Positions 1 through 64,000 of a stretch of 64,000 nt of DNA are shown here, piece after piece (position 1 is the stretch's first letter; the number at the start of each line of letters is the position of its first letter). The stretch is from Diphasiastrum complanatum (Eukaryota; Streptophyta; Lycopodiopsida; Lycopodiales; Lycopodiaceae): positions 9,465,746 to 9,529,745 of the forward strand of contig CM055098.1 of NCBI GenBank assembly GCA_029204225.1. Direction: 5' to 3'. The notes beneath the pieces are model-generated. The model did not search any database. It worked only from the letters and a program-made list of their open reading frames with translations, and had not been told where the DNA came from. The position numbers and the translations under genes are program-made.

Positions 1-1620
1 ATTTTCCTTTGTATATACATTTTGTTATATTAAAGAAATATCTTTTCAATTGTTTGAGATCATTTTTGGAACGATGTATGTTTATGAAGAAATATCTATG
101 TCAAATTTCAATCCTCAATGTTTGCGAGGACGTTGCACATTTGAGAGGGGGAACATGTGATAACCTAGTAAAGTCATAAAGATGACTAAAGCAATACATT
201 CGACTTTTCTTAATTGAATTCGTACACATGAGAAGACTAAGGAACCAAGATACGAAGAAATATATGTTGAAGGCCTTACGTTGAAGCCCTTGTGAAGAAA
301 TGTACCTTATTGGAAAAACATATGAAACGACACCGACCTCATAAACGAATAAGACTGAATATTGAATATTCCCTAGTCCAGTCGGTGCCTGTTGGAAATT
401 AAGCCCACAGTTTCCTCCTTGGTGAATGACTAGTTTCTATTTTATGATTCTTCTTGCATGTTTATTGATCATTGATCTAGGGTCAGGTGAAACCAACTTT
501 GGTTTTACGTCTGCTCACTGATACCTGCATGAATCACAAACTTAGACATCCAATTTATTTGAAGAACATCTACAGCGGGCTTCCGGCTGATCTCCGGGAA
601 AGGGTAACCAATCATGTCATAGTTTCAAAGTTCAGATGTCAAGTTTAATAACTTGAAGTCATTGAAGACTTGGCCATCTTCAAGGACTTCCACAAAACTT
701 GCATTTAGAACAAGTCTGCAGAAATAGATTACTTTTTCAACAGTCTGCAGAAATACACTATGTTTTCAACAGCTTTGGCTTTTTCACATTTTCTCGAAAT
801 GCGACACTTCCATAGTTGAAAAGCTTAACTGTTTTTACACACCTTTGGCTCTTTGCGAAAAATGCGAAGAGAGAGAAAATTTCCGAGGGTCATCTATTTT
901 CATGCGTTAAGCTGTTTTAAAGACATCACCATCTTCTTAGGGGCACCTTCGGGTTCTTGCGAAAAATGCGAAGAGAGAAAATCCTGAAGGTCGTCTAAAA
1001 TAAACGAGGAACATTCCAGCGACGTCCTCGTTCGCGTCAACGATGCTAAATTACTGACCGTATATACTGTGTACAATTGTCACAAAAGCCATATACTTCC
1101 AAGCACAATGACTTTTCTGATTAGGTGACAAGAATTCAATGTAATTAATACATGGATGAAGTCTATAAATAGATCATCCAAGCACATATTACGGGTCGCT
1201 CCGTCCATGAGACACATTATTTGAGCCTCTCAATTACGCCGTCATTTTTTGTTGTAATTGTTATTTTGTATTGTGCTTCAGTGTAATATAACAACAACTT
1301 GCTTTTATTTGTGTACAACGTAGATGAATGCTTGTTGTGATTGAATGCACTTTCATTGTTGTTTGATCGCGCTTGTTTACTCACTCTGATCAGAACACGA
1401 ACGTCTACGTCTCCTAAGTTTTTGATCAGACGATGGCTGTCTTTGACGCCTAAGGAACTCGCGTTATCATACTGCTCTTCCATTTATTTCAGAACTATAC
1501 TTCACATTGAATCTGATTTTAGTAGCCCCACACACAAACCATCTCTAATCTCTTCGGTGGACTGTACTCTTATTTTAGAGTATGAATTAAGTTTTAAGAT
1601 TTTGTTGGGCAATTAGAACA
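1..1620 (+). mobile_element. 3' end of an LTR retrotransposon and its LTR (right edge uncertain)
   Basis: A purine-rich tract (GAGAGGGGGAACA, about 142-155) lies directly before TGTGATAACC at 156, the usual layout of a polypurine tract followed by a 3' LTR. About 1 kb downstream is a good TATA box (TATAAATA, 1164-1171), as expected for the LTR promoter. The segment at 700-1000 carries GCGAAAAATGCGAAG-like motifs that recur in the repeats at 8650-9757 and in the LTRs of element B. The first 140 bases would be the 3' internal part of the element. No coding domain is recognisable. The right end was not found; the sequence loses LTR character somewhere before about 1620. Confidence 0.4.
1164..1171 (+). 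promoter_or_regulatory. TATA box of the LTR promoter
   Basis: TATAAATA lies about 1 kb into the LTR that starts at 156. It is the only clean TATA motif in that LTR and would place the R region from roughly 1195 onward. Confidence 0.4.
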
Positions 1621-3700
1621 CTTAAAGCTGTGATTACATTCAGCATAAGTTGTCTATTAGACTGTTTTTGCATTTAGCAGCTGATTAGAATGGGAGAGCT
1701 CCGCAATATTCCTGCTCTCTTCTCCATTCGTGTTCTTCTATCTCCCTTGCCCCATCAATGCCTTTGCGACTCACTCGACGGTTGCAACTATACATGTGTC
1801 ATCACCTAATTAGTTTAAAATGACATGGCAAATTGCCAACTCAGTAAAAATACACATGTCAACATCTCATTAGTTTAAAATGGATAAGCTTAAATTATAT
1901 AGAGCGTCACACCCATCTGTTAAAGGGGTGTGTCGAACTCGTACTCGCTCCTATATGTATCTCCTCTCTTATTGTATTTGATCATCGAGAGATCAGATCT
2001 TCCTTGTTCTATCATTGAGAGTGTATGTAATTCTAAGCTTTCAATGTTCTGTCGTACACAATTGAGGAATCAGGTGGATAGATCTTTTGATCCCTTGTTC
2101 AGTTCTTACTGTCGTATAAGATGATTGATGAAGAACTAAACATTGCTCACTGTTAAGAATGACCATTAACACTTTGTTGATAGTGCAATTTCTTACATTT
2201 GTATATTATGTGGTGAGATATCAGATGGATAAACTTGCTATAATTAAAGTCTAAGTTGGTTTGCCAGTCATATAGAATGAGATAATATGTCATATACATG
2301 TTTGGAAGTGAGAATTGATGTTTGTTGCCATTGATCTCCATCTAGAACGTCGATGTTGTTGCACATTGATGACTACGATTGTCAGTTTGAGTAATGCTTC
2401 GATGGTTTGTAGAATAGTTCTTTGTTTAAGTCTTGGTCAATTAACTTTGATAGAAATGTATTCGGTTGTCGACATAATCGAACTGTTAGACTTTAGTTGT
2501 ATTTGTGGAGTCTGATAATTTCACTAAGAATTCTGTTGGGACTCTGGTCGATGTTTATGTTTGTTATCTATTCTTGACATTAAGGTAATATTGGCTACCT
2601 GGTGACCAAATATATGTTGATAACTAGGATTGTATTGTTCATAACTACATCAAGAGCACTAATCTCCGATTTTCAGTCATTTACCATCCCTGTGGGAACC
2701 ATAATCTTTTATACTGCAATAAATCTGTGTAATTAAGGAGAACTCAACTACGACAAGTCATGTATACCATTTACGTTCTGTATAGCATGGACTTGTTCAT
2801 AACTAAATATAGTGATACAATATCGGTTTTTCACATATGCAAAACATGTATAACAATTAGCATGGCACGTATAGGCTCTAATACCTATGTTTTCGCACCT
2901 TTTTAACCATGGTATTAATTAATTGCTATCCTTGTGGGTGACATTTTAGGCTTCTGGTGAGATACGACTAGAAAGCATGGATATGCTCAGAAATAAAGAT
3001 AGTAGTGTGTGACTTGCCTTGTTCAACAAGGCTCACCAGGTCTTTTAGCTAGTTATAATGTATACGGTTAAAACTCTTCATACTTTGCTTGAAACATAAA
3101 TAATAAGATATGGACCAACTGCCCACAAACTGATCAGCATGGCACAAGCCCTAATACGGTAATATTAGGGGCGCTTGGCCTATCGCTAAAAATCTTTCTA
3201 ATGTTTGGGAAGACAGGACTATGATTCAAAAATACTATTATATTGTTAAGTGGTATAGCTTCTTTTGGACATGGATAACAACTGACACTCAGCTATGACA
3301 CATGTCTTCCCCACTGAACTAACTCGTGCGGTTTTGTGTTGTGGGATGGTGGCAGGTGGACATCTTGAAAGTGGTTATGCTTTATGGTGCTTTTTCAGTA
3401 CTGTATTTTACTTTTCAACTATATTTTGCCTTGTTGGAATATGAATAGAGGTTTCAAAAGGTTTCAGTCTTGCTTCTCTCCATAGCTAGGGTTATTTGAT
3501 GGTTTCTTTCCTTTATCCTCCTCTGTGATTCCAAGTGCAAACTTTAGCTCCTTTGAGGTCGCCCTAAGTTGGAACAATGGTAGAATTGATGGCTCATCAA
3601 TCTATACTAAACCAGTTGTAAACAATCTTTTTTTCTCAACCATACACCCTTATTCCAATGGGCTTATAGTTTCAATAATTTCTCAGTTTTGTAGTCAAGT
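1621..3700. other. AT-rich stretch without recognisable genes
   Basis: Only short open frames (71 codons or fewer) occur and none resembles a known protein. No terminal repeats or structured RNA were seen. It is probably decayed repeat DNA. Confidence 0.5.
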
Positions 3701-3715
3701 CGAGCCAATCGCTGT

Positions 3716-4475
3716 TGAGGGTATTTATGTAAATAAATAAATTAGCCAAAAGTAGGAAATAAGTTGCGAGGGCCATGGCATCCGACGTGAGTAAGCTCAT
3801 AGCCCAATGAGCACTTGAAATATATTGTATTCTAAATAAACTAGACTTGGGCCATGTAATTAGAATAATGTAATAATTAAAATGATGTAAAAGGGCCCAA
3901 TGTTTAAGTTAAATAAGTTGTCAAAGTCAAAATGGTGGTAGGTGAGGTGTGATTACTTGTGCACCATAGATTGAAGTGTTTCTTTTGAAGGGTAATGATT
4001 TCATTTCTTTCTTTGAAGTAACCAATAGAAACCATGGGGCAAGGGCCTCCCCAAGAATAAAAATGCACCTCTTGTACACCATTTTCCATGCTAATTGAGA
4101 GGAGAAAACTCTACCATTTTGGTGAATCTAGCATCCTCATGAGCTTTCTTTGTGTCTATTGCTTTTTGCTTGAAGCTACTATTGTGCTTATGCTTTGTCA
4201 TTTCATTGTTTATGTTTATTAAAATTTTTCTATTAGATTAAAAGCAAGTGCTTGTGAGCAACCTCCCTCTAACCTATGTCTCTTATCCCCATTCACCTCT
4301 ACTTATGGATAGTGTGGTTAGTGTTTGATGATAGAATAATTTGGGGTTATTGTTAATGTGAATGTGGTTAGAAAAGCAACTAAAGTAGCCAACTTAATAT
4401 AGTTAGAGCTCTATCCTAGTGGAACTAACCCTTTTGACATGCGAAGTTGGCTCGTAGTTTAACTACGACCCTACA
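3716..4475 (+). mobile_element. Candidate LTR abutting a tRNA-Asp primer site (left edge uncertain)
   Basis: The right edge is inferred from the primer binding site at 4478, which follows CTACA at 4471-4475, so the LTR would end in CA. A TGTTGAGGG at about 3714 could be the left end but is only a guess. A near-perfect palindrome, TCGTAGTTTAACTACGA, lies at 4452-4468 close to the proposed end. No second copy of this LTR was found in the window, so the assignment rests on the primer site alone. Confidence 0.3.
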
Positions 4476-4477
4476 AG

Positions 4478-4495
4478 TGGCGTCGTTGCCGGGGA
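4478..4495 (+). promoter_or_regulatory. Primer binding site of Athila/Tat type (tRNA-Asp)
   Basis: TGGCGTCGTTGCCGGGGA differs by one base from TGGCGCCGTTGCCGGGGA, the sequence complementary to the 3' end of plant tRNA-Asp. That primer is used by Athila/Tat Ty3/gypsy elements. It marks the start of the internal region of an LTR element, and reading continues to the right. Confidence 0.6.
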
Positions 4496-4874
4496 TAAAA
4501 AAGCAAAAAATCTGCAATTCTGGAGAGAAAAAGTGATATGCTAATAGGAAAAGAAGCAAAGCCACAATAGACGTTCTGTAAATTTAGGTGTTGGTTGCCG
4601 CGTGTATGGTAAAGATCGCTCAAAGTATATGTATGACGGGTGGCTAACATCCTACTGTGCGTGCGTAGAATGTTTAGTGCTATCAAGCAGCATCGCTTAC
4701 CCATTAGTCGCGTCTCTTTAATTGAGAGTCTCCTCCTCATCCATCGACGATCGATCGAGAGAGAGAAAAGAATCGAATATGCATGATAGGATGATGACGA
4801 TCTTGCGTAAACGACCAATATTTATAATAGTATACTGATAATATAATGCCCTCACGTCTGATGCTAATTGGAAA

Positions 4875-5210
4875 ATGCAAAGCAAAGGTAAACATCCACC
4901 TGATCCGGCCAAGCGACGTCCCACAGTTGCTGACCAGCCACAGCCTCCAACAGGCGTCCCGATCCAGCCTCCCCAAAATGAGAAGTCACAATCATCAATT
5001 CTTGTGAATGTGCCAATATGTCCTCAGGATCAGCCGCAATCAGGGGTTCGATCGGAACCTAATCAGGAAAATCAGCCACAACCTCTAGGCCGTGTGCAAC
5101 ATCCAGCTGGGCTTCCAGAGCATCGTGATGTAGCTCCTGGAGTCGATCAGGTCGACATACCAGTACACCATTATTATGTAAATCCTATTCATGCAAAAAA
5201 AACTCATTAG
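4875..5210 (+). CDS. Proline/glutamine-rich N-terminal half of a two-frame protein, unrecognised
   Basis: This open frame of 111 codons starts 380 bp after the Athila/Tat-type primer site, where gag would begin. The protein is rich in Pro, Gln and Val, with no cysteine pairs, transmembrane segment or signal peptide. It ends at TAG 5208-5210 after running through eight A residues (5195-5202). The next frame, which overlaps it by 20 bases, continues in a different register as if both were one protein. I do not recognise a family. It may be a disordered head of a gag-like or captured protein. Confidence 0.4.
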   Translation: MQSKGKHPPDPAKRRPTVADQPQPPTGVPIQPPQNEKSQSSILVNVPICPQDQPQSGVRSEPNQENQPQPLGRVQHPAGLPEHRDVAPGVDQVDIPVHHYYVNPIHAKKTH

Positions 5211-6087
5211 TATTTACGATCTTGAGCGTAAAAGATCTTCGGATCGCAGCGTTGTGACAGAGAAACTTGACTACGGCGATTCTCGGCAAGTATTGAAAGA
5301 AATCTTTGGAACAGTGGTATCGGAATATCCACCTAAACATGTACCTGCCAATCAATTCAAAATTCTTGCAGCGCCATTAATCATATACACCTACAATACA
5401 CTCCCAGACAAGCCTCGTACTCACATTACAATAAAAAATCCGCAGTTATCTCTGACATGGGAACAAAATCATGCCGACGGACCTGTATATTTGACCAAGA
5501 TTGCCATGAGGCACATAATTGACATCTCCACTCTGGAATCAAATCCACGAAAGACCGCTGTCGAAGTTTTATCATGCTATGTAGCAAAGCCACAGATCCA
5601 AAACGAAAACAATATAGATCTTACTATTATCCTTGTAACGCTCCAATTTCGGTCAGAGGCCCCACCCGCTGCACCTGCAAGCAGATTAATGGAGGGATTA
5701 GGCGAGGAATCTCTGAGAAAAGTCGATGAAGAAGCATCTGGAAAGCGCCGAAGGAAAAATTCTTATCAGAGCCCAGCTTCAATGGATCGTAATGCTCCTA
5801 GTACTAGCTTAGCCCAGGAAGGCTCCGATCCATCCCGACAAGAAAAGCATGGCGGAAGCATGGATCTGAGGTGGGGAGGCGGTGGCAGGCGTGGACGCAG
5901 CGGCGGAAGCGCAATAAGTGTCAGTAATGCGGCTGCGACCGGTGGCGGTGGCGGACGAAGAAGCCCAGAACGAGCCTCAATTGTCCACATAAGCCATGTG
6001 GACCCCATCCATAATGAAAATTACATGACTGGCCGATTTGTGCTCATTAGACCCCTGGAGGTTGAAGTTCCAAAGAGTCGCCATTAA
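5191..6087 (+). CDS. Unrecognised protein with folded core, basic stretch and Gly/Arg-rich tail
   Basis: This frame has 298 codons and no internal stop. Residues 25-155 look folded, with alternating hydrophobic residues suggesting beta strands. A basic cluster (KRRRK) lies near residue 186, and a Gly/Arg/Ser-rich stretch lies at about 225-260, similar to RNA-binding RGG regions. The ATG sits inside the overlap with the preceding frame, just before an A8 run. Loss of one A, or a +1 slip, would fuse the two into about 400 residues, so this ATG is probably not the true start. No reverse transcriptase, integrase or zinc knuckle follows. The position after a retroelement primer site suggests a gag-like or captured gene. 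A gag or a viral nucleic-acid-binding protein is possible but unproven. Confidence 0.45.
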   Translation: MQKKLISIYDLERKRSSDRSVVTEKLDYGDSRQVLKEIFGTVVSEYPPKHVPANQFKILAAPLIIYTYNTLPDKPRTHITIKNPQLSLTWEQNHADGPVYLTKIAMRHIIDISTLESNPRKTAVEVLSCYVAKPQIQNENNIDLTIILVTLQFRSEAPPAAPASRLMEGLGEESLRKVDEEASGKRRRKNSYQSPASMDRNAPSTSLAQEGSDPSRQEKHGGSMDLRWGGGGRRGRSGGSAISVSNAAATGGGGGRRSPERASIVHISHVDPIHNENYMTGRFVLIRPLEVEVPKSRH

Positions 6088-6159
6088 CAAGGGGGATATT
6101 GGTCTCCTTTTTCATGGCGCTCCTTCCCTCTATTTCACATGGATGGTGCTTGAGTCGAG

Positions 6160-6425
6160 ACGACATAAGCAATGTAGGTGATGGAGGTGGAGGGATGGAT
6201 TTAGGAGTAGCATCTTTGGGTGAGAAATGTTAAGTGATGGATTTAGGAGTAGCATCTTTGGGTGAGAGGACGCAAGGAATGTTAAGTGATGGAGGGGGGA
6301 TAGGGTGGAGGGATGAATTTAGGACATGCTACTAATGGGGTCTTCAGGATGTAGGTGAGAGAGGAATGGACATTAGGAATGTAGGTGAGAGAGGAGCGTC
6401 TTGGGTGAATTTAGGACATGTAGAG
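6160..6425 (+). repeat. Degenerate minisatellite (TTTAGGAGTAGCATCTTTGG unit)
   Basis: A unit of about 42 bp (GATGGATTTAGGAGTAGC followed by ATCTTTGGGTGAGA) occurs at 6194 and again at 6236. Related GGATGTAGGTGAGAGAGGA pieces follow at about 6348 and 6378. The array is short and only partly conserved, and it lies just after the unrecognised coding region. Confidence 0.6.
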
Positions 6426-6429
6426 GAGA

Positions 6430-7670
6430 GGAGAAAACCTAATATTCGAAATGAAGAGCATTATCTTTCATGGGCATTCCTTAGAAGGATCAAGGGAGAG
6501 ACTACTTTGATTAACACCAACAGGAGCACTACTTTGATTAACACAAATGGGCCATTGGGTGTCATGTAACTTGCAACACATTTTCATCAAACGACTCAAG
6601 TGCACACAATTAGAATATCCAATGAATTTTACATTCTTTGAAGTCCTTCACATGTATGCACTATGCACCAGTTAGTGGACAAACCTACAAGGGTGTATGT
6701 ATTTTGATGAGTCTATACTTTTGGAAGCAAATATGCAAGAACGATATAGTTAAGAATGATACATACGCTTGCGATGAAATATAATTAGAAGAATTCTTTA
6801 TAAGAGCTACTAGCTATTCTTACAAGGTAAATGATTGAGAACTACTTGCATTTTAGTTTTTGTTCATTGAATAATATACTGAAAATTTTTTAGCTACAAT
6901 TTTTGTCATTGAACAACATGGCTGTATGCAGGATTTATCGTCAAGACATAAAGTTGTGTCTGCCTTTATGATAGTCTTAATCCGATATGCTTCGGATCTA
7001 CATCATAAATAGTATTGTTAATATTTGGTGAAAAATTTCTTGTTTAATGCTTCAACAAACAAAGGTTAACTTGCCAAGATGTGATTATGTTCGGATTAGA
7101 AATGAGCCACAAAGGCAACTATAAAAAAACAGTGATTTAGATGGTCAAATTACTAGATCCTCAAGGCTAGTTCTAAAAACTTTTTTGCCCAATCTAAATG
7201 GATCAAACTAATTAGCATTGGTCAACTTGTATTTTAAATCTTAATAGTTGTACAAAGTGTAGAAGCTATTCTACAAGAAAATAGAAGTTCATGAACTTAA
7301 TCAAGTTTTTCGCACAAAAAGGCCAACAAATGTTTATAGAAATACACCATACTTATCCTCCAAATTCTTGCATAAGAGTTATGTTGGCCTTTTATAGGAC
7401 TTTAATGATACTTATCCTATAAACTCCTATAGAAAATTGATCTCTTAACATGAAGGACAATTGCTACATTTTTAGCCCATATTTAAGACTGCTTAAAAAG
7501 CAGAATGGATGACCTACTATTTTCAAGGGTAATTATGGTTGCAGATGCAAATTCTGCTTCATAATGGTCTTGTAAAAAAACCTCAGTTTTGAAAACGTTG
7601 ATTATGTTTTATAATTGCGGATTCTACTACGTAGTAGTCATGTAATAAAGCAGCCACTAGTCTTTACACA
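6430..7670. other. AT-rich stretch without genes
   Basis: No open frame longer than about 60 codons, RNA gene or LTR edge was seen. A perfect 14-bp palindrome, CTACTACGTAGTAG, lies at 7624-7637. Confidence 0.5.
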
Positions 7671-7786
7671 ATGGAATGAGTCGGGCATATGACATTCTGC
7701 CCAGTAAAGAGTCATAGTCTCGGCCCCTCCAGGCCTCGCCTATGACTCTTTACTAGGCAAAGTGTCATCTGCCTGGCTCATTCCAT
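7671..7786 (+). ncRNA. Long foldback, MIRNA-precursor-like (or small foldback element)
   Basis: Arms of 47 nt at 7671-7717 and 7740-7786 are reverse complements except at six positions, around a 22-nt GC-rich loop (7718-7739). Read as plus-strand RNA, several of the differences are G:U wobbles, so pairing is nearly continuous. The size and shape suit a plant MIRNA or young siRNA-forming hairpin. The arm sequence matches no miRNA I know. A tiny inverted-repeat element is the main alternative. It lies just outside the proposed left end of the chromovirus LTR (7801). Confidence 0.45.
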
Positions 7787-7800
7787 AAATTATACATAAT

Positions 7801-8311
7801 TGTGCACCGCTCATATGCATGCCCTCACCAAGGATACAAAAGCCAAGCTAGTCGCAACAAAGCAACACAAGGGAATCGGATGGTGGACAAACCAACCCAA
7901 CCAAACCTAGATCTTACAGATCTAGCCCCCAAACTATAGATCAATCTATCACAAGAGAAGAAGGAATCACTCAAGTGACAACAAGCTACCAATCACACAA
8001 TCAAGCATACACTAGTGAGAGCCCAATGGGTATACTTATACCCTCCAAGGCCCATGCACCACTAGTAGTGCACTGTGACACCTCACTAGACACCTCTACA
8101 GCCTATCTGGGCTAAATCATTTAGTTCCCCTATGAATCATTGATAGACCCATAAAAGTCCACCATCATGAGTTTAGGCCTCCAACCATTAATTATGACCA
8201 TATGCACATGAGGGCCCCAAACCCCTTATAATCATAATTAACTTACGGGTCGAGGTAGGCCTACGAACCTCTAACGGGATAATCAATCTGAGATCAGTCG
8301 TGGGCATGACA
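7801..8311 (-). mobile_element. 3' LTR of a Ty3/gypsy chromovirus
   Basis: On the minus strand the LTR starts TGTCATGCCCA at 8311, immediately after a purine tract (8328-8312), and probably ends in GGTGCACA at 7801. The stretch at about 7890-7930 recurs in inverted orientation at about 10766-10810, so a second related LTR piece lies nearby. The neighbouring chromodomain remnant on the same strand supports the call. Confidence 0.55.
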
Positions 8312-8328
8312 TTCTTCTTCCCTTATTC
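8312..8328 (-). promoter_or_regulatory. Polypurine tract of the chromovirus
   Basis: On the minus strand this reads AATAAGGGAAGAAGAA, directly before the LTR start TGTCATGCCCA. It would prime plus-strand DNA synthesis in the parent element. Confidence 0.5.
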
Positions 8329-8339
8329 AAGTTTTGATC

Positions 8340-8522
8340 TTAGACCTTAAAGCTAGGGAAGTTCATTTTCAAGCTACCTTCATGTTCCCTAGAATCATCA
8401 TCGTATGTGCGACCTTTCCATCGAACCAGATGCTCGGTAACTATACAATTTCTCAATCGTTTAGTGCTTGTGTCCAAGATCCTTTCGAGTTCAAATCGAG
8501 TCACACCTGATGGTTCATCCAA
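8340..8522 (-). pseudogene. Chromodomain at the end of a Ty3/gypsy integrase (remnant)
   Basis: The minus-strand frame of about 60 codons contains ILDTSTKRLRN, then EHLVRWKGRTYDD and an acidic ending. This matches the chromodomain pattern (ILD, R/K-rich turn, LVRWKG, then W/E region) found at the integrase C-terminus of chromoviruses. It sits just upstream of the polypurine tract and LTR, as expected. The rest of the integrase lies at 10320-11290, separated by a 1.8-kb insertion. Broken and inactive. Confidence 0.65.
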
Positions 8523-8649
8523 CAGGTCCTATTGGTTTCAAGAACCAAGTATTGGAGTTAATCTTACTCCTACTCATGCCAACTATCCTCCAATTCACTT
8601 AAGAAAATCACTCTTTTCAAACAGTGTAGAAATGAACTGTTTTTTCACA

Positions 8650-9757
8650 ACAGTTTGCATTTTACACATGCAATCTTCAACAGGCGAAAAATGCGAAGAC
8701 TGCGACAAAGTCTTCAGCTTAACATTCCGAGCACCCGAGAACAAAGATTTTTGTGAGGAATGCGACAACAGTGTTTTACTCGGGATTTCGAGCATCCGAG
8801 AAATGCGACATTTTTTCGAAGAATGCGACACATACTGCAGATCTTTACGGGATACCGCAAGGAACCACCAAGCACCCAAGGCACTGCAAGGAACCGCCCG
8901 AGTCTAGCTTGCAGTCACAATGCGAAGTGGACAAACTGCAGCTTACGAAGAGGGCTAACGGAAGGAACACCGCAAGTTAACGATTGAGGTCAACATGCGG
9001 CTACAACTGCACCGCAATATCACACTCCCGCACACATGCAAAGGAGATTTTGTACAACCTGTTTATGTCTTCATGCTCCGCCAATAATCGATCTACGGAT
9101 CTACTACTAGAACTGTTAATGATCTTTTAAACTGTGTAATTAGAATAACATGAGATCATCCAATAGGTATATAAGAAACTAAGCGAGTAGATACAAGATT
9201 GATCTTCGCAATAGTCTGCGTTTTCCATGCAATCTTCAACAGGCAAAAAATGTGAAGACTGCGACAAAGTATTCAGCTTAACATCTCGAGCACCCGAGAA
9301 CAAAGGTTTTTATAGTGTTTTACTCGAGATTTCGGACACCCGATAAATGTGACATTTTTTCAAAGAATGCGAGGAATGCAACATAATGCAGATTTTACAC
9401 GAGATACTACAAGGAACTGCCAACCACCCAAGGCACCGCAAAGAACCACCCGATTCTAGCTTGTGCTCACAATGTGAAGTGGACGAACTGCAACTTACGA
9501 AGAGGACTGATTGAAGGAACACTGCAAGTCAACGATTGTGGTCAACATGCGGCTGCAACCGCACCACAATATTATGCTCCCGCACACATGCGAAGGAGAT
9601 TTTGTACAACTTGTTTACGTCTTCATGCTCTGTCAATAATCAATCTACAGATCTACTACTAGAACTATTAATGATTTTTTAAACTGTGTAATTAAAATAA
9701 CATGAGATCATCCAACAACTATATAAGGAACTGAGCGAGTAGAGACAGGATTGATCA
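8650..9757 (+). repeat. Tandem duplication of a 555-bp LTR-like promoter unit
   Basis: Two direct copies (about 8650-9203 and 9208-9757, offset about 558 bp) share most positions from the CAATCTTCAACAGGC block to the terminal GATTGATC. Each copy ends with a TATA-like motif (TATATAAG region, about 9166 and 9720) and a conserved AACATGAGATCATCCAA block. The GCGAAAAATGCGAAG motifs match those in the LTR at 156 and in the LTRs of element B, so this looks like a duplicated U3 or two adjoining LTRs. The copies interrupt the chromovirus integrase. Confidence 0.65.
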
Positions 9758-10300
9758 GTATCCATCGTATCAATCGAAATCAGACATAGATCGAATAACC
9801 AAAATTGTTTTTCCAGTATCTGACTCCTCAGAGTAAGAGATCTTATAGAGAGAGTAAAAATATTCAGAATTATAGCAATTACTTGTTTCTATAAGCAGGA
9901 TCACGTGCTCAGCACAATTGTCTTGTGATCTGATAGTTGTTATTACAACATTTGTTATACATAATTGCAATTGTTCTTATCAGTTGTATTCATACTTGAA
10001 TGTCTCTTGCTCTTTCTCCTCTACTGTCGATAACTCCATAAATGAAGAAATGTATGGCTGTCATAGATGCCTAATTGTTTCACATTTTTTTATGTTATGA
10101 ATATCAATATCAGATAATTTTATGGCTATCTCAGATGCCTAATCGTTTTACAATCTCTCTTTACGATTGTATACGACACCTACATCGATACTCATTAACA
10201 TCACATATCAGAACTGCTCTAATTATGTTCTCTAAGTAATCCAGATCCTTTATCGTGTTTCATCGTGTTCTTCTTTTATTGGTGATGGGATCACGGCCTT
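9758..10300. other. Downstream LTR-like or leader sequence, no gene
   Basis: AT-rich sequence following the second copy of the duplicated promoter unit. It holds a short imperfect duplication (ATGGCTGTCATAGATGCCTAAT at about 10050 and a similar piece at about 10120). No coding similarity was seen. Confidence 0.4.
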
Positions 10301-10319
10301 CATTTCCACTGTGGCCTGA

Positions 10320-11290
10320 TCGTTCATTCTAAATCCACACAGCACCAAGATGCTCCCCTTCGCGCAAACTCTTCTTGAGTCGACTTACATGTAAAATCAG
10401 GTGCACTTGCGTTCCTTCCGGGAGGTCCAACTGGTAAGCCAAGGTTCCAATCTTTTTCAAGATTCGATACGATCCCCTACATATCGACGGACAATTTGTA
10501 ATGCTTGTCGGTACGCATTACACTAGAATCCTTTGAGATTTGTAAATACACTCAACCCCCCACTTGAAAGTCTCAAGGCGATCTTTTCAATTAGCATAAT
10601 GTTGATCCCTATCCTGACCTATTTATAGTTGACCTGCATGGGGATTTCATGGGTTTATGCACAAGATTCTATTCTCTATATATTGAGGTAGATATTATCT
10701 CGTCGATGACTTGGTTCAGGTTACCAGTTGAGCTCTTTTCCTCTTGCTATCACATGGCATGGCTTGGGGGCTAGATCTAGGATTGATCTAGGTTTGGTTT
10801 GGTGGTTTTTTTCCATAGTGTCTCCTGTTGTGTTTTCCTATCCTCATCTTTCCCTATTGGTCTTTACAATAGGCAAACTCAATCAAGGGTAGTTAATTCT
10901 CCCAATGAGATTGTCGTCGGGAAACATATGCTCGAAGCATTTTTTTCCATCGTCTGATTTGTTCTTTTCGTCTAGCCATCCATCTCAGGATGATAAGAAG
11001 AACTCAAGCTCAGTGTCATCTCCATTTTAGCAAACACGACCAACCAAAAGCGACTGATGAAACTTTGGATTGCGATCGTTCACAATGTTACTTTGGTAAT
11101 CTATAAAGCCAAAACACACGCTCTACAAGTATCTGAGCTATATCGGATGCTTTCGTGGTGGTCTTTACCCGAATAAACATAGCCAATTTGGTAAGATGGC
11201 CAATCATACCAAAATTGTGGTATTCTATGTTATTCATCCGAGGTAACCTCACCACGAATGCTGCCCTCCCCTAATGGTAAAGTATAAACT
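10320..11290 (-). pseudogene. Ty3/gypsy integrase core and C-terminal remnant
   Basis: On the minus strand, from 11290 downward, conceptual translation gives integrase core pieces (FGMIGHLTKLAMFIRVKTTT, ASDIAQILVERVFWLYRLPK) and then NLPLIEFAY-like residues near 10880. From about 10480 to 10330 it gives IGTLAYQLDLPEGTQVH and LHVSRLKKSL, typical of the domain before the chromodomain. Several frameshifts and stops are present. About 10540-10870 is non-coding insertion, including the inverted LTR-like piece at about 10766. With 7801-8522 it forms one decayed chromovirus. Confidence 0.6.
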
Positions 11291-12610
11291 AGGATCATAA
11301 TTATAATTCATCAATCATAACTCCACATATATATTCCATACTTGACAATAAGAGAACGTAAAAATTATTATTCTTAGAAGACATATTAGTTACTGTGAAA
11401 AAGTCATTTCCATGAGGAAAGTTCCTAACTTCAATTACTCTCATTACGATGTCTATCTAATAATTGGAATCCTCAAAACTTCCTTACTCTAGACATGGCA
11501 CAAAGTGTCATTCCAAAGTTAGGACAGTTCGAGTATCTGCTCGATCAAACTCGGGAGTGAAAAACCAATTTGAAGAAGTCTAGTGCCCCAGGAACCAACT
11601 CTTATGTGAAAAACAACAACTCCACACACAGGGCTTCGTGAGGTAGTAAGCTACATGACACCACTTTTAGATTTGTGAAAGTAACGGGCCACACTAGTTA
11701 TTAAAGTACCGCAATCAGTAATAACTAGCCATCAAATCTTTAAGAGCCTCTTAACTATTTTTGCCTCCTTGGAGTGGAGTTTTTTATTTGGAATTCACTT
11801 GATGCTTTCATGTAGACACTAATTGAGGGCAATATATAGATACATGTGTTTGTTTAAGCCTTTACTCTATGAATGTATCTCATAATGCATATGTATCTTA
11901 ACTGAATTGTTTTTGTTTGTCAATACAGTGTGATATAAATAAATATAGATAATGTATTGATAGTATATAGATAGTATATATACACCAAAACAATGTCCCA
12001 ATGCATGTTATATGCATATATAAACAATATATACAATTGTACTACTATGGACACCAATTTATATGTGTGTATAGTAGCTACATCCATACGACTACAAAAT
12101 ATACAACTACCAATCTTAGCCAAAGTATTCAAAAAGGTCGGCTGAGCATGAAAAAGCTGACTGAGTTTATAGCCAGAGGTCTTGGGCCTACCGAAAACTG
12201 TGGACACTCTTATACAAAAGATAAAAAACCAAATGTGAATGAAAAAGACAAACTGACTGTAGAATATGTAATTTTGTTAAACCTTTGACAGAAATATGGT
12301 TCACGAGTATCATGTCATATCAACGACATCAAAATCGCAAGTGACTACTCGTAGAGGTGGTGCATGTAGATTAAATTTTTGTAACGTCACTCTGCATGTT
12401 GCATCAATTGCAGAGATCTGGCACACACTTTACATTAATCACAGAGAGAGAGAGAGAGACGGAACATATTCATTATTCACTTCTTTCTAAAAATTGTATA
12501 TATTGACAAATCATTGCAGAACATTATTAATATCAATAAATAGAATACAAACAAAATACTTGTTAAGAGATCATCGTCCTAGCCTATCTGAAGCTTGCTT
12601 CCTCTTTGTC
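11291..12610. other. No recognisable gene
   Basis: AT-rich sequence with only short, dissimilar frames, ending at the microsatellite. Confidence 0.45.
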
Positions 12611-12613
12611 ATA

Positions 12614-12810
<197 letters not shown>

Positions 12811-13030
12811 TTTATTAATGTCTTTTTCATGCCAAAAGGCATATAAGACGAACAAGTACATCAAAATGGATGGCACCAAGATGGAGCAATGTCGTCAAAA
12901 CAACATAACTAAAACCAAACTAACTAAAAAGAAAAATATCTCTTCAATGCTCTAACTCTCAACCTAACTATGAACAATCTGCGTCAATGAAAGGCTCTCA
13001 CGCAAGAGGCAGTTTAACTTTAAATATAGT

Positions 13031-13610
13031 GTGTTAATCAAAGTTAATGATGAAATCAAATCCACAAGGGACCCAATATGGCCGGAAGTCAATGGCTCTT
13101 TCGAGCAAGAACTTACTAGTAGTGAGGGTTGGGTAGATATGTCTGGAAAGATGTTTCTATGCTGGGACGAAAATCATAGAACAAAGGCATGGCTTGAAGA
13201 GATAAATAAAAGATTATGTTTTGACAAGGAGAAACACATTTCTATTAAGGCTACATTTATTAATGTTTCGCCCTCAGATTCTATGCCCTTGTTGACACAT
13301 TGAATAGAATCAAAAAGTAAGTGATGTTTTGTATTGTTACTTGCCCATGAGCAATTTGTGTGATATGTTATTTACTTCATTCAGAATGTGAACTCTTTGA
13401 TTACATGCATGTTAATTATTGATAATGTCAAAACCATTCTAAAGGATGTATTATATTCGGTGAGAAAGCTAGGAGAGAGTGATGCTTCATACTTTGAAAG
13501 TAAATTCACGCCTGAAGAGTTGTCTCATGTTCATAAGGTTAGAGACCTAGAGAAAAGAAAGGGAATTTTGCCATGGTATCCACTTACATGATTCATGTTG
13601 GCGAAGATTG
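13031..13610 (+). pseudogene. Coding remnant of an unrecognised plant gene (block 1)
   Basis: Two frames (13031-13303 and 13388-13591) read like real protein rather than chance. The first holds PEVNGSFEQELTSSEGWVDM and a CWDENHRTKAWLEEINKR stretch, and the second ends with KVRDLEKRKGILPWY. The gap between them could be an intron (AG before 13388). I cannot assign a family. It probably belongs with the blocks at 13870-17900, which continue in the same direction, as one decaying multi-exon gene or DNA transposon. Confidence 0.35.
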
Positions 13611-13869
13611 TATACAATGTAAGCTTTTCCTATTCTCATACTTATAAATTTGGTCATTTATTGTTGCTAGCATGAAAAAATTGAAGATGCATGAACACTT
13701 GTTTGTCATGTTTTCATAATGAGATCCAATGAGAAGTTAATGAGCTCTTGAATAAGAAGGAGAAGACATTGACTGATCCTAAACATCAAGTTGAGGTTGA
13801 GCTGCAAATTAGGAAGAAATATGACAATCACATGAGCAAACTGTTGGGTATTGTGGCTCTCGAACACTG

Positions 13870-14197
13870 TGAGCAGTGATTCAAACTAATAACCATGAAA
13901 ACATTGGAAGAGAAAAGTTTCTCTATGGGCTTGGAGAAACTAAATGCTTTATGTTTGGCAGAACTTTCCAACGAGACAAGGTGTCAATGGGTCTCATTGT
14001 GCTTGGGTGGCCCGTGACCAGTACACTATTCCGATTGGGGACAAGATGTTCTGTATGTGGGTTGCCAAAAAAGTCTTCTATGAGGCCATTAAGATGGAGG
14101 CTTCAAAGATACTTGAGTTATGCCAGGATACAGGAGGTATTCCTTCATTTAAAAGCGAATTGTTGTCTTTTTTCTAGTCCAACAACTAAATTTTGTT
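13870..14197 (+). pseudogene. Unrecognised coding block 2, first copy of a 225-bp duplication
   Basis: The frame from 13944 encodes a WVARDQYTIPIGDKMFC stretch followed by MWVAKKVFYEAIKMEASKI and ends at a CTAG splice-like site near 14175. The part at 13973-14197 is repeated almost exactly at 15185-15409. Upstream residues (about 13740-13880) read as a coiled-coil-like charged stretch. Family unknown. Confidence 0.4.
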
Positions 14198-15184
14198 GTT
14201 GATAGATTCCATGTCTATTCTGTCTACTGGTTCTTTGCTTCTTCTTGGTTTCAGAATAGTTTCCATCTGTTACCAGGCTACGTTGGGTGTTTTCTTGATG
14301 TTTTCTTGTATTTACAATGCCCAGAATCAGGCAGAAAGGACTGGCTATCATTGTAGTTTATGTCCTGCCTGTCAGAGGACACCAAGGAAATCACATGCTC
14401 ATTTACCAAACATGCAGGTAGAAGTTCAAGAATCAAGAAACACCATTTCTTGATTCTTGGACATCCCAAGAACATCAAGCACTAGAATGTCAAGAATGTG
14501 CAGGATCTATACCACATTTCTAGCCTCTATAGTTTACTTGAATGCTAAAACCTACTTTAATCCACAAGCAAGAAGGAAATCTAATCCACTCTAGGAAAGC
14601 AAGAAAACTAATCCACTCTACTATCCACAACCACACACAAGGGATGGAAGGGCATGCTCATAACAGAATCACTCAAGAAAACAATCATGATCAAGGAGCT
14701 CAAATGATGCACCAAACTCATGGAGGCTCTTCTCATTTAGACATGGAGTAGATGCATTACACAAAAAGCTCCTCTTCTCAAAGAGGGAGTCTCTTAAATA
14801 AGCAAGAGAGCTCCTTAGGTGGCATCCTAGTGGCATTTCCACATTTCAAAAATTACAAGTGGAATAATGCTCTCCACTAGAAGTCATCGTCAAAAGGTGG
14901 CTCACTCTACTTTCTTTAAGAGGGTTCTACTTGCAATTATTACTTTGCCTAGAAATACTAGTTCCTACATGGTCATTCCATCTTTGGGAATTCACCATGA
15001 GGCTTACACAGTTTCTACTTGATAGTAGTAGCTAGTATTCCTCGGCTCTCATACTCGGCTCTCAGCCTTTGTTCTTCTTGTCTTCTCGTCTTCTCATAGA
15101 CCTCCTCGGTCTAAGGTGAGAGGTGCTCTTGGTTAGCTCGGGTTGAGTATCTTGGGGATTCGTCAGAATCAGCCAACATCCAAG
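14198..15184. mobile_element. 1-kb segment between the two 225-bp direct copies
   Basis: This segment separates two near-identical 225-bp pieces of the same coding block. It has no coding similarity. It contains a perfect 14-bp stem (CAAGAATCAAGAAA at 14427-14440, partner 14446-14459, 5-nt loop). It may be inserted DNA or the spacer of a segmental duplication. No terminal repeats of its own were seen. Confidence 0.3.
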
Positions 15185-15800
15185 GAGACAAGGTGTCAAT
15201 GGGTCTCATTGTGCTTGGGTGGCCTGTGACCAGTACGCTATTCCGATTAGGGACAAAATGTTCTGTATGTGGGTTGCCAAAAAAGTCTTCTATGAGGCTA
15301 TTAAGATGGAGGCTTCGAAGATACTTGAGTTATGCCAGGATACAGGAGGTATTCCTTCATTTAAAAGTGAATTGTTGTTTTTTTTTCTAGTCCAACAACT
15401 AAATTTTGTATGTGCTTCAAAATGTCTACAGTCAACTTCTAGCTCTTATACAAAGTACTTTACATCCATCAAGTTGAGGTATGAAGATCAACTATTCTAC
15501 TTGTTATAATCTATGATGGAACCCATCATATCCACCGATGCAGAGGAAGAGGCGTGATGTGGAGATAACTTTTAATGATAATCCAAAATCCAAAAAAAAA
15601 AATTGGTGTTTTTATTTTTATGACCGACATGTTGTGGTAATTTATGTAGATATTACTTCCAACTCAAAGCAGAGCACATTGTGGAGGAAATGCCTCAGGT
15701 CATGGATATGTGGAACCAAATCTCCACAAAGAAAGAAGTAAGTATGTGTTCAGTAAAGGCCAATCTTAGCTGAAAAGGTGGCCCGAATGAGTGATAGGTT
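15185..15800 (+). pseudogene. Unrecognised coding block 2, second copy and continuation
   Basis: Bases 15185-15409 repeat 13973-14197 with about a dozen substitutions and the same reading frame (IPIRDKMFCMWVAKKVF). Downstream, short pieces such as AEHIVEEMPQVMDMWNQI (about 15667-15720) and EKVARMSDRLGTVLGG (about 15770-15825) look coding, separated by possible short introns and frameshifts. This copy continues into block 3, so it is probably the original and the first copy a duplicate. Confidence 0.35.
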
Positions 15801-15811
15801 AGGTACTGTCC

Positions 15812-16366
15812 TTGGTGGATAGCTTTAAAGACGGAGAATGTCCTCCATTTGAGACAAGACAATACCAGTTGCATGAGAGGGTACACCTGGTTGTGGAGGA
15901 CGATGATGACGTAGCAGCCACACAAATGGCAATGAAGTCTATACTTAGAGTTGCCCCAAAAAAGTCACATGTCATTATCAAGAACAAAGGCAAAGCCATG
16001 AAACGCTTCATGGAAAGCAACAATTCTTCCAAGAGAGTCAAGAAAGGTAAGACCACCACTTACAATGCCAACATCATCATTATTGATTTGCCTTCAAGAT
16101 ATGTGGTCGATGGACTTGTTGGTGGTGAGTCCATTTGGAACAAGTGGTCCGACGGGACACTCGAAGCCTATCTAGATATATGCATGGTTGTCTTGGATGA
16201 CAGTGGTTGGGTCATCCTTATCCCCCCCCCCCCACACACACACACAGAGAGACTTCAAGTCGTTCAACGAAAGTTGGCAATCCACAAGCGTGCTGTATTG
16301 AGGGGTATAGAAAAATTTGGAAGAGGGCAGGACGACATGAATGTAAGTTGTGAGTTCAACCAATAG
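15812..16366 (+). pseudogene. Unrecognised coding block 3 (184-codon frame)
   Basis: The first part encodes FKDGECPPFETRQYQLHERV and an acidic DDDD run, then a lysine-rich stretch, then LPSRYVVDGLVGGESIWNKW and a hydrophobic segment. A C-run followed by (CA)n and GAGA (about 16222-16250) interrupts the frame, so residues after about 138 may be out of register. The start codon is arbitrary; the coding part probably begins upstream in another exon. No family recognised. Confidence 0.35.
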
Positions 16367-16615
16367 TATCTCTCGAAATATGTTACTTTCATATTTTGTT
16401 GGTTGGTACATCGTGACTTGCATATTCTGCATTTTGCGCTATTTTTCTAATCACAAATTTATTTCAATTGACGTTGAATGTGGCATTATGGCGCTCTTGA
16501 TTTGACATAGTATTGTTGTTGCTTGCATATGTATTTTATGGATGTTTACCTTCTTTCAAGGAAAGGGTTCATTCCCTTAATTGATCATGAGCGCGTTAAG
16601 AATTTTGATACATGC

Positions 16616-17030
16616 TTGTTGGACAATGACATGTGGACACACTATCTACCTCATTCAAAGTGGCCCAAAAATACAAGAAATAATATGTTGTGAGAGGTAG
16701 TGCAAAAAAAAGTGAGTATTTCATGTTATTCTTGCTCTCTGCTTTTGTCCTGAGGGTGGTGTTGTATTGTCTTGAGGGTGGCGTTGCATTGGACCTGCTT
16801 GTGGGTGCGGGCACATCAATCCTTGCTGCGCGAAAAAAAGCATGTGACATGTGACATATGGACACACTATCTACCACATTCAAAGTGGTCCAAAAATACA
16901 AGAATAATATGCATGTGAGAGGTAGTGCTATTCTGGCTCTTTGCTTTTGTCCTGAGGGTGGTGTTGCATTGGACCTGCTTGTGGGTGTGGGCACATCAAT
17001 CTTTGCTGCGTGAAAAGCAGGTGTTCATCT
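16616..17030 (+). repeat. Two tandem copies of a ~200-bp unit
   Basis: Blocks ACATGTGGACACACTATCTA, CATTCAAAGTGG, GTGAGAGGTAGTGC, TTTTGTCCTGAGGGTGG and GGGCACATCAATC occur in the same order from about 16620 and again from about 16847. The first copy also has a short internal duplication of the GAGGGTGGTGTTG piece. Function unknown. Confidence 0.75.
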
Positions 17031-17039
17031 TTTCGATAT

Positions 17040-18600
17040 GGACAATGATGAGGAATGCATATTGTGGTTAAAATAAAGCAAAGGTGAGACTTGCTTGCCA
17101 CACGATACTAATAACAATGTTCAATTATATTGGTTTAGACTCCTCTCATGCGTTTTACTCAATTGTTTTACATGTGTAATTTTGGTGCCAAACAAGGCTG
17201 TTTCGGGACCGTTAGTAGATGACACTCTTATGTTACTTGAGTTAAGCTCTGAAGCATTTGAGTTAAGTTCTCCTAGAGCCTAGTAAGTATTTCCATTTGG
17301 TACTTGGATTTTTTATGCATTACCTGGTGTGACATTGGTGTGTCTTAGTGATTTGCCCTGCTATGCTAAATCCATGGCCAGGATAATGGAGGCAATGGAA
17401 GAGGGTATCCCCGAACATGTGACGATTTAGAAACCTCATAATAAATGTCTAATTGTTGATGACAAGGCTCTAGTTGTTTTAGACGAGGACTAGCCATTAG
17501 ATGTCATTTCCTTGTCACGTTGGTATAACATTCGCTGGATGGATTTCTGTTTTTTGGATTGACACATATATTATTGTAAGAACTTTGAGATGGATCATAA
17601 AAAACTTAAGGTTGCGTCTTGTTTATATTATATAATTATTATCCATTTACGGCTTTAACTTGAACGTATTTTTAGTTTAGATCACATCACATTTCCATTG
17701 ATTAGGTTGTGATTTTCATTACAAAAGGTCATATATTTTGTTTATTTTCATTACAAAAGGTGTTATATTTTTTTACTAAGCATTGTAAAAAGGAGTTGAG
17801 AAATCGACACAAGAGGTTGAGAATAAGCTCGTGTGGTTGTGAAAACAACAATATATGCTATGAAATTAGTTTCGAGATGAGAGATCGACGAAAGAGAAAC
17901 TAGTGAGCGTTAAAAAGACAGACTTTGTTAATGCGTTCTTTGTGGACCTATGGGGATATCAACATAGCAGTTGAAAAAGGTGCTAATCTAAATTTTCCAT
18001 TTACCAATTAAGTTGTTTTGTTTTGTTTTGCATGAGAGTTAGAACAAAAATGTCCTTTCTATGGAGGGAAAATTGAAAGTTATAATCTCATAAATGTGTA
18101 AGGTTCCTTGTTAGCACATGAGAGAAAACCTACAAATATGTAAGATCTTTTTTTTTCTTATTTGCAACATTTATATGATAGAAGTTTTTGTAGTATATAT
18201 CTTTCTCCAAATGCACAAACTTCTTGATAAGCCTCATAAAAAACCAACAAATACAAATAGGAAATTTGTTTAAATTACATTTATCATTTTTTTCATGTAT
18301 TTGTAGTTTTTTAATGATTCAAAATCAACCAATTTTAGGTATAAATTTCGAGTTTAAAAGGTTCTATTCTACCCTATATTTGATTTCATGAAAACCTTGT
18401 GGGTTTTTTATCAGGTTTGTTTTAAACTTTTACTGGTGGGCGTAGAAGGCCTCCAAATGCAAGCTTCCTCATCACCTTGGTCATAAAAGATATAGCTCTA
18501 GCATTGATATTATTTCAAGATTTGATGTCATCAACAAGAGGATAAACTCCAACCACCTATGATATGGTGTAGACATGGTGTTTGGGCATGGTATCATCTC
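17040..18600. other. Decayed sequence with minor coding-like pieces
   Basis: A possible coding piece (VPNKAVSGPLVDDTLMLLEL, about 17185-17250) precedes another (RIMEAMEEGIPEHV, about 17380-17420). The rest is AT-rich with no recognisable feature. Confidence 0.35.
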
Positions 18601-18639
18601 GAGTTAGTCATCAATTAACAAGCTAGGCGTAAACTTGCT

Positions 18640-19230
18640 CTAGCTGTCTTTGACAAGTTCAAGATTGCAAGGGAGGTCCAATTTTCTACAAAGGTCAAGT
18701 GCTTGAGGAGTGACAATGGTGGTGAGTACATTTCTACCAAGTTCAAAGCATTTTGTGATGCAAATGGGATCAAGAGGGAGTACACAAGCCCAAGGACACC
18801 ACAACAAAATGGAGTGGCCGAGAGGAAGAATAGAACCTTATATGAAGGAGCCAGAGCCATGAGGTTAGGTGCAAATCTTCCTAAATCCTTTTGGGATCAA
18901 GCTTTGTTGTGTGCCAATTTTCTATGCAATAGATGGCCGAGTGTGGTATTGGATGAAAAAACCCCTGTGTCAAGTTTTTCAAAAAAATTGGATACATTTG
19001 CTATATTAACATAACTCTTGATGATAGGACAAAGGAGGATCCATCTTCAAAGAAAGGTATATTTGTTGGTTATAGTGAGGTGAGCAAGGCTTACAAAGTT
19101 TATATTTCCTTCAACTAAGAAAGTGGTCATTGGAAGAGATGTCATTTTTTATGAGGAAAGCTTTCCAAAAGTTTCTTCAAGTGGTGGTGTGGATGTTGGA
19201 TCTAACATTCTTGATTTTGACATTAGGGAA
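18640..19230 (+). pseudogene. Ty1/copia integrase fragment
   Basis: Translation gives KVKCLRSDNGGEYISTKF and then TPQQNGVAERKNRTL, the second half of the copia integrase catalytic core, including the Asp of the SDNGGEY motif and the Glu of AERKNR. A frameshift near 19010 is followed by GIFVGYSEVSKAYKVY and KKVVIGRDVIFYEESF, the linker to reverse transcriptase. Nothing of reverse transcriptase follows and no LTR is adjacent, so this is an isolated fragment. Confidence 0.85.
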
Positions 19231-19379
19231 AATATGGGCTCAAAATGGGCCCTTTAAAAAATTTCACTTTAGAGAGAAGCTACGTACAGAGAGAATGCGA
19301 ACGGGTAATTTTTGGTTGCTATTTTTCGAGTCTCCGGCCTTGCTCGATGTTCTGCTATGGTTAACATCAGACATTAGTT

Positions 19380-20050
19380 AGTTAAGCATGAGAAGTAATA
19401 ACTTCTCTACATGCACGTTTCTAAATTTGGAGCTAGAGCTTTAAGAGTATCATTGTAAATCTTGGTGTGCTATTTGCCAAAAACTGAAGCGAGAGTACAA
19501 TGAGCACTTTTGAAGTCTTTGTTTGCTTACAGTGTAATATGAGGCAGGACGATTTTTCAGCACGACATAGACATTACAAAAGTAAGGTACACTAGATCTA
19601 TTCAATTTGACTTATTGTAGACTAATCAAACGTTTAGTGTTCAATTGGAAAATCACATATGGTGGTTGGCTGCATTCCAGGTATACTTTTCATTTTTCAA
19701 TATTCTTTTCAAGTATTGTAATAAACATTGAATACATTGTCTTTTTTTATTAACGTGTCATGCATTACTTGCTTCTCTATAGGTCTTAAAAGATGACCAT
19801 AAAATACTTTTATGGATATTTTCATGTACAAATAATGTATAACTCGTATGATATATACAAATTTCATTATTTACAAAATTCTTCAAATAATGCAAGGGAT
19901 GCATCCGATCCCTTGCGAAGACCTCCATGTCTTATAACAAAGGAATCTACTTCGATGGTATTTTGCAAAGAAGAGTAAAAAGAGAGATATTTAGATTGAA
20001 AGGTGAAAATCACAATTACAAAAAGCTAAACAATAACCAAAGTATAAGGT
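19380..20050. other. No recognisable gene
   Basis: AT-rich sequence between the copia fragment and the orphan minus-strand ORF. Nothing supportable was seen. Confidence 0.5.
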
Positions 20051-20051
20051 C

Positions 20052-20756
20052 TCAATCTACAAGATCATCATCATCGAGACCGACCATATTTTCTGTTGTA
20101 ATGTCATGGCCACCACTAGACTCTTCAATTCTCACTAGTTCATGATGAATCCTTGGTGGATACCTTTTCTGAAACTCCAAAAATCCTTCTTCACTCAGCA
20201 AGGTTTCAGAAAAAGCTTTGTATTTTTCCATCATGGCATCCAATGCCGCCTTGCCAGATTTCCATTTTCCATTCGTCACAATATCAATCTCGGCCTCGAT
20301 GTCATCATAATTATAATCAATAATATCTGAAAATTCTAACAATTTTTTTGAAAAAATTGAGAAGATTTCACCTTCCCTCAAATCAAAAACATCTTCAATA
20401 TCATTGAACGATACATAACTATCATTATTTATAATATATACAGGAAGATCTAGTAATTTTTTCTCCCTAAAATGAGTTTCTGAAGATTTACAATCAAACA
20501 AAATTATTGAGTGACAAGTAGTCTGCTCAAATTCAGAAGCCATTTCAACTTCAGCTTCAACACCTTTATCTACGTCATCCTCCTCTATATCCATTTGAAC
20601 AGATGAAGGGATGGTAGGTAAACCTAATGAAGATGAACCAACAGACTCATCTTTTGGTACTTCAACAGAGATAAAAAATAAACTCCATGCCTTTTCTAAG
20701 AAGATGACATTTTCTATCGTGAATACTACATTAGGTAATTTTTTTGAAGATGTCAT
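20052..20756 (-). CDS. Intact orphan ORF, acidic 234-residue protein
   Basis: An uninterrupted minus-strand frame from ATG 20756 to stop 20052, long for this AT-rich, stop-rich region. The protein is acidic, with two Asp/Glu clusters (IEEDDVDKGVEAEVEM near residue 57 and a DDDD end), a middle region rich in Phe/Ile, and a helical charged segment (KAALDAMMEKYKAF). No signal peptide, membrane segment or zinc motif was seen. I do not recognise the family. A second minus-strand frame (20973-20785) lies upstream and could be a preceding exon. It lies 1 kb from the H3-like gene copy on the opposite strand, so the two may belong to one element. Confidence 0.45.
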   Translation of the reverse strand: MTSSKKLPNVVFTIENVIFLEKAWSLFFISVEVPKDESVGSSSLGLPTIPSSVQMDIEEDDVDKGVEAEVEMASEFEQTTCHSIILFDCKSSETHFREKKLLDLPVYIINNDSYVSFNDIEDVFDLREGEIFSIFSKKLLEFSDIIDYNYDDIEAEIDIVTNGKWKSGKAALDAMMEKYKAFSETLLSEEGFLEFQKRYPPRIHHELVRIEESSGGHDITTENMVGLDDDDLVD

Positions 20757-21074
20757 GTAATTTTAAGAATTTTCTATCGTGCTTTTATTTGGAAGATGGT
20801 TGGGAATGTACAAGATGTGAAAAATAAACAAAATTACAATTGTCTATATCTATATGAGGTGTAGTAATTGCATGACCAAATTTATCAATAAGATCAACAA
20901 ACTGAAAATGATTCTCATAAACAAACTTATCTATATTGAAGGTGGAAAAGAAAAGGAAAATAAAGTAATCCATTTATTTGGGGGGGATTTCACTGCTAGC
21001 TAAGAAATCCCTCAGTTTATCCTTCGAAGATGTGGAGGTGGACATAGTACTAAATGTAAAAAACGTTAAAAAAG

Positions 21075-21350
21075 ACCGAGTATCGTTTCAACGCGTGAAG
21101 ACAAGGGTGCAACTCAAAGTAGATAAGGAATACGCATTGATTCGATATTTGAGAAAAATACAAGGATATCAATTCAACGCGCAAAGGAGAAGGATCGAGT
21201 ATACCTGTAGCCTATGGCACATTGAATCGATACTTTAAATCCAGCATGCAGGGAGATATCAGTTCAGTAAGGCCAAGTATCTGTTCAGCGCATAGACGTT
21301 GTGCACGTGAACGATGGAATGCTAATCCATGTGTTGAACCGATACACGAG
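21075..21350. repeat. Cluster of degenerate TATC-GRTTCAACGC motifs in both orientations
   Basis: Related words (TATCGTTTCAACGC, TATCAATTCAACGC, TATCAGTTCAG, TATCTGTTCAGCGC, and inverted TTGAATCGATAC and TTGAACCGATAC) occur six times within 280 bp. They begin near 21077, 21168, 21221, 21252, 21281 and 21332. One more inverted copy lies near 34845 beside the second H3-like gene. A repeated protein-binding site or decayed short repeats are both possible. Confidence 0.4.
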
Positions 21351-21757
21351 GAAGAGCAGGAGAAGAGATAACGCTGCGAGAAAAATAGATTGCAAACTGA
21401 ACAAAATATCAAACTCCCTCTTTATTTGTATATATAAGAAGGTGGGTTAAATCGCAACCATACGCTTGTCAAATTTGCAACAGATAGGTTGTGTCGCAGT
21501 ACGACGATCAATTATTTGGGTACACGTGGGCTCATTTAATAGCAATCATGAAAAAAAATTTGCCCAAGATTCCATTATTTATGGGCGCCGATTTTGACCT
21601 CCTAATGAAATGACATCTAGCACTAAAAATTAATTGAAAATTCAGTGATGTAATTAAAATTCATTATAAATTCAAAAATGTAATTAAAAAAGACTTTTAC
21701 GGATTTCCACAAGATCCTAGAATTTATGGATGCTGAAATCGAGACTGATTTGACCTA

Positions 21758-23137
21758 ACACATACCCAATCATGATTTCAAACGGCTTAGCTTAAGAGCA
21801 TCACCAGATGAAGATTTTCAAATAAAATTCTTTTCAGATTGCTTGGTTGCTACTGTACATGCAAGAAGAATAACAATAATGTCCAAACATTTTGTGCTAA
21901 TTTTTCATATGAGGGATATGCGTATGATACGTTTGCCCAGAATTTTCATCCAACACCTTCTATTCCACCATTTGCTGCCATCACTTCAGGTAGGAAGAGA
22001 AAATGAGTTCAACCTAAGAGGCTTCCAACAATCGTTCAACATGATGTTGTCAAAAAGAGAAGATCCTCAGACCCTCCAAAAAAAGTGAGGGCTAATCTAA
22101 AGCGAGTGGCCCCTTCTTTCTCTTCTTCTTCCTCTTCTTCTTCTAAATCCTAATCCAAGTCACAAAAATCAGTTTCTTTATCTCCCCCCAAGACATAGAA
22201 ATCCTCTTTCATATATCCCTTCAAGACACAAAATCCCCTTCTATATTTCCCTCCAAGACGCATAAATCCCCTTCCAAATCCCCTGCCAAATTTTCATCCA
22301 AATCTTCTCAAAAATCTGTATCCAAATGTCCTTCAAATTTCCCTTCCAAATCTTCTCCCAAATTAGTTTCAAGATCTCCTTCCAAATCTCTTCCCAAATC
22401 AATTTCTAAATTTCCTTCCAAATCTCCTTCTAAATCTCCCAAATCTTCCAAATCTCCTCCCAAATGTATTGAACAGTCCACACAACTCTCTTCTCCACCT
22501 CACCCTAATGGTGAGAAATTAGATTCATTTTTTAATGTGCAAATCAATATTTTTTTTTCGGACGATACATTGAGTCGTGTTTATTTATTTGTTCATATCC
22601 CTCCTTCATTAACTTTTGTAGATTCTAATAAATATGATCAGTACGATCAATTATTGTTCACTCATCTAAAATCTTTCGGCAAGCATTACAATTTTCAATC
22701 TCCCCTTACAAAAATCAATCATACCCTGACTGTGCTAGACACAACTGAATTAACAAATAAAGATAAAATATTAGGGGACGATGTTGGAGTGAGGATTATT
22801 CGGTATTTTCTAGAGTATTATCAGACATTAAATTTTATAGAATTAAAATTATTGTCTATCCATTTTTTAAATAGTATTCATTATCTCCAATTTAAAGAAT
22901 CTTATATGGATGGATATGTGAAAAATGTTAGAACAAAAGCACCTTTGAGTATGGTGTGCCACCATATATATACTAAGTTTTTTTTTCCTCGTGCACTGAA
23001 ATGATATCTCATCATATTCTAGTGCATCAACACATTTTTTTCTGTTTCATTTGTTTGAGCAGTCCTCCGAACAAACAGATTCTGTTAGTTGCGGATGGTA
23101 TACAGTCTTCAACGCAAGATCATTCTTTATGTGGCTG
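21758..23137 (+). pseudogene. Histone-H3-like fold plus Ser/Lys/Pro linker plus possible Ulp1-like domain (copy 1, broken)
   Basis: After a stop near 21757 the frame reads HDFKRLSLRAS, then DEDFQIKFFSDCLVATVHAR and RITIMSKHF (to about 21895). This aligns with the second half of histone H3, including the HAKRVTIMPKD signature; helix alpha-2 is shortened. A frameshift then leads to a basic stretch (KKRRSSDPPKK) and a long Ser-Lys-Pro repeat region (about 22098-22500). A 156-codon frame follows (22537-23004) that matches the C-terminal domain of copy 2 at 33345-33767. After another frameshift comes EQTDSVSCGWYTVFNARSFF (Gln 23072, Cys 23090), with the Gln/Cys spacing of Ulp1/C48 cysteine proteases. 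The 3' end runs into a fragment of element A's LTR. At least two frameshifts make it a pseudogene. Confidence 0.6.
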
Positions 23138-23240
23138 GCTCAACGATTCTATGCTATTCTTGTACATATATTTGCACAAAATGTAAATTAAATAGAGATG
23201 ATGATCTTGTAAGACAGACACTATAGATGCTTTCACACAT
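23138..23240 (+). mobile_element. Fragment of the element A LTR
   Basis: This 100-bp piece closely matches 32398-32490 inside the 3' LTR of element A, including the TTGTAAGACAGACA and ATGCTTTCACACAT blocks. It is all that remains of A's 5' LTR. The join to pol at about 23241 implies deletion of the rest of the LTR, gag and most of the integrase. Confidence 0.65.
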
Positions 23241-24533
23241 CAATCATTGTTTGTACCCTGGTCAAATCAGTCAAGTGTATGCATTTCTTGGCTAAAACTG
23301 TTTCCACCATACATCTAGAACAAATGCTCAACCAAATCCCTCTTAGATAAAACTCGTTTTAAGGTTTGGACAAGATCTAAACCTTCAATGAAGAACCTTC
23401 GAGTATCTGGTTGTATCGCCTATGTGAAGATCCCAAAAGAGACAAGATAGAAATTGGACTTTCAAAGTCTCAAATCCATTTTTATTGGTTATACTTCTTC
23501 CGAGAACACTTACAACCTGTACGACCTAGATACCCAGCAGATCTTTTTTAGCAGGGATATTATTTTTATCGAAAATCAGTTTGTCGACCTCAAAGGCAAG
23601 GGTAAAGTTCCATGCAAGTCATCGACAACTCTTGTCAATGACACAACAATTTGAGTAAGATTGAAACATGTTGACAGTCGAACATCTATTCGATAGCAAG
23701 TCTAAAGAAGATGTTGCTGACACTCAAGAGCATCAAAACCAAGGATTATAGATCATCAATCAATGCCACCTCCAACAAGATCGACTAGAGTGTGACACAG
23801 TCCATGAGGTACATTCATGAGTTTCCTTGTTATTTCATTCAGAAATCGACTTTAGTCGAAGAAGCACTTATCCAATTAGACTCGGATCTCTGGAGAGAAG
23901 CGATGAACAAAGAGTATGTCTCTCTGATTAAGATTTGGACATGGTCACTTGTTGAATTACCTGCCAATAGCAATCTTATCAATTACAAATGGGTCTTTAA
24001 GATTAAATACAAAGCTGATGGGATCATCAATTGAAGGAAGGCCCTCGACTAGTGGCACGAGGATTTTCTCATATCTCGAATGTCAACTACAAATGAGACT
24101 TTCAGTCCGGTAGTCAAGCATTCTTCTATTCGAACACTCCTATTGTATGTTGCAGCAACTGATCTCGAAGTATATAACTCGACGTACAAATAGTTTATCT
24201 GAATGGAGTCATTGTAGAAGACATCCACATGGTGCAGCCCAAGAGATATTTCCGATGTAAGAAGGATCATGTATGCAAACTCCATAAGGCACTTTATGGC
24301 TTGAAGCAATCAGCTAGAGCTTGGTTTTAGAGGATCAACACATTACTCATCATCACGGTTACAAGCCAAGCATTGTTGATTCAAATGTCTATTTCAAGTC
24401 AGTGGATCATTTCTTTATTATTATTACCTTATATGTCAACAACACATTTCTTTTTAGCAATAATGTCGATCAGATAAACAATGCTAAATAGATGTTGTCT
24501 TTCGAATTCGACATCACCGATCTGGATGTGAAT
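23241..24533 (+). pseudogene. Copia element A: integrase tail and first part of reverse transcriptase
   Basis: Frames in this stretch give SIFIGYTSSENTYNLYDLDT and FFSRDIIFIENQF (the end of integrase, 23454-23600). They then give LWREAMNKEYVSLIKIWTW and NYKWVFKIKYKADG (start of reverse transcriptase, 23792-24030). After 24040 the reading is broken by stops but still shows FSPVVKHSSIRTLL and ITLYVNNTFLFSNN, in which the catalytic YVDD is degraded to YVNN. It stops at 24533 inside the codons for DLDVN, where element B begins, and resumes at 31132. Confidence 0.85.
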
Positions 24534-25852
24534 AAACCAAGAGTTTCTATCTTTCAAAGCCTTAGCATTTTTCCTTTGCTGTTTTTAGCGACTGTGCATT
24601 TTGAACTAGGTTTCGCACAATTTGCATTTTTAGGGTCATGAGGAAAATTCATCCCTAGGTCTAAAACACTTAGAAAATAATTCTAAGAACTTTTCCCGAC
24701 ACTGTCGCATTTGTTGCATTTCTGTAAAAAATGTGACATTGTCCCTAAAATGCCTTAAAAAGATTTAGACCCTTAGAAATAGGGACACTCACCCTTAGAA
24801 AAGCAACGTTTTCCTTAGAAATGGTTTCTGCCCTACTGTCGCGTTTTTCGCCTTTCGGAAAAAAGCAACATTGTCGCCAAAATGCCTTAAAACCATTTTT
24901 AGGACTACTGTCGGCTTTTTGCCCTTCGAAAAAAAGCGACACTTGTCTTGAAACAAGTTTCTGCCCTGCTATCGGCTATCTCGCCTTTCGGAAAAAAGTG
25001 ACACATGTCGTTAGAAAAGGGACATTGTTCTACAGCCGTGTTTTTTGCCTCCTTAGAAAAAGGGACATTGCCCTTAGAAATGTTTTCTTGCCAACCTTCA
25101 CATTTTTCGCCCTTTAGGAAAAATCGACACTGTCGCCGAATGCCTTCCGGTTAAAAGCGAAGCTGCCCTTAAAGTCACTAAAATGTCCTTTGGCAAAGAG
25201 CGAAGATTTGCAGTGTGAAGGCACTGTGCAATGGGCAAAAGGCGGCTAATGCAAAAAGGAAAGCGACAGGGAACTAGAAACAGTTTTGGCTAAGCCTAAT
25301 GCATTTTTTTTCATTAGATCTTTTAACTTAATCAGTTCCCTAGTTTGATCACATAAGAAGGAGATCACAGATACAAAATGAAGGCAGTCACACAGATACA
25401 GACAGTCTTGAGATAGCTCAAGAGTGAGTTTTACAAATTAGCAGTAGCTAGTAAGTTTTGTGTGAGAGAGAATGCCTCTCTCGCGCCAACGCGCTGATCT
25501 GAGAAACAGACAACGCTCAAGAATTGTATTGTAAACTCAGTTTTGATAATAGAAGCAATTTTTTCAATACTCTATTTAGTGATGTGTATGATCTGCAATA
25601 TTGAAATGCATGCTATCAGTAGATAAATTTCTGTTGTTGTTATTTCTCAACATTATCTGCTGTTTACAAGTTTAATTTTTACAGTAGACCTACAGTAGCA
25701 ATCGGGGCCTTGGAAGAGAATTAGACCATAGTCAGTAGCAGTAGCTACTCCTGCCAAGTCGGCTCTATCCGGTCTTCATCGCGAATTGGACCGAGGCGTT
25801 TCACTTGGTTTCGCTTTATTCTGCTTCGTGATCATTTGGTTACATTCCATCA
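24534..25852 (+). repeat. 5' LTR of copia element B
   Basis: This 1.32-kb repeat is about 90% similar by eye to 29785-31131. It begins AAACCAAGAG and ends CATTCCATCA, directly before the primer binding site. The start lacks the usual TG. The interior carries repeated GCGACA/TTTCGCC and CCCTTAGAAA motifs. The left flank TGAAT (24529-24533) corresponds to TGAT at the right flank, a probable target duplication with one base lost. Confidence 0.8.
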
Positions 25853-25870
25853 GTGGTATCAGTGCCACAG
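25853..25870 (+). promoter_or_regulatory. Primer binding site of element B (initiator Met tRNA type)
   Basis: GTGGTATCAGTGCCACAG starts at the end of the 5' LTR and matches TGGTATCAGAGCC with one change. This is the common copia primer site. Confidence 0.75.
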
Positions 25871-25888
25871 CTTTGATTATCAGAGCCC

Positions 25889-26380
25889 ATGGCATCCATT
25901 AGCAGCATTCAATCAAAGATCTGCACGATCCTTGATTCTTCAGGATCAAACTTCCTAGCATAGAAGGTAAAGACTTCTCTCATACGAAAAGGAGAAGGTC
26001 TATGGCCTTGGGTTGATGGCACAGAAGAGATGCCCACAACCACTGGAAAAGAGCTATGGGAATGGAGAGAGAAAAACAACAAGGCAGTAACCGTCCTATC
26101 CTCCTCCATCGACAGCTTGACACTTGATCTAGCCACACTCTCCAAAGCAAAGGAAACGTATGATACTTTGCTGACCAGATTTCAAATGAAATCACAAAGC
26201 CAAATTATGCTTCTTGAAGATCAGCTAACCAATCTGAGATGGGATGGTAAAGACCTCAACTCCTTCATCAGAAGAATGAAGGACATGTTCCTCTCATTAC
26301 ACAATTCCAGAGAAGAGAATGCAACTCAATCCAAAGATGGAGTGCATCCACTGTCACAAAAAGGGTCATGCAACCCTTGA
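25889..26380 (+). pseudogene. Element B gag (UBN2-type capsid region)
   Basis: ATG at 25889 lies 20 bp after the primer site. The translation contains KELWEWREKNNKAVTVLSSS, ATLSKAKETYDTLLTRFQMK and LTNLRWDGKDLNSFIRRMKD, typical of copia gag. One in-frame stop (about 25960) and a frameshift near 26320 separate it from the zinc knuckle. It would form the virus-like particle in an intact element. Confidence 0.8.
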
Positions 26381-26882
26381 CTGCAACCAATATCCCAGAA
26401 ACAAGAAAGCTCAGAGTAGATGGGAGAGCGACAATAGCTCATCCTACGTGGAGGAACGAGAGTCCTCCAAGATGGCTGAAGACAGAGCCAACAAAGGCAA
26501 GAACCCAGTAGCTTACTTGTGTGCTGATGTCTGTGCGACATCAACTTCAGATACACAAGAGATAATTATTGATTCAGGTGCAACGTCACACTTCGTGGCA
26601 ACAAGGCACATGATCACTGATTATCAAGAATCAGAATCCTCCAGATACATAATCTTGGGAGATGGTTCCAGACACAAAGTCAGTGGAACTAGAGCATTGT
26701 GGTTAAGCACTGAAGGAATAGACAGAAGGCTCGATGACACTTTATACGTGCCCACTCTTCAAAAGGACCTACTATTTGTTGCTAAGATGGTAGATGCAGG
26801 ATTAAGAGTCACCTTTGCTGGCGATACCTGCGAAGTGGTTGAAACTGCAACCACTCATGGCACAGGAGGCTATATCACATGA
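26319..26882 (+). pseudogene. Element B zinc knuckle and aspartic protease
   Basis: The frame holds a CCHC knuckle (CIHCHKKGHATLDC) near residue 9, then a charged linker, then IIIDSGATSHFVATRHM with the DSG active site of the copia protease, and LYVPTLQKDLLFVAKM. It ends at a stop 26880-26882. The frame is shifted relative to gag, which copia elements normally do not require, so this is damage. Confidence 0.85.
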
Positions 26883-26888
26883 ATACAG

Positions 26889-27917
26889 TTGCTTTATACA
26901 ACGCTAGCTGGAGCGAAGCATTCACTATTGTCAATATCAAAGATGAAACAATCAAAATCATGTGATGCCTCTAACAAATACAAGATGTCATGTATACCAT
27001 TTACCAAGGACTCTTTCAGAATGAAAGAACTCCTGAAACTGGTACACTCTGACATCTGTGGACCGTTTGACGTAGTCTCCTTGGGAGGTTCAAAGTACTA
27101 CGTCACTTTCATTGACGACTTCAACAAGTTTGCAACTGTGTACTTTATCCACAACAAGTCGAAGGCCCTGGACAAATTCACAGAGTTCGTGAATTGGGCT
27201 GAGAAATGGACTGACAAGAAGGTGAAGCAGTTGAGAACAGACAGAGGAAGAGAATACGTCTCCAAATGCTTTGCTGAGTTTTGCACTAGCAAAGGCATAC
27301 TTCACTTGAAGACTGCAACATACACACCATAGCACAATGGTGTGGCAGAGAGGAGAAATCGGACTCTCATGGAAGCTGCGAGATCCATGATGGCCTATTC
27401 AAAGACATCAAAATTCTTATGAGCTGAAGCAGTAGCTACAGCCAACTATCTGCAAAACATGACAGGTAGATCCAGTGTTGCACATACCATGCCACACGAG
27501 GTTTGGTGGGGCAACAAACCAAGTCTGACACATGTGCACATTTTTGGATGCATCACATACGCCCACATTCCAGATCAGAAAAGAAAGAAGCTGGATGAAA
27601 AGGTGGAGCAGGGATTCCTTATAGGATATGATGTCCATTCATCATACTACATGATCTACATGTCTGACAGTGGACAGATCAAGACTATCAGAGATGTTAG
27701 ATTTGATGAGTCAAATACAATGGCTGACATAGATCCAGTTGGCTACGAAATCTTGACAAGAGGCTACTATGACCTGCCGACATCTACGGAGGGAGCGGAC
27801 CCTGAACACCCTGAACAAGATGCTCAAATTCCAGATGGACAGAGTGACTGTTCAGATGACGAGCAGCAAGGTGCACATCCTATACCCAGGACACCTGCTA
27901 TCACCACAACTCAATAG
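26889..27917 (+). pseudogene. Element B integrase
   Basis: Translation gives KLVHSDICGPFDVVSLGGSK, YYVTFIDDFNKFATVYFI and KQLRTDRGREYVSKCFAEFC; the catalytic residues are D (HSD), D (RTD) and E (VAERRNR). In-frame stops occur at about 27330 and 27420. The C-terminal part has HIFGCITYAHIPDQKRKKLD and VEQGFLIGYDVHSSYYMIY. The zinc-binding HHCC region before the core is almost gone, so the 5' part of integrase carries a deletion. Confidence 0.85.
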
Positions 27918-27999
27918 TCAGCAAAGGCACGAAGCTTGACAAAGACAAGGCCATTGATCTGACTGCGAACACTCTAAGAAGATCCACAAGAGAAAGAAG

Positions 28000-29127
28000 G
28001 GCACTGGTCAGATTCATACCTAATAGCTCAGCCTCTATATCAAAGGAATTCTGTGAATTTGGCAGAGAACCTCAAATATATGAGAAAGCTATCAACTGTC
28101 CAGATAAGAACAAATGGATTAAAGCAATGGAAGATGAGATGAATTCCATGGAGTAGAACAATGTTTGAAATCTGGAGCCATTACCAGCAGACAGAAAGAT
28201 TGTAAAGTGCAAATGGATTTTCAAATACAAGTATGGACCTGATGGCAACATGTCAAAATACAAAGCCAGATTGGTGGCGAAAGGTTTCTCTCAGAAGTAT
28301 GGTGTTGACTATACTCAAACCTTTTCTCCAGTCACAAAGCATTCGTCCTTATGCCTACTATTTGCATATGCAGTAGCATACAGACTCAAGATCCACATAG
28401 TGGATGAAAAGACCGCCTTCCTACACGACGAGTTGAATGAAGAGGTCTATATGGACCAACCATCGGGATTACAGAGGTCTATATGGACCAATTATCGGGA
28501 TTCATCTGCTCATGCTTTGCTAACTATGTCTGTCGAATGTAAAGAAGCATATACGAACTGAAGCAGTCTGCCAGGCAGTGGTATAAGAAGAAGGATCACA
28601 CTCTCAGATCCTTCGAATTTCAACCATTGATGGCCGACTACAATGTCTATACAAAGATCACAGATCGGAAAATCATAAACATAACAGTCTACATGGATGA
28701 CACTTTGACTCTGTCTAAAAGCAACGAGCTGATTTCTCAAATGAAGCATGATATTTCACAGCATTTTGAAATATCAGACCTAGGGGAAGCAAGATGCTAT
28801 CTAGGATTGCAAGTTGACAGAGATCTTGATGAATGGAAGGTGTATCTTCACCAGTCAAGATACATCCAGAAAGATTTTCAAATGACAGACTGCAAGAGAG
28901 CTAATATGCCGATGGTAGCTGAAACAATTCTGACCAAGCTAGACTGCCCGCAGAATGCAAAAGAGCAGGAAGCCATGCACAACGTGCTTTACAGGAGGTT
29001 AATCGGATCTCTCATGTACTTGGCAGATAATACAAGTCCTGATATTGCTTATGTAGTTTTTCAAATGAGCCAGTTCAATATCAATCCAGGCCCTATGCAC
29101 TGGAAGATAGCCAAGAGAATTATGTAA
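28000..29127 (+). pseudogene. Element B reverse transcriptase
   Basis: Recognisable blocks are KWIKAMEDEMNSME, KCKWIFKYKYGPDGNM, ARLVAKGFSQKYGVDYTQTF, VDEKTAFLHDELNEEVYMDQ, the catalytic VYMDDTLTL (28690-28715), and DLGEARCYLGLQVDRD. A small duplication near 28440-28490 (GAGGTCTATATGGACCAA twice) and frame breaks disable it. It continues as VLYRRLIGSLMYLADNTSPD before RNase H. Confidence 0.85.
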
Positions 29128-29760
29128 TACCTTCAACAAATGAGAGATTATGGGCTATGTTTCTCTCAGCATAAAGGATTCCAGATTAAATCCTAAAGCG
29201 ATGCAAGTTGGTCATCCCTGAAAGATCACTACAAGAGCATCTCAGGAGGAATAGCAACCGGTGCAGCTATGATATGGATCAGTAGGAAGCAGACCATAAC
29301 TGCGTAATCATCCTGTGAAGCAGAGTATGTTGCAGTAGCCAAGATGGCTAATGAGCTTACATGGCTCAAACAGTTCCTTGACAGACTGGGAGAGAACTCC
29401 AACGAGCCGCTGCTACTATTCATGGATAATACATCCACCATTCATCTGACGAAGGATCCAGTGTTTCATTCTAGATATCATCTTGCGAAGCAGAGTATGT
29501 TGCAGCAGCCAAGATGGCTAACGAGCTTACATGGCTCAAACAGTTCCTTGACAGACTGGGAGAGAACTCCAACGAGTCGCTGCTACTATTCATGGATAAG
29601 ACATTGCTATCAGATATCATCTAATAAGAAATCTAGTTGAAAAAGACAGGCTGAAGACCAAGTTTGTTCCAACGAAGGAGATGGTGGCTGATATCTTCAC
29701 AAAGCCTCTTGACAAGGCGATTTTTGAAAAGTAGCGAGCAAGCTTAGGAATCGAAAAAAT
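29128..29760 (+). pseudogene. Element B RNase H with internal duplication
   Basis: Residues such as CEAEYVAVAKMANELTWLKQ and FMDNTSTIHLTKDPVFHSRY mark RNase H. A stretch of about 120 bp is duplicated (about 29308-29430 and 29480-29602, offset 172 bp). Two in-frame stops precede it. The C-terminal KFVPTKEMVADIFTKPLD motif follows at about 29660-29715. Confidence 0.8.
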
Positions 29761-29784
29761 ACCAGCTTTGAGAGAGAGCTTAAG

Positions 29785-31131
29785 AAACCAAGAGTTTCTA
29801 TCTTTCAAAGCCTTAGCATTTTTCCTTAGTTTTTCCTTTGCTGTTTTTAGCGACTGTGTATTTTGAACTAGGTTTCGCATAGTCTGCATTTTTAGGGTCA
29901 TGAGAAAAATTCATCCCTAGGTCTAAAACACTTAAAAATAATTCTGAGAACTTTTTTCGACATTGTCGCATTTCTCGCAATTCTACAAAAAAGATGACAC
30001 CGTCTCTAAAATGCCTTACAAAAGTTTAGACCCTTAGAAATAGGGACACTCACCCTTAGAAAAGCAACATTTGCCTTAGAAATGGTTTCTGCCCTACTGT
30101 CACGTTTTTCGCCTTTTAGAAAAAAGCGACACTGTCACCAAAATGTCTTAAAACCCTTTTTAGGACTACTGTCGGCTTTTTTGCCCTTCGGAAAAAAGCG
30201 ACACTAGCCCTTAGAAAAGTGACACTTGCCTTGAAACCAGTTTTTGTCCTACTGTCGGCTTTCTCGCCTTTCGGAAAAAAGCAACACCTACCCTTAGAAA
30301 AGAGACATTGTCCTACAGTCATGTTTTTTGCCTCCTTAGAAAAAGGGACACTGCCCTTAGAAATGTTTTCTTGTCGACCTTCGCATTTTTTGCCCTTCAG
30401 AAAAAAGCGAGACTATCGCCGAATGCCTTCCGGATAAAAGCAAAGGTGCCCTTAAAGTCGCTAAAATGTCCTTTGGCGAAGAGCGAAGATCTACAGCGTG
30501 AAGGCATTGTTCAACGGGCAGAAGGCGACTAATGCACGAAGGACAGCAACAGGGAACTAGAAATAGTTTTGATTAAGCCTAGTGCATTTCTTTTCATTAG
30601 ATCTTTTAAATTAATCAGTTCCCTGGTTTGATCACATAAGAAGGAGATCACAGATACAGAATGAAGGCAGTCACACGGATATAGACAATCTGAGATAGCT
30701 CCAGAGTGAGTTTTACAAACTAGCAATAGCTAGTAAGTTTTTCGTGAGAGAGAATACCTCTCTCACGCCAACATGTTGATCTGGGAAATAGACAGTGCTC
30801 AAAAATTGTATTGTAAACTCAGTTCTGATAATCGAAGTAGTTTTCTCAATACTCTATCCAATGATGTGTATGATCTGCAATATTGGAATGCATGCTATTA
30901 GTAAATATATTTTTGTTGTTATATCTCAACATTATCTGATGTTTACAAGTTTAATTTTCACAACAGATCTGTAGTAGCAATCTGGGGCTTGGAAGAGAAT
31001 TAGAATGCTGTTAGTAGCAGTAGCTACTCCTGCCAAGTCGGCTCTATCCAGACTTCATCGCGAATTGGACCGAGCCATTTCGCTTGGTTTTGTTTCATTT
31101 TGCTTCGCGATCATTCGGTTACATTCCATCA
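29785..31131 (+). repeat. 3' LTR of copia element B
   Basis: Direct repeat of 24534-25852, preceded by the purine-rich TTGAGAGAGAGCTTAAG (29768-29784), the likely polypurine tract. It ends CATTCCATCA at 31131, and element A sequence resumes at TGATGAAGCTC. Divergence from the 5' LTR (about 10% by eye, plus indels) suggests an old insertion. Confidence 0.8.
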
Positions 31132-32036
31132 TGATGAAGCTCACTATTGTTTGGGAATTCAAATCCATATGGTTAGAGTGAGAAGACTGATTTATATCAC
31201 TCAACAAAGGTACCTTCATGATAGCCTTATCAATATATAATTTGATCAATTGTAAAGAAGCTCACTCACCAATGGACCTAGGCATGTGACTGTCAAAGGA
31301 CAAATATCCTCAAACAAAGCAGAAAAAGGAGCAAATGACAGAGTATTCTTATCAATTGATACTTGGATCTCTCATGTATGCAATGGTCTGTACTAGACAT
31401 GATATCTCCTTTGTAGTCAGCTCATTAAGCCAATTCATGGCTAATCTTGGTGTCATCTATTAAAAGGCTCTAATTCGAGTTATGAGAAACATTCAAACTA
31501 CAATGGATCTATGCATCTTCTATGGAGACATTGGCATTGACAATCTCCACCAACTTAGTGGATATACAGATGCAAGTTGGGGAGGAGATGTAGATACAGA
31601 TAAATCCACATCTGAATTTACGTTCTTCTTCAATGGAAGTCCCATCCCTTGAAACAGTTGTAAGCAAACCTCTATCACTCTCTCTTTGACAGAAGTAGAG
31701 TATATCACTGCTTTGCAAGTTATTAAAGAAGCAATTTTACTATCAGACATTAGTCTGGATCAATACACTCTGACAAATATATTATGTGATAAATCATAGT
31801 GACATTGCCTTATCGGCCAATCAAAGATTTTATTTTAGAAGTAAATACATTGAAATCTGATATCACTATGTCAGGGGTACAAGTTCTCAACAAACAGGTA
31901 AGCTTAATGCACTATCTAACGTAGGACATGATGGTAGATATTCTTACTAGGGCACTGAGTATTGATGCACACAACAAATTTTGTGCATCAGTTAGTCTAA
32001 AGATCAAGACATTCATGGATCTAGATTATAGAGGGG
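31132..32036 (+). pseudogene. Copia element A: end of reverse transcriptase and RNase H
   Basis: The reading resumes EAHYCLGIQIHMVRVRRLIY, the direct continuation of the DLDVN sequence cut at 24533. It shows degraded RNase H pieces (YTDASWGGDVDTD-like at about 31560, VEYITALQVIKEA at about 31690) and YMVDILTRALS near the end. The purine tract ATAGAGGGG lies at 32028-32036, just before the LTR. Many stops. Confidence 0.8.
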
Positions 32037-32938
32037 TGTTGGATTTAGTCCTCTACTATCCTAAACCCCATGTTAATCTAGTTCTATTCATAGTGCTTTA
32101 GTTTAACTCTCATTGTCGCACAGTCTGTAGAAATACTCTAGTGTCGAAGATCAACAATCAAATTATTGAAGGCAGCCAAACTATTGAGCTAAGTTAGACT
32201 ATCATCATCTATCAACTATCGACAAATGTTTAACCATTTGATTCGACAAACTGTCGAATCAAACAATCGAACTACTGTCAAGCTCCAGCCCACAAATCGA
32301 TTGAGCCCAAATCGATTGTTGATATCATACCACTCACCCACTCATGTTGTTGTGCAACGGTTTCGATAATGACAGCAACCACAATCTATTTTTTGATGGC
32401 TCAACTACCCTATGCCATTCTTGTACATATATCTGCACAAAATATAAATTAAATATATGATCTTGTAAGACAGACATTGTAGATGCTTTCACACATGGAT
32501 TCTTTTTTTCAGACAGAGAGTCAGAATAAGCTCATAACTATCACAAAACTAAGAAAATTTTGAGCATGCGCCTGCAATTGTCTTGTGCTCCAGCATTGAT
32601 TGACTTGTATTTTTTATACTCTTTAGGAATTAAATCATCATCTTGTTCCATTCAGATTGTCGTTAGTATACATGCAATGCTTTCTTAATCATTCCATTTG
32701 AATTCTTTGATTGTTTTGTCTGAATTATATTCTTTCGCTTCCGCAACTCAATTGAAATTGTGTTTGTCTGCGTAATCAATACCATCGATTCTAACAACTT
32801 TGAAGTTAGAATTAAGTAAAATCAATCGAGTCGTTCGACTCACCATTTTGATTCGATTCGATAGGCATAGTGTATGCACCGAGGAATCATCCGCTGCTTC
32901 ATCATCTTAGCCCGTCACCATTTCCGATATACACCAAC
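32037..32938 (+). repeat. 3' LTR of copia element A (right edge approximate)
   Basis: Starts TGTTGGATTT right after the polypurine tract. It probably ends near ATACACCAACG at about 32938, giving the short inverted ends TGTTGG and CCAAC. It contains repeated TCGA-rich words and a stretch matching 23138-23240. The LTR start (TGTTGGATTT) is the same as that of element C, suggesting related families. Confidence 0.65.
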
Positions 32939-33344
32939 GAGTTTTTTTAATGAGAGTGTATAGTTGTATAGGCAATGATGTGTGAGCTCATTCCTCTCTT
33001 CAGTGTATTGTTGCTTTCATTATTGTGAGATTGCTATTAGAGTAGGAAATGTGTTGGATGGTTGCATGTCGTTATGAATAAATTTTTGTGTCTATAGTCT
33101 CTATTCCTACAATTGGTTATGCTGTAAATTGCAAGAGTTGAAGGGGGTAGGGGGGAAATACTCCTTGCTCAGTTTGTTTGTAGGCATAAATCTTCAAATC
33201 ACTAGTGGGGAACATCCTCTTCATTCTAATAGATTGGAGAAAGGTTGTGTAAGATCAAATGGAGCGAAAATTTGTTGAGATAGGAGAAAGTTATAAAGTC
33301 CTCATTTTTTGAGATTATCTCAATAAAATCCGAAAAGCATACAC
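32939..33344. other. Flanking sequence shared with 53050-53110
   Basis: The segment TTTAATGAGAGTGTA and the following GGCAATGATGTGT (about 32950-32985) recurs just right of element C's 5' LTR at about 53073-53107. The rest has no recognisable feature. Confidence 0.4.
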
Positions 33345-35061
33345 TTACTTGGTTATGTATGGGAGCATGAGCAATGGAGTCTCCAGTCTGATGTACTTAA
33401 GCATATCAGCATGCAAACTTTTCAAATCAGGAAAATAAAAAACAACCATGAATTGTAGATGAAACAATGCGACATCTATAAAAATTGGGGTCTGGAAAAA
33501 CTCCATCCAATATTGAATGGGCCCCCCTCCTACATTGTCGCCTAACATGTTATCCCTACTTTCTAATTCACCTGTATCTAATTTACTAAGGGGAAGACCT
33601 ATCTTAGTCTTCGGCATCTTAAAATTGTATTTAGGACCTAGAGCTTTAAGATAAGTATTTAGCAATTGGTCATACTGTACATATTGAGAAGAATTTACAA
33701 ATAAACCACAGAATGAATTGTCATGTAAAATCGATTCAACCTTTAAATTTACAAAATCATCTAACACTTCTCTTGATGCTGTAGGGGGGGACCTAATATG
33801 GGGGGAAGTAGGAGGAGATTTTGATTTAGGAGACGGAGATTTAGGAGACTGAGATTTAGAAGATTGAGATTTAGGAGACTGAGATTTAGGAGACTGAGAT
33901 GCTAGAGGAGGAGATTTATTAGGAGAGAAATCTTTAGGAGGAGAAGAAGGAGAGTGGGATTTAGGAGGAGAAAACTTTCTAGGAGGAGAAGGAGACTAAG
34001 GTTTAGGTGGAGAGGAATATTTAGGAGGCGATTTTGAATGAGGAGAAGGAGACCTCGGAGGAGGTTGTCTAGCTATTAGAATATCATGCAGAGAAGACAA
34101 CTTTGAAAAATATCTGGATTTATTAGGATAGTCAAGAGACTTTATCTTTTTTGAAACTCTCCCGCTTTGATTTCGAAATACAAGCCGGGTCGGTTGAGAT
34201 TGCTTCCGTTGTTTTTTTTATGCATCTTATTTTGGAGGAGATGACGGAGTTGGTCTGAAGTACTTAACAAATTTGTCATATGTGTCCCGTAGCTTGAACA
34301 CAAGGGTGAAATCCTTTGGCATGATGGTCACCCTCTTGGCATGGACAGCTGCAACAACACTATCTGAAAAAAAAATTCACTTGAAAATCCTCATATGTAG
34401 TGTGCAGAGCTTCAACTGCCGTTAGTGTCCATCTCACATCTGCAGAGAGACTTCTTGTTACCTATCTGATGGATCTCTGTATGTGAGCTTTCGAAATCAG
34501 AAGATTATTGGTCTTCTGAAGCTTCCGGATATCCTTTAGCCATGGCGGGTCTCGTGGTCCCCTTGACCTAGGAGGAGGTGGTGGTGGACGAGGCGGTGGT
34601 GGATTTTCATGGCCTCCTTGAATTGAGTACCTCCAGGATGGATACGTGCAGTTTGCTTCGTGCACGCCATTAGGACCCAATGTCGAATGAGCGCGCACGT
34701 AGAGAGGTCCCAGAATCAGAATGGAAGTCGGGCGCACCGAACCAATATCGGAAAGAAAAGTCTTTAATGAGCTATCGATAGTGGATGGGCACACGGGAGT
34801 TTGGAAGGGAAACTGAGCAGTTCCGTCGGGCACGTTGAACCGATACCTCATATTAATAGAGATGATCCGAAATTGAAAGAAAATTTTTTTAAGCATCGTG
34901 CAGGTGATAGTGCCAAAATCTGAAATGATTGCCATTGTGATATAGTTGCGAATATCGAGACATGGATTACAAAGATCAATAAATTTGAAATCTTTTGTAA
35001 TCTCAAAAATCAAATCATTATTGAATGTTTGTGGGTCATCACGAATGATTAATCGATAAGG
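33345..35061 (-). pseudogene. Histone-H3-like protein with N-terminal domain, Ser/Pro linker and possible Ulp1-like domain (copy 2)
   Basis: Read on the minus strand from about 35061. An N-terminal region of about 140 residues (FEITKDFKFIDLCNPCLDI, MRYRFNVPDGTAQFPFQ) is followed by a proline run (about 34570-34610). Then comes an H3 fold at about 34545-34260: WLKDIRKLQKTNNLLISK (alpha-N and alpha-1), RWTLTAVEALHTTYEDFQ (alpha-2), and VVAAVHAKRVTIMPKDFTLV (loop 2 and alpha-3). The last is close to the AIHAKRVTIMPKD signature of histone H3. A TAG at 34462-34464 and a TAA at 34227-34229 break it. A Ser-Pro-Lys repeat linker (34200-33770) leads to an open 140-codon frame (33767-33345) homologous to 22537-23004. 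Role unknown: chromatin-binding or viral/transposon-derived. Confidence 0.65.
34260..34545 (-). other. Histone H3-like fold domain
   Basis: This is the part of the gene at 33345-35061 that aligns end to end with the histone H3 core: the R-EIRKYQKST-like alpha-N (KDIRKLQKTNNLL), alpha-1, the long alpha-2 and the HAKRVTIMPKDF segment at 34308-34343. The conserved residues sit at the correct spacing, apart from one internal stop (34462-34464). The canonical N-terminal tail (ARTKQTARKS) is absent and replaced by the unknown domain and a proline run. It is therefore not an ordinary nucleosomal H3 or CENH3 gene. Confidence 0.75.
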
Positions 35062-35181
35062 CTAATTATATGGCGATATGAAAATTGGTGTGAATAGTCA
35101 ATTTATGACTAGCCCTCAGCAATAGTAATTTATGTGTATTAGACTTTATTTGTCAAATCACATGGTTGGGTATGTCCAGAA

Positions 35182-36156
35182 TGTTGGGATTGCGGAGGTC
35201 TGCATGTCGGACAGAGAGAGGCAAGCAAAAATCCTCGTTGCATGCAACTATCGTATTCAGACTAACTTCGATAGTTCAAAGTCTTCCCTACTTGATCACA
35301 ACTTCTAAGTCACTAGATCGATGCAATTGATTCCATAGCCATGCATAGATTAAATTGGTTTTAGATTTAGCTTTGCGGAAGCGTATTAGATGCAAAGATT
35401 AGAGCGTTACGATTGACTCAGACTATCAGTCATAGAGGACCGTTTAATCTATGAGTAAGTTTATCTGTGAGCAAGAAAGAATCTGAACATGAAATAAATG
35501 AGCATTCAATCATAGTATACATGACCTAGATTACTGGAACATTGATTATTAAGTCACAAATAGATACAGTCTAAATGCAGCCAGAGTCACGTTCTTCCTA
35601 AAACAATACTCTATAATAACAGAGAAAAAGAACAAAGCAATTGCGTTCTGAATGTTCGATTGATCGGATATATTATTGAGCTAACCGATCTCTACTTGTC
35701 TTATCTTGTCCAACCGAGCAAATGATAAATTGATGGTTAATTTACACATGGCTAACTAATTAAAAGAATGCTTAATCTGTACTTTGCAATTAAGATTAAG
35801 CCACTACATGCTATTGGCAGTCGCCTTTGAACAATATCTGATTCAGTTTTGTCCGAGCGTGATTCAATGTACTTGTTGATAAGCCGATAGCTGGATTACA
35901 GCTGATTGTTCGAGGATGGCCGAATAATCGAATCTGGCCAGATGGTCCGAAATGGTCAAACTATCGAGGATGGTCAAACAATCAAAGGTTTCCAAACAAT
36001 TGGGGAGACACTATCATTGATTCTTTTGTCTTTATGCAGACGGTCAGAAAACAAGCGTATTTCTGTAGAGTATGCAACTGTACAAGTATTTACAACAACT
36101 AGTGAATGGATCTAGATTAGCAAAAAGATAGGGATGGAGAGAATAGAAATCCAACA
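35182..36156 (-). repeat. 3' LTR of element C
   Basis: On the minus strand it starts TGTTGGATTT at 36156, after a purine run (AGATTAAAGGGGGG at 36170-36157), and ends AATCCCAACA at 35182, giving inverted ends TGTTGG and CCAACA. Bases 35588-36156 match the 5' LTR pieces at 46476-46886 and 52857-53017. Confidence 0.8.
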
Positions 36157-36163
36157 CCCCCCT

Positions 36164-37087
36164 TTAATCTGGATCCTGGAATGCCTTGATTTTCAAATTC
36201 AAGATTGCACAAAAATTCTTATGTGCTTCTTGATTTAACCCTTTTGTAAATATATCAACTGCCATGTACTGGGTTCTGCAAAATTTCAGACTTACTTCCT
36301 TGTTGAGTATTTTGCTCCTGATGTGGTGGTACTTAATCTCGATGTGCTTGCTCCTAGAGTGAAATCTAGGATTGATCGATAATGCAATAGCACTCTGATT
36401 GTCGCACTGAATAATTGTTGGAGTAGATTGTCTGAGACCAATATCTAACAATAAATTTCTCAACCAAATTGTCTCTTTGGTAGCTTGAGAGGCTGCAATG
36501 TATTTTCATTATGTCGATGACATTGTGATGGAGGTTTGTTTTTGAATGTTCCATGATATTGTACCATTATTGAATATGAAGACAAGTCTAGAAGTCGATC
36601 TTCTAGTGTCGATATCACCTGCCCAATTTGCATCTGTATATCCATGAAGTGTATGGATATAGGATGAATCGACGTCACCATAGCAAATATAGAGGTCAAT
36701 ACATATATGATTACTCTGAAAAGAGCTTTCCAATAGGTCATACCAAAGTTGGCCATGTATTGTCTCAAGGAGTTGATGGCATATGCAAGATCGGGCCTGG
36801 TGGAGATCATTGCATACATCAGGGATCCGATAATTGATTGATATGAAAATCCCTTCATTTCAGTCTTTTTTTCATTGGTCTGAGGGCATTGCTCCTTGGA
36901 TAATTTTAGACCTGGGTCCATAAGATTATGTACAAACTTGCAATTCATAAAATTGAATTTCGTCAACAAATTATAGAAGTACCTTTGCTAGGTGATATAG
37001 GGAAGTCTTCTACTCCTGTCTCTATGCATCTGAATCCCGAGACAATAATGCACTTCTCCCATATCTGTCATCTCAAATTCTTGGGAT
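36164..37087 (-). pseudogene. Element C: end of reverse transcriptase and RNase H
   Basis: Minus-strand reading from 37087 gives SQEFEMTDMGEVHYCLGIQM, then SYQSIIGSLMYAMISTRPDL (36460-36969), HGYTDANWAGDIDTRRSTS, and finally IQCDNQSAIALSINPRFHSR with HIEIKYHHIRSKI (36164-36463). Frame breaks occur near 36980, 36740 and 36480. The order and spacing match copia reverse transcriptase/RNase H up to the polypurine tract. Confidence 0.9.
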
Positions 37088-37092
37088 AGCAT

Positions 37093-37576
37093 TGTTACAT
37101 CCATGTCCAGTATGTGGGATTCAAAGTAGTTCCTGACATGGAAAGCCGGTCACTCCAACGTATATATGGTTATTGGTTATGCCTCGTCATTCCGAGCTTG
37201 GCCAGTAAAGATAATTAATAATCATATGAGGGCCCAGACCTATAATTGGACATAGGAGCACTTGCATGGTGTCTGACTGCTATAATGCAAGAATAGGAGG
37301 TCAATAGCTTATTATAGACCGCATGGGGATCCTAAGGAGAATATTCTCTCCTCTTGGAGAAAATACATACCATGGAAACTCGCCCATCTCCCTATTGGAA
37401 TTTCAGATTCTTGAGCCAGGTTTCCTCTCCTCTCTTGCATTCATTCACCATGACATGGGGTGAAGTGGTTAGGGTATTGACTAGGCATTTCCTGTTGGTT
37501 GGGTGGTTTTGCTCCACATGTGTCCTTTTGGTCATTTGCTATAGGATCTAGTCCGATCTCTAAGGTGATTCTTACA
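37093..37576 (+). repeat. 5' LTR of element E
   Basis: Terminal direct repeat, TGTTAC to CTTACA, with conserved inner blocks such as GATAATTAATAATCATATGA and CATACCATGGAAACTCGCCC. It matches 43665-44149 at roughly nine in ten positions by eye. Confidence 0.9.
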
Positions 37577-40500
37577 GTGGAATCAGAACAAGGATTTGCA
37601 TCAATCGGAAGGTGGAGCTGCTTCTTGTTTTTCTCAGTTTTTGGTGGATTTCTCCTTGCATGTTACTTCCAGGTGGTGGAATTGATCTCCAAGTAGGTGG
37701 CTTCTCTGAATTTGGTGTACTTTCAGCCTTGAGATCATAATTATGGATTTTCTCTATGGATTTTGATGGAAATCAAAGGATTTTTTATGGTTTTAGTGAA
37801 TTTTTCACCTAGAATTCATGATTTTTGCTTGGAATTGGTCATAGATATTGATGTAGTACGTTTTCCATATTTTACTTGTTGTTTTACAGTCATTAATGAT
37901 AAGATCTAATGATTGCATGTCGGTTGAATAGTCAAAAGGATGATTAGATAGTGATTTTGGACCAAAAATTGGGGTTTTTGGAGTAGAAATGGGCTATAGA
38001 ATCCATATTTGACTGAAATCAGAACCTTTAGTGCTTTCATGTAATGGAATTACAGGGATTTGGATCTGATTGCACTTATTTGTGGATTTGACCCACAAAT
38101 TTTGGTCAAAATTGGTCAAAAAACATGGTCTTTTGATGTTTTTTTAATTTTGGGGTAATTCTCAAAATTCATAGCCAATATTTTTCATGCACGTTTTCAA
38201 AGGTGTAATGAAGCTTTCCTAAGGCTTTCATAAAGTTTGGTTAGGATTGGACACCATACGAGGCTCAAAAAGTCAAAAAATAGTGTATTTTTGGGGGTCT
38301 TTGAGCATTAATACCTATCAAATGGGGGTCTGAACCTATTGGTTCTCATTACAAGCTTAATGATATGATGGATTTCCTCTTATTTGAGCCATCATGCATC
38401 CAATTTGGATAGGTGAGCATTAGACACCATCATGTTGAAGTTTTGCTTGTTGAAGGAGGCCAAAAATGCATTTTTTGCATGATCTGACCTTATGATTGCT
38501 TCCTGGACCTATTAGAAGCTTCTATGCCTCTCTAATGAACCTTAGTAGAGTGCTTATGACCTCTGATTGGATGCTTATTGGGCTGGAGTTGAATTTTTGA
38601 TGATATCTCCTTGGAAAAGTGCACCCTCCTAGCTGATTTTTGGCCATTTACTGCTCTCACATGTGAATCCTAGGTGAAAGTGAGATGTGTCAAGTGCCTT
38701 GTAGACCCACTCTCCCTCCATACTGTGCTTTACAACGACCAATTTGGTGTCTTGTAGAGAAAGTTATGGCTGTCGAAAGTTTGGCCGTTTTTGAGCTAAA
38801 ATTTGCAAAATTTTCAAAATGTTCTGATGCATGCATGCTTGTAACTCAGTGTAGTGCTTGTCTGTTGATAAAAATGTATGGATAAACTTGTATGCATGCT
38901 TGGATGCATGTTGCATTCTTAATCAGAAGATTTCTTGCATGAAGCTATTTTTGGTAATTCTAGATCAAAAAGCAGATTTCCTAGTGGCTAGACTATTTAC
39001 GAAAATTTTTCGTTTTTCAAAAAAGTCAGTGCATGTCAAGCTTGTTGCATACATGATGTTTTGAAATGATCTCGATATGTGACAGTCCCTATAAATTTGA
39101 TAGATCGATCTTCTTAATCAATTTTCATAGTTGGTCCATTTTAAACGGATTTCTAAAATCCTAGTACTGACCCAGTTTCTAGGCAATTTATGTAAAAATT
39201 TGATTTTTTTAGAAATCACTGCATGTCATGTCTGATGCATGTTGGATGTTTCGAAATCCTTATGATATGTGATGGTAACTGTGAAATTGTCGAGTTGATG
39301 TTTAGATCAATTTTCACAGTTTAGGTCCATATTGAACGGAATTTGAAAATCCCAGTTTACGTGAAATTTGAAGAAACCATGGATGTTTTAGATTTGTTCA
39401 AATTCGTTGGTTATTGATCAAACAGAAATCGCTTGTAAAGTGAATGATCTAATTGAGTTGAAATCGGTCAGTTCTACAAGGTCAATGTACCCTTCACTTT
39501 TAGTTGAAGATTTTGTGAATCTGTCAATTAAGGAGTATTTCTTGTTTCTATGGATCAATAAAGACCAAGAATTACGCAAATCTTATTGGAACAGTTGCTA
39601 TGCTGATCCATAAGGGGATTTGGCATAAATTAAGTGCGGCACTTTATGATTGAACAATCAAAACTGTTAGTTGATTAGTAGTTAAAGTTACTGATACCAA
39701 ATTGAACTTTTTTCTAGTACAAATTTGGGGTGTTTTAAAACTTGAACCATTTTTGGAAGGGGGGAAAGAGTGGAAGTCTGAGAAGTAGTTGTTGGATTGT
39801 ACAATGATCCAGTTATTTCATTTACTTTCAATTTCTGAAGTATAACTAATTGCAAGTGAGAATAACAATTGGGAATTATTTAAGAAGACCGCCTCAAGGA
39901 ATTTGGATTCCTTTTTTCCAATGTTAATTAGAATTTTGAGAAATCGATGAATCTAAGGGAAAAGAGAGTGGCAGGACTGATAATCCATTTATGGAACCAT
40001 CTCTATTTTGCAATTAGATTTGGATCTTGCAAAGTAAAGCAGATGGAAGGTGTTCCATACAAGAATCTAGTAATTTGGATTATTTCCTGTAATAGAGTAT
40101 TTCTTTATAGTGACTGAGACAACCAAGAGAAATTCTAACTTGTGAAAAAATTAAGTTCTTTTATCGATTCTGAAATAGATATTCGGTTTTGTTGAGATCC
40201 ATGTTCCTTTTGGGTTATTGAATACACTTGCGACATTTCAACTGTACTTGAACGATACATTTTCGTCTCGTCCATGCCGGGGTACAATGCAGAGTGGTAT
40301 TCTTTGAGTAACGCTTAAAGGGCATGAGGAATTTCAATGGTTAGATGTATTTCCTGGAATTGTTTGTGATTCTGATCCTATAGTCGGATATAGGATAGAC
40401 AAATAGTCTTTTTTGACTTTTTGGACAAAACAGATCTGGATGCAGGGGATTCTTGGAGGAAAAGCTGGTGGTATGGGACATCAGTGATTCCAAAGGGGAT

Positions 40501-43500
40501 TTCTTGGGTAGAATGATCTATAGACCAATGGTTAGTGATTACTATAATGGTAATACTAACAGAGAAATCCACTAGTTTTTTTGTTTAGGATAGTTTGGAA
40601 AATTATGAGATATAGATCAATCCCAAAACGGTATCTCATTATTTACAAAATCTAGAGGCCCTTAAATCTATTTCTCATTTTAATTTAAACCTCTACCTTT
40701 TAGAAATTTCTTAAATACAAGACAATTGGATTGAGATTCATTTAATTCCTTCCAGTGTAGAACTTGGCTTTGAAGGATTGATAAAATTATATGAAATTGT
40801 ACTTCCATACAAGGGTGAATATAGCTCAGAATCTATTGATGTTTTCAAATTGATTAAGTGGAATTCAAACTTCCTGAACCCAAATGTTTATCTCTATTTG
40901 ATAGTTGACTATTGAGATGTAATATTTCTATCACTCGGGATAAGATATTCTATGATTCTGAGAAAAAAGTCCGGTTTGTAATATTATTGGATACTCATTA
41001 CTGACTTTTTCGAATCTTTGACATCTTATACGTTGTCTCCTGAGAACTTTTCAATCGAAATTATGAAATTTCTTTTTAGAAGGGGGAGAAGAGAAGATAG
41101 GAATAAGACTTTTGAGGAATCAGCCAGTTACATAGATTTTTGGAAAAAAAAATCTTGTATGTGTGCAAAGGTAGAACTACCTAGTTGAAATAGAGGAATT
41201 CTCTAAGTGATTATTTTTTATAATATGGAACTAGAGGAGTTTTGGGGATATTAAGCTATGAGATATTCATGAATATGGGAAGTAGTGGTAAAGATTATAT
41301 TAAGGTTCATTGATTGTTACCAAGTACCATTTTGTTATGGATTGGGTCAGAGGAATACAACTTTAATCTTAACCTTCTGTCCAAAGATGTCTGTATAAGT
41401 TAGCCTAATCTTGGTTTGTTCCTTAAGATCCGTTGTAGGTTGATTGGTAGAAGAAATTTTGTTAATAAGAGTTAAATGGTTGGAAAACTTGTGATGTGAA
41501 ATTATTCACTTCAGAGACTTCCCAGATATATTATTTACTCATGAGAAATAAAGTTTGTTTGTAGTTGAGTTGCAAGATTCTCAGTGAGTTTTTGTGAGTA
41601 ACATATGCGGATTATGGATATCTATCAGTCGATAGCCTATGTTTATGTGTAGGAACATAGTTGGATATGTTGTTTATGTACATCTTAATCTTGTGGATCT
41701 ACTATGTGTTTCCTATGTACTGAGTCTATATCGTATACTTAAACTAGTCAAAGTGCATAGGCATATAAACAAGTAATGTATGGAACAATTACTGGCAAGT
41801 TAATGGTTCTTTTTGTGGAAAGGATAATTCATTAACTTAATGATGGTTTAGAAGAGGATCTAAATGTGGTGTTATACTAGTCTGCACTTAGACATTTAAG
41901 ATTTCTGAATCATTTACGATTGACTTGAGTAATTGGATTACTCCTGATTTGAAGTTAATTGGTAGAATAAGTAGTGTGAAGAGAATTCACCAAAAACTGT
42001 TTATTTGGATCTATATTGCTTATAAGACACATGATTTGTGAGTCATCAGAATTCATCTATGAAAATTGTGTGCATAGAATATAGAAAATTCTTGATATAG
42101 AATATTTCTTGAATGCGGATATCCTAAGTTATTGACTGTATCCCAGTGAGTTTATATTGGATGACAGAGTCTAACTAATATCAAGGATAACTGAATTCAG
42201 TTGGAATTCAACATAACTTTGTAATCTCTAGATTTTGTTCTAGGTGATTGTATAAATTTTATGTTGTTAAAGACGGTTGTTAAAATAGTCTTTAATTGCT
42301 TTGGTGATTGTAGAATTTGGAACGAATAATCAGGTTAAGAATTGGGTTGGAAGAATATTCTTGGAATCCAGTAATTTTCCTTGTGGAAAATATTTTAGAA
42401 TGTTTCTTATATTTACTAAGTGGTATGTTGTGAATATACTCCAGTATCTCTCAATGATTAAGTATGGTAAATTATGATTGACGAATCGTAAGATTCTAAA
42501 TGTTTATGATTAGTGGATCATAAATTGATACTTAAAGGTCATTAGAAGATTATATGGAAATATGATAATTTTTAAGATAGTGAGTAATTCTTAATCAATT
42601 GGTTGAGTCAAAAAATTTAGATTTGTTATTTGAACTATAAATTTCTTTACTCCAATTCATACTTGAGATTGTATGGATTTCACAGGCATGTTCATTAAGT
42701 AATTTGTTTACTTATGAGGAATTTGCTTATTTTAGTGGAGGAAATTCTACTACAGATTGTAGTCAAGGGATGCTTGTGTATTGTTTTCAGCCTAAATCTC
42801 CGGTTAATTAGGAGACAGACAAGTCTATCAAGATTGAAGGTTGCTATTTTGTTGCATATGTTGCTAGGAATAAGAGCACTTAATTCAAGAGAGTATATGG
42901 GGTACTCAGGACTGATTAAAGTCATTTTTATCTCGATGGATCTCCTAAGAGAATTTGTTGGGATGAGGTTTTGTAACTTAGTTTCTAAAACAAACTAAGT
43001 GTATTGGTACCAAGAAACATTTATGACAAGTCTGCAAGAAATTGTGGATAGTCTTGGACTATAATTGTTTGGATCTTTAACTTTTGAACATTGATTTCCA
43101 ATGAAAAGTGACATTTCACCCCAGGTATTCATGTAAATAATTGAGGTTACATGAAGGTGACATTACTAGATTGGAGAGATAAGACCCAATAGGAGAATTT
43201 ATCTCTTAGTGTACTTCTAAAAGTCAATATATAGTACTTTGGTGCAGAGATAGATAATTTGTAAATTATTCCATCTCTAAGTACTTATCTGATATTGAAG
43301 TCCTACTAAGGATTGATTCTCAGGGTAAAAGTGAAAGTTAAATGATTAATTTGTTAGCTTTTGAACTTAATCTTCAGGTTTGGTCGACTGCTCATGTATC
43401 ATATAAATTTAGTTTATATGATGATGACAGTTAGATGTATTGAAGATTTTGCCCATTTGGAGGACTTATCGCTCAATGTACCTTTGAACCCTGAATGAGT

Positions 43501-43664
43501 ACTCAGAATCAGAGATAAACAATTGAGAAATTGTATCTCTGAGACTTGCTTAGGTTGGTTGGTCAAATTGATGATATTGATTCATGGGAAAGAGTTAAAA
43601 GTATACAAATTGGATCTTCCCTAGTTACTCGTTCTGAGGACAAAACTGGTTTAAGGGGGAGAAA
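37577..43664 (+). other. Interior of element E, apparently non-coding
   Basis: This 6.1-kb stretch has no coding similarity I can recognise in either strand. Short frames at 39407-39613 and 42714-42998 have no known motif. The first 1.6 kb contains runs of GGTCAAAA/TTTTTGG words. Many stop codons occur in all frames, so if genes were once present they are beyond recognition by eye. Confidence 0.6.
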
Positions 43665-44149
43665 TGTTACGTCCATGTCCCATATGTGAGATTCGGAGTG
43701 ATTTCTGACATGGATAGTCAATCCCTCCAGTGTATATGATTATTGGTTATGCCTTGTCATTCCGAGATTGGCCTGTAAAGATAATTAATAATCATATGAG
43801 GGACCAGACCTATAATTGGACATAGGAGCACTTGCATGGTGTCTGACTGCTATAATGCAAGAATAGGAGGTCAATAGCTTATTATAGGCTGCATGGGAAT
43901 CCTAAGAAAAATATTCTCTCCTCTTGGAGAGAATACATACCATGGAAACTCGCCCATCTCCCTATTGGAATTTTAGATTCTTGAGCTAGGTTTTCTCTCC
44001 TCTCTTGCATTCATTCACCACGGCATGGGGGTGAAGTGGTTAGGGTATTGACTAGCCATTTCCTATTGGTTGGATGGTTTTGCTCCACATGTGTGCTTTT
44101 GGCTGTTTGCAATAGGATCTAATCCGATCTTCATAAGGCGATTCTTACA
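43665..44149 (+). repeat. 3' LTR of element E
   Basis: Second terminal repeat, directly after the purine tract 43651-43664 and followed by the AGCAT target duplication. Confidence 0.9.
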
Positions 44150-44154
44150 AGCAT

Positions 44155-45400
44155 TCTCTTAGTATCATTTGTCAGTTCGATATTGTTGCTGAACAGCAAT
44201 GTATCATCAACATCAAGTGTGATGATGACAAAGAATTGATTAATAGCTTTGAAATATACATTACAGTCTGCAGAATTTGGTTCGAATCCATGATCGATCA
44301 AGAATGTGTTGATTCGATGGAACTATGCTCTGGATGATTGTTTCAGACCATAAAATTCTTTTTGGAGTTTGCATACCTGATCTTCTCGACCATTAAGGAT
44401 GTAGCCTTTTGGCTGGATCATGTAAATGTCCTTCTCAAAAACTCCATTGAGGAATGTTGTTTGTACATCCATTTGGTGTACCTCAAGATCTGTTGCAGCA
44501 GCATATGACAATAGCAGTCAAATGGAAGTATGCTACCGAACTAAAAGTTTTGAAATTTGTGATAATCTCGTTGCCACGAGTCAAGCTTTCTTTCTATCAC
44601 ATCGGCTTTGTATTTGATCTTAAAGATCCATTTGTAGTTGATTACCTTTCTGTCTGCTGGCAGCTTGGTGACAATCCATGTGTTGTTCCTTAGTAGTGAG
44701 TTGTACTCCTTGTACATTGTTTCTTTTCAGATATATGAATCGGCTGGTGACATAGCTTTCTCAATTATGGTTGGCTCCTGAATGGAATAGTGAGCGAACT
44801 CATCAATATATCGGACATGGTGAGTTCGGGTTCTTGTTGATTTTTTGGTTGAAGTTTTTGGCTGCAAAATTCAACTTTGTGTCGGCTGCTCCTGATTTGT
44901 AGCTTTTTCATTTTCTTCTGGGTCTAATTGTACAGAGTGACTGCTGAAGGAAATCAAAATAGTCTTTCGATATGTATCAGTTGTCAGGTCAGAAATTGTA
45001 GACTGCATCTAGTCCTTGCCCTTCAAATCAATAAATTGATCTTCAATGAAGGTCACATCCTTGTTAGTGAAAACTTTACAGGTTTCTATATTTTACAGTC
45101 TATGCATTCCATCAAAAGTACAATAGCCAAAAAAATTAGTTTTGATTGAATGCTAATCTAATTTCTTTCCGTTGTCCTTTGGGACATGAGCATAGACAGT
45201 ACATCTGAATACTCTCAAATGTTTCAATGAAGGCTTGGATCCTCTCCAGACTTCATGAGGGGTTTTGCTGTCAAGGAGGCCTGTAGTTATACATCAGTTC
45301 TGCACGTAAGCTGATGTTGATACAACCAAGACGATTTGGGCAATTAAGCATGAGTTATCATGCATTTGGCATACTCAACTAAGGTCATGTTCTTCCTTTC
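44155..45400 (-). pseudogene. Element C: first part of reverse transcriptase
   Basis: From 44511 downward on the minus strand: DLEVHQMDVQTTFLNGVFEK, PKGYILNGREDQVCKLQKEF and YGLKQSSRA. Then, after a frame break, ITLDVDDTLLFSNN (catalytic YVDD changed to DVDD) ends at 44155, where element E begins. Upstream pieces (44700-45400) are more decayed but include integrase-to-polymerase linker residues. Confidence 0.85.
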
Positions 45401-45860
45401 TACCAATCTATTCGACTGTGGAGAATAGGAAGCAGCAAACTGTTGCTCGATGCCATTGGCTGAGCAATAATCCTTGAATTCATTTGAGATGTTTTTGCCG
45501 ACATTGTCGCTCCTAAGAGCTTTGTTCTTCTTGCCTGTCTACAACTCAGCATTTTCTTTTTATTTTTTGAAGAACGGAAAGGCTTCATATTTGTGCTTCA
45601 GAAAATATACAATAGATCTTTTAGAATAGTCATCTATAAATGTAATAAAGAATCTTGCACCAAGCAGTGATGGTGTTTGCATCGGACCACATACATCAGT
45701 ATGTACAATGTCTAGCAAATTTTTAGAGATGTGTTCTTGATTTGACTTAAATGGCCTTCTTGTATGCTTTCCTACGATACAGCTTTGGCAAACAGGAGGG
45801 TCGACAATTCGATGGTCTAAATCAAGAACTGAAGAACATCTAGACATGTTACTTGTCGAT
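45400..45860 (-). pseudogene. Element C integrase core
   Basis: Minus-strand frame 45847-45560 gives DPPVCQSCIVGKHTRRPFKS (zinc-finger end), DIVHTDVCGPMQTPSLLGAR and FFITFIDDYSKRSIVYFLKH with two catalytic Asp residues. A frameshift at about 45575 leads into 45588-45400, an out-of-frame reading of the rest of the core. Confidence 0.88.
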
Positions 45861-45962
45861 ACATGATTAAGGTGACCAAGTCTTTAATGCCAAATCAATT
45901 CTTTATTGATTGATGATGAACTGCCTAAAACACAATCAGTCGCAGAGTTACAATGACTAAGC

Positions 45963-46450
45963 CTATAGAAATATCATTGTGTTCTTCTTCGAGAATAATG
46001 CTTGTGAGTCGTTGATGGAGAATGAATATACTCCATTCCTTCTTGTCTCCTCTTGCAACAGCATAATTATGACTCTAGATAATGTAATATCTGAGTGTGT
46101 GAAAATCATTATCAGCCAATTTTCATATGAGAATGGCAAGCTGGACAATAAGTTCATTACTTTCTGACATTCTGAGTGAAAAACTTTCTCCTCAGATGTA
46201 GCTTTGAAGTGACATCTCTCACTTCGTAAAGTGTTTTCAATATATCTCAAGCCTCCTGAAAAAATTGGGCTTGTCTGATGTGGCCAATTGGTGTGTTGGA
46301 GATGTTAAGGGTGATCAAGGCAAAAGCCTTGTCATCCCTAAGCTTCCACTTGGAAATGGCTTGCTCATCGACACTAGGAAGTAGTTCAATTCCAGTGACT
46401 ATTTCCCAAAGCTCCTTGGCCATCAATACTACTCTCATCTTGAATTTTCA
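45963..46450 (-). pseudogene. Element C gag fragment
   Basis: The minus strand gives MAKELWEIVTGIELLPSVDE and AISKWKLRDDKAFALITLNI, followed by AQFFQEA and, in the next frame, MNLLSSLPFSYENWLIMIFT and DITLSRVIIMLLQEETRR. This is the UBN2-type copia capsid protein. It is fused at its start to truncated LTR sequence near 46476. A frame break lies near 46250. Confidence 0.8.
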
Positions 46451-46475
46451 TAACTGGTAATTCAAACCATCTCAT

Positions 46476-46886
46476 AGTCACGTTCTTCCTGAAACATTAC
46501 TCTGTAATAAAAAAGATAAAGAACAAAGCAATTGCACTCTCGATGTTCGATTGATCGGATAGATTATTGAGCTAATCGATCTCTACTTGTCTTATCTTGT
46601 CCAACCGAGCAACTGATAAATTGCTGGATTATATACACATGGCTAACTGATTAAAAGAATGCCTAATCTGTACTTTACAATTAGGATTAAGGCACTACGT
46701 GCTATTGGCAGTCACCCTCAGACAGTATCTAGTTTAATTTTGTCCGAGCGTGATTCAATGTACTTGTTGATCAGCCAATAGTTGGATTATGGTCAATTGT
46801 TTGAGGATGGCCGAATAATCGAATCTGGTCAGATGGTCTGAGATGGTCAAACTATTGAGGATGGCTAAACAATTGAAGGTGTTCAA
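46476..46886 (-). repeat. 5' LTR of element C, inner piece
   Basis: Matches 35588-36000 of the 3' LTR. Element D interrupts it at 46886 and the rest continues at 52857-53017. Confidence 0.85.
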
Positions 46887-47157
46887 GTTAGAATTAATGT
46901 AGAATCATTGTGCTACTATACTGTGGGTCCTATCAGTTGATAAGGATCAGTTGGCCTCGCCACGAGGCAAGTCGATGGGACACGCGTCCCGTCAACGGCA
47001 ACATGGGTCATGCATGGGTTGCCTGAGTGAACAACTATATGTACAGTGTAATTTCATTTTGAGAAATACAGTTGCTATGTGAGCTTGCTGTGGAGAGTGT
47101 TTTCTGTCTGTGTTACTATGTAGCATGATCTGTGTTCTTGTTCGAAGCAAATTCTAA
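46887..47157 (+). repeat. 5' LTR of element D
   Basis: Begins GTTAGAATT and ends AATTCTAA, so TTAGAATT and AATTCTAA form an 8-bp inverted terminal repeat in place of TG...CA. Carries a hairpin CCTCGCCACGAGG and a near-palindrome around CGGGACACG. Confidence 0.85.
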
Positions 47158-47159
47158 AT

Positions 47160-47172
47160 TGGTATCAGAGCC
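47160..47172 (+). promoter_or_regulatory. Primer binding site of element D (initiator Met tRNA)
   Basis: TGGTATCAGAGCC starts 2 bp after the LTR end. It is the exact consensus copia primer site. Confidence 0.92.
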
Positions 47173-48429
47173 GTACAGGGAGTGTACACAGTATAACATC
47201 GTCGTTGAAGAGAGCTTTGGGAGAACTGTCTTCTGAGAGTTTGAGGTTTACGGCGGGTTGAAGACGGAAGGAGAACCATTGGTGCAGAGAGTTTAGCACA
47301 CAGAAGCTTGGTGAGCTTGAGACTGTGTGAGGATTCAGAGACAAGGGTTGTCGGCTGAATCAGAACCTCAGCAAATGGAATTTTGAAATTCTGAAGGAAG
47401 GTTATTTGGTGTTTGCAGTCAGTGTGCATTCAATCGAACACCGTTTGACAAACGGATTGAAGCATCAGAGTTCTAGCAGTAGGGTGACCTCAGAGTAAGA
47501 GGATAGGCCTGCTAGAATACTGTGAATTGGAAGCCAAGAAGAGATTTGTGTAAAAAACCCTGGTCTGGGGTTTGGGAGCACAAAATTAGAGATTTCTCTC
47601 TAAACTGTTTTGAAAGCTGTAAGAATCCAGAGGAGGGCGTCCTGATCGGTTGTAGAAGGTCTGAAGTGGTCGTGGAAAGCCGCGCTTCAGTCGTAAAACA
47701 ATCAGAATTCCATGAGGGCAGCCATAGCTACAACGTGGAAAAGAGAGAGATGGAGGAGGTCGCAGACCTGCTCGCGCGAGGAACCACAATGAGCATGTAG
47801 CGTTTGCAAGAGGATAGCAGCTTCAGGAGTGTAATTCAACGCGCCGATGCAACAAAGTCCACAAGATCAATCTTCACAACGATCGATGGATAGGATTAAT
47901 TGCATCTGGATCACAAGATTGAAATCTATCGTTGGATTTAACTGAAGTGGGCCCTGAAGAATTGAAGTGCATTTTGGACTTCAACTTCATTAAAAATTTT
48001 CAAAGTGCTGGGTCCCTTCACAAGTGAAGAGTGAAGTTTCTTCAAGGTGAAGAAACAGTTCAAAAACAAGGAAAAATCCCTGTTTTTGGGTCCTTTGCCC
48101 ATTTTGACCCAAACGAAAGGCTATAACCTCCAAACAAAGGGCACCCGGTTTGTACCTACAAGTATGGTACAACAAAACAGACTAATTGCAACGGAGAAAG
48201 TGTTCGGAGTGCGCCAAAAGTGATTTCACCATTCCACTAGGCACGTAGTTGGGAGTTGACGACTGAGTGCATTTCGGAACGCGACGCCGATTTGGCTTTC
48301 AAATTGGTGGAAAACGGCGAGTGGCCTGGTAAGGGAAAAAGTGAAGGTCATTATTTTAAACTTCTGACATCACAGTTGGCCTCGGCATACTGTTTTTAGC
48401 CTACGGCAGAAGTTTCAAACAGTTTTGTG

Positions 48430-48967
48430 ATGGCAAACATGGGAGAGTCCATTTTGAGTGAAAGTAGCAAATTGGACGGGATTTCCAACTATGCAGTATG
48501 GAAATTCAAAATGAAAAACACACTGATGGAGAAAGACATGTGGGAAGTCGTCACAGGTGATGAAAGAAGGCCGAGTGTTCGACAAAAGGATGAGGAAAGC
48601 TTTGACCTTCATTAACTTGTCAGTGAAGGATCACATCATTACCCACATTTGTGATGTTGTTACACCCAGACAAGCATGGGATGTGCTAAAGGAGCAGTTT
48701 GAGACGTCAAATCCGTTTAGAATCATGTTTCTGAAGTCAAAGCTAAATAGTGTCCACATGGAGCAAGGAGAGCACATTCAGATGTACATGACCAGAATCA
48801 AGACAATGAGGGATGAACTGCATTCTATTGGTGAGCGCATACGTGATGTGGAGCTGGTTCACAATGCATTGTGCGGCATTGCAGAATCCTATCAGATGTT
48901 TGTGAGTGGAATAGCATCAAGGGAAAGATTGCCAACCTTTGACGAGCTCATAGGAATCTTGATGTAG
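48430..48967 (+). pseudogene. Element D gag
   Basis: ATG 48430 gives SKLDGISNYAVWKFKMKNTL and KDMWEVVTGDERRP. A frameshift near 48590 leads to ALTFINLSVKDHIITHICDV, QAWDVLKEQFETSNPFRIMF and QGEHIQMYMTRIKTMRDELH, the complete UBN2-type capsid domain. A TAG at 48965-48967 ends it just before the zinc-knuckle region. The usual copia gag has no such breaks. Confidence 0.88.
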
Positions 48968-48985
48968 GAAGAGCAACGGCAAGAA

Positions 48986-50362
48986 ATGGTGAAGCTAGAC
49001 GTCAAAATACTGACGATCAGGCACTCGCGACATGCCAAAAACAAGGCAAGGGCAAGGGCAAGAAGAAGTCTAAACAGCAATTTGCCAAGTCTCAAGAGGA
49101 CGAGGGATCTTCCAGTAAGACCAAGAAGAAAGACAAGTGCTTCCATTGTGATAAAAGGGGGCCATTGGAAGAGTGAATGTCGCAAATTCCTGGTGGAACA
49201 AGGCAAGGGGAAACCAAAGCAAGCAGGCAACCTTGTTGATGAGGGTAAGATTGAAGACTCTAGCATCTTCATATCTGCATTATCATCTAATCAAGATGAT
49301 CAAGCATGGTATATTGACTCGGAAGCCACAAGACACATGACAGGTAACAAGAATTGGCTCAATAGTTTGAAAGTGTTGGATAATGGAACGTCTGTTTCAC
49401 AAGAAAATGGTGATGTGTGCAAGATCAAGGGGATAGGCACCGTTTCAATCCAACTACCTGATGGCAAAATCAAGATGATCAGGGAGGTACTTTACGTACC
49501 AGGTTTGAAGAAAAATCTACTTTTTTTTGGAGTCATTATTGATCAAAAGTTGAAAGTAGAATTCGCCCATGATCGTTGCTTTGTGAAGGATGTGAACCAA
49601 AAGTTCAAAGTTATTGCAGATGGAGTAAGGGAGCCCAATACAAAATTGTACTGGTTGAATGCTACAATCAAGGGGCAACATGGACTCGTGTCATCCATTC
49701 CATTGCAAACTGAGTTGTGGCATAAGAGGCTTGGTCACTTGAACTTGGGAAGCCTTAGTTTGATGAGGAGATTGGAGATGGTAACAGGATTGCCTACTAT
49801 AGAAGACCACTTGAAATCGATTTGCGAATCATGTGTATATGGGAAGCAGCATCAAGAGAAGTTCAATAAAGGGGATGTTGCAAGGGCAAAGAGCATCCTG
49901 GATTTGATCCACACATATTCATGCGGGCCTATGAGGACCATGTCCTTAGGTAAAGCATTCTATTTCATGATTTTTATTGACGATATGTCACGTAAGACAT
50001 GGATCTACTTCTTGAAGAAGAAATTGGATGCATTTGACAATTTCAAGAGCTTCAAAGCATTGGTTGAAAATCAGACAGGTAGGAAGATCAAAGTCCTAAG
50101 ATCAGATAGTGGAGGTGAGTACAAGTCTAATGACTTCAATGATCTTTGTGATCAATGTGGGATCAAAAGACAATTTATGCAAGCTCATACTCATGCTCTC
50201 AATGGTGTAGCTGAGCGCAAGAATCATACGATTGTGGAAAGTGCCAGATCTATGCTAGCTGAGATCAAACTACCTAAAGATTTTTGGTCAGAAGCATGCA
50301 GTACGGCAGTCTATCTTCAAAATAGAAGTCCTACCATTGCCATACCAAAGATAACACATTAG
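48986..50362 (+). pseudogene. Element D zinc knuckle, protease and integrase (458-codon frame)
   Basis: A long open frame. A degenerate knuckle region (IVIKGGHWKSECRKF) is followed by the protease site WYIDSEATRHMTGNKNWLNS, where DSG has become DSE, so the active site is altered. Next come the gag-pre-integrase region (LWHKRLGHLNLGSLSLMRRL, ICESCVYGKQHQEKF) and the integrase core with DLIHTYSCGPM (first Asp replaced), FIDDMSRKTW, VLRSDSGGEY and NGVAERKNHTIVE. It ends at TAG 50360-50362 within the integrase tail. It has lost two catalytic residues and is probably inactive. Confidence 0.9.
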
Positions 50363-50399
50363 AAAACATTCACGAAGAAGAAGCCAAAGGTGAACCACT

Positions 50400-51030
50400 T
50401 GCGAATCTTTGGATGTAAGCCTTTGTACACATTCCTAAGGAAGAGAGATGTAAACTTGATGTGAAAGCTATCAAGTGTATATTCCTAGGATATGATGAAC
50501 GTGTGAAGGGCTATAGATGTTTTGATCCAGTGGAAAACAAAATCCATGTAAGTTGTGATGTTATCTTTGATGAATCCAAAATGTATGAAGACGAGGATGC
50601 TGAGAAGATAGACACATCCAGTGAGAAAGATGGTATAGTGAGGATACCCCCTAATGATGATCCATTCATTGACCTTCCGAGTGATGAACATGAGAATACA
50701 TCTCAAGATACTACTACTCAACCTCAAGAGACAAGTTGGAGAGGTAGAGACAAACCTTTTGGTGCAAGAAGGATTGAAGTTGCAGGCCCACAAACGCAAG
50801 GAGAAGGATGTACCATGGGATACATTTTCACCAGGAAGCCGATCACCTGACAGGAAGCTCCCTAAGTGGTTTGAGAAATTGTTGGAGAGCCGTGACATGG
50901 ATGACTTTCCAGGATCATCTAGCCAGGGAGAGCTACGAAGATCAACAAGAGAGAAGACACAAACTGAAAGGTATGAAGCAAATTATGCTCTCTTATCTAG
51001 CATTATTCAAAGCAAATAACCTTTGACTTA
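50400..51030 (+). pseudogene. Element D integrase tail and linker
   Basis: KAIKCIFLGYDERVKGYRCF and NKIHVSCDVIFDESKMYEDE (50461-50600) are the end of integrase. The acidic linker shifts frame near 50800 and continues as SSQGELRRSTREKTQTERYE to 51019, typical of the region between integrase and reverse transcriptase. Confidence 0.85.
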
Positions 51031-51039
51031 TGGTAAAGC

Positions 51040-51810
51040 AAAGGATGATGACATTTGGGTCAGGCCATGGGAGAGGAGATGGAGTCAATTGCTAAGCATA
51101 GACCACCAGTTGGCAAGAAACCCATTGGTTGTAAATGGGTATACAGGACTAAGTACCATGCAGATGGAAGCATAGAATAGCACAAGGCAAGATTGGTGAT
51201 CAAAGGGTATGCACAAAGTAAAGGCATCAACTATGAGGAGACCTTTGCACCGGTATGTAAGTGGAATACTCTACATCTACTTGTTGCTTTAGCTTCACAT
51301 TTTGGTTGGCCTTTGCATCAGATGGATGTGAAATCTGCTTTTCTAAATGGTGAGTTAGAAGAAGAGGTGTTCATGGATCAACCTGAAGGCTGTGTAGTGA
51401 AGGGACATGAAAATAAAGTATGTCGCTTGAAGAAATCACTTTATGGTCTTAAACAGGCACCACGTGCGTGGTATAGCAGGATTGATGCCTACTTTCGTTC
51501 AAAGGGGATGGTGAGAACACACTCTGATCCAAATCTATATGTCTTATGCTTTGATGGTATGGTTGCTTTGATTGCTCTTTATGTTGATGACTTGATTATT
51601 ATGGAAAATAATCAAGAGATGATAGATATGATCAAGAAAGACCTCATGGAACAATTCAAGATGACAGATCTCATCTTGATGCATTATTGCCTTGGAGTAG
51701 AGGTGTGGCAAAAAGGACATGAAGTGGGTTTAACACAGGTGAAGTATGTCAAAGAGTTGTTGCACAAGTTTAGGTTGCAGGATTGCAAACCAGTGAATAC
51801 TCCTATTTAA
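51040..51810 (+). pseudogene. Element D reverse transcriptase
   Basis: KPIGCKWVYRTKYHADGSIE lies upstream of a TAG at about 51178. The main frame then gives INYEETFAPVCKWNTLHLLV, HQMDVKSAFLNGELEEEVFM, LKKSLYGLKQAPRAWYSRID, the intact catalytic LYVDDLII (about 51580-51600), and MHYCLGVEVWQKGHEVGLTQ. It ends at TAA 51808-51810 with CKPVNTPI, where copia polymerases normally continue. Confidence 0.92.
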
Positions 51811-52530
51811 CCAGGTAAAAAGCTTTCTAAGCTTGATGAATCACAGACATTTGATGCTACGCTGTATAGGCAGTTAGTAGGGAGCTTGATTTACCTTACC
51901 ATGACTAGACCAAATATATGCTATGTTGTTGGCATTCTAAGTCAGTTTATGGCAACACCTACGGAAACGCATTGGAAGGCAGCTAAACGCATTTTGCGTT
52001 ATGTGAAAGGCACTTCATATTATGGCTTGATTTACAGGAAGCATGATGGTTAACCTGAGTTGTGTGGCTATGTGGATGCGGATTGGGGAGGTGACTATGA
52101 TGATTGTAGATCCACCACAGGGTATGTACTCCAGTTTTGTGGTAGTTGCTTTTCCTGGTCTAGTAAGAAGCAAAGTACAATTGCTCTATCCACCACAGAA
52201 GCAGAGTATAAGGCAATGTGTAGTGCAGCACAGGAAGCTATATGGTTGAGACAAATCTTGGAAGCAATTCGCATGAAGTAGAAAAATTCCACGACATTAC
52301 ATAGCGACAGTCAGAGTGGCATTCAGCTAGTCAAGAATTTAGTGTTCCATGCGAGAACCAAACACATTGAGATTCAGTATCACTTTATACGTGAGAGGCT
52401 GCTGAGTCGTGAAATTTATGTTGTTCATTGTAGCATAAAAGAACAACTAGCTGATATTTTCACTAAGCCACTTGTTGGAGAAAAGTTTGATAAGTTTAGA
52501 TCAAAGCTTTCTGTACTTAAAGTTTGTTGA
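51811..52530 (+). pseudogene. Element D RNase H
   Basis: SLIYLTMTRPNICYVVGILS, CGYVDADWGGDYDDCRSTTG, QSTIALSTTEAEYKAMCSAA and LVFHARTKHIEIQYHFIRER mark copia RNase H with its catalytic Asp and Glu. Stops lie at about 52051 and 52279. It ends KEQLADIFTKPLVGEKFDKF at about 52495, 60 bp before the purine tract. Confidence 0.9.
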
Positions 52531-52591
52531 CTTTAAAGCTATGTATATGACTGTATAAAAAGTTGACTCTACTTTAAGGGAGAGAGTAAGA

Positions 52592-52856
52592 GTTAAAGTA
52601 GAATCACTGTGCTACTGTACTGTGGGTCCTATCAGTTGATAAGGATCAGTTGGCCTCGCCACGAGGCAAGTCGACGGGACACGTGTCCCGTCAACGGCAA
52701 CCTGGGTCATGCATGGGTTGCCTGAGTGAACAACTATATGTATAGTGTAATTTCATTTTGAGAAATACAATTGCTATGTGAGCTTGTTGTGGAGAGTGTT
52801 TTCTGTCTGTATTACTGTGTAGCATGATCTGTGTTCCTGTTCGAAGCAAATTCTAA
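52592..52856 (+). repeat. 3' LTR of element D, with 20-bp G-box palindrome
   Basis: Second LTR copy. The perfect palindrome GACGGGACACGTGTCCCGTC lies at 52673-52692 and centres on CACGTG. The 5' LTR copy differs at two positions within the same palindrome. Confidence 0.88.
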
Positions 52857-53017
52857 GTGTTCAAACAATCGGGGAGACACTGTCATTGATTCTTTTATAT
52901 TTTTGCAAACTGTTAGAAAACAAGTGTATTTCTATAGAGTATGCAACTATACAAGTATTCTAGTGAATGGATCTAGATTAGCAGAACGATAGGGATGGAG
53001 AGGATAGAACACCAACA
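52857..53017 (-). repeat. 5' LTR of element C, outer piece
   Basis: Continues the LTR broken at 46886 (first 8 bases are the duplication made by D's insertion). On the minus strand it starts TGTTGGTGTTC at 53017 and matches 36000-36156. Confidence 0.85.
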
Positions 53018-53329
53018 CATAAACTTTCCTAGATCCAATCTTCCCTCATTGTGTATACCAACAATTTTGTTTAATGAGAGTGTAGAGTTGTAAAGGCAAT
53101 GATGTGTTATTCATGCCAATACACGACACATGTATGAGTGCATGGTGTGTGACGATCATAATTTAAGTTATCTATGGAAGTGTCCCTAGGCATGCTTGAC
53201 AACACATGCACAAGACCCTGAAGTCTATATAGACCGAAAAGGAGCTTGTCCACCTACACTTCTAGTTTCTAGATTTTGGTTATTGATTTTATCTCCTCTT
53301 CATCATTCACTTGTTAAAACTCCCATTAA

Positions 53330-53600
53330 AATTTTCTTTTAATGAGGACCTATCAAATATGCACAAAATACTCACTTTTTTAACAATCTATAGATATACA
53401 TGAAGTTCGGCACAATTTGCATAAATACACTAAGTGATTCCCACTTAATTCTTCTTTTAATGAGAACCCATCAAATCTACATAAATACTCAGTTATTTAA
53501 CAATTTGTAGAAATACATGGAGTTTGGCATGGTTAAATTTTTCTATAGAAATAAATGGACTTCGACATAGTTTGCAAAAATACACTAAATTTCATCACAC
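53330..53600. repeat. Short tandem repeat of about 120 bp
   Basis: TTCTTTTAATGAGGACC and the following ATCAAAT, TTTAACAATCTATAGA and ATACATGAAGTTCGGCA blocks occur from about 53335 and again, diverged, from about 53453. A further partial copy follows near 53535. They lie just upstream of the deleted copia element and may be part of its leader or LTR. Confidence 0.5.
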
Positions 53601-53653
53601 ACCAAAAGACATTGGTTGGTGTAAATCCCTACTTCAACTAGTCAATTTAGAAA

Positions 53654-54545
53654 TTGTTGAATGACATTTTTTGGAAATGTCGACTCAAGGAAAAATGCGA
53701 GATGCACCCTTGCGAAGACATGCCTACTTTGACCAGTCAACAAAAATGTCGACTCAAAAGAATATCGATTGGCATTTACATGGTGGCACAAATCATAGAA
53801 TCAAGATGGGATCAATTGGAGCATTATTCTTGGAGTCTAGTGAGAGGCTTAATTCTACAAACTACTCAATTTGGAAGGTGAGAATGGAATCACTTTTGGT
53901 ACTCCAAGGCCTTTTTGACCTTGTCCTTGGTGAGGAGAATGAACCTCAAGGTGGACAAGAGTTGATAAAAGTTAAGAAGAGAGCTAGACTTGCACTACTT
54001 TGCATAAAAATGGATGTTAAGTAATGATTTTCTTGAGGTTGCAACTTGCACCTCGGCTAAAGAAAATTGGGACTCTTTAAAATCTATATATGAGTCCAAT
54101 AACACCTCAAGAGTTCTTATGCTAAGAAATCATGTTCTCCAAAGCATGAGAAGAAGCGATGAGAGTGCACAAGACTATGTGCTTAGGATCAAATCACTTA
54201 ACAAAGAGCTTGCTTCAATAGGTGATAAGATCCAAGATAAAGAACTTGTCCAAGTGATCCTTAATGGACTAGGAGATGAGTTCTCCAACTTAGTCCTAAC
54301 TTTGCCATCCAAGATGCATTTCCTTCCAGTGACAAATTCCATAGTGTGCACAAAGTGATTGTAGGTGATATTGAAAAGCGGTTATGTTTTTACTCTTGGT
54401 TTGGCAGCAATCTCATGGACTAGGAAGAAGCAAATTGGATTATTCTCAATTGCAGCTAAATACAAGGCAACAACGAATGTAGCATGTGAGTGTACTAGGC
54501 TACGCAAGTCGATTACAAATGCAATAGAAGCAACTCCGAGCACAT
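53654..54545 (+). pseudogene. Copia deletion derivative: gag joined directly to RNase H
   Basis: Frames 53671-54024 and 54014-54358 give the copia gag pattern: STNYSIWKVRMESLLVLQGL, LALLCIKMDVK, then TCTSAKENWDSLKSIYESNN, LMLRNHVLQSMRRSDESAQD and ILNGLGDEFSNLVLTLPSKM. Immediately afterwards (54365-54545) comes SGYVFTLGLAAISWTRKKQI with KYKATTNVACECTRLRK, the RNase H end. Protease, integrase and most of reverse transcriptase (normally over 3 kb) are missing at a single join near 54350. A frame break lies between the two gag parts. Confidence 0.85.
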
Positions 54546-55014
54546 AATGATATTGGAGATAGTGAGCTAATGACTTAAGCAAACATCTATTTGACATGAT
54601 AGTATGAAGACTAAAATAGCGAGCTAATGATTCAAACATAAAAGATTATGATTGTAGAATGATGTTTGTAATAGCGAGCTATAAAAATGAGCCACGTAGA
54701 AAAGTGAAATTCACCCATCCACTAGTAGATGGGTGATTTTTATCATGCTTAGTTTACTTGATTGAGGCACTAGCCGTTTTAACCATCGATTCATAAAACT
54801 TGAAATAATGAGCTAAAAAAGTGACTTTGACACGTGAACAAAAATCACCTCTATTTCCTGTTTTTTTTTTAAGACAAACAATTATGAATAAAACATGAAA
54901 CATATTTTTGTAAAACATTTTGAAATTATCATAAAATACCTAGTTTGGAAATAAAATTAGCTTCTATTTAAAAATTTTCTAGTTTTTATGTTGTTTCAGA
55001 ATGCCATGAAGTTG

Positions 55015-55156
<142 letters not shown>

Positions 55157-55159
55157 TAT

Positions 55160-56170
55160 GAACTTCTGAATTTAGAAAGCAAAAAAAAACTGCATGCAAA
55201 TGTTAAATAAGGAATGCTTTGCTCAAATGCCTTTAGGGATGCGACCATGCGAGCATCTAGACACAAGGTACATAGCAAAATGATACATATAATGTACCTT
55301 GTGCTTGGAGGCAGCCCAAAAACAACAACTTTTCAACAAGGTGCTTTGAAAGAGTTTTGTCATGTGACACACACTCAAAAGTTAATAAGCATCAAATTGC
55401 TAAAAAACAAAAAAACCGAATCATTGCAATTTATAATTATTTACATAGTGTGATCTTAAAAATTGCAAGAAGCTTTGCCCATGCATGTCTATGTTCAAGA
55501 AGCATTAAATTGTTGGGAAAGGAAATAAGGTGATTGATATACCACTGAAAGGCTCACGGAAAGGCTTTGAGTTACAGTTGGGCATTCAAATTGTTAAAAG
55601 AAAAAATTGCATTTAAAAAACAACTTATTTTGATGATCAAACTCACCTAGGAGCGACCCCTCAACTTTTAGCAAATCGTTGCAATAACTTACCGTTAAAA
55701 AACCAAGATTGTAATATTGGAGAATCTAAAAATAAAAAGATCTCATTTTTGTGCTCATTCTCACCTTGGAGTGACGTTTCAAATCACCGTGCTAAATGAA
55801 AGCAATATTTTTATGCTCAAACTCACCAAGGAAAGACACGTCAACAACCTCTTGCACGACATCCTAATACCTTAAAGGATAGGATCATCAAAACATCTCC
55901 TTTGCTTTGCATTAAAGCCAAGAAAATGGAACATAGTGGATTTCACCTCAAAAAAGTATCCCAGACATTTTCAAATTGGGCTCTCCCCATCGACACACCC
56001 CACACCACTCCACACCCTTAGGGCCTATTCACATGCCCGGCCCAGCCCCATGAATGACGTACACCAGAGGCCGGGACCCATGGAGACCAAAAACCCGTTT
56101 TGAGGAATTGCGTGGCCTGGCTGGATCGGCCAGGGAGAACGGGCTCCGGAAACCCGAGGCACCTGAAGCC
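55160..56170. other. Intergenic, with three copies of a CTCACC-GGAG-GAC-TCAA motif
   Basis: Similar 30-bp words (ATCAAACTCACCTAGGAGCG, CTCATTCTCACCTTGGAGTG, CTCAAACTCACCAAGGAAAG) occur near 55638, 55753 and 55816, each followed by a TCAA. GC content rises after 55980. No gene seen. Confidence 0.4.
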
Positions 56171-56177
56171 CGTTCTT

Positions 56178-56480
56178 CACGTGGAGCCCGTTCTTGACAT
56201 CAAGATGGCCGGGTGATGCCTCATGTGAAGAGACCCTTATGCTCATTCCTCAAGGCTTGAGGTTGTGCGGGTACCTGGCCACTTGGCCAGAAAATAGCCA
56301 TGTGTCCTCTCCTCAAACCTAAAGAATCTTGAAGATAAAGTCCACGTGGGAGGCTTGGCAAGTGACCAGTGGCAGCTAAAACAGCTTTGGTTTGGACCAA
56401 TTGTGTCAACGTCAGCGATCATGTCAGCCTATGCATGCGTGTCCTCCACGTGTCCTGCAAGTATCTAAACACGTGTGTGG
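56178..56480 (+). promoter_or_regulatory. Cluster of CACGTG-type (G-box/ABRE-like) motifs upstream of the PP2C gene
   Basis: CACGTGG at 56178-56184, CCACGTGGG at 56342-56350, CCACGTGTCC at 56446-56455 and ACACGTGT at 56469-56476 lie within 360 bp upstream of a TATA box. ACGT-core elements of this kind bind bZIP or bHLH factors and are common in abscisic-acid and stress-responsive plant promoters. Regulation of this gene by abscisic acid is an inference. Confidence 0.45.
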
Positions 56481-56540
56481 CTCGGACACAAGGCTTTTTG
56501 CATACATGTACGGTGTATCTCCCGAGGAAATACTTTTCCG

Positions 56541-56548
56541 TATATAAG
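56541..56548 (+). promoter_or_regulatory. Probable TATA box of the PP2C gene
   Basis: TATATAAG lies about 880 bp before the first coding ATG, with a GA-rich leader beginning about 30 bp downstream. The long distance implies one or more introns in the 5' leader. Confidence 0.4.
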
Positions 56549-56649
56549 AAGATAATGCTATTATTTGACGGTGGTGATTTGCCGATTAGATTTGGGATTG
56601 CCGCTGCGATTTGGACATGCTGGTCGCCACTGCAACTGGAATTGGAATA

Positions 56650-57262
56650 CAAAAGGGAGAGACGAAGGAAAAGGTGAGAGTCGAGATAGAGAGAGAAAAA
56701 AAAAAGAAGCGAAGGCAAAAGGAAAGGGCGAGAGAGAGAGAACGATCCAGCGTCTTCGATTGCGATCCAGAATTTTGGATGCTTGTATTTTTATGAACTT
56801 ACGAGTTTCTGCTTTCAATTGAATGTGTTTTTGCTTCTAGATCCTTCTTCTGGGGTCGGCAATTCTGTTTTTCATACCAATTTAGAAGATCATAGGCACG
56901 TAAATACAAAAAAGTACAGCAGGAAGGGCTTTAGTAGTTCAAGCAGGAACAAAAAAGGCTTGCTTGCTTTTAGATTCTTCTTCTGAGGTCTACAGTTGTG
57001 TTTTTCATACCAATTCTGAAGATCGTAGACACGTAAGTACAGAAAATTAGACAAGACAGGCTTTCAGTAGTTGAAAGGAGAAACAAAAGGCTCTTCAGAT
57101 CACGGAAGGCTGGTTAGATTTGCTCTTCTGCTTTTATTCGCTCTGTTTTGTTTCAGATTTGTAAGCGAGGCTGTTTTCTGTTCTAATTTTGAACGTCATA
57201 TACACATGAATATAGCAAAATAGACAAGGAAAGCCTTTAGTAGTTCAAGTAAGAAAGACAAG
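56650..57262 (+). repeat. GA-rich leader and three degenerate ~130-bp tandem repeats
   Basis: A GA-rich stretch (56650-56745) is followed by three related units starting near 56828, 56956 and 57147. Each has an AGATTCTTCTTCTG-like start, a TTTTTCATACCAATT-like centre, an ACACGTAA/ATACAC block and a TTTAGTAGTTCAAG end. They occupy the transcribed leader region of the PP2C gene and may be exonic or lie in a leader intron. Confidence 0.6.
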
Positions 57263-57422
57263 GCGCTTGCAGGCTGTTTGGATTTCCTCTGTTGTTGTGG
57301 AATTTATGAGGAGGAGTGGCGAAGCCTGATTTGTTGTGCAGAATTTTGTGTCACAAAAGTTTGTGGCAGTAAAACCCTAGGAGTCAAGATAGGTGACTAC
57401 ATGATTCATAGCAGCGTGTGGT

Positions 57423-60400
57423 ATGGCAGCAGGCACAGAAATTCCGCAGGCTACATGTGTTTTAGGAGGAGGGGCATACAGTTCCCTCCCTTTGGACTCG
57501 GTGCCCACCACAAACGAGAGCAGCGTTGCGGCGGATAAGAATGCTTGCGAGGAGACGGAAATTTCTGATCTGGAAGGAAAAGTTGCATCTTGCAATATTG
57601 AACCCATCCTCTGCTGCAACGGCTTCCCCTTTGTGTCCGTGTCTTCGCAGTCCCGACTGGTATGCAACAGTATACCCCTCTAGATGCTAACTTAGTAAGG
57701 TATGACACCAAAAGGTGTTCTGTCACTGTGAATTGCTATATTTTTTATATACAAGTTTTCTAACCAATTCGAAACTGGCCCATTCGCCCGCCGGACGGAG
57801 CCGATTCTGATTTGGCTTTAGTCTTTTCGAATTAGAGAATCAGATTGCCAAAAAGATTAAGGAATAAAAACTTTATTCTACTTACAGTACAGCTAAAAAC
57901 TAACTGTGGATTATGCTTTGCATATTTGAAATGCTGACCGAGTCCCGAGTCATGAGAACCTACTAAACTCTTAAAGATTACATTCTACAGCAATTGTAGA
58001 TAATCGGATTCATAATTCATCATTTGCAACGATTATTGACAATTTTGTGAAATTGAAACTGTCGTAAATCTGGACTTTAAACAAATGAGGAAGTTGCAGC
58101 TTTGAATAGTTCCAGCTCTCCAATCTACAAACATTCGTTAAGATTTATTGGACATCATGGGCCATATCAGTGTACTTTGTATGACAAACATGGGTTAAAT
58201 CATATGTTTTAACGAACATTCATCCTGTAATTTTTGCTGTTTGTTATTTGCAACAGGTTGAATGGAAATCAGAGATCCAATTTGAATCGTCAGACTCTGG
58301 CTTGAATTGGGGTCGCAGGAAGTCGGGATTCAGTGAAATCTTAGTGGTACGAGTACCGTACGACTTCTTCTTCTAAGGAACTTTTGTTGTGATCAATTTT
58401 TGCTTCTACGGTTATTTGCTATTAAACAAGTATGATCCTGCTAACAAATTTGTATATTCTGTTCCCTGGAGTGGGGGAAAATTTGAAGAGTTAATTTGGA
58501 GTTACAAGTATCAAAACTGGATCTTTTTATTCTTCCTGAGATGACTTTACTCATTCATTCTGGGGGGAAGTTCTCCCATAAAGTGAAGATGCAGTCTGCC
58601 CCATGTGATGAGCAGAAGGGAACATGATGCTTGCACTCTTTATTTGAGCTCGTGAGTGAGGCTAGTTTTGTTGTTTTGATTGTCATAATTGAAAGGGGCC
58701 AAGATGATTGAGGCTTTTTCTCCGTGATTCATTCTTTTATAGTCTGCATTCGGGTCGTCTTAGTAACACGTAATACATGTATTAGTATAATGAATTTTCG
58801 ATAACACGAAAGTAGCTCGCATCCTTTGTGGCTCTCATGCTGTTTGGGATATGCTAAGTGGCACTTATCAGGCCTTTAGCGTGTAGACTTTGATGTGACG
58901 TTCTTTAGATGGGTAAAAAGTTCAGTGGTACCACTCCAATCAGCCGCTGGTAATATTAGTAGCTTTCTTGCTGCCGGCATTCTTTAATCTATTTCAGTGG
59001 GTAGTTCGCTCTACTTGCGTATGCTTTATGTAGGTGAAATGTCTTAGGACAGCTGACAGCAGGAGTAGTGAGAATTCACAACAATGTTTCAGATAGGTAA
59101 AAAATATGCAGTGGTATGTTCACTTGTAGCTATTTTGTTACCGCCTAGTAAATTGTTGCGCACATCCCCGATTCATTCCTGCAGGAGGCCAGGGACAGTG
59201 CCCTTTTCTGGCAGCTCAATTCCTAGTCTACTTAGTTTGCATGATTTTATGAGTTCACTGTCCCAAGGCGCTTAGGACCATTAACGCTGTTAGCATTAGC
59301 GCTGAGACTTACTTTAACAAGGATATTACCAGCTGCAGAAGATGAAAGATCCAAACAGATCGAAAAAAGTACGCGAATATTTTCAAAAAAGATTTTAAGT
59401 GACAAAAACTGGAAGAAAATCGAATTGGACTTCTACACATCTTCATTAATCTGTAAAAGTGCATTAATCTCCACAAAAGTGCTAAAGAAAGGACAAAAGT
59501 GGAAACATCTGGGGAAATTGGCAAAAATCGAAAATCCAGCTGCCACCTTTTACTACTCAAAAATTAAAATGACAAAATTTTACCTATTCTTCAGCCCCAA
59601 ACGGCAAGCTATTTATATATGCAAACAAAATGAAAAAGTTGACTTTCCTGCATGACAGAAGCTACTTTTAAGAAATCAAGTCCCCTACTGAAGGCAGGAT
59701 TTTAAGTCTATAAAGTGTGTTCTCACTATGCCTCTAAAGTGTTTGGTTGTAGAAGAAATGTGTTGGTTGTAGAAGTAATGTCTACTGTACGTATTTTATC
59801 TTGTGTGGCCCCCAGGGCTATGTGTCTTTATGACATCATGTATTGTCGATTGGGTCCGGCTGTGACACGGATTAAAAGTCAGTTATATGTTGTAAGCCAA
59901 TAGCATACCATGTAAGTCACTGCCAATAGAGAGTTTGGGTTGTAGTAGTCTTTTCCATCAAATACAAATCTAAGGTCATGATCATAATCAATAATCCAAT
60001 TCCCATTGTCAGGGCTCATAACCTGTCGCAAACATAAGATCTAGGGATGCTGTACTCCTTTTCAAAAGCACAAATTCTTTGATTCCTTCGTATAATGTTG
60101 AAGCTATTTTAGAGTATTGAAAAGTATATGGACATGGCTGAATTTCAATAAATAAAGCAATGAAATTCGCGATTTCTGGAGGAAACTAAAAACTCTATTA
60201 TGGAAACAACCTTGTTCAAAATTTTCATTTAAGTCGAATAATTTTCATTGTCTTGTGATCACTAAATCACTCTAGTTACCTTTGTTTTCTATGTTTTTGA
60301 GCTACAACTTTGACTGACTACAGATCTTACCGTATGATGAACAGGATATTCCAGCTGTAGATTCCAATGGAGGCTCAAGTGTGGAATTTTTGCCAATTAT

Positions 60401-61632
60401 ACGTTCTGGAGGGTGGGCAGAAAAGGGATCCCGGCCCATCATGGAAGATGCACATGTGCGGATTGACGATCTTATAGAACACTTAGGTTTTCCTTTTGTT
60501 GGCGACAGTCCTGGGGCTTTCTATGGGGTGAGTTAACGTGGATTTTGCAGAGTCTAGCTATTGACTTTTCGGATCATATAGTTTACTTCTTATATGTTTC
60601 CCCGCTCTCTTTTCTTGAAGATGTTGGAATAAATTTTTTGGTCGGTTGGTACATTATGCCTGATGTTGAGGTTGGCTTAAATGAACATTGAACCTATTTT
60701 ATTGAAATGAATGCGTGATATGTTTTTCATTCTGCCAGGTCTTTGATGGGCATGGTGGCAAGGATGCAGCAAATTTTGTTAGAGAAAATTTGCTGAAGTT
60801 CATTGTTGAGGATTATTCATTTCCAGATGCAGTTGAAGATGCTGTTAAGCATGCCTTCCTGCAGGCTGATCATGCCTTTGCTGAAGCATGTTTGGTTGAC
60901 AGGGAACTTTCTTCGGGAACGACAGCTCTCACAGCTCTAATATTTGGAAGGTTCTTTCTCTGTCCCTCTCTCTCACACGCACACGCAAACAAGGATTTAC
61001 ATACACACAACTTATGCTGTCTCCAAATTTGCAGGATGTTGTTGGTGGCCAATGCAGGAGATTGTCGGGCAGTACTATCTAGGCGAGGAATAGCTGTGGA
61101 GATGTCAAGAGACCACAAACCTTGTTCTGTTACAGAGAAAATTCGTATCGAGTCTTTGGGGGGGTATGTGGATGATGGATACTTAAATGGCCAACTTGGT
61201 GTAGCCAGAGCATTGGGGGATTGGCACATAGACGGATTGAAAGCATCTGGTGTTGACTGTCCTCTGACTGCGGAACCAGAAATTCAGCAGGCAGTTTTGA
61301 CTGAGGAAGATGAATTCATGATCATCGGCTGTGATGGTTTGTGGGATGTTTTTACGAGCCAAAATGCTGTAGATTTTGCTCGGAAGAAGCTACAGCTGCA
61401 TAACGATCCCGAACGATGCTCTAAGGAATTAGTTGGAGAAGCATTGCGACGTGAAACTTTGGATAATCTGACAGTTTTAACAGTCTGCTTTCATGCCAGC
61501 CCACCCCCCGCTGCTGAGCCAGCACCCAGACTTGCATTAAACTCTGCTGTAAGGAGGAATATTTCGGTTGAAGGCTTCCGCAGTTTGCAACTGGTCCTGA
61601 ATGAAGTATTTGAGAGTTCTCGAGGGACATGA
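57423..61632 (+). CDS. Protein phosphatase 2C (PP2C), DBP1/PP2C22-like, five coding exons
   Basis: Metal-dependent Ser/Thr phosphatase acting in signalling. My model has exons 57423-57659, 58257-58346, 60345-60527, 60739-60950 and 61035-61632, all with GT-AG introns and compatible phases, giving 1320 nt and 439 residues. ATG 57423 has G at -3 and +4 and an in-frame TGA 18 bp upstream. The catalytic domain from about residue 122 shows all PP2C signatures in order: SRPIMEDAH, VFDGHGGKDAA (metal-binding Asp), LSSGTTALTAL, VANAGDCRAVLS, SRDHKP, GQLGVARALGDW, IIGCDGLWDVF and DNLTVLTV. The N-terminal 120 residues are less conserved and lack a signal peptide. Length and motifs resemble the plant DBP1/PP2C22/PP2C27 type rather than the ABI1 co-receptor type. 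Catalytic residues are present, so it should be active. Confidence 0.9.
57660..58256 (+). other. PP2C intron 1
   Basis: Starts GTATGC after TCCCGACTG and ends TTGCAACAG. No other feature seen. Confidence 0.7.
58347..60344 (+). other. PP2C intron 2 (2.0 kb)
   Basis: Starts GTACGA and ends GATGAACAG. Several short frames inside are not convincing. No nested element or RNA gene seen. Confidence 0.7.
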
Positions 61633-62690
61633 TCAGCTATTTGCTTTCTCTAACTCAAAAGTCGCGAGCCATTACCACATTGTTTTGTATGCATAAAGTA
61701 CCATATTAAAGGACTTTTTGTAGCTGGTGATTAAAGGAAACGCTTCACAGCTATTGATCCTCAGTTCATCTCTCGGAATATTTATCATTGTTTTTGGAAG
61801 CCTATTTCCAAAATAATAGGTTGTCTGAAGTCGAATTTAAGACGGCCGGTAGAAATTTATGCCATTTATAGTTTTGATAGAAGCCATTTTTTCACCTAGT
61901 TTGAACTGCTATATGTAAAAGCACTTACTTATATACCTGTGCTGCTATCGAAACGTCCATCTTTTTGTCGGTTCCTCATGGACAAATGGGCATTACTTCG
62001 AAGTCTCATCATTTCGGAATCTGGCCTGACAGTGGAAACTGCGCTCTTGCAGTTTACCCAACGTAACTTTTATCGTACAAATTAGTGATCGAGATCAATA
62101 ATGCAATGTGCAGACATAGCCCAAATATAATAAAAACTTGTGATCAAGTTCAATAATGCAATGTGCAGACGTAGAGAGTAACCTTTGGCAGATTGCCCCT
62201 CGTACAAGAATGCTTTAGAATCATGCTACAATCACAATGAATTACTGAATCGGCATTTACCTCTGGACATGGTTCGTATCACAATGCAACGAGTATTCTG
62301 TTCTGGGTAGTTGGCAAGATGCCTTGAACTGGGTTGCAAGGAGCAGTGTTCACTTCTGAGGTGGAGATGAATGTGGATCAAACAACTGGAGATATGTATG
62401 TGAATGAAGCACCAATAAAATTGCTGTGCCAACAGTTAATGAGTAAAAACCTTTTACGATGCCCTTGTTAGCTTAAATTGAGTCCAACATATCCGAGATA
62501 AAGGAAAATTAGATCTGACACATGTGTTGTGGTGTTCTCATTTACACATGATTATCTCTGTGCGCTAAATGCCTTTTGATGAGAGCAAGCATTTGACATG
62601 GTGCTGACATAAGCTTGGTGTAATGTAAGAGGCATGGATAATGAAAATTTTCCTCTTCTATTTTACTGGTTTTTATGCCCAATTTCTTAG
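61633..62690. other. 3' flank of PP2C; small direct repeat
   Basis: Follows the PP2C stop. Around 62086 and 62141 a 35-bp word (GTGATCGAGATCAATAATGC, then AATGTGCAGACATAG) occurs twice with small changes. A clear AATAAA signal was not identified. No gene seen. Confidence 0.5.
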
Positions 62691-62700
62691 CAAACAAATC

Positions 62701-62733
<33 letters not shown>

Positions 62734-62924
62734 TCTCCTCACATTATATAGCTATTTTTCATTTAGAAACCTTCAAAAAACCCTTTAAAAAACCCTAAAA
62801 GATAAAAAAAAAAAGTACGCACACTTTGTTTCTCTCAATCGCACTCGTGTTTCTCACCATGCATATAAATCCCTGACGCGCTCTCTCTCTCTCTGCCAAA
62901 CCTTCTAGAAAACTCTCTTTTTTT

Positions 62925-62938
62925 GGAACATTCCAGAA
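62925..62938 (+). promoter_or_regulatory. Perfect three-unit heat-shock element match
   Basis: GGAACATTCCAGAA contains GAA-nn-TTC-nn-GAA. A TTCTAGAA partial unit lies at 62903-62910, and a TATAAAT-like motif at about 62863. Confidence 0.4.
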
Positions 62939-63155
62939 ACATCTCCACCATCGCTCGTCAACAGCTCTACTACCCATCAATGGCCTAATTAAAACGCGAG
63001 AATCATGTGTTGTCCATCACTATGAACATTCTCTCTCTTCAACACCTCACTTTATTGCTATTTTTTATCCCACCCACAACCTAAAAAAAATTCTAACCCT
63101 AAATAAAAACCCTAAAAAAGCCTAAAAGTCAACACTTGCTCTCCTCTCCCTTGCT

Positions 63156-63212
<57 letters not shown>

Positions 63213-63453
63213 CTTATCTCCCTCCTCTCTCTCCCCTCGCTCATCGACTTTCTCTCTATACTCACCTTATCTCCCTCTCTCTCTCCTCACATTCTCCCTC
63301 ATCAAGAACCTCTGCTCCTCATCGACGTCCTCACAACCCGCTAGTGCTACCCATACTCATGACAACGCTTTCATACAAATAAATCACATTTCAAATAATA
63401 ACAAAATAGCAACTCATGAGCGTTCCTCTCTCTTTCTCTTTCGAATCGTGCAT

Positions 63454-63508
<55 letters not shown>

Positions 63509-63574
63509 CGCAAAACCTCTCTGTCTCTCCATCGCTCACATAGTCTCTTTCTCTCGAACTTTCAAGCGCTATGA

Positions 63575-63643
63575 TTCTAGAACATTCTCTCTTTTCAAAG
63601 TTGCAAGGATGAAGTTTTAGGGCGTTACGATTCTAGAACATTC
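63575..63643 (+). promoter_or_regulatory. Two perfect heat-shock element matches in a tandem duplication
   Basis: TTCTAGAACATTC occurs at 63575-63587 and 63631-63643, each TTC-nn-GAA-nn-TTC, one per copy of the 57-bp duplication. Confidence 0.4.
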
Positions 63644-63727
63644 TCTCTTCTCGAAGTTGCAAGGATGAAGTTTTAGGGCACACGTGGCCCAATCAAAATT
63701 TCAGAATCTCCTTTTGTCTATAACAGC

Positions 63728-63783
<56 letters not shown>

Positions 63784-63944
63784 TCTCTCTCTCTCTCTCT
63801 CAACTCACATTATTGTTATTTTTCCAGTGAAACCTAAAAAACCCTAAAAAACCCTAAGAACCCTAAAGGATTAAAAAACAGCGGCTCTCTCTCTTGTATG
63901 CACGCCTCTTCTTCTCTCTCTTGCCCTTTTATACCTTTCTCTCT

Positions 63945-63957
63945 TTCTAGAAACTTC
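63945..63957 (+). promoter_or_regulatory. Perfect heat-shock element match
   Basis: TTCTAGAAACTTC fits TTC-nn-GAA-nn-TTC and lies just before the window end, about 25 bp after a TTTTATACC TATA-like motif. A downstream gene outside the window could be its target. Confidence 0.35.
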
Positions 63958-64000
63958 TCTTTCTATGAATTTCTAAAGTCACATGTTCTCTCTCTAAAAA

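Follow-up and report, generated by a model that had tools for sequence, protein, structure and literature searches.

The question raised by this locus is what kind of gene carries a histone H3 fold within a larger, non-histone protein, and whether such a gene belongs to the plant, to a virus or to a transposon. We analysed a window of 64,000 nucleotides from Diphasiastrum complanatum (C7:9465746-9529745), meaning by window the whole stretch, together with the genome from which it comes (1.745 Gb in 5176 contigs). The gene under study, hereafter copy 2, is a single broken gene on the minus strand (34670-33345) that encodes, in this order, an H3 tail, a polyproline segment, an H3 core, a basic linker, Ser-Pro repeats and a C-terminal domain. 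A sequence-only reading of the same DNA had claimed an H3-type fold here and had named a search with the Pfam Histone profile as the check. The core (34548-34287, minus strand), written with X at its stop and with its two frames joined across the frame break, matched that profile (PF00125) at 68 bits against a cut-off of 26.4 (E 1.1e-18) and aligned to a solved H3 without gaps over 84 residues (E 4.5e-17), which bears the claim out. The first part of the core (LKDIRKLQKTNNLLI..TTYEDFQVNF, 34376-34548) is interrupted by a TAG at 34464-34462, and its end (FSDSVVAAVHAKRVTIMPKDFTLVFKLR, 34287-34370) lies in another frame, past a run of T near 34375-34367 where the frame breaks. A mini-intron at this run was rejected, since copy 1, the related gene on the plus strand of the window, reads FQIKFFSD in one frame. 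The basic linker with the first Ser-Pro repeats (33996-34286) contains three further in-frame stops (TAA 34229-34227, TAA 34220-34218 and TAG 33998-33996) and is followed by Ser-Pro-Lys repeats (33795-33995) and by the C-terminal domain (33345-33794), whose last residues, PYITK, adjoin a donor-like GTAAGT site. The polyproline run, the Ser-Pro-Lys repeats and the further C-terminal domain described in the sequence-only reading are all present, as are the two stops from which it had concluded that the gene is decayed (TAG 34462-34464 and TAA 34227-34229), to which the frame break and the other stops have to be added. What it had missed is that the gene opens at 34670, in a frame differing from that of the core, with an N-terminal tail of canonical H3 type (MACTKQTARIHPGG). 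The tail segment MACTKQTARIHPGGTQFKEA (34611-34670, minus strand) opens with the ATG at 34670 and has lysine as residue 4 and isoleucine as residue 9, and the polyproline segment leading from tail to core (34549-34602) is not in the frame of the tail, the corresponding segment of the relative L045 being in frame.

An H3 core within a larger non-histone protein is one part of that earlier reading that stood, whereas the virus origin discussed below and an unknown domain of about 140 residues placed in front of the histone found no support. The open frame taken for this domain (34671-35061, minus strand) is unsupported as part of the gene. In full it comprises 153 codons, from 35061 to about 34603; Pfam gave no match, and tblastn with the relatives gave only weak ones (E 0.012 or worse). 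Stop-free frames of at least 153 codons appeared on average 0.4 times per random window, with a maximum of two (40 simulations). In L045 and L046, stops lie directly upstream of the related open reading frames. Because the DNA similarity of copy 2 to three relatives (L045, L046 and L047) starts only at 34672, two bases before the ATG of the tail, the upstream frame is most likely a product of chance lying outside the protein.

Less damaged relatives exist elsewhere in the genome. The locus L045 contains an uninterrupted ORF of 417 amino acids (5520-6770) that reads MVQTKQTARGHSGG, polyproline, H3 core, basic linker, Ser-Pro repeats and C-terminal domain; it is colinear with copy 2 (64-81%), its linker matching that of copy 2, and its unbroken core reaches 73.1 bits with the Histone profile (cut-off 26.4). 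A second ORF of like architecture, L046:2948-4228, is also uninterrupted (427 amino acids), with a tail that lacks the ATG. The same profile gave at least 153 matches in the genome (150 of 6325 first-look candidates having been scored). By hand count, the 150 matches listed comprise 13 canonical-like ones (163.7-165 bits) and 137 divergent ones, 80 of the latter being free of in-frame stops, and the last three matches listed cover the second half of the profile only. Used alone as a homology query, the C-terminal domain of copy 2 found no relative among 48 candidates. It matches that of L045 at 73% over 150 and P0053, a relative of 223 amino acids from a 974-bp contig, at 50.6% over 160 columns (E 4e-47), and a search with P0053 found at least 150 copies of the domain, none of them with an E above 5.9e-46 (of 5206 candidates, 150 were scored). 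Searches of PHROGs and Rfam gave nothing useful. An intact copy in the same genome, which the earlier reading had advised looking for, is thus found in L045, along with dispersed copies.

The H3 gene is accompanied by other genes. Among 20 loci picked for long H3 frames, 19 (the exception being L018) had beside it at least one of three partners, namely a transposase-like gene (13/20), a gene X (15/20) and a gene Y (17/20). The elements fall into the groups A, B, C (L028) and D (copy 2 of the window and L045-L047). Family A has the order Y(+), H3(+), X(-), transposase-like(-), and family B the order transposase-like(+), X(-), H3(+), Y(-). In L046 and L047, X and Y were found and a transposase-like gene was not at E 1e-4, and L045 has none of the three partners within its 9.8 kb. 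The ends of the elements are inverted repeats starting with CATTAG, of 37 bp in A and about 28 bp in B, and one B copy spans about 9.3 kb (L030:5206 to L027:8510). A left end of family B placed at CACTCCC proved to be wrong, the terminal inverted repeat (TIR) of L027 lying 107 bases further out. One end of family D could be read, in L047, and the ends of C were not found. In A and B, both ends bound dispersed copies, as defines a TIR DNA transposon. The exact 32-nt TIR of A occurs 653 times in the genome and the 32-nt TIR of D 373 times, with no occurrence of the reversed-pattern controls. The transposon-family origin that the sequence-only reading had put forward beside a viral one gains support from the intact ORF of L045, the many dispersed copies and the hundreds of TIR copies.

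One insertion made it possible to examine the target. A short family A element of 1.1 kb with both TIRs (L014 1084-2173) lies inside a family B transposase-like gene, and its joined flanks agree with the unbroken sites of L016 (95.0% of 120 bases), L024 (95.8% of 120) and L027 (95.0% of 101 bases). These flanks are gapless at the junction, which indicates that no bases were duplicated or lost in the target, GTTAG|ATTAA; the comparison of L019 with the L014 flanks has a 17-base gap starting at the junction. Read by eye, seven other insertions (five TIR pairs, L011 and L027) had no target site duplication (TSD) of consistent length, with a 3-bp match in one and a 2-bp match in two. CACTA or EnSpm elements have CACTA ends, a 3-bp TSD and a TNP2 transposase, and an assignment to them was rejected on the CATTAG ends, the 0-bp TSD in one empty site and the lack of any such Pfam match; Helitrons were set aside because the elements have TIRs. 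The transposase-like protein itself has no match in Pfam or PDB, its D, D and E candidates were picked by eye only, and its AlphaFold model (11 sequences) was too poor to use (pLDDT 41).

Within the window, copy 1 (plus strand) has a linker, repeats and C-terminal domain related to those of copy 2 and only the second half of the H3 core. On its left lies a TIR (19221-19255, plus strand) in which 29 of 35 bases equal the family D repeat of L047, that is, with 6 mismatches, the best of 10 random windows having 12. It is followed by a probable remnant of the transposase-like gene (19522-19722, plus strand; 31.7% over 82 amino acids, with 15 of 17 residues matching at 19633-19683), whose E value is 6.5e-5 against the window alone and 3.6e-4 against all loci, on either side of the line used (1e-4). 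A remnant of gene X on the minus strand (20052-21024) matches 317/347 residues of L046:5101-6141 at 47-50% (E 9e-61) and includes an open frame of 236 amino acids (20052-20762). Then come, all on the plus strand, the C-terminal part of the H3 core (EDFQIKFFSDCLVATVHARRITIMSKHF, 21810-21917; Histone E 0.011, 16.5 bits, below the cut-off), the frame-shifted basic linker with Ser-Pro-Lys repeats (21920-22490), the C-terminal domain, predicted to be the N-terminal half of a protease (22492-22956; 49% to P0053 over 155 columns, E 4e-41), and an exon with a catalytic Cys (SSEQTDSVSCGWYTVFNARSFFMWLA.., 23063-23188) that has relatives in families B and D and, taken alone, no Pfam match. This order (TIR, transposase-like remnant, X, H3, C-terminal domain) is that of family B, and copy 1 is situated in a decayed TIR element, of which the right end was not found. 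A third fragment (32336-32449, plus strand) is a truncated and diverged form of the same Cys exon (44.7% over 38 amino acids, E 1e-7; 87% DNA identity at 32397-32496). No TIR was found in the window for copy 2, which we read as an element gene because its relatives are element genes.

The window holds other features as well. Two direct repeats of 1.3 kb that are 87% alike (24531-25852 and 29782-31131) surround Copia-like open frames, an arrangement that resembles an LTR retrotransposon lying within another Copia fragment. A stretch of about 560 bases is duplicated in tandem inside open frames (8644-9204 and 9205-9756, the two copies being 83% alike), and the open frame 60706-61632 resembles, judged by eye, a plant PP2C phosphatase.

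An Ulp1-type protease was suspected from the box SEQTDSVSCGWYTVFNARSFF that follows the C-terminal domain of copy 1. In families B and D the C-terminal domain is followed in constant order by an HW box and a Cys box, (Q)xDSxSCGWY (6858-6944 and 7276-7353 in L045, 5843-5923 and 6143-6214 in L027). The region of the Cys box was matched in 7/7 family B loci, 4/6 family D loci (not in L042 and L047) and L031, with no match in 12 family A loci or L028; family A ends after the H3 core. Copy 1 of the window retains the Cys box only, the HW box contains stops in L016, L043 and L044, and Tyr replaces the Cys in L014 and L018. The joined exons of L027 (family B) matched the Pfam family Peptidase_C48 with 23.8 bits (E 4.6e-5; cut-off 20.7), and those of L045 (family D) and the pieces in the window gave no C48 match. 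The AlphaFold model of the C-terminal domain (3 sequences) was again too poor (pLDDT 36). From the HW and Cys boxes, two of the three catalytic boxes (His, Asp and Cys) that such a protease has in order, we predict that the C-terminal domain belongs to an Ulp1/C48-like protease, of which copy 2 would keep the N-terminal half, as judged from the catalytic boxes downstream in its relatives.

Examination of the H3 tails was based on a scan of the window and of all loci longer than 500 bases for sequences like ARTKQTAR, a scan that favoured K4 and not K9. Lysine 9 was present in none of the 24 element tails found, against all eight host H3s read; 14 of the element tails have D at position 9, five have G, two have A, and M, L and I occur once each, the I being that of the window. 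Only L028 has lost K4, which the other 23 element tails retain, and ARKS, the motif with K27 in host tails, is absent from the 44 residues printed per element tail. Four loci in which no tail was found (L016, L023, L024 and L044) stand outside this count. In the core, copy 2 and host H3 share 37 of 85 residues. The tree of 30 H3 rows, whose CENH3 rows are approximate sequences, joins canonical H3 with seven H3s of a protein collection (89/80) and leaves all element H3s outside that group; copy 2 forms a weak group with C and B (75/58), C joining B at 85/59, and family A stands apart (100/99). Compared with CENH3, which has a longer loop 1, the cores of family B are one residue longer and those of A and C are not. 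As a separate observation, P0006, P0009, P0017 and P0020 have an H3 tail (MA[RC]TKQTARK, K9 present), an insert of at least 200 residues and an H3 core, and may represent a further H3 lineage characterised by large inserts.

Selective constraints were estimated as dN/dS by Nei-Gojobori counts, the pooled values coming from pairs that are not independent. The H3 core gave 0.16 pooled within B (0.11 for L016-L027), 0.48 pooled within A and 0.45 for L045-L046 in D, the values of A and D being moderately below 1. The C-terminal domain gave 0.32 in D and 0.37 in B, the linker 1.86 in D and 0.42 in B, and the tail plus polyproline segment of D 1.11 over 42 codons. Differences between copy 1 and copy 2 by codon position amount to 67/41/78 in 145 codons of the C-terminal domain and 11/2/20 in 28 codons of H3, a bias that matches the expectation for genes formerly under selection on their protein. 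Judging from these counts, the H3 core and the C-terminal domain look as if they had been under purifying selection in the past. By hand count, 57 of the divergent H3 rows listed have in-frame stops, TAG being present in 52 of these rows, TGA in six and TAA in one, and this excess of TAG suggests decay at methylated CAG sites.

That the gene and the element are what we describe is, in our judgement, highly probable. The fuller reading, that copy 2 is a decayed gene of a transposon family in which H3 was joined to a predicted Ulp1-type protease and served as an anti-silencing histone, has in our view about an even chance of being right. On plant transposons, H3K9me2 and CHG methylation are mutually sustaining, and SUMO pathways participate in silencing. 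The H3 part would pair with H4 and enter nucleosomes or bind an H3 chaperone. Nucleosomes having a tail with K4 and without K9 or the K27 motif could not take H3K9me2, the mark by which CHG methylation is maintained on plant transposons. In B and D the tethered protease may in addition strip SUMO from silencing factors at the chromatin of the element, and family A would depend on the K9-less histone alone. Our most specific proposal is put forward tentatively, with somewhat less than an even chance: a lineage of TIR transposons, with an undescribed transposase and inserting without TSD, may make its own K9-less H3, in some families fused to a putative SUMO protease, and so build nucleosomes on which the host could set no silencing mark, SUMO being removed from the silencing machinery at that place as well.

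Placing these results under a different explanation requires asking what the H3 part could otherwise be for. It could descend from centromeric CENH3 and serve for targeting or segregation, bringing the element or its transposase to particular chromatin, the protease being secondary. Features in this direction are the marks resembling CENH3 in the element cores (a W before LxEIR, LLIPxAPFxRxVRxIT and KDF), of which copy 2 shows RW and FSDS, as well as the position of the element H3s outside the canonical group of the tree (89/80). However, no union of the element H3s and CENH3 appears in the tree, and the counts of identities, made like the tree with approximate CENH3 rows, do not favour CENH3 consistently. 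Nor do the elements cluster clearly along the contigs: of the 653 family A TIRs, the 98 that lie on C1-C3 show no clear departure from uniformity (KS p 0.076, 0.64 and 0.71), and the same is true of 67 of the 150 C-domain matches listed (KS p 0.56). We consider such a role unlikely. Slightly more unlikely is that fragments of H3 and ULP genes were captured as in Pack-MULEs and amplified as passive cargo with no function of their own, an idea favoured by the many broken copies, that of the window included, and by the pieces of host genes that DNA transposons often carry according to a review (PMC13317346). The H3 core and the C-terminal domain are conserved in families that have diverged from one another, and their dN/dS is lower than that of the linkers, which speaks against it, as do the long uninterrupted ORFs that persist and the partner genes found beside H3 in 19 of the 20 loci.

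Two further origins lie outside the transposons. Viral histones exist in giant viruses and bracoviruses, and a multi-gene element with a predicted cysteine protease could be thought to stem from an endogenous DNA virus or a Polinton-like element, as the sequence-only reading had supposed in part. Two scans of IMG/VR found no relative and none of ten element ORFs had a viral Pfam domain above the cut-off, and the TIRs of about 28-37 bp with an insertion lacking TSD fit a transposon, which makes a viral origin very improbable. Hardly credible, finally, is an ordinary H3 or CENH3 pseudogene of the host that came to lie beside unrelated Ser-Pro-rich sequence, the fusion being only apparent through decay. 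Copy 2 taken alone, broken in several frames, would allow it, but the same order recurs in copy 1, L045 and L046, the single 417-aa ORF of L045 contradicts it, the core shares just 37 of 85 residues with host H3, and the host H3 genes are intact and separate. We retain the transposon gene with its K9-less histone as the preferred reading.

Our library searches brought up no precedent for an H3 encoded by a transposon, and the elements can best be placed by comparison with systems that share some of their parts. With host H3 and CENH3, the element proteins share the H3 core, which in copy 2 aligns without gaps, and a tail like ARTKQTAR; they differ in having lost K9 and the K27 motif, in a core that is roughly half identical and in the long linker and protease-like domain of families B and D. 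The protein P0005 (653 amino acids) also has an H3 core and a Peptidase_C48 domain in one chain, but there C48 lies between tail and core and K9 is kept (MPLTKQAPRK), unlike in the elements. Spy elements, of the PHIS superfamily, are described as DNA transposons that lack TSD and insert within AAATTT (PMC4482050); the absence of TSD is shared, and an assignment to Spy was rejected on the target, here GTTAG|ATTAA, with no PHIS transposase domain found in Pfam.

The closest functional parallels concern resistance to silencing, it being known already that transposons carry anti-silencing proteins and chromatin enzymes. In Arabidopsis and its relatives, KIU/VANC Vandal MULEs carry a Ulp1 domain that was captured into a gene connected with anti-silencing, and KIU genes accompany hypomethylation in these elements, according to the review (PMC13317346), which states that the precise function of Ulp1 domains in plant transposons is unknown and in whose main text the word histone does not appear. 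Both the Vandal MULEs and the elements of D. complanatum are DNA transposons with an Ulp1-type domain, which is a predicted one in the latter; the former are non-TIR elements, whereas the latter have TIRs, no MULE transposase match in Pfam and no TSD at one site. DNA transposons of fungi that encode TET/JBP carry a chromatin gene in several lineages and have been proposed to counter silencing with it (PMC12730594), the cargo there being a DNA dioxygenase and here a histone. If our reading is true, a core histone lacking the residue on which silencing acts would be a new weapon of transposons and a natural H3K9 mutant on a genomic scale, and it may bear on the recurrence of Ulp1 domains in plant transposons.
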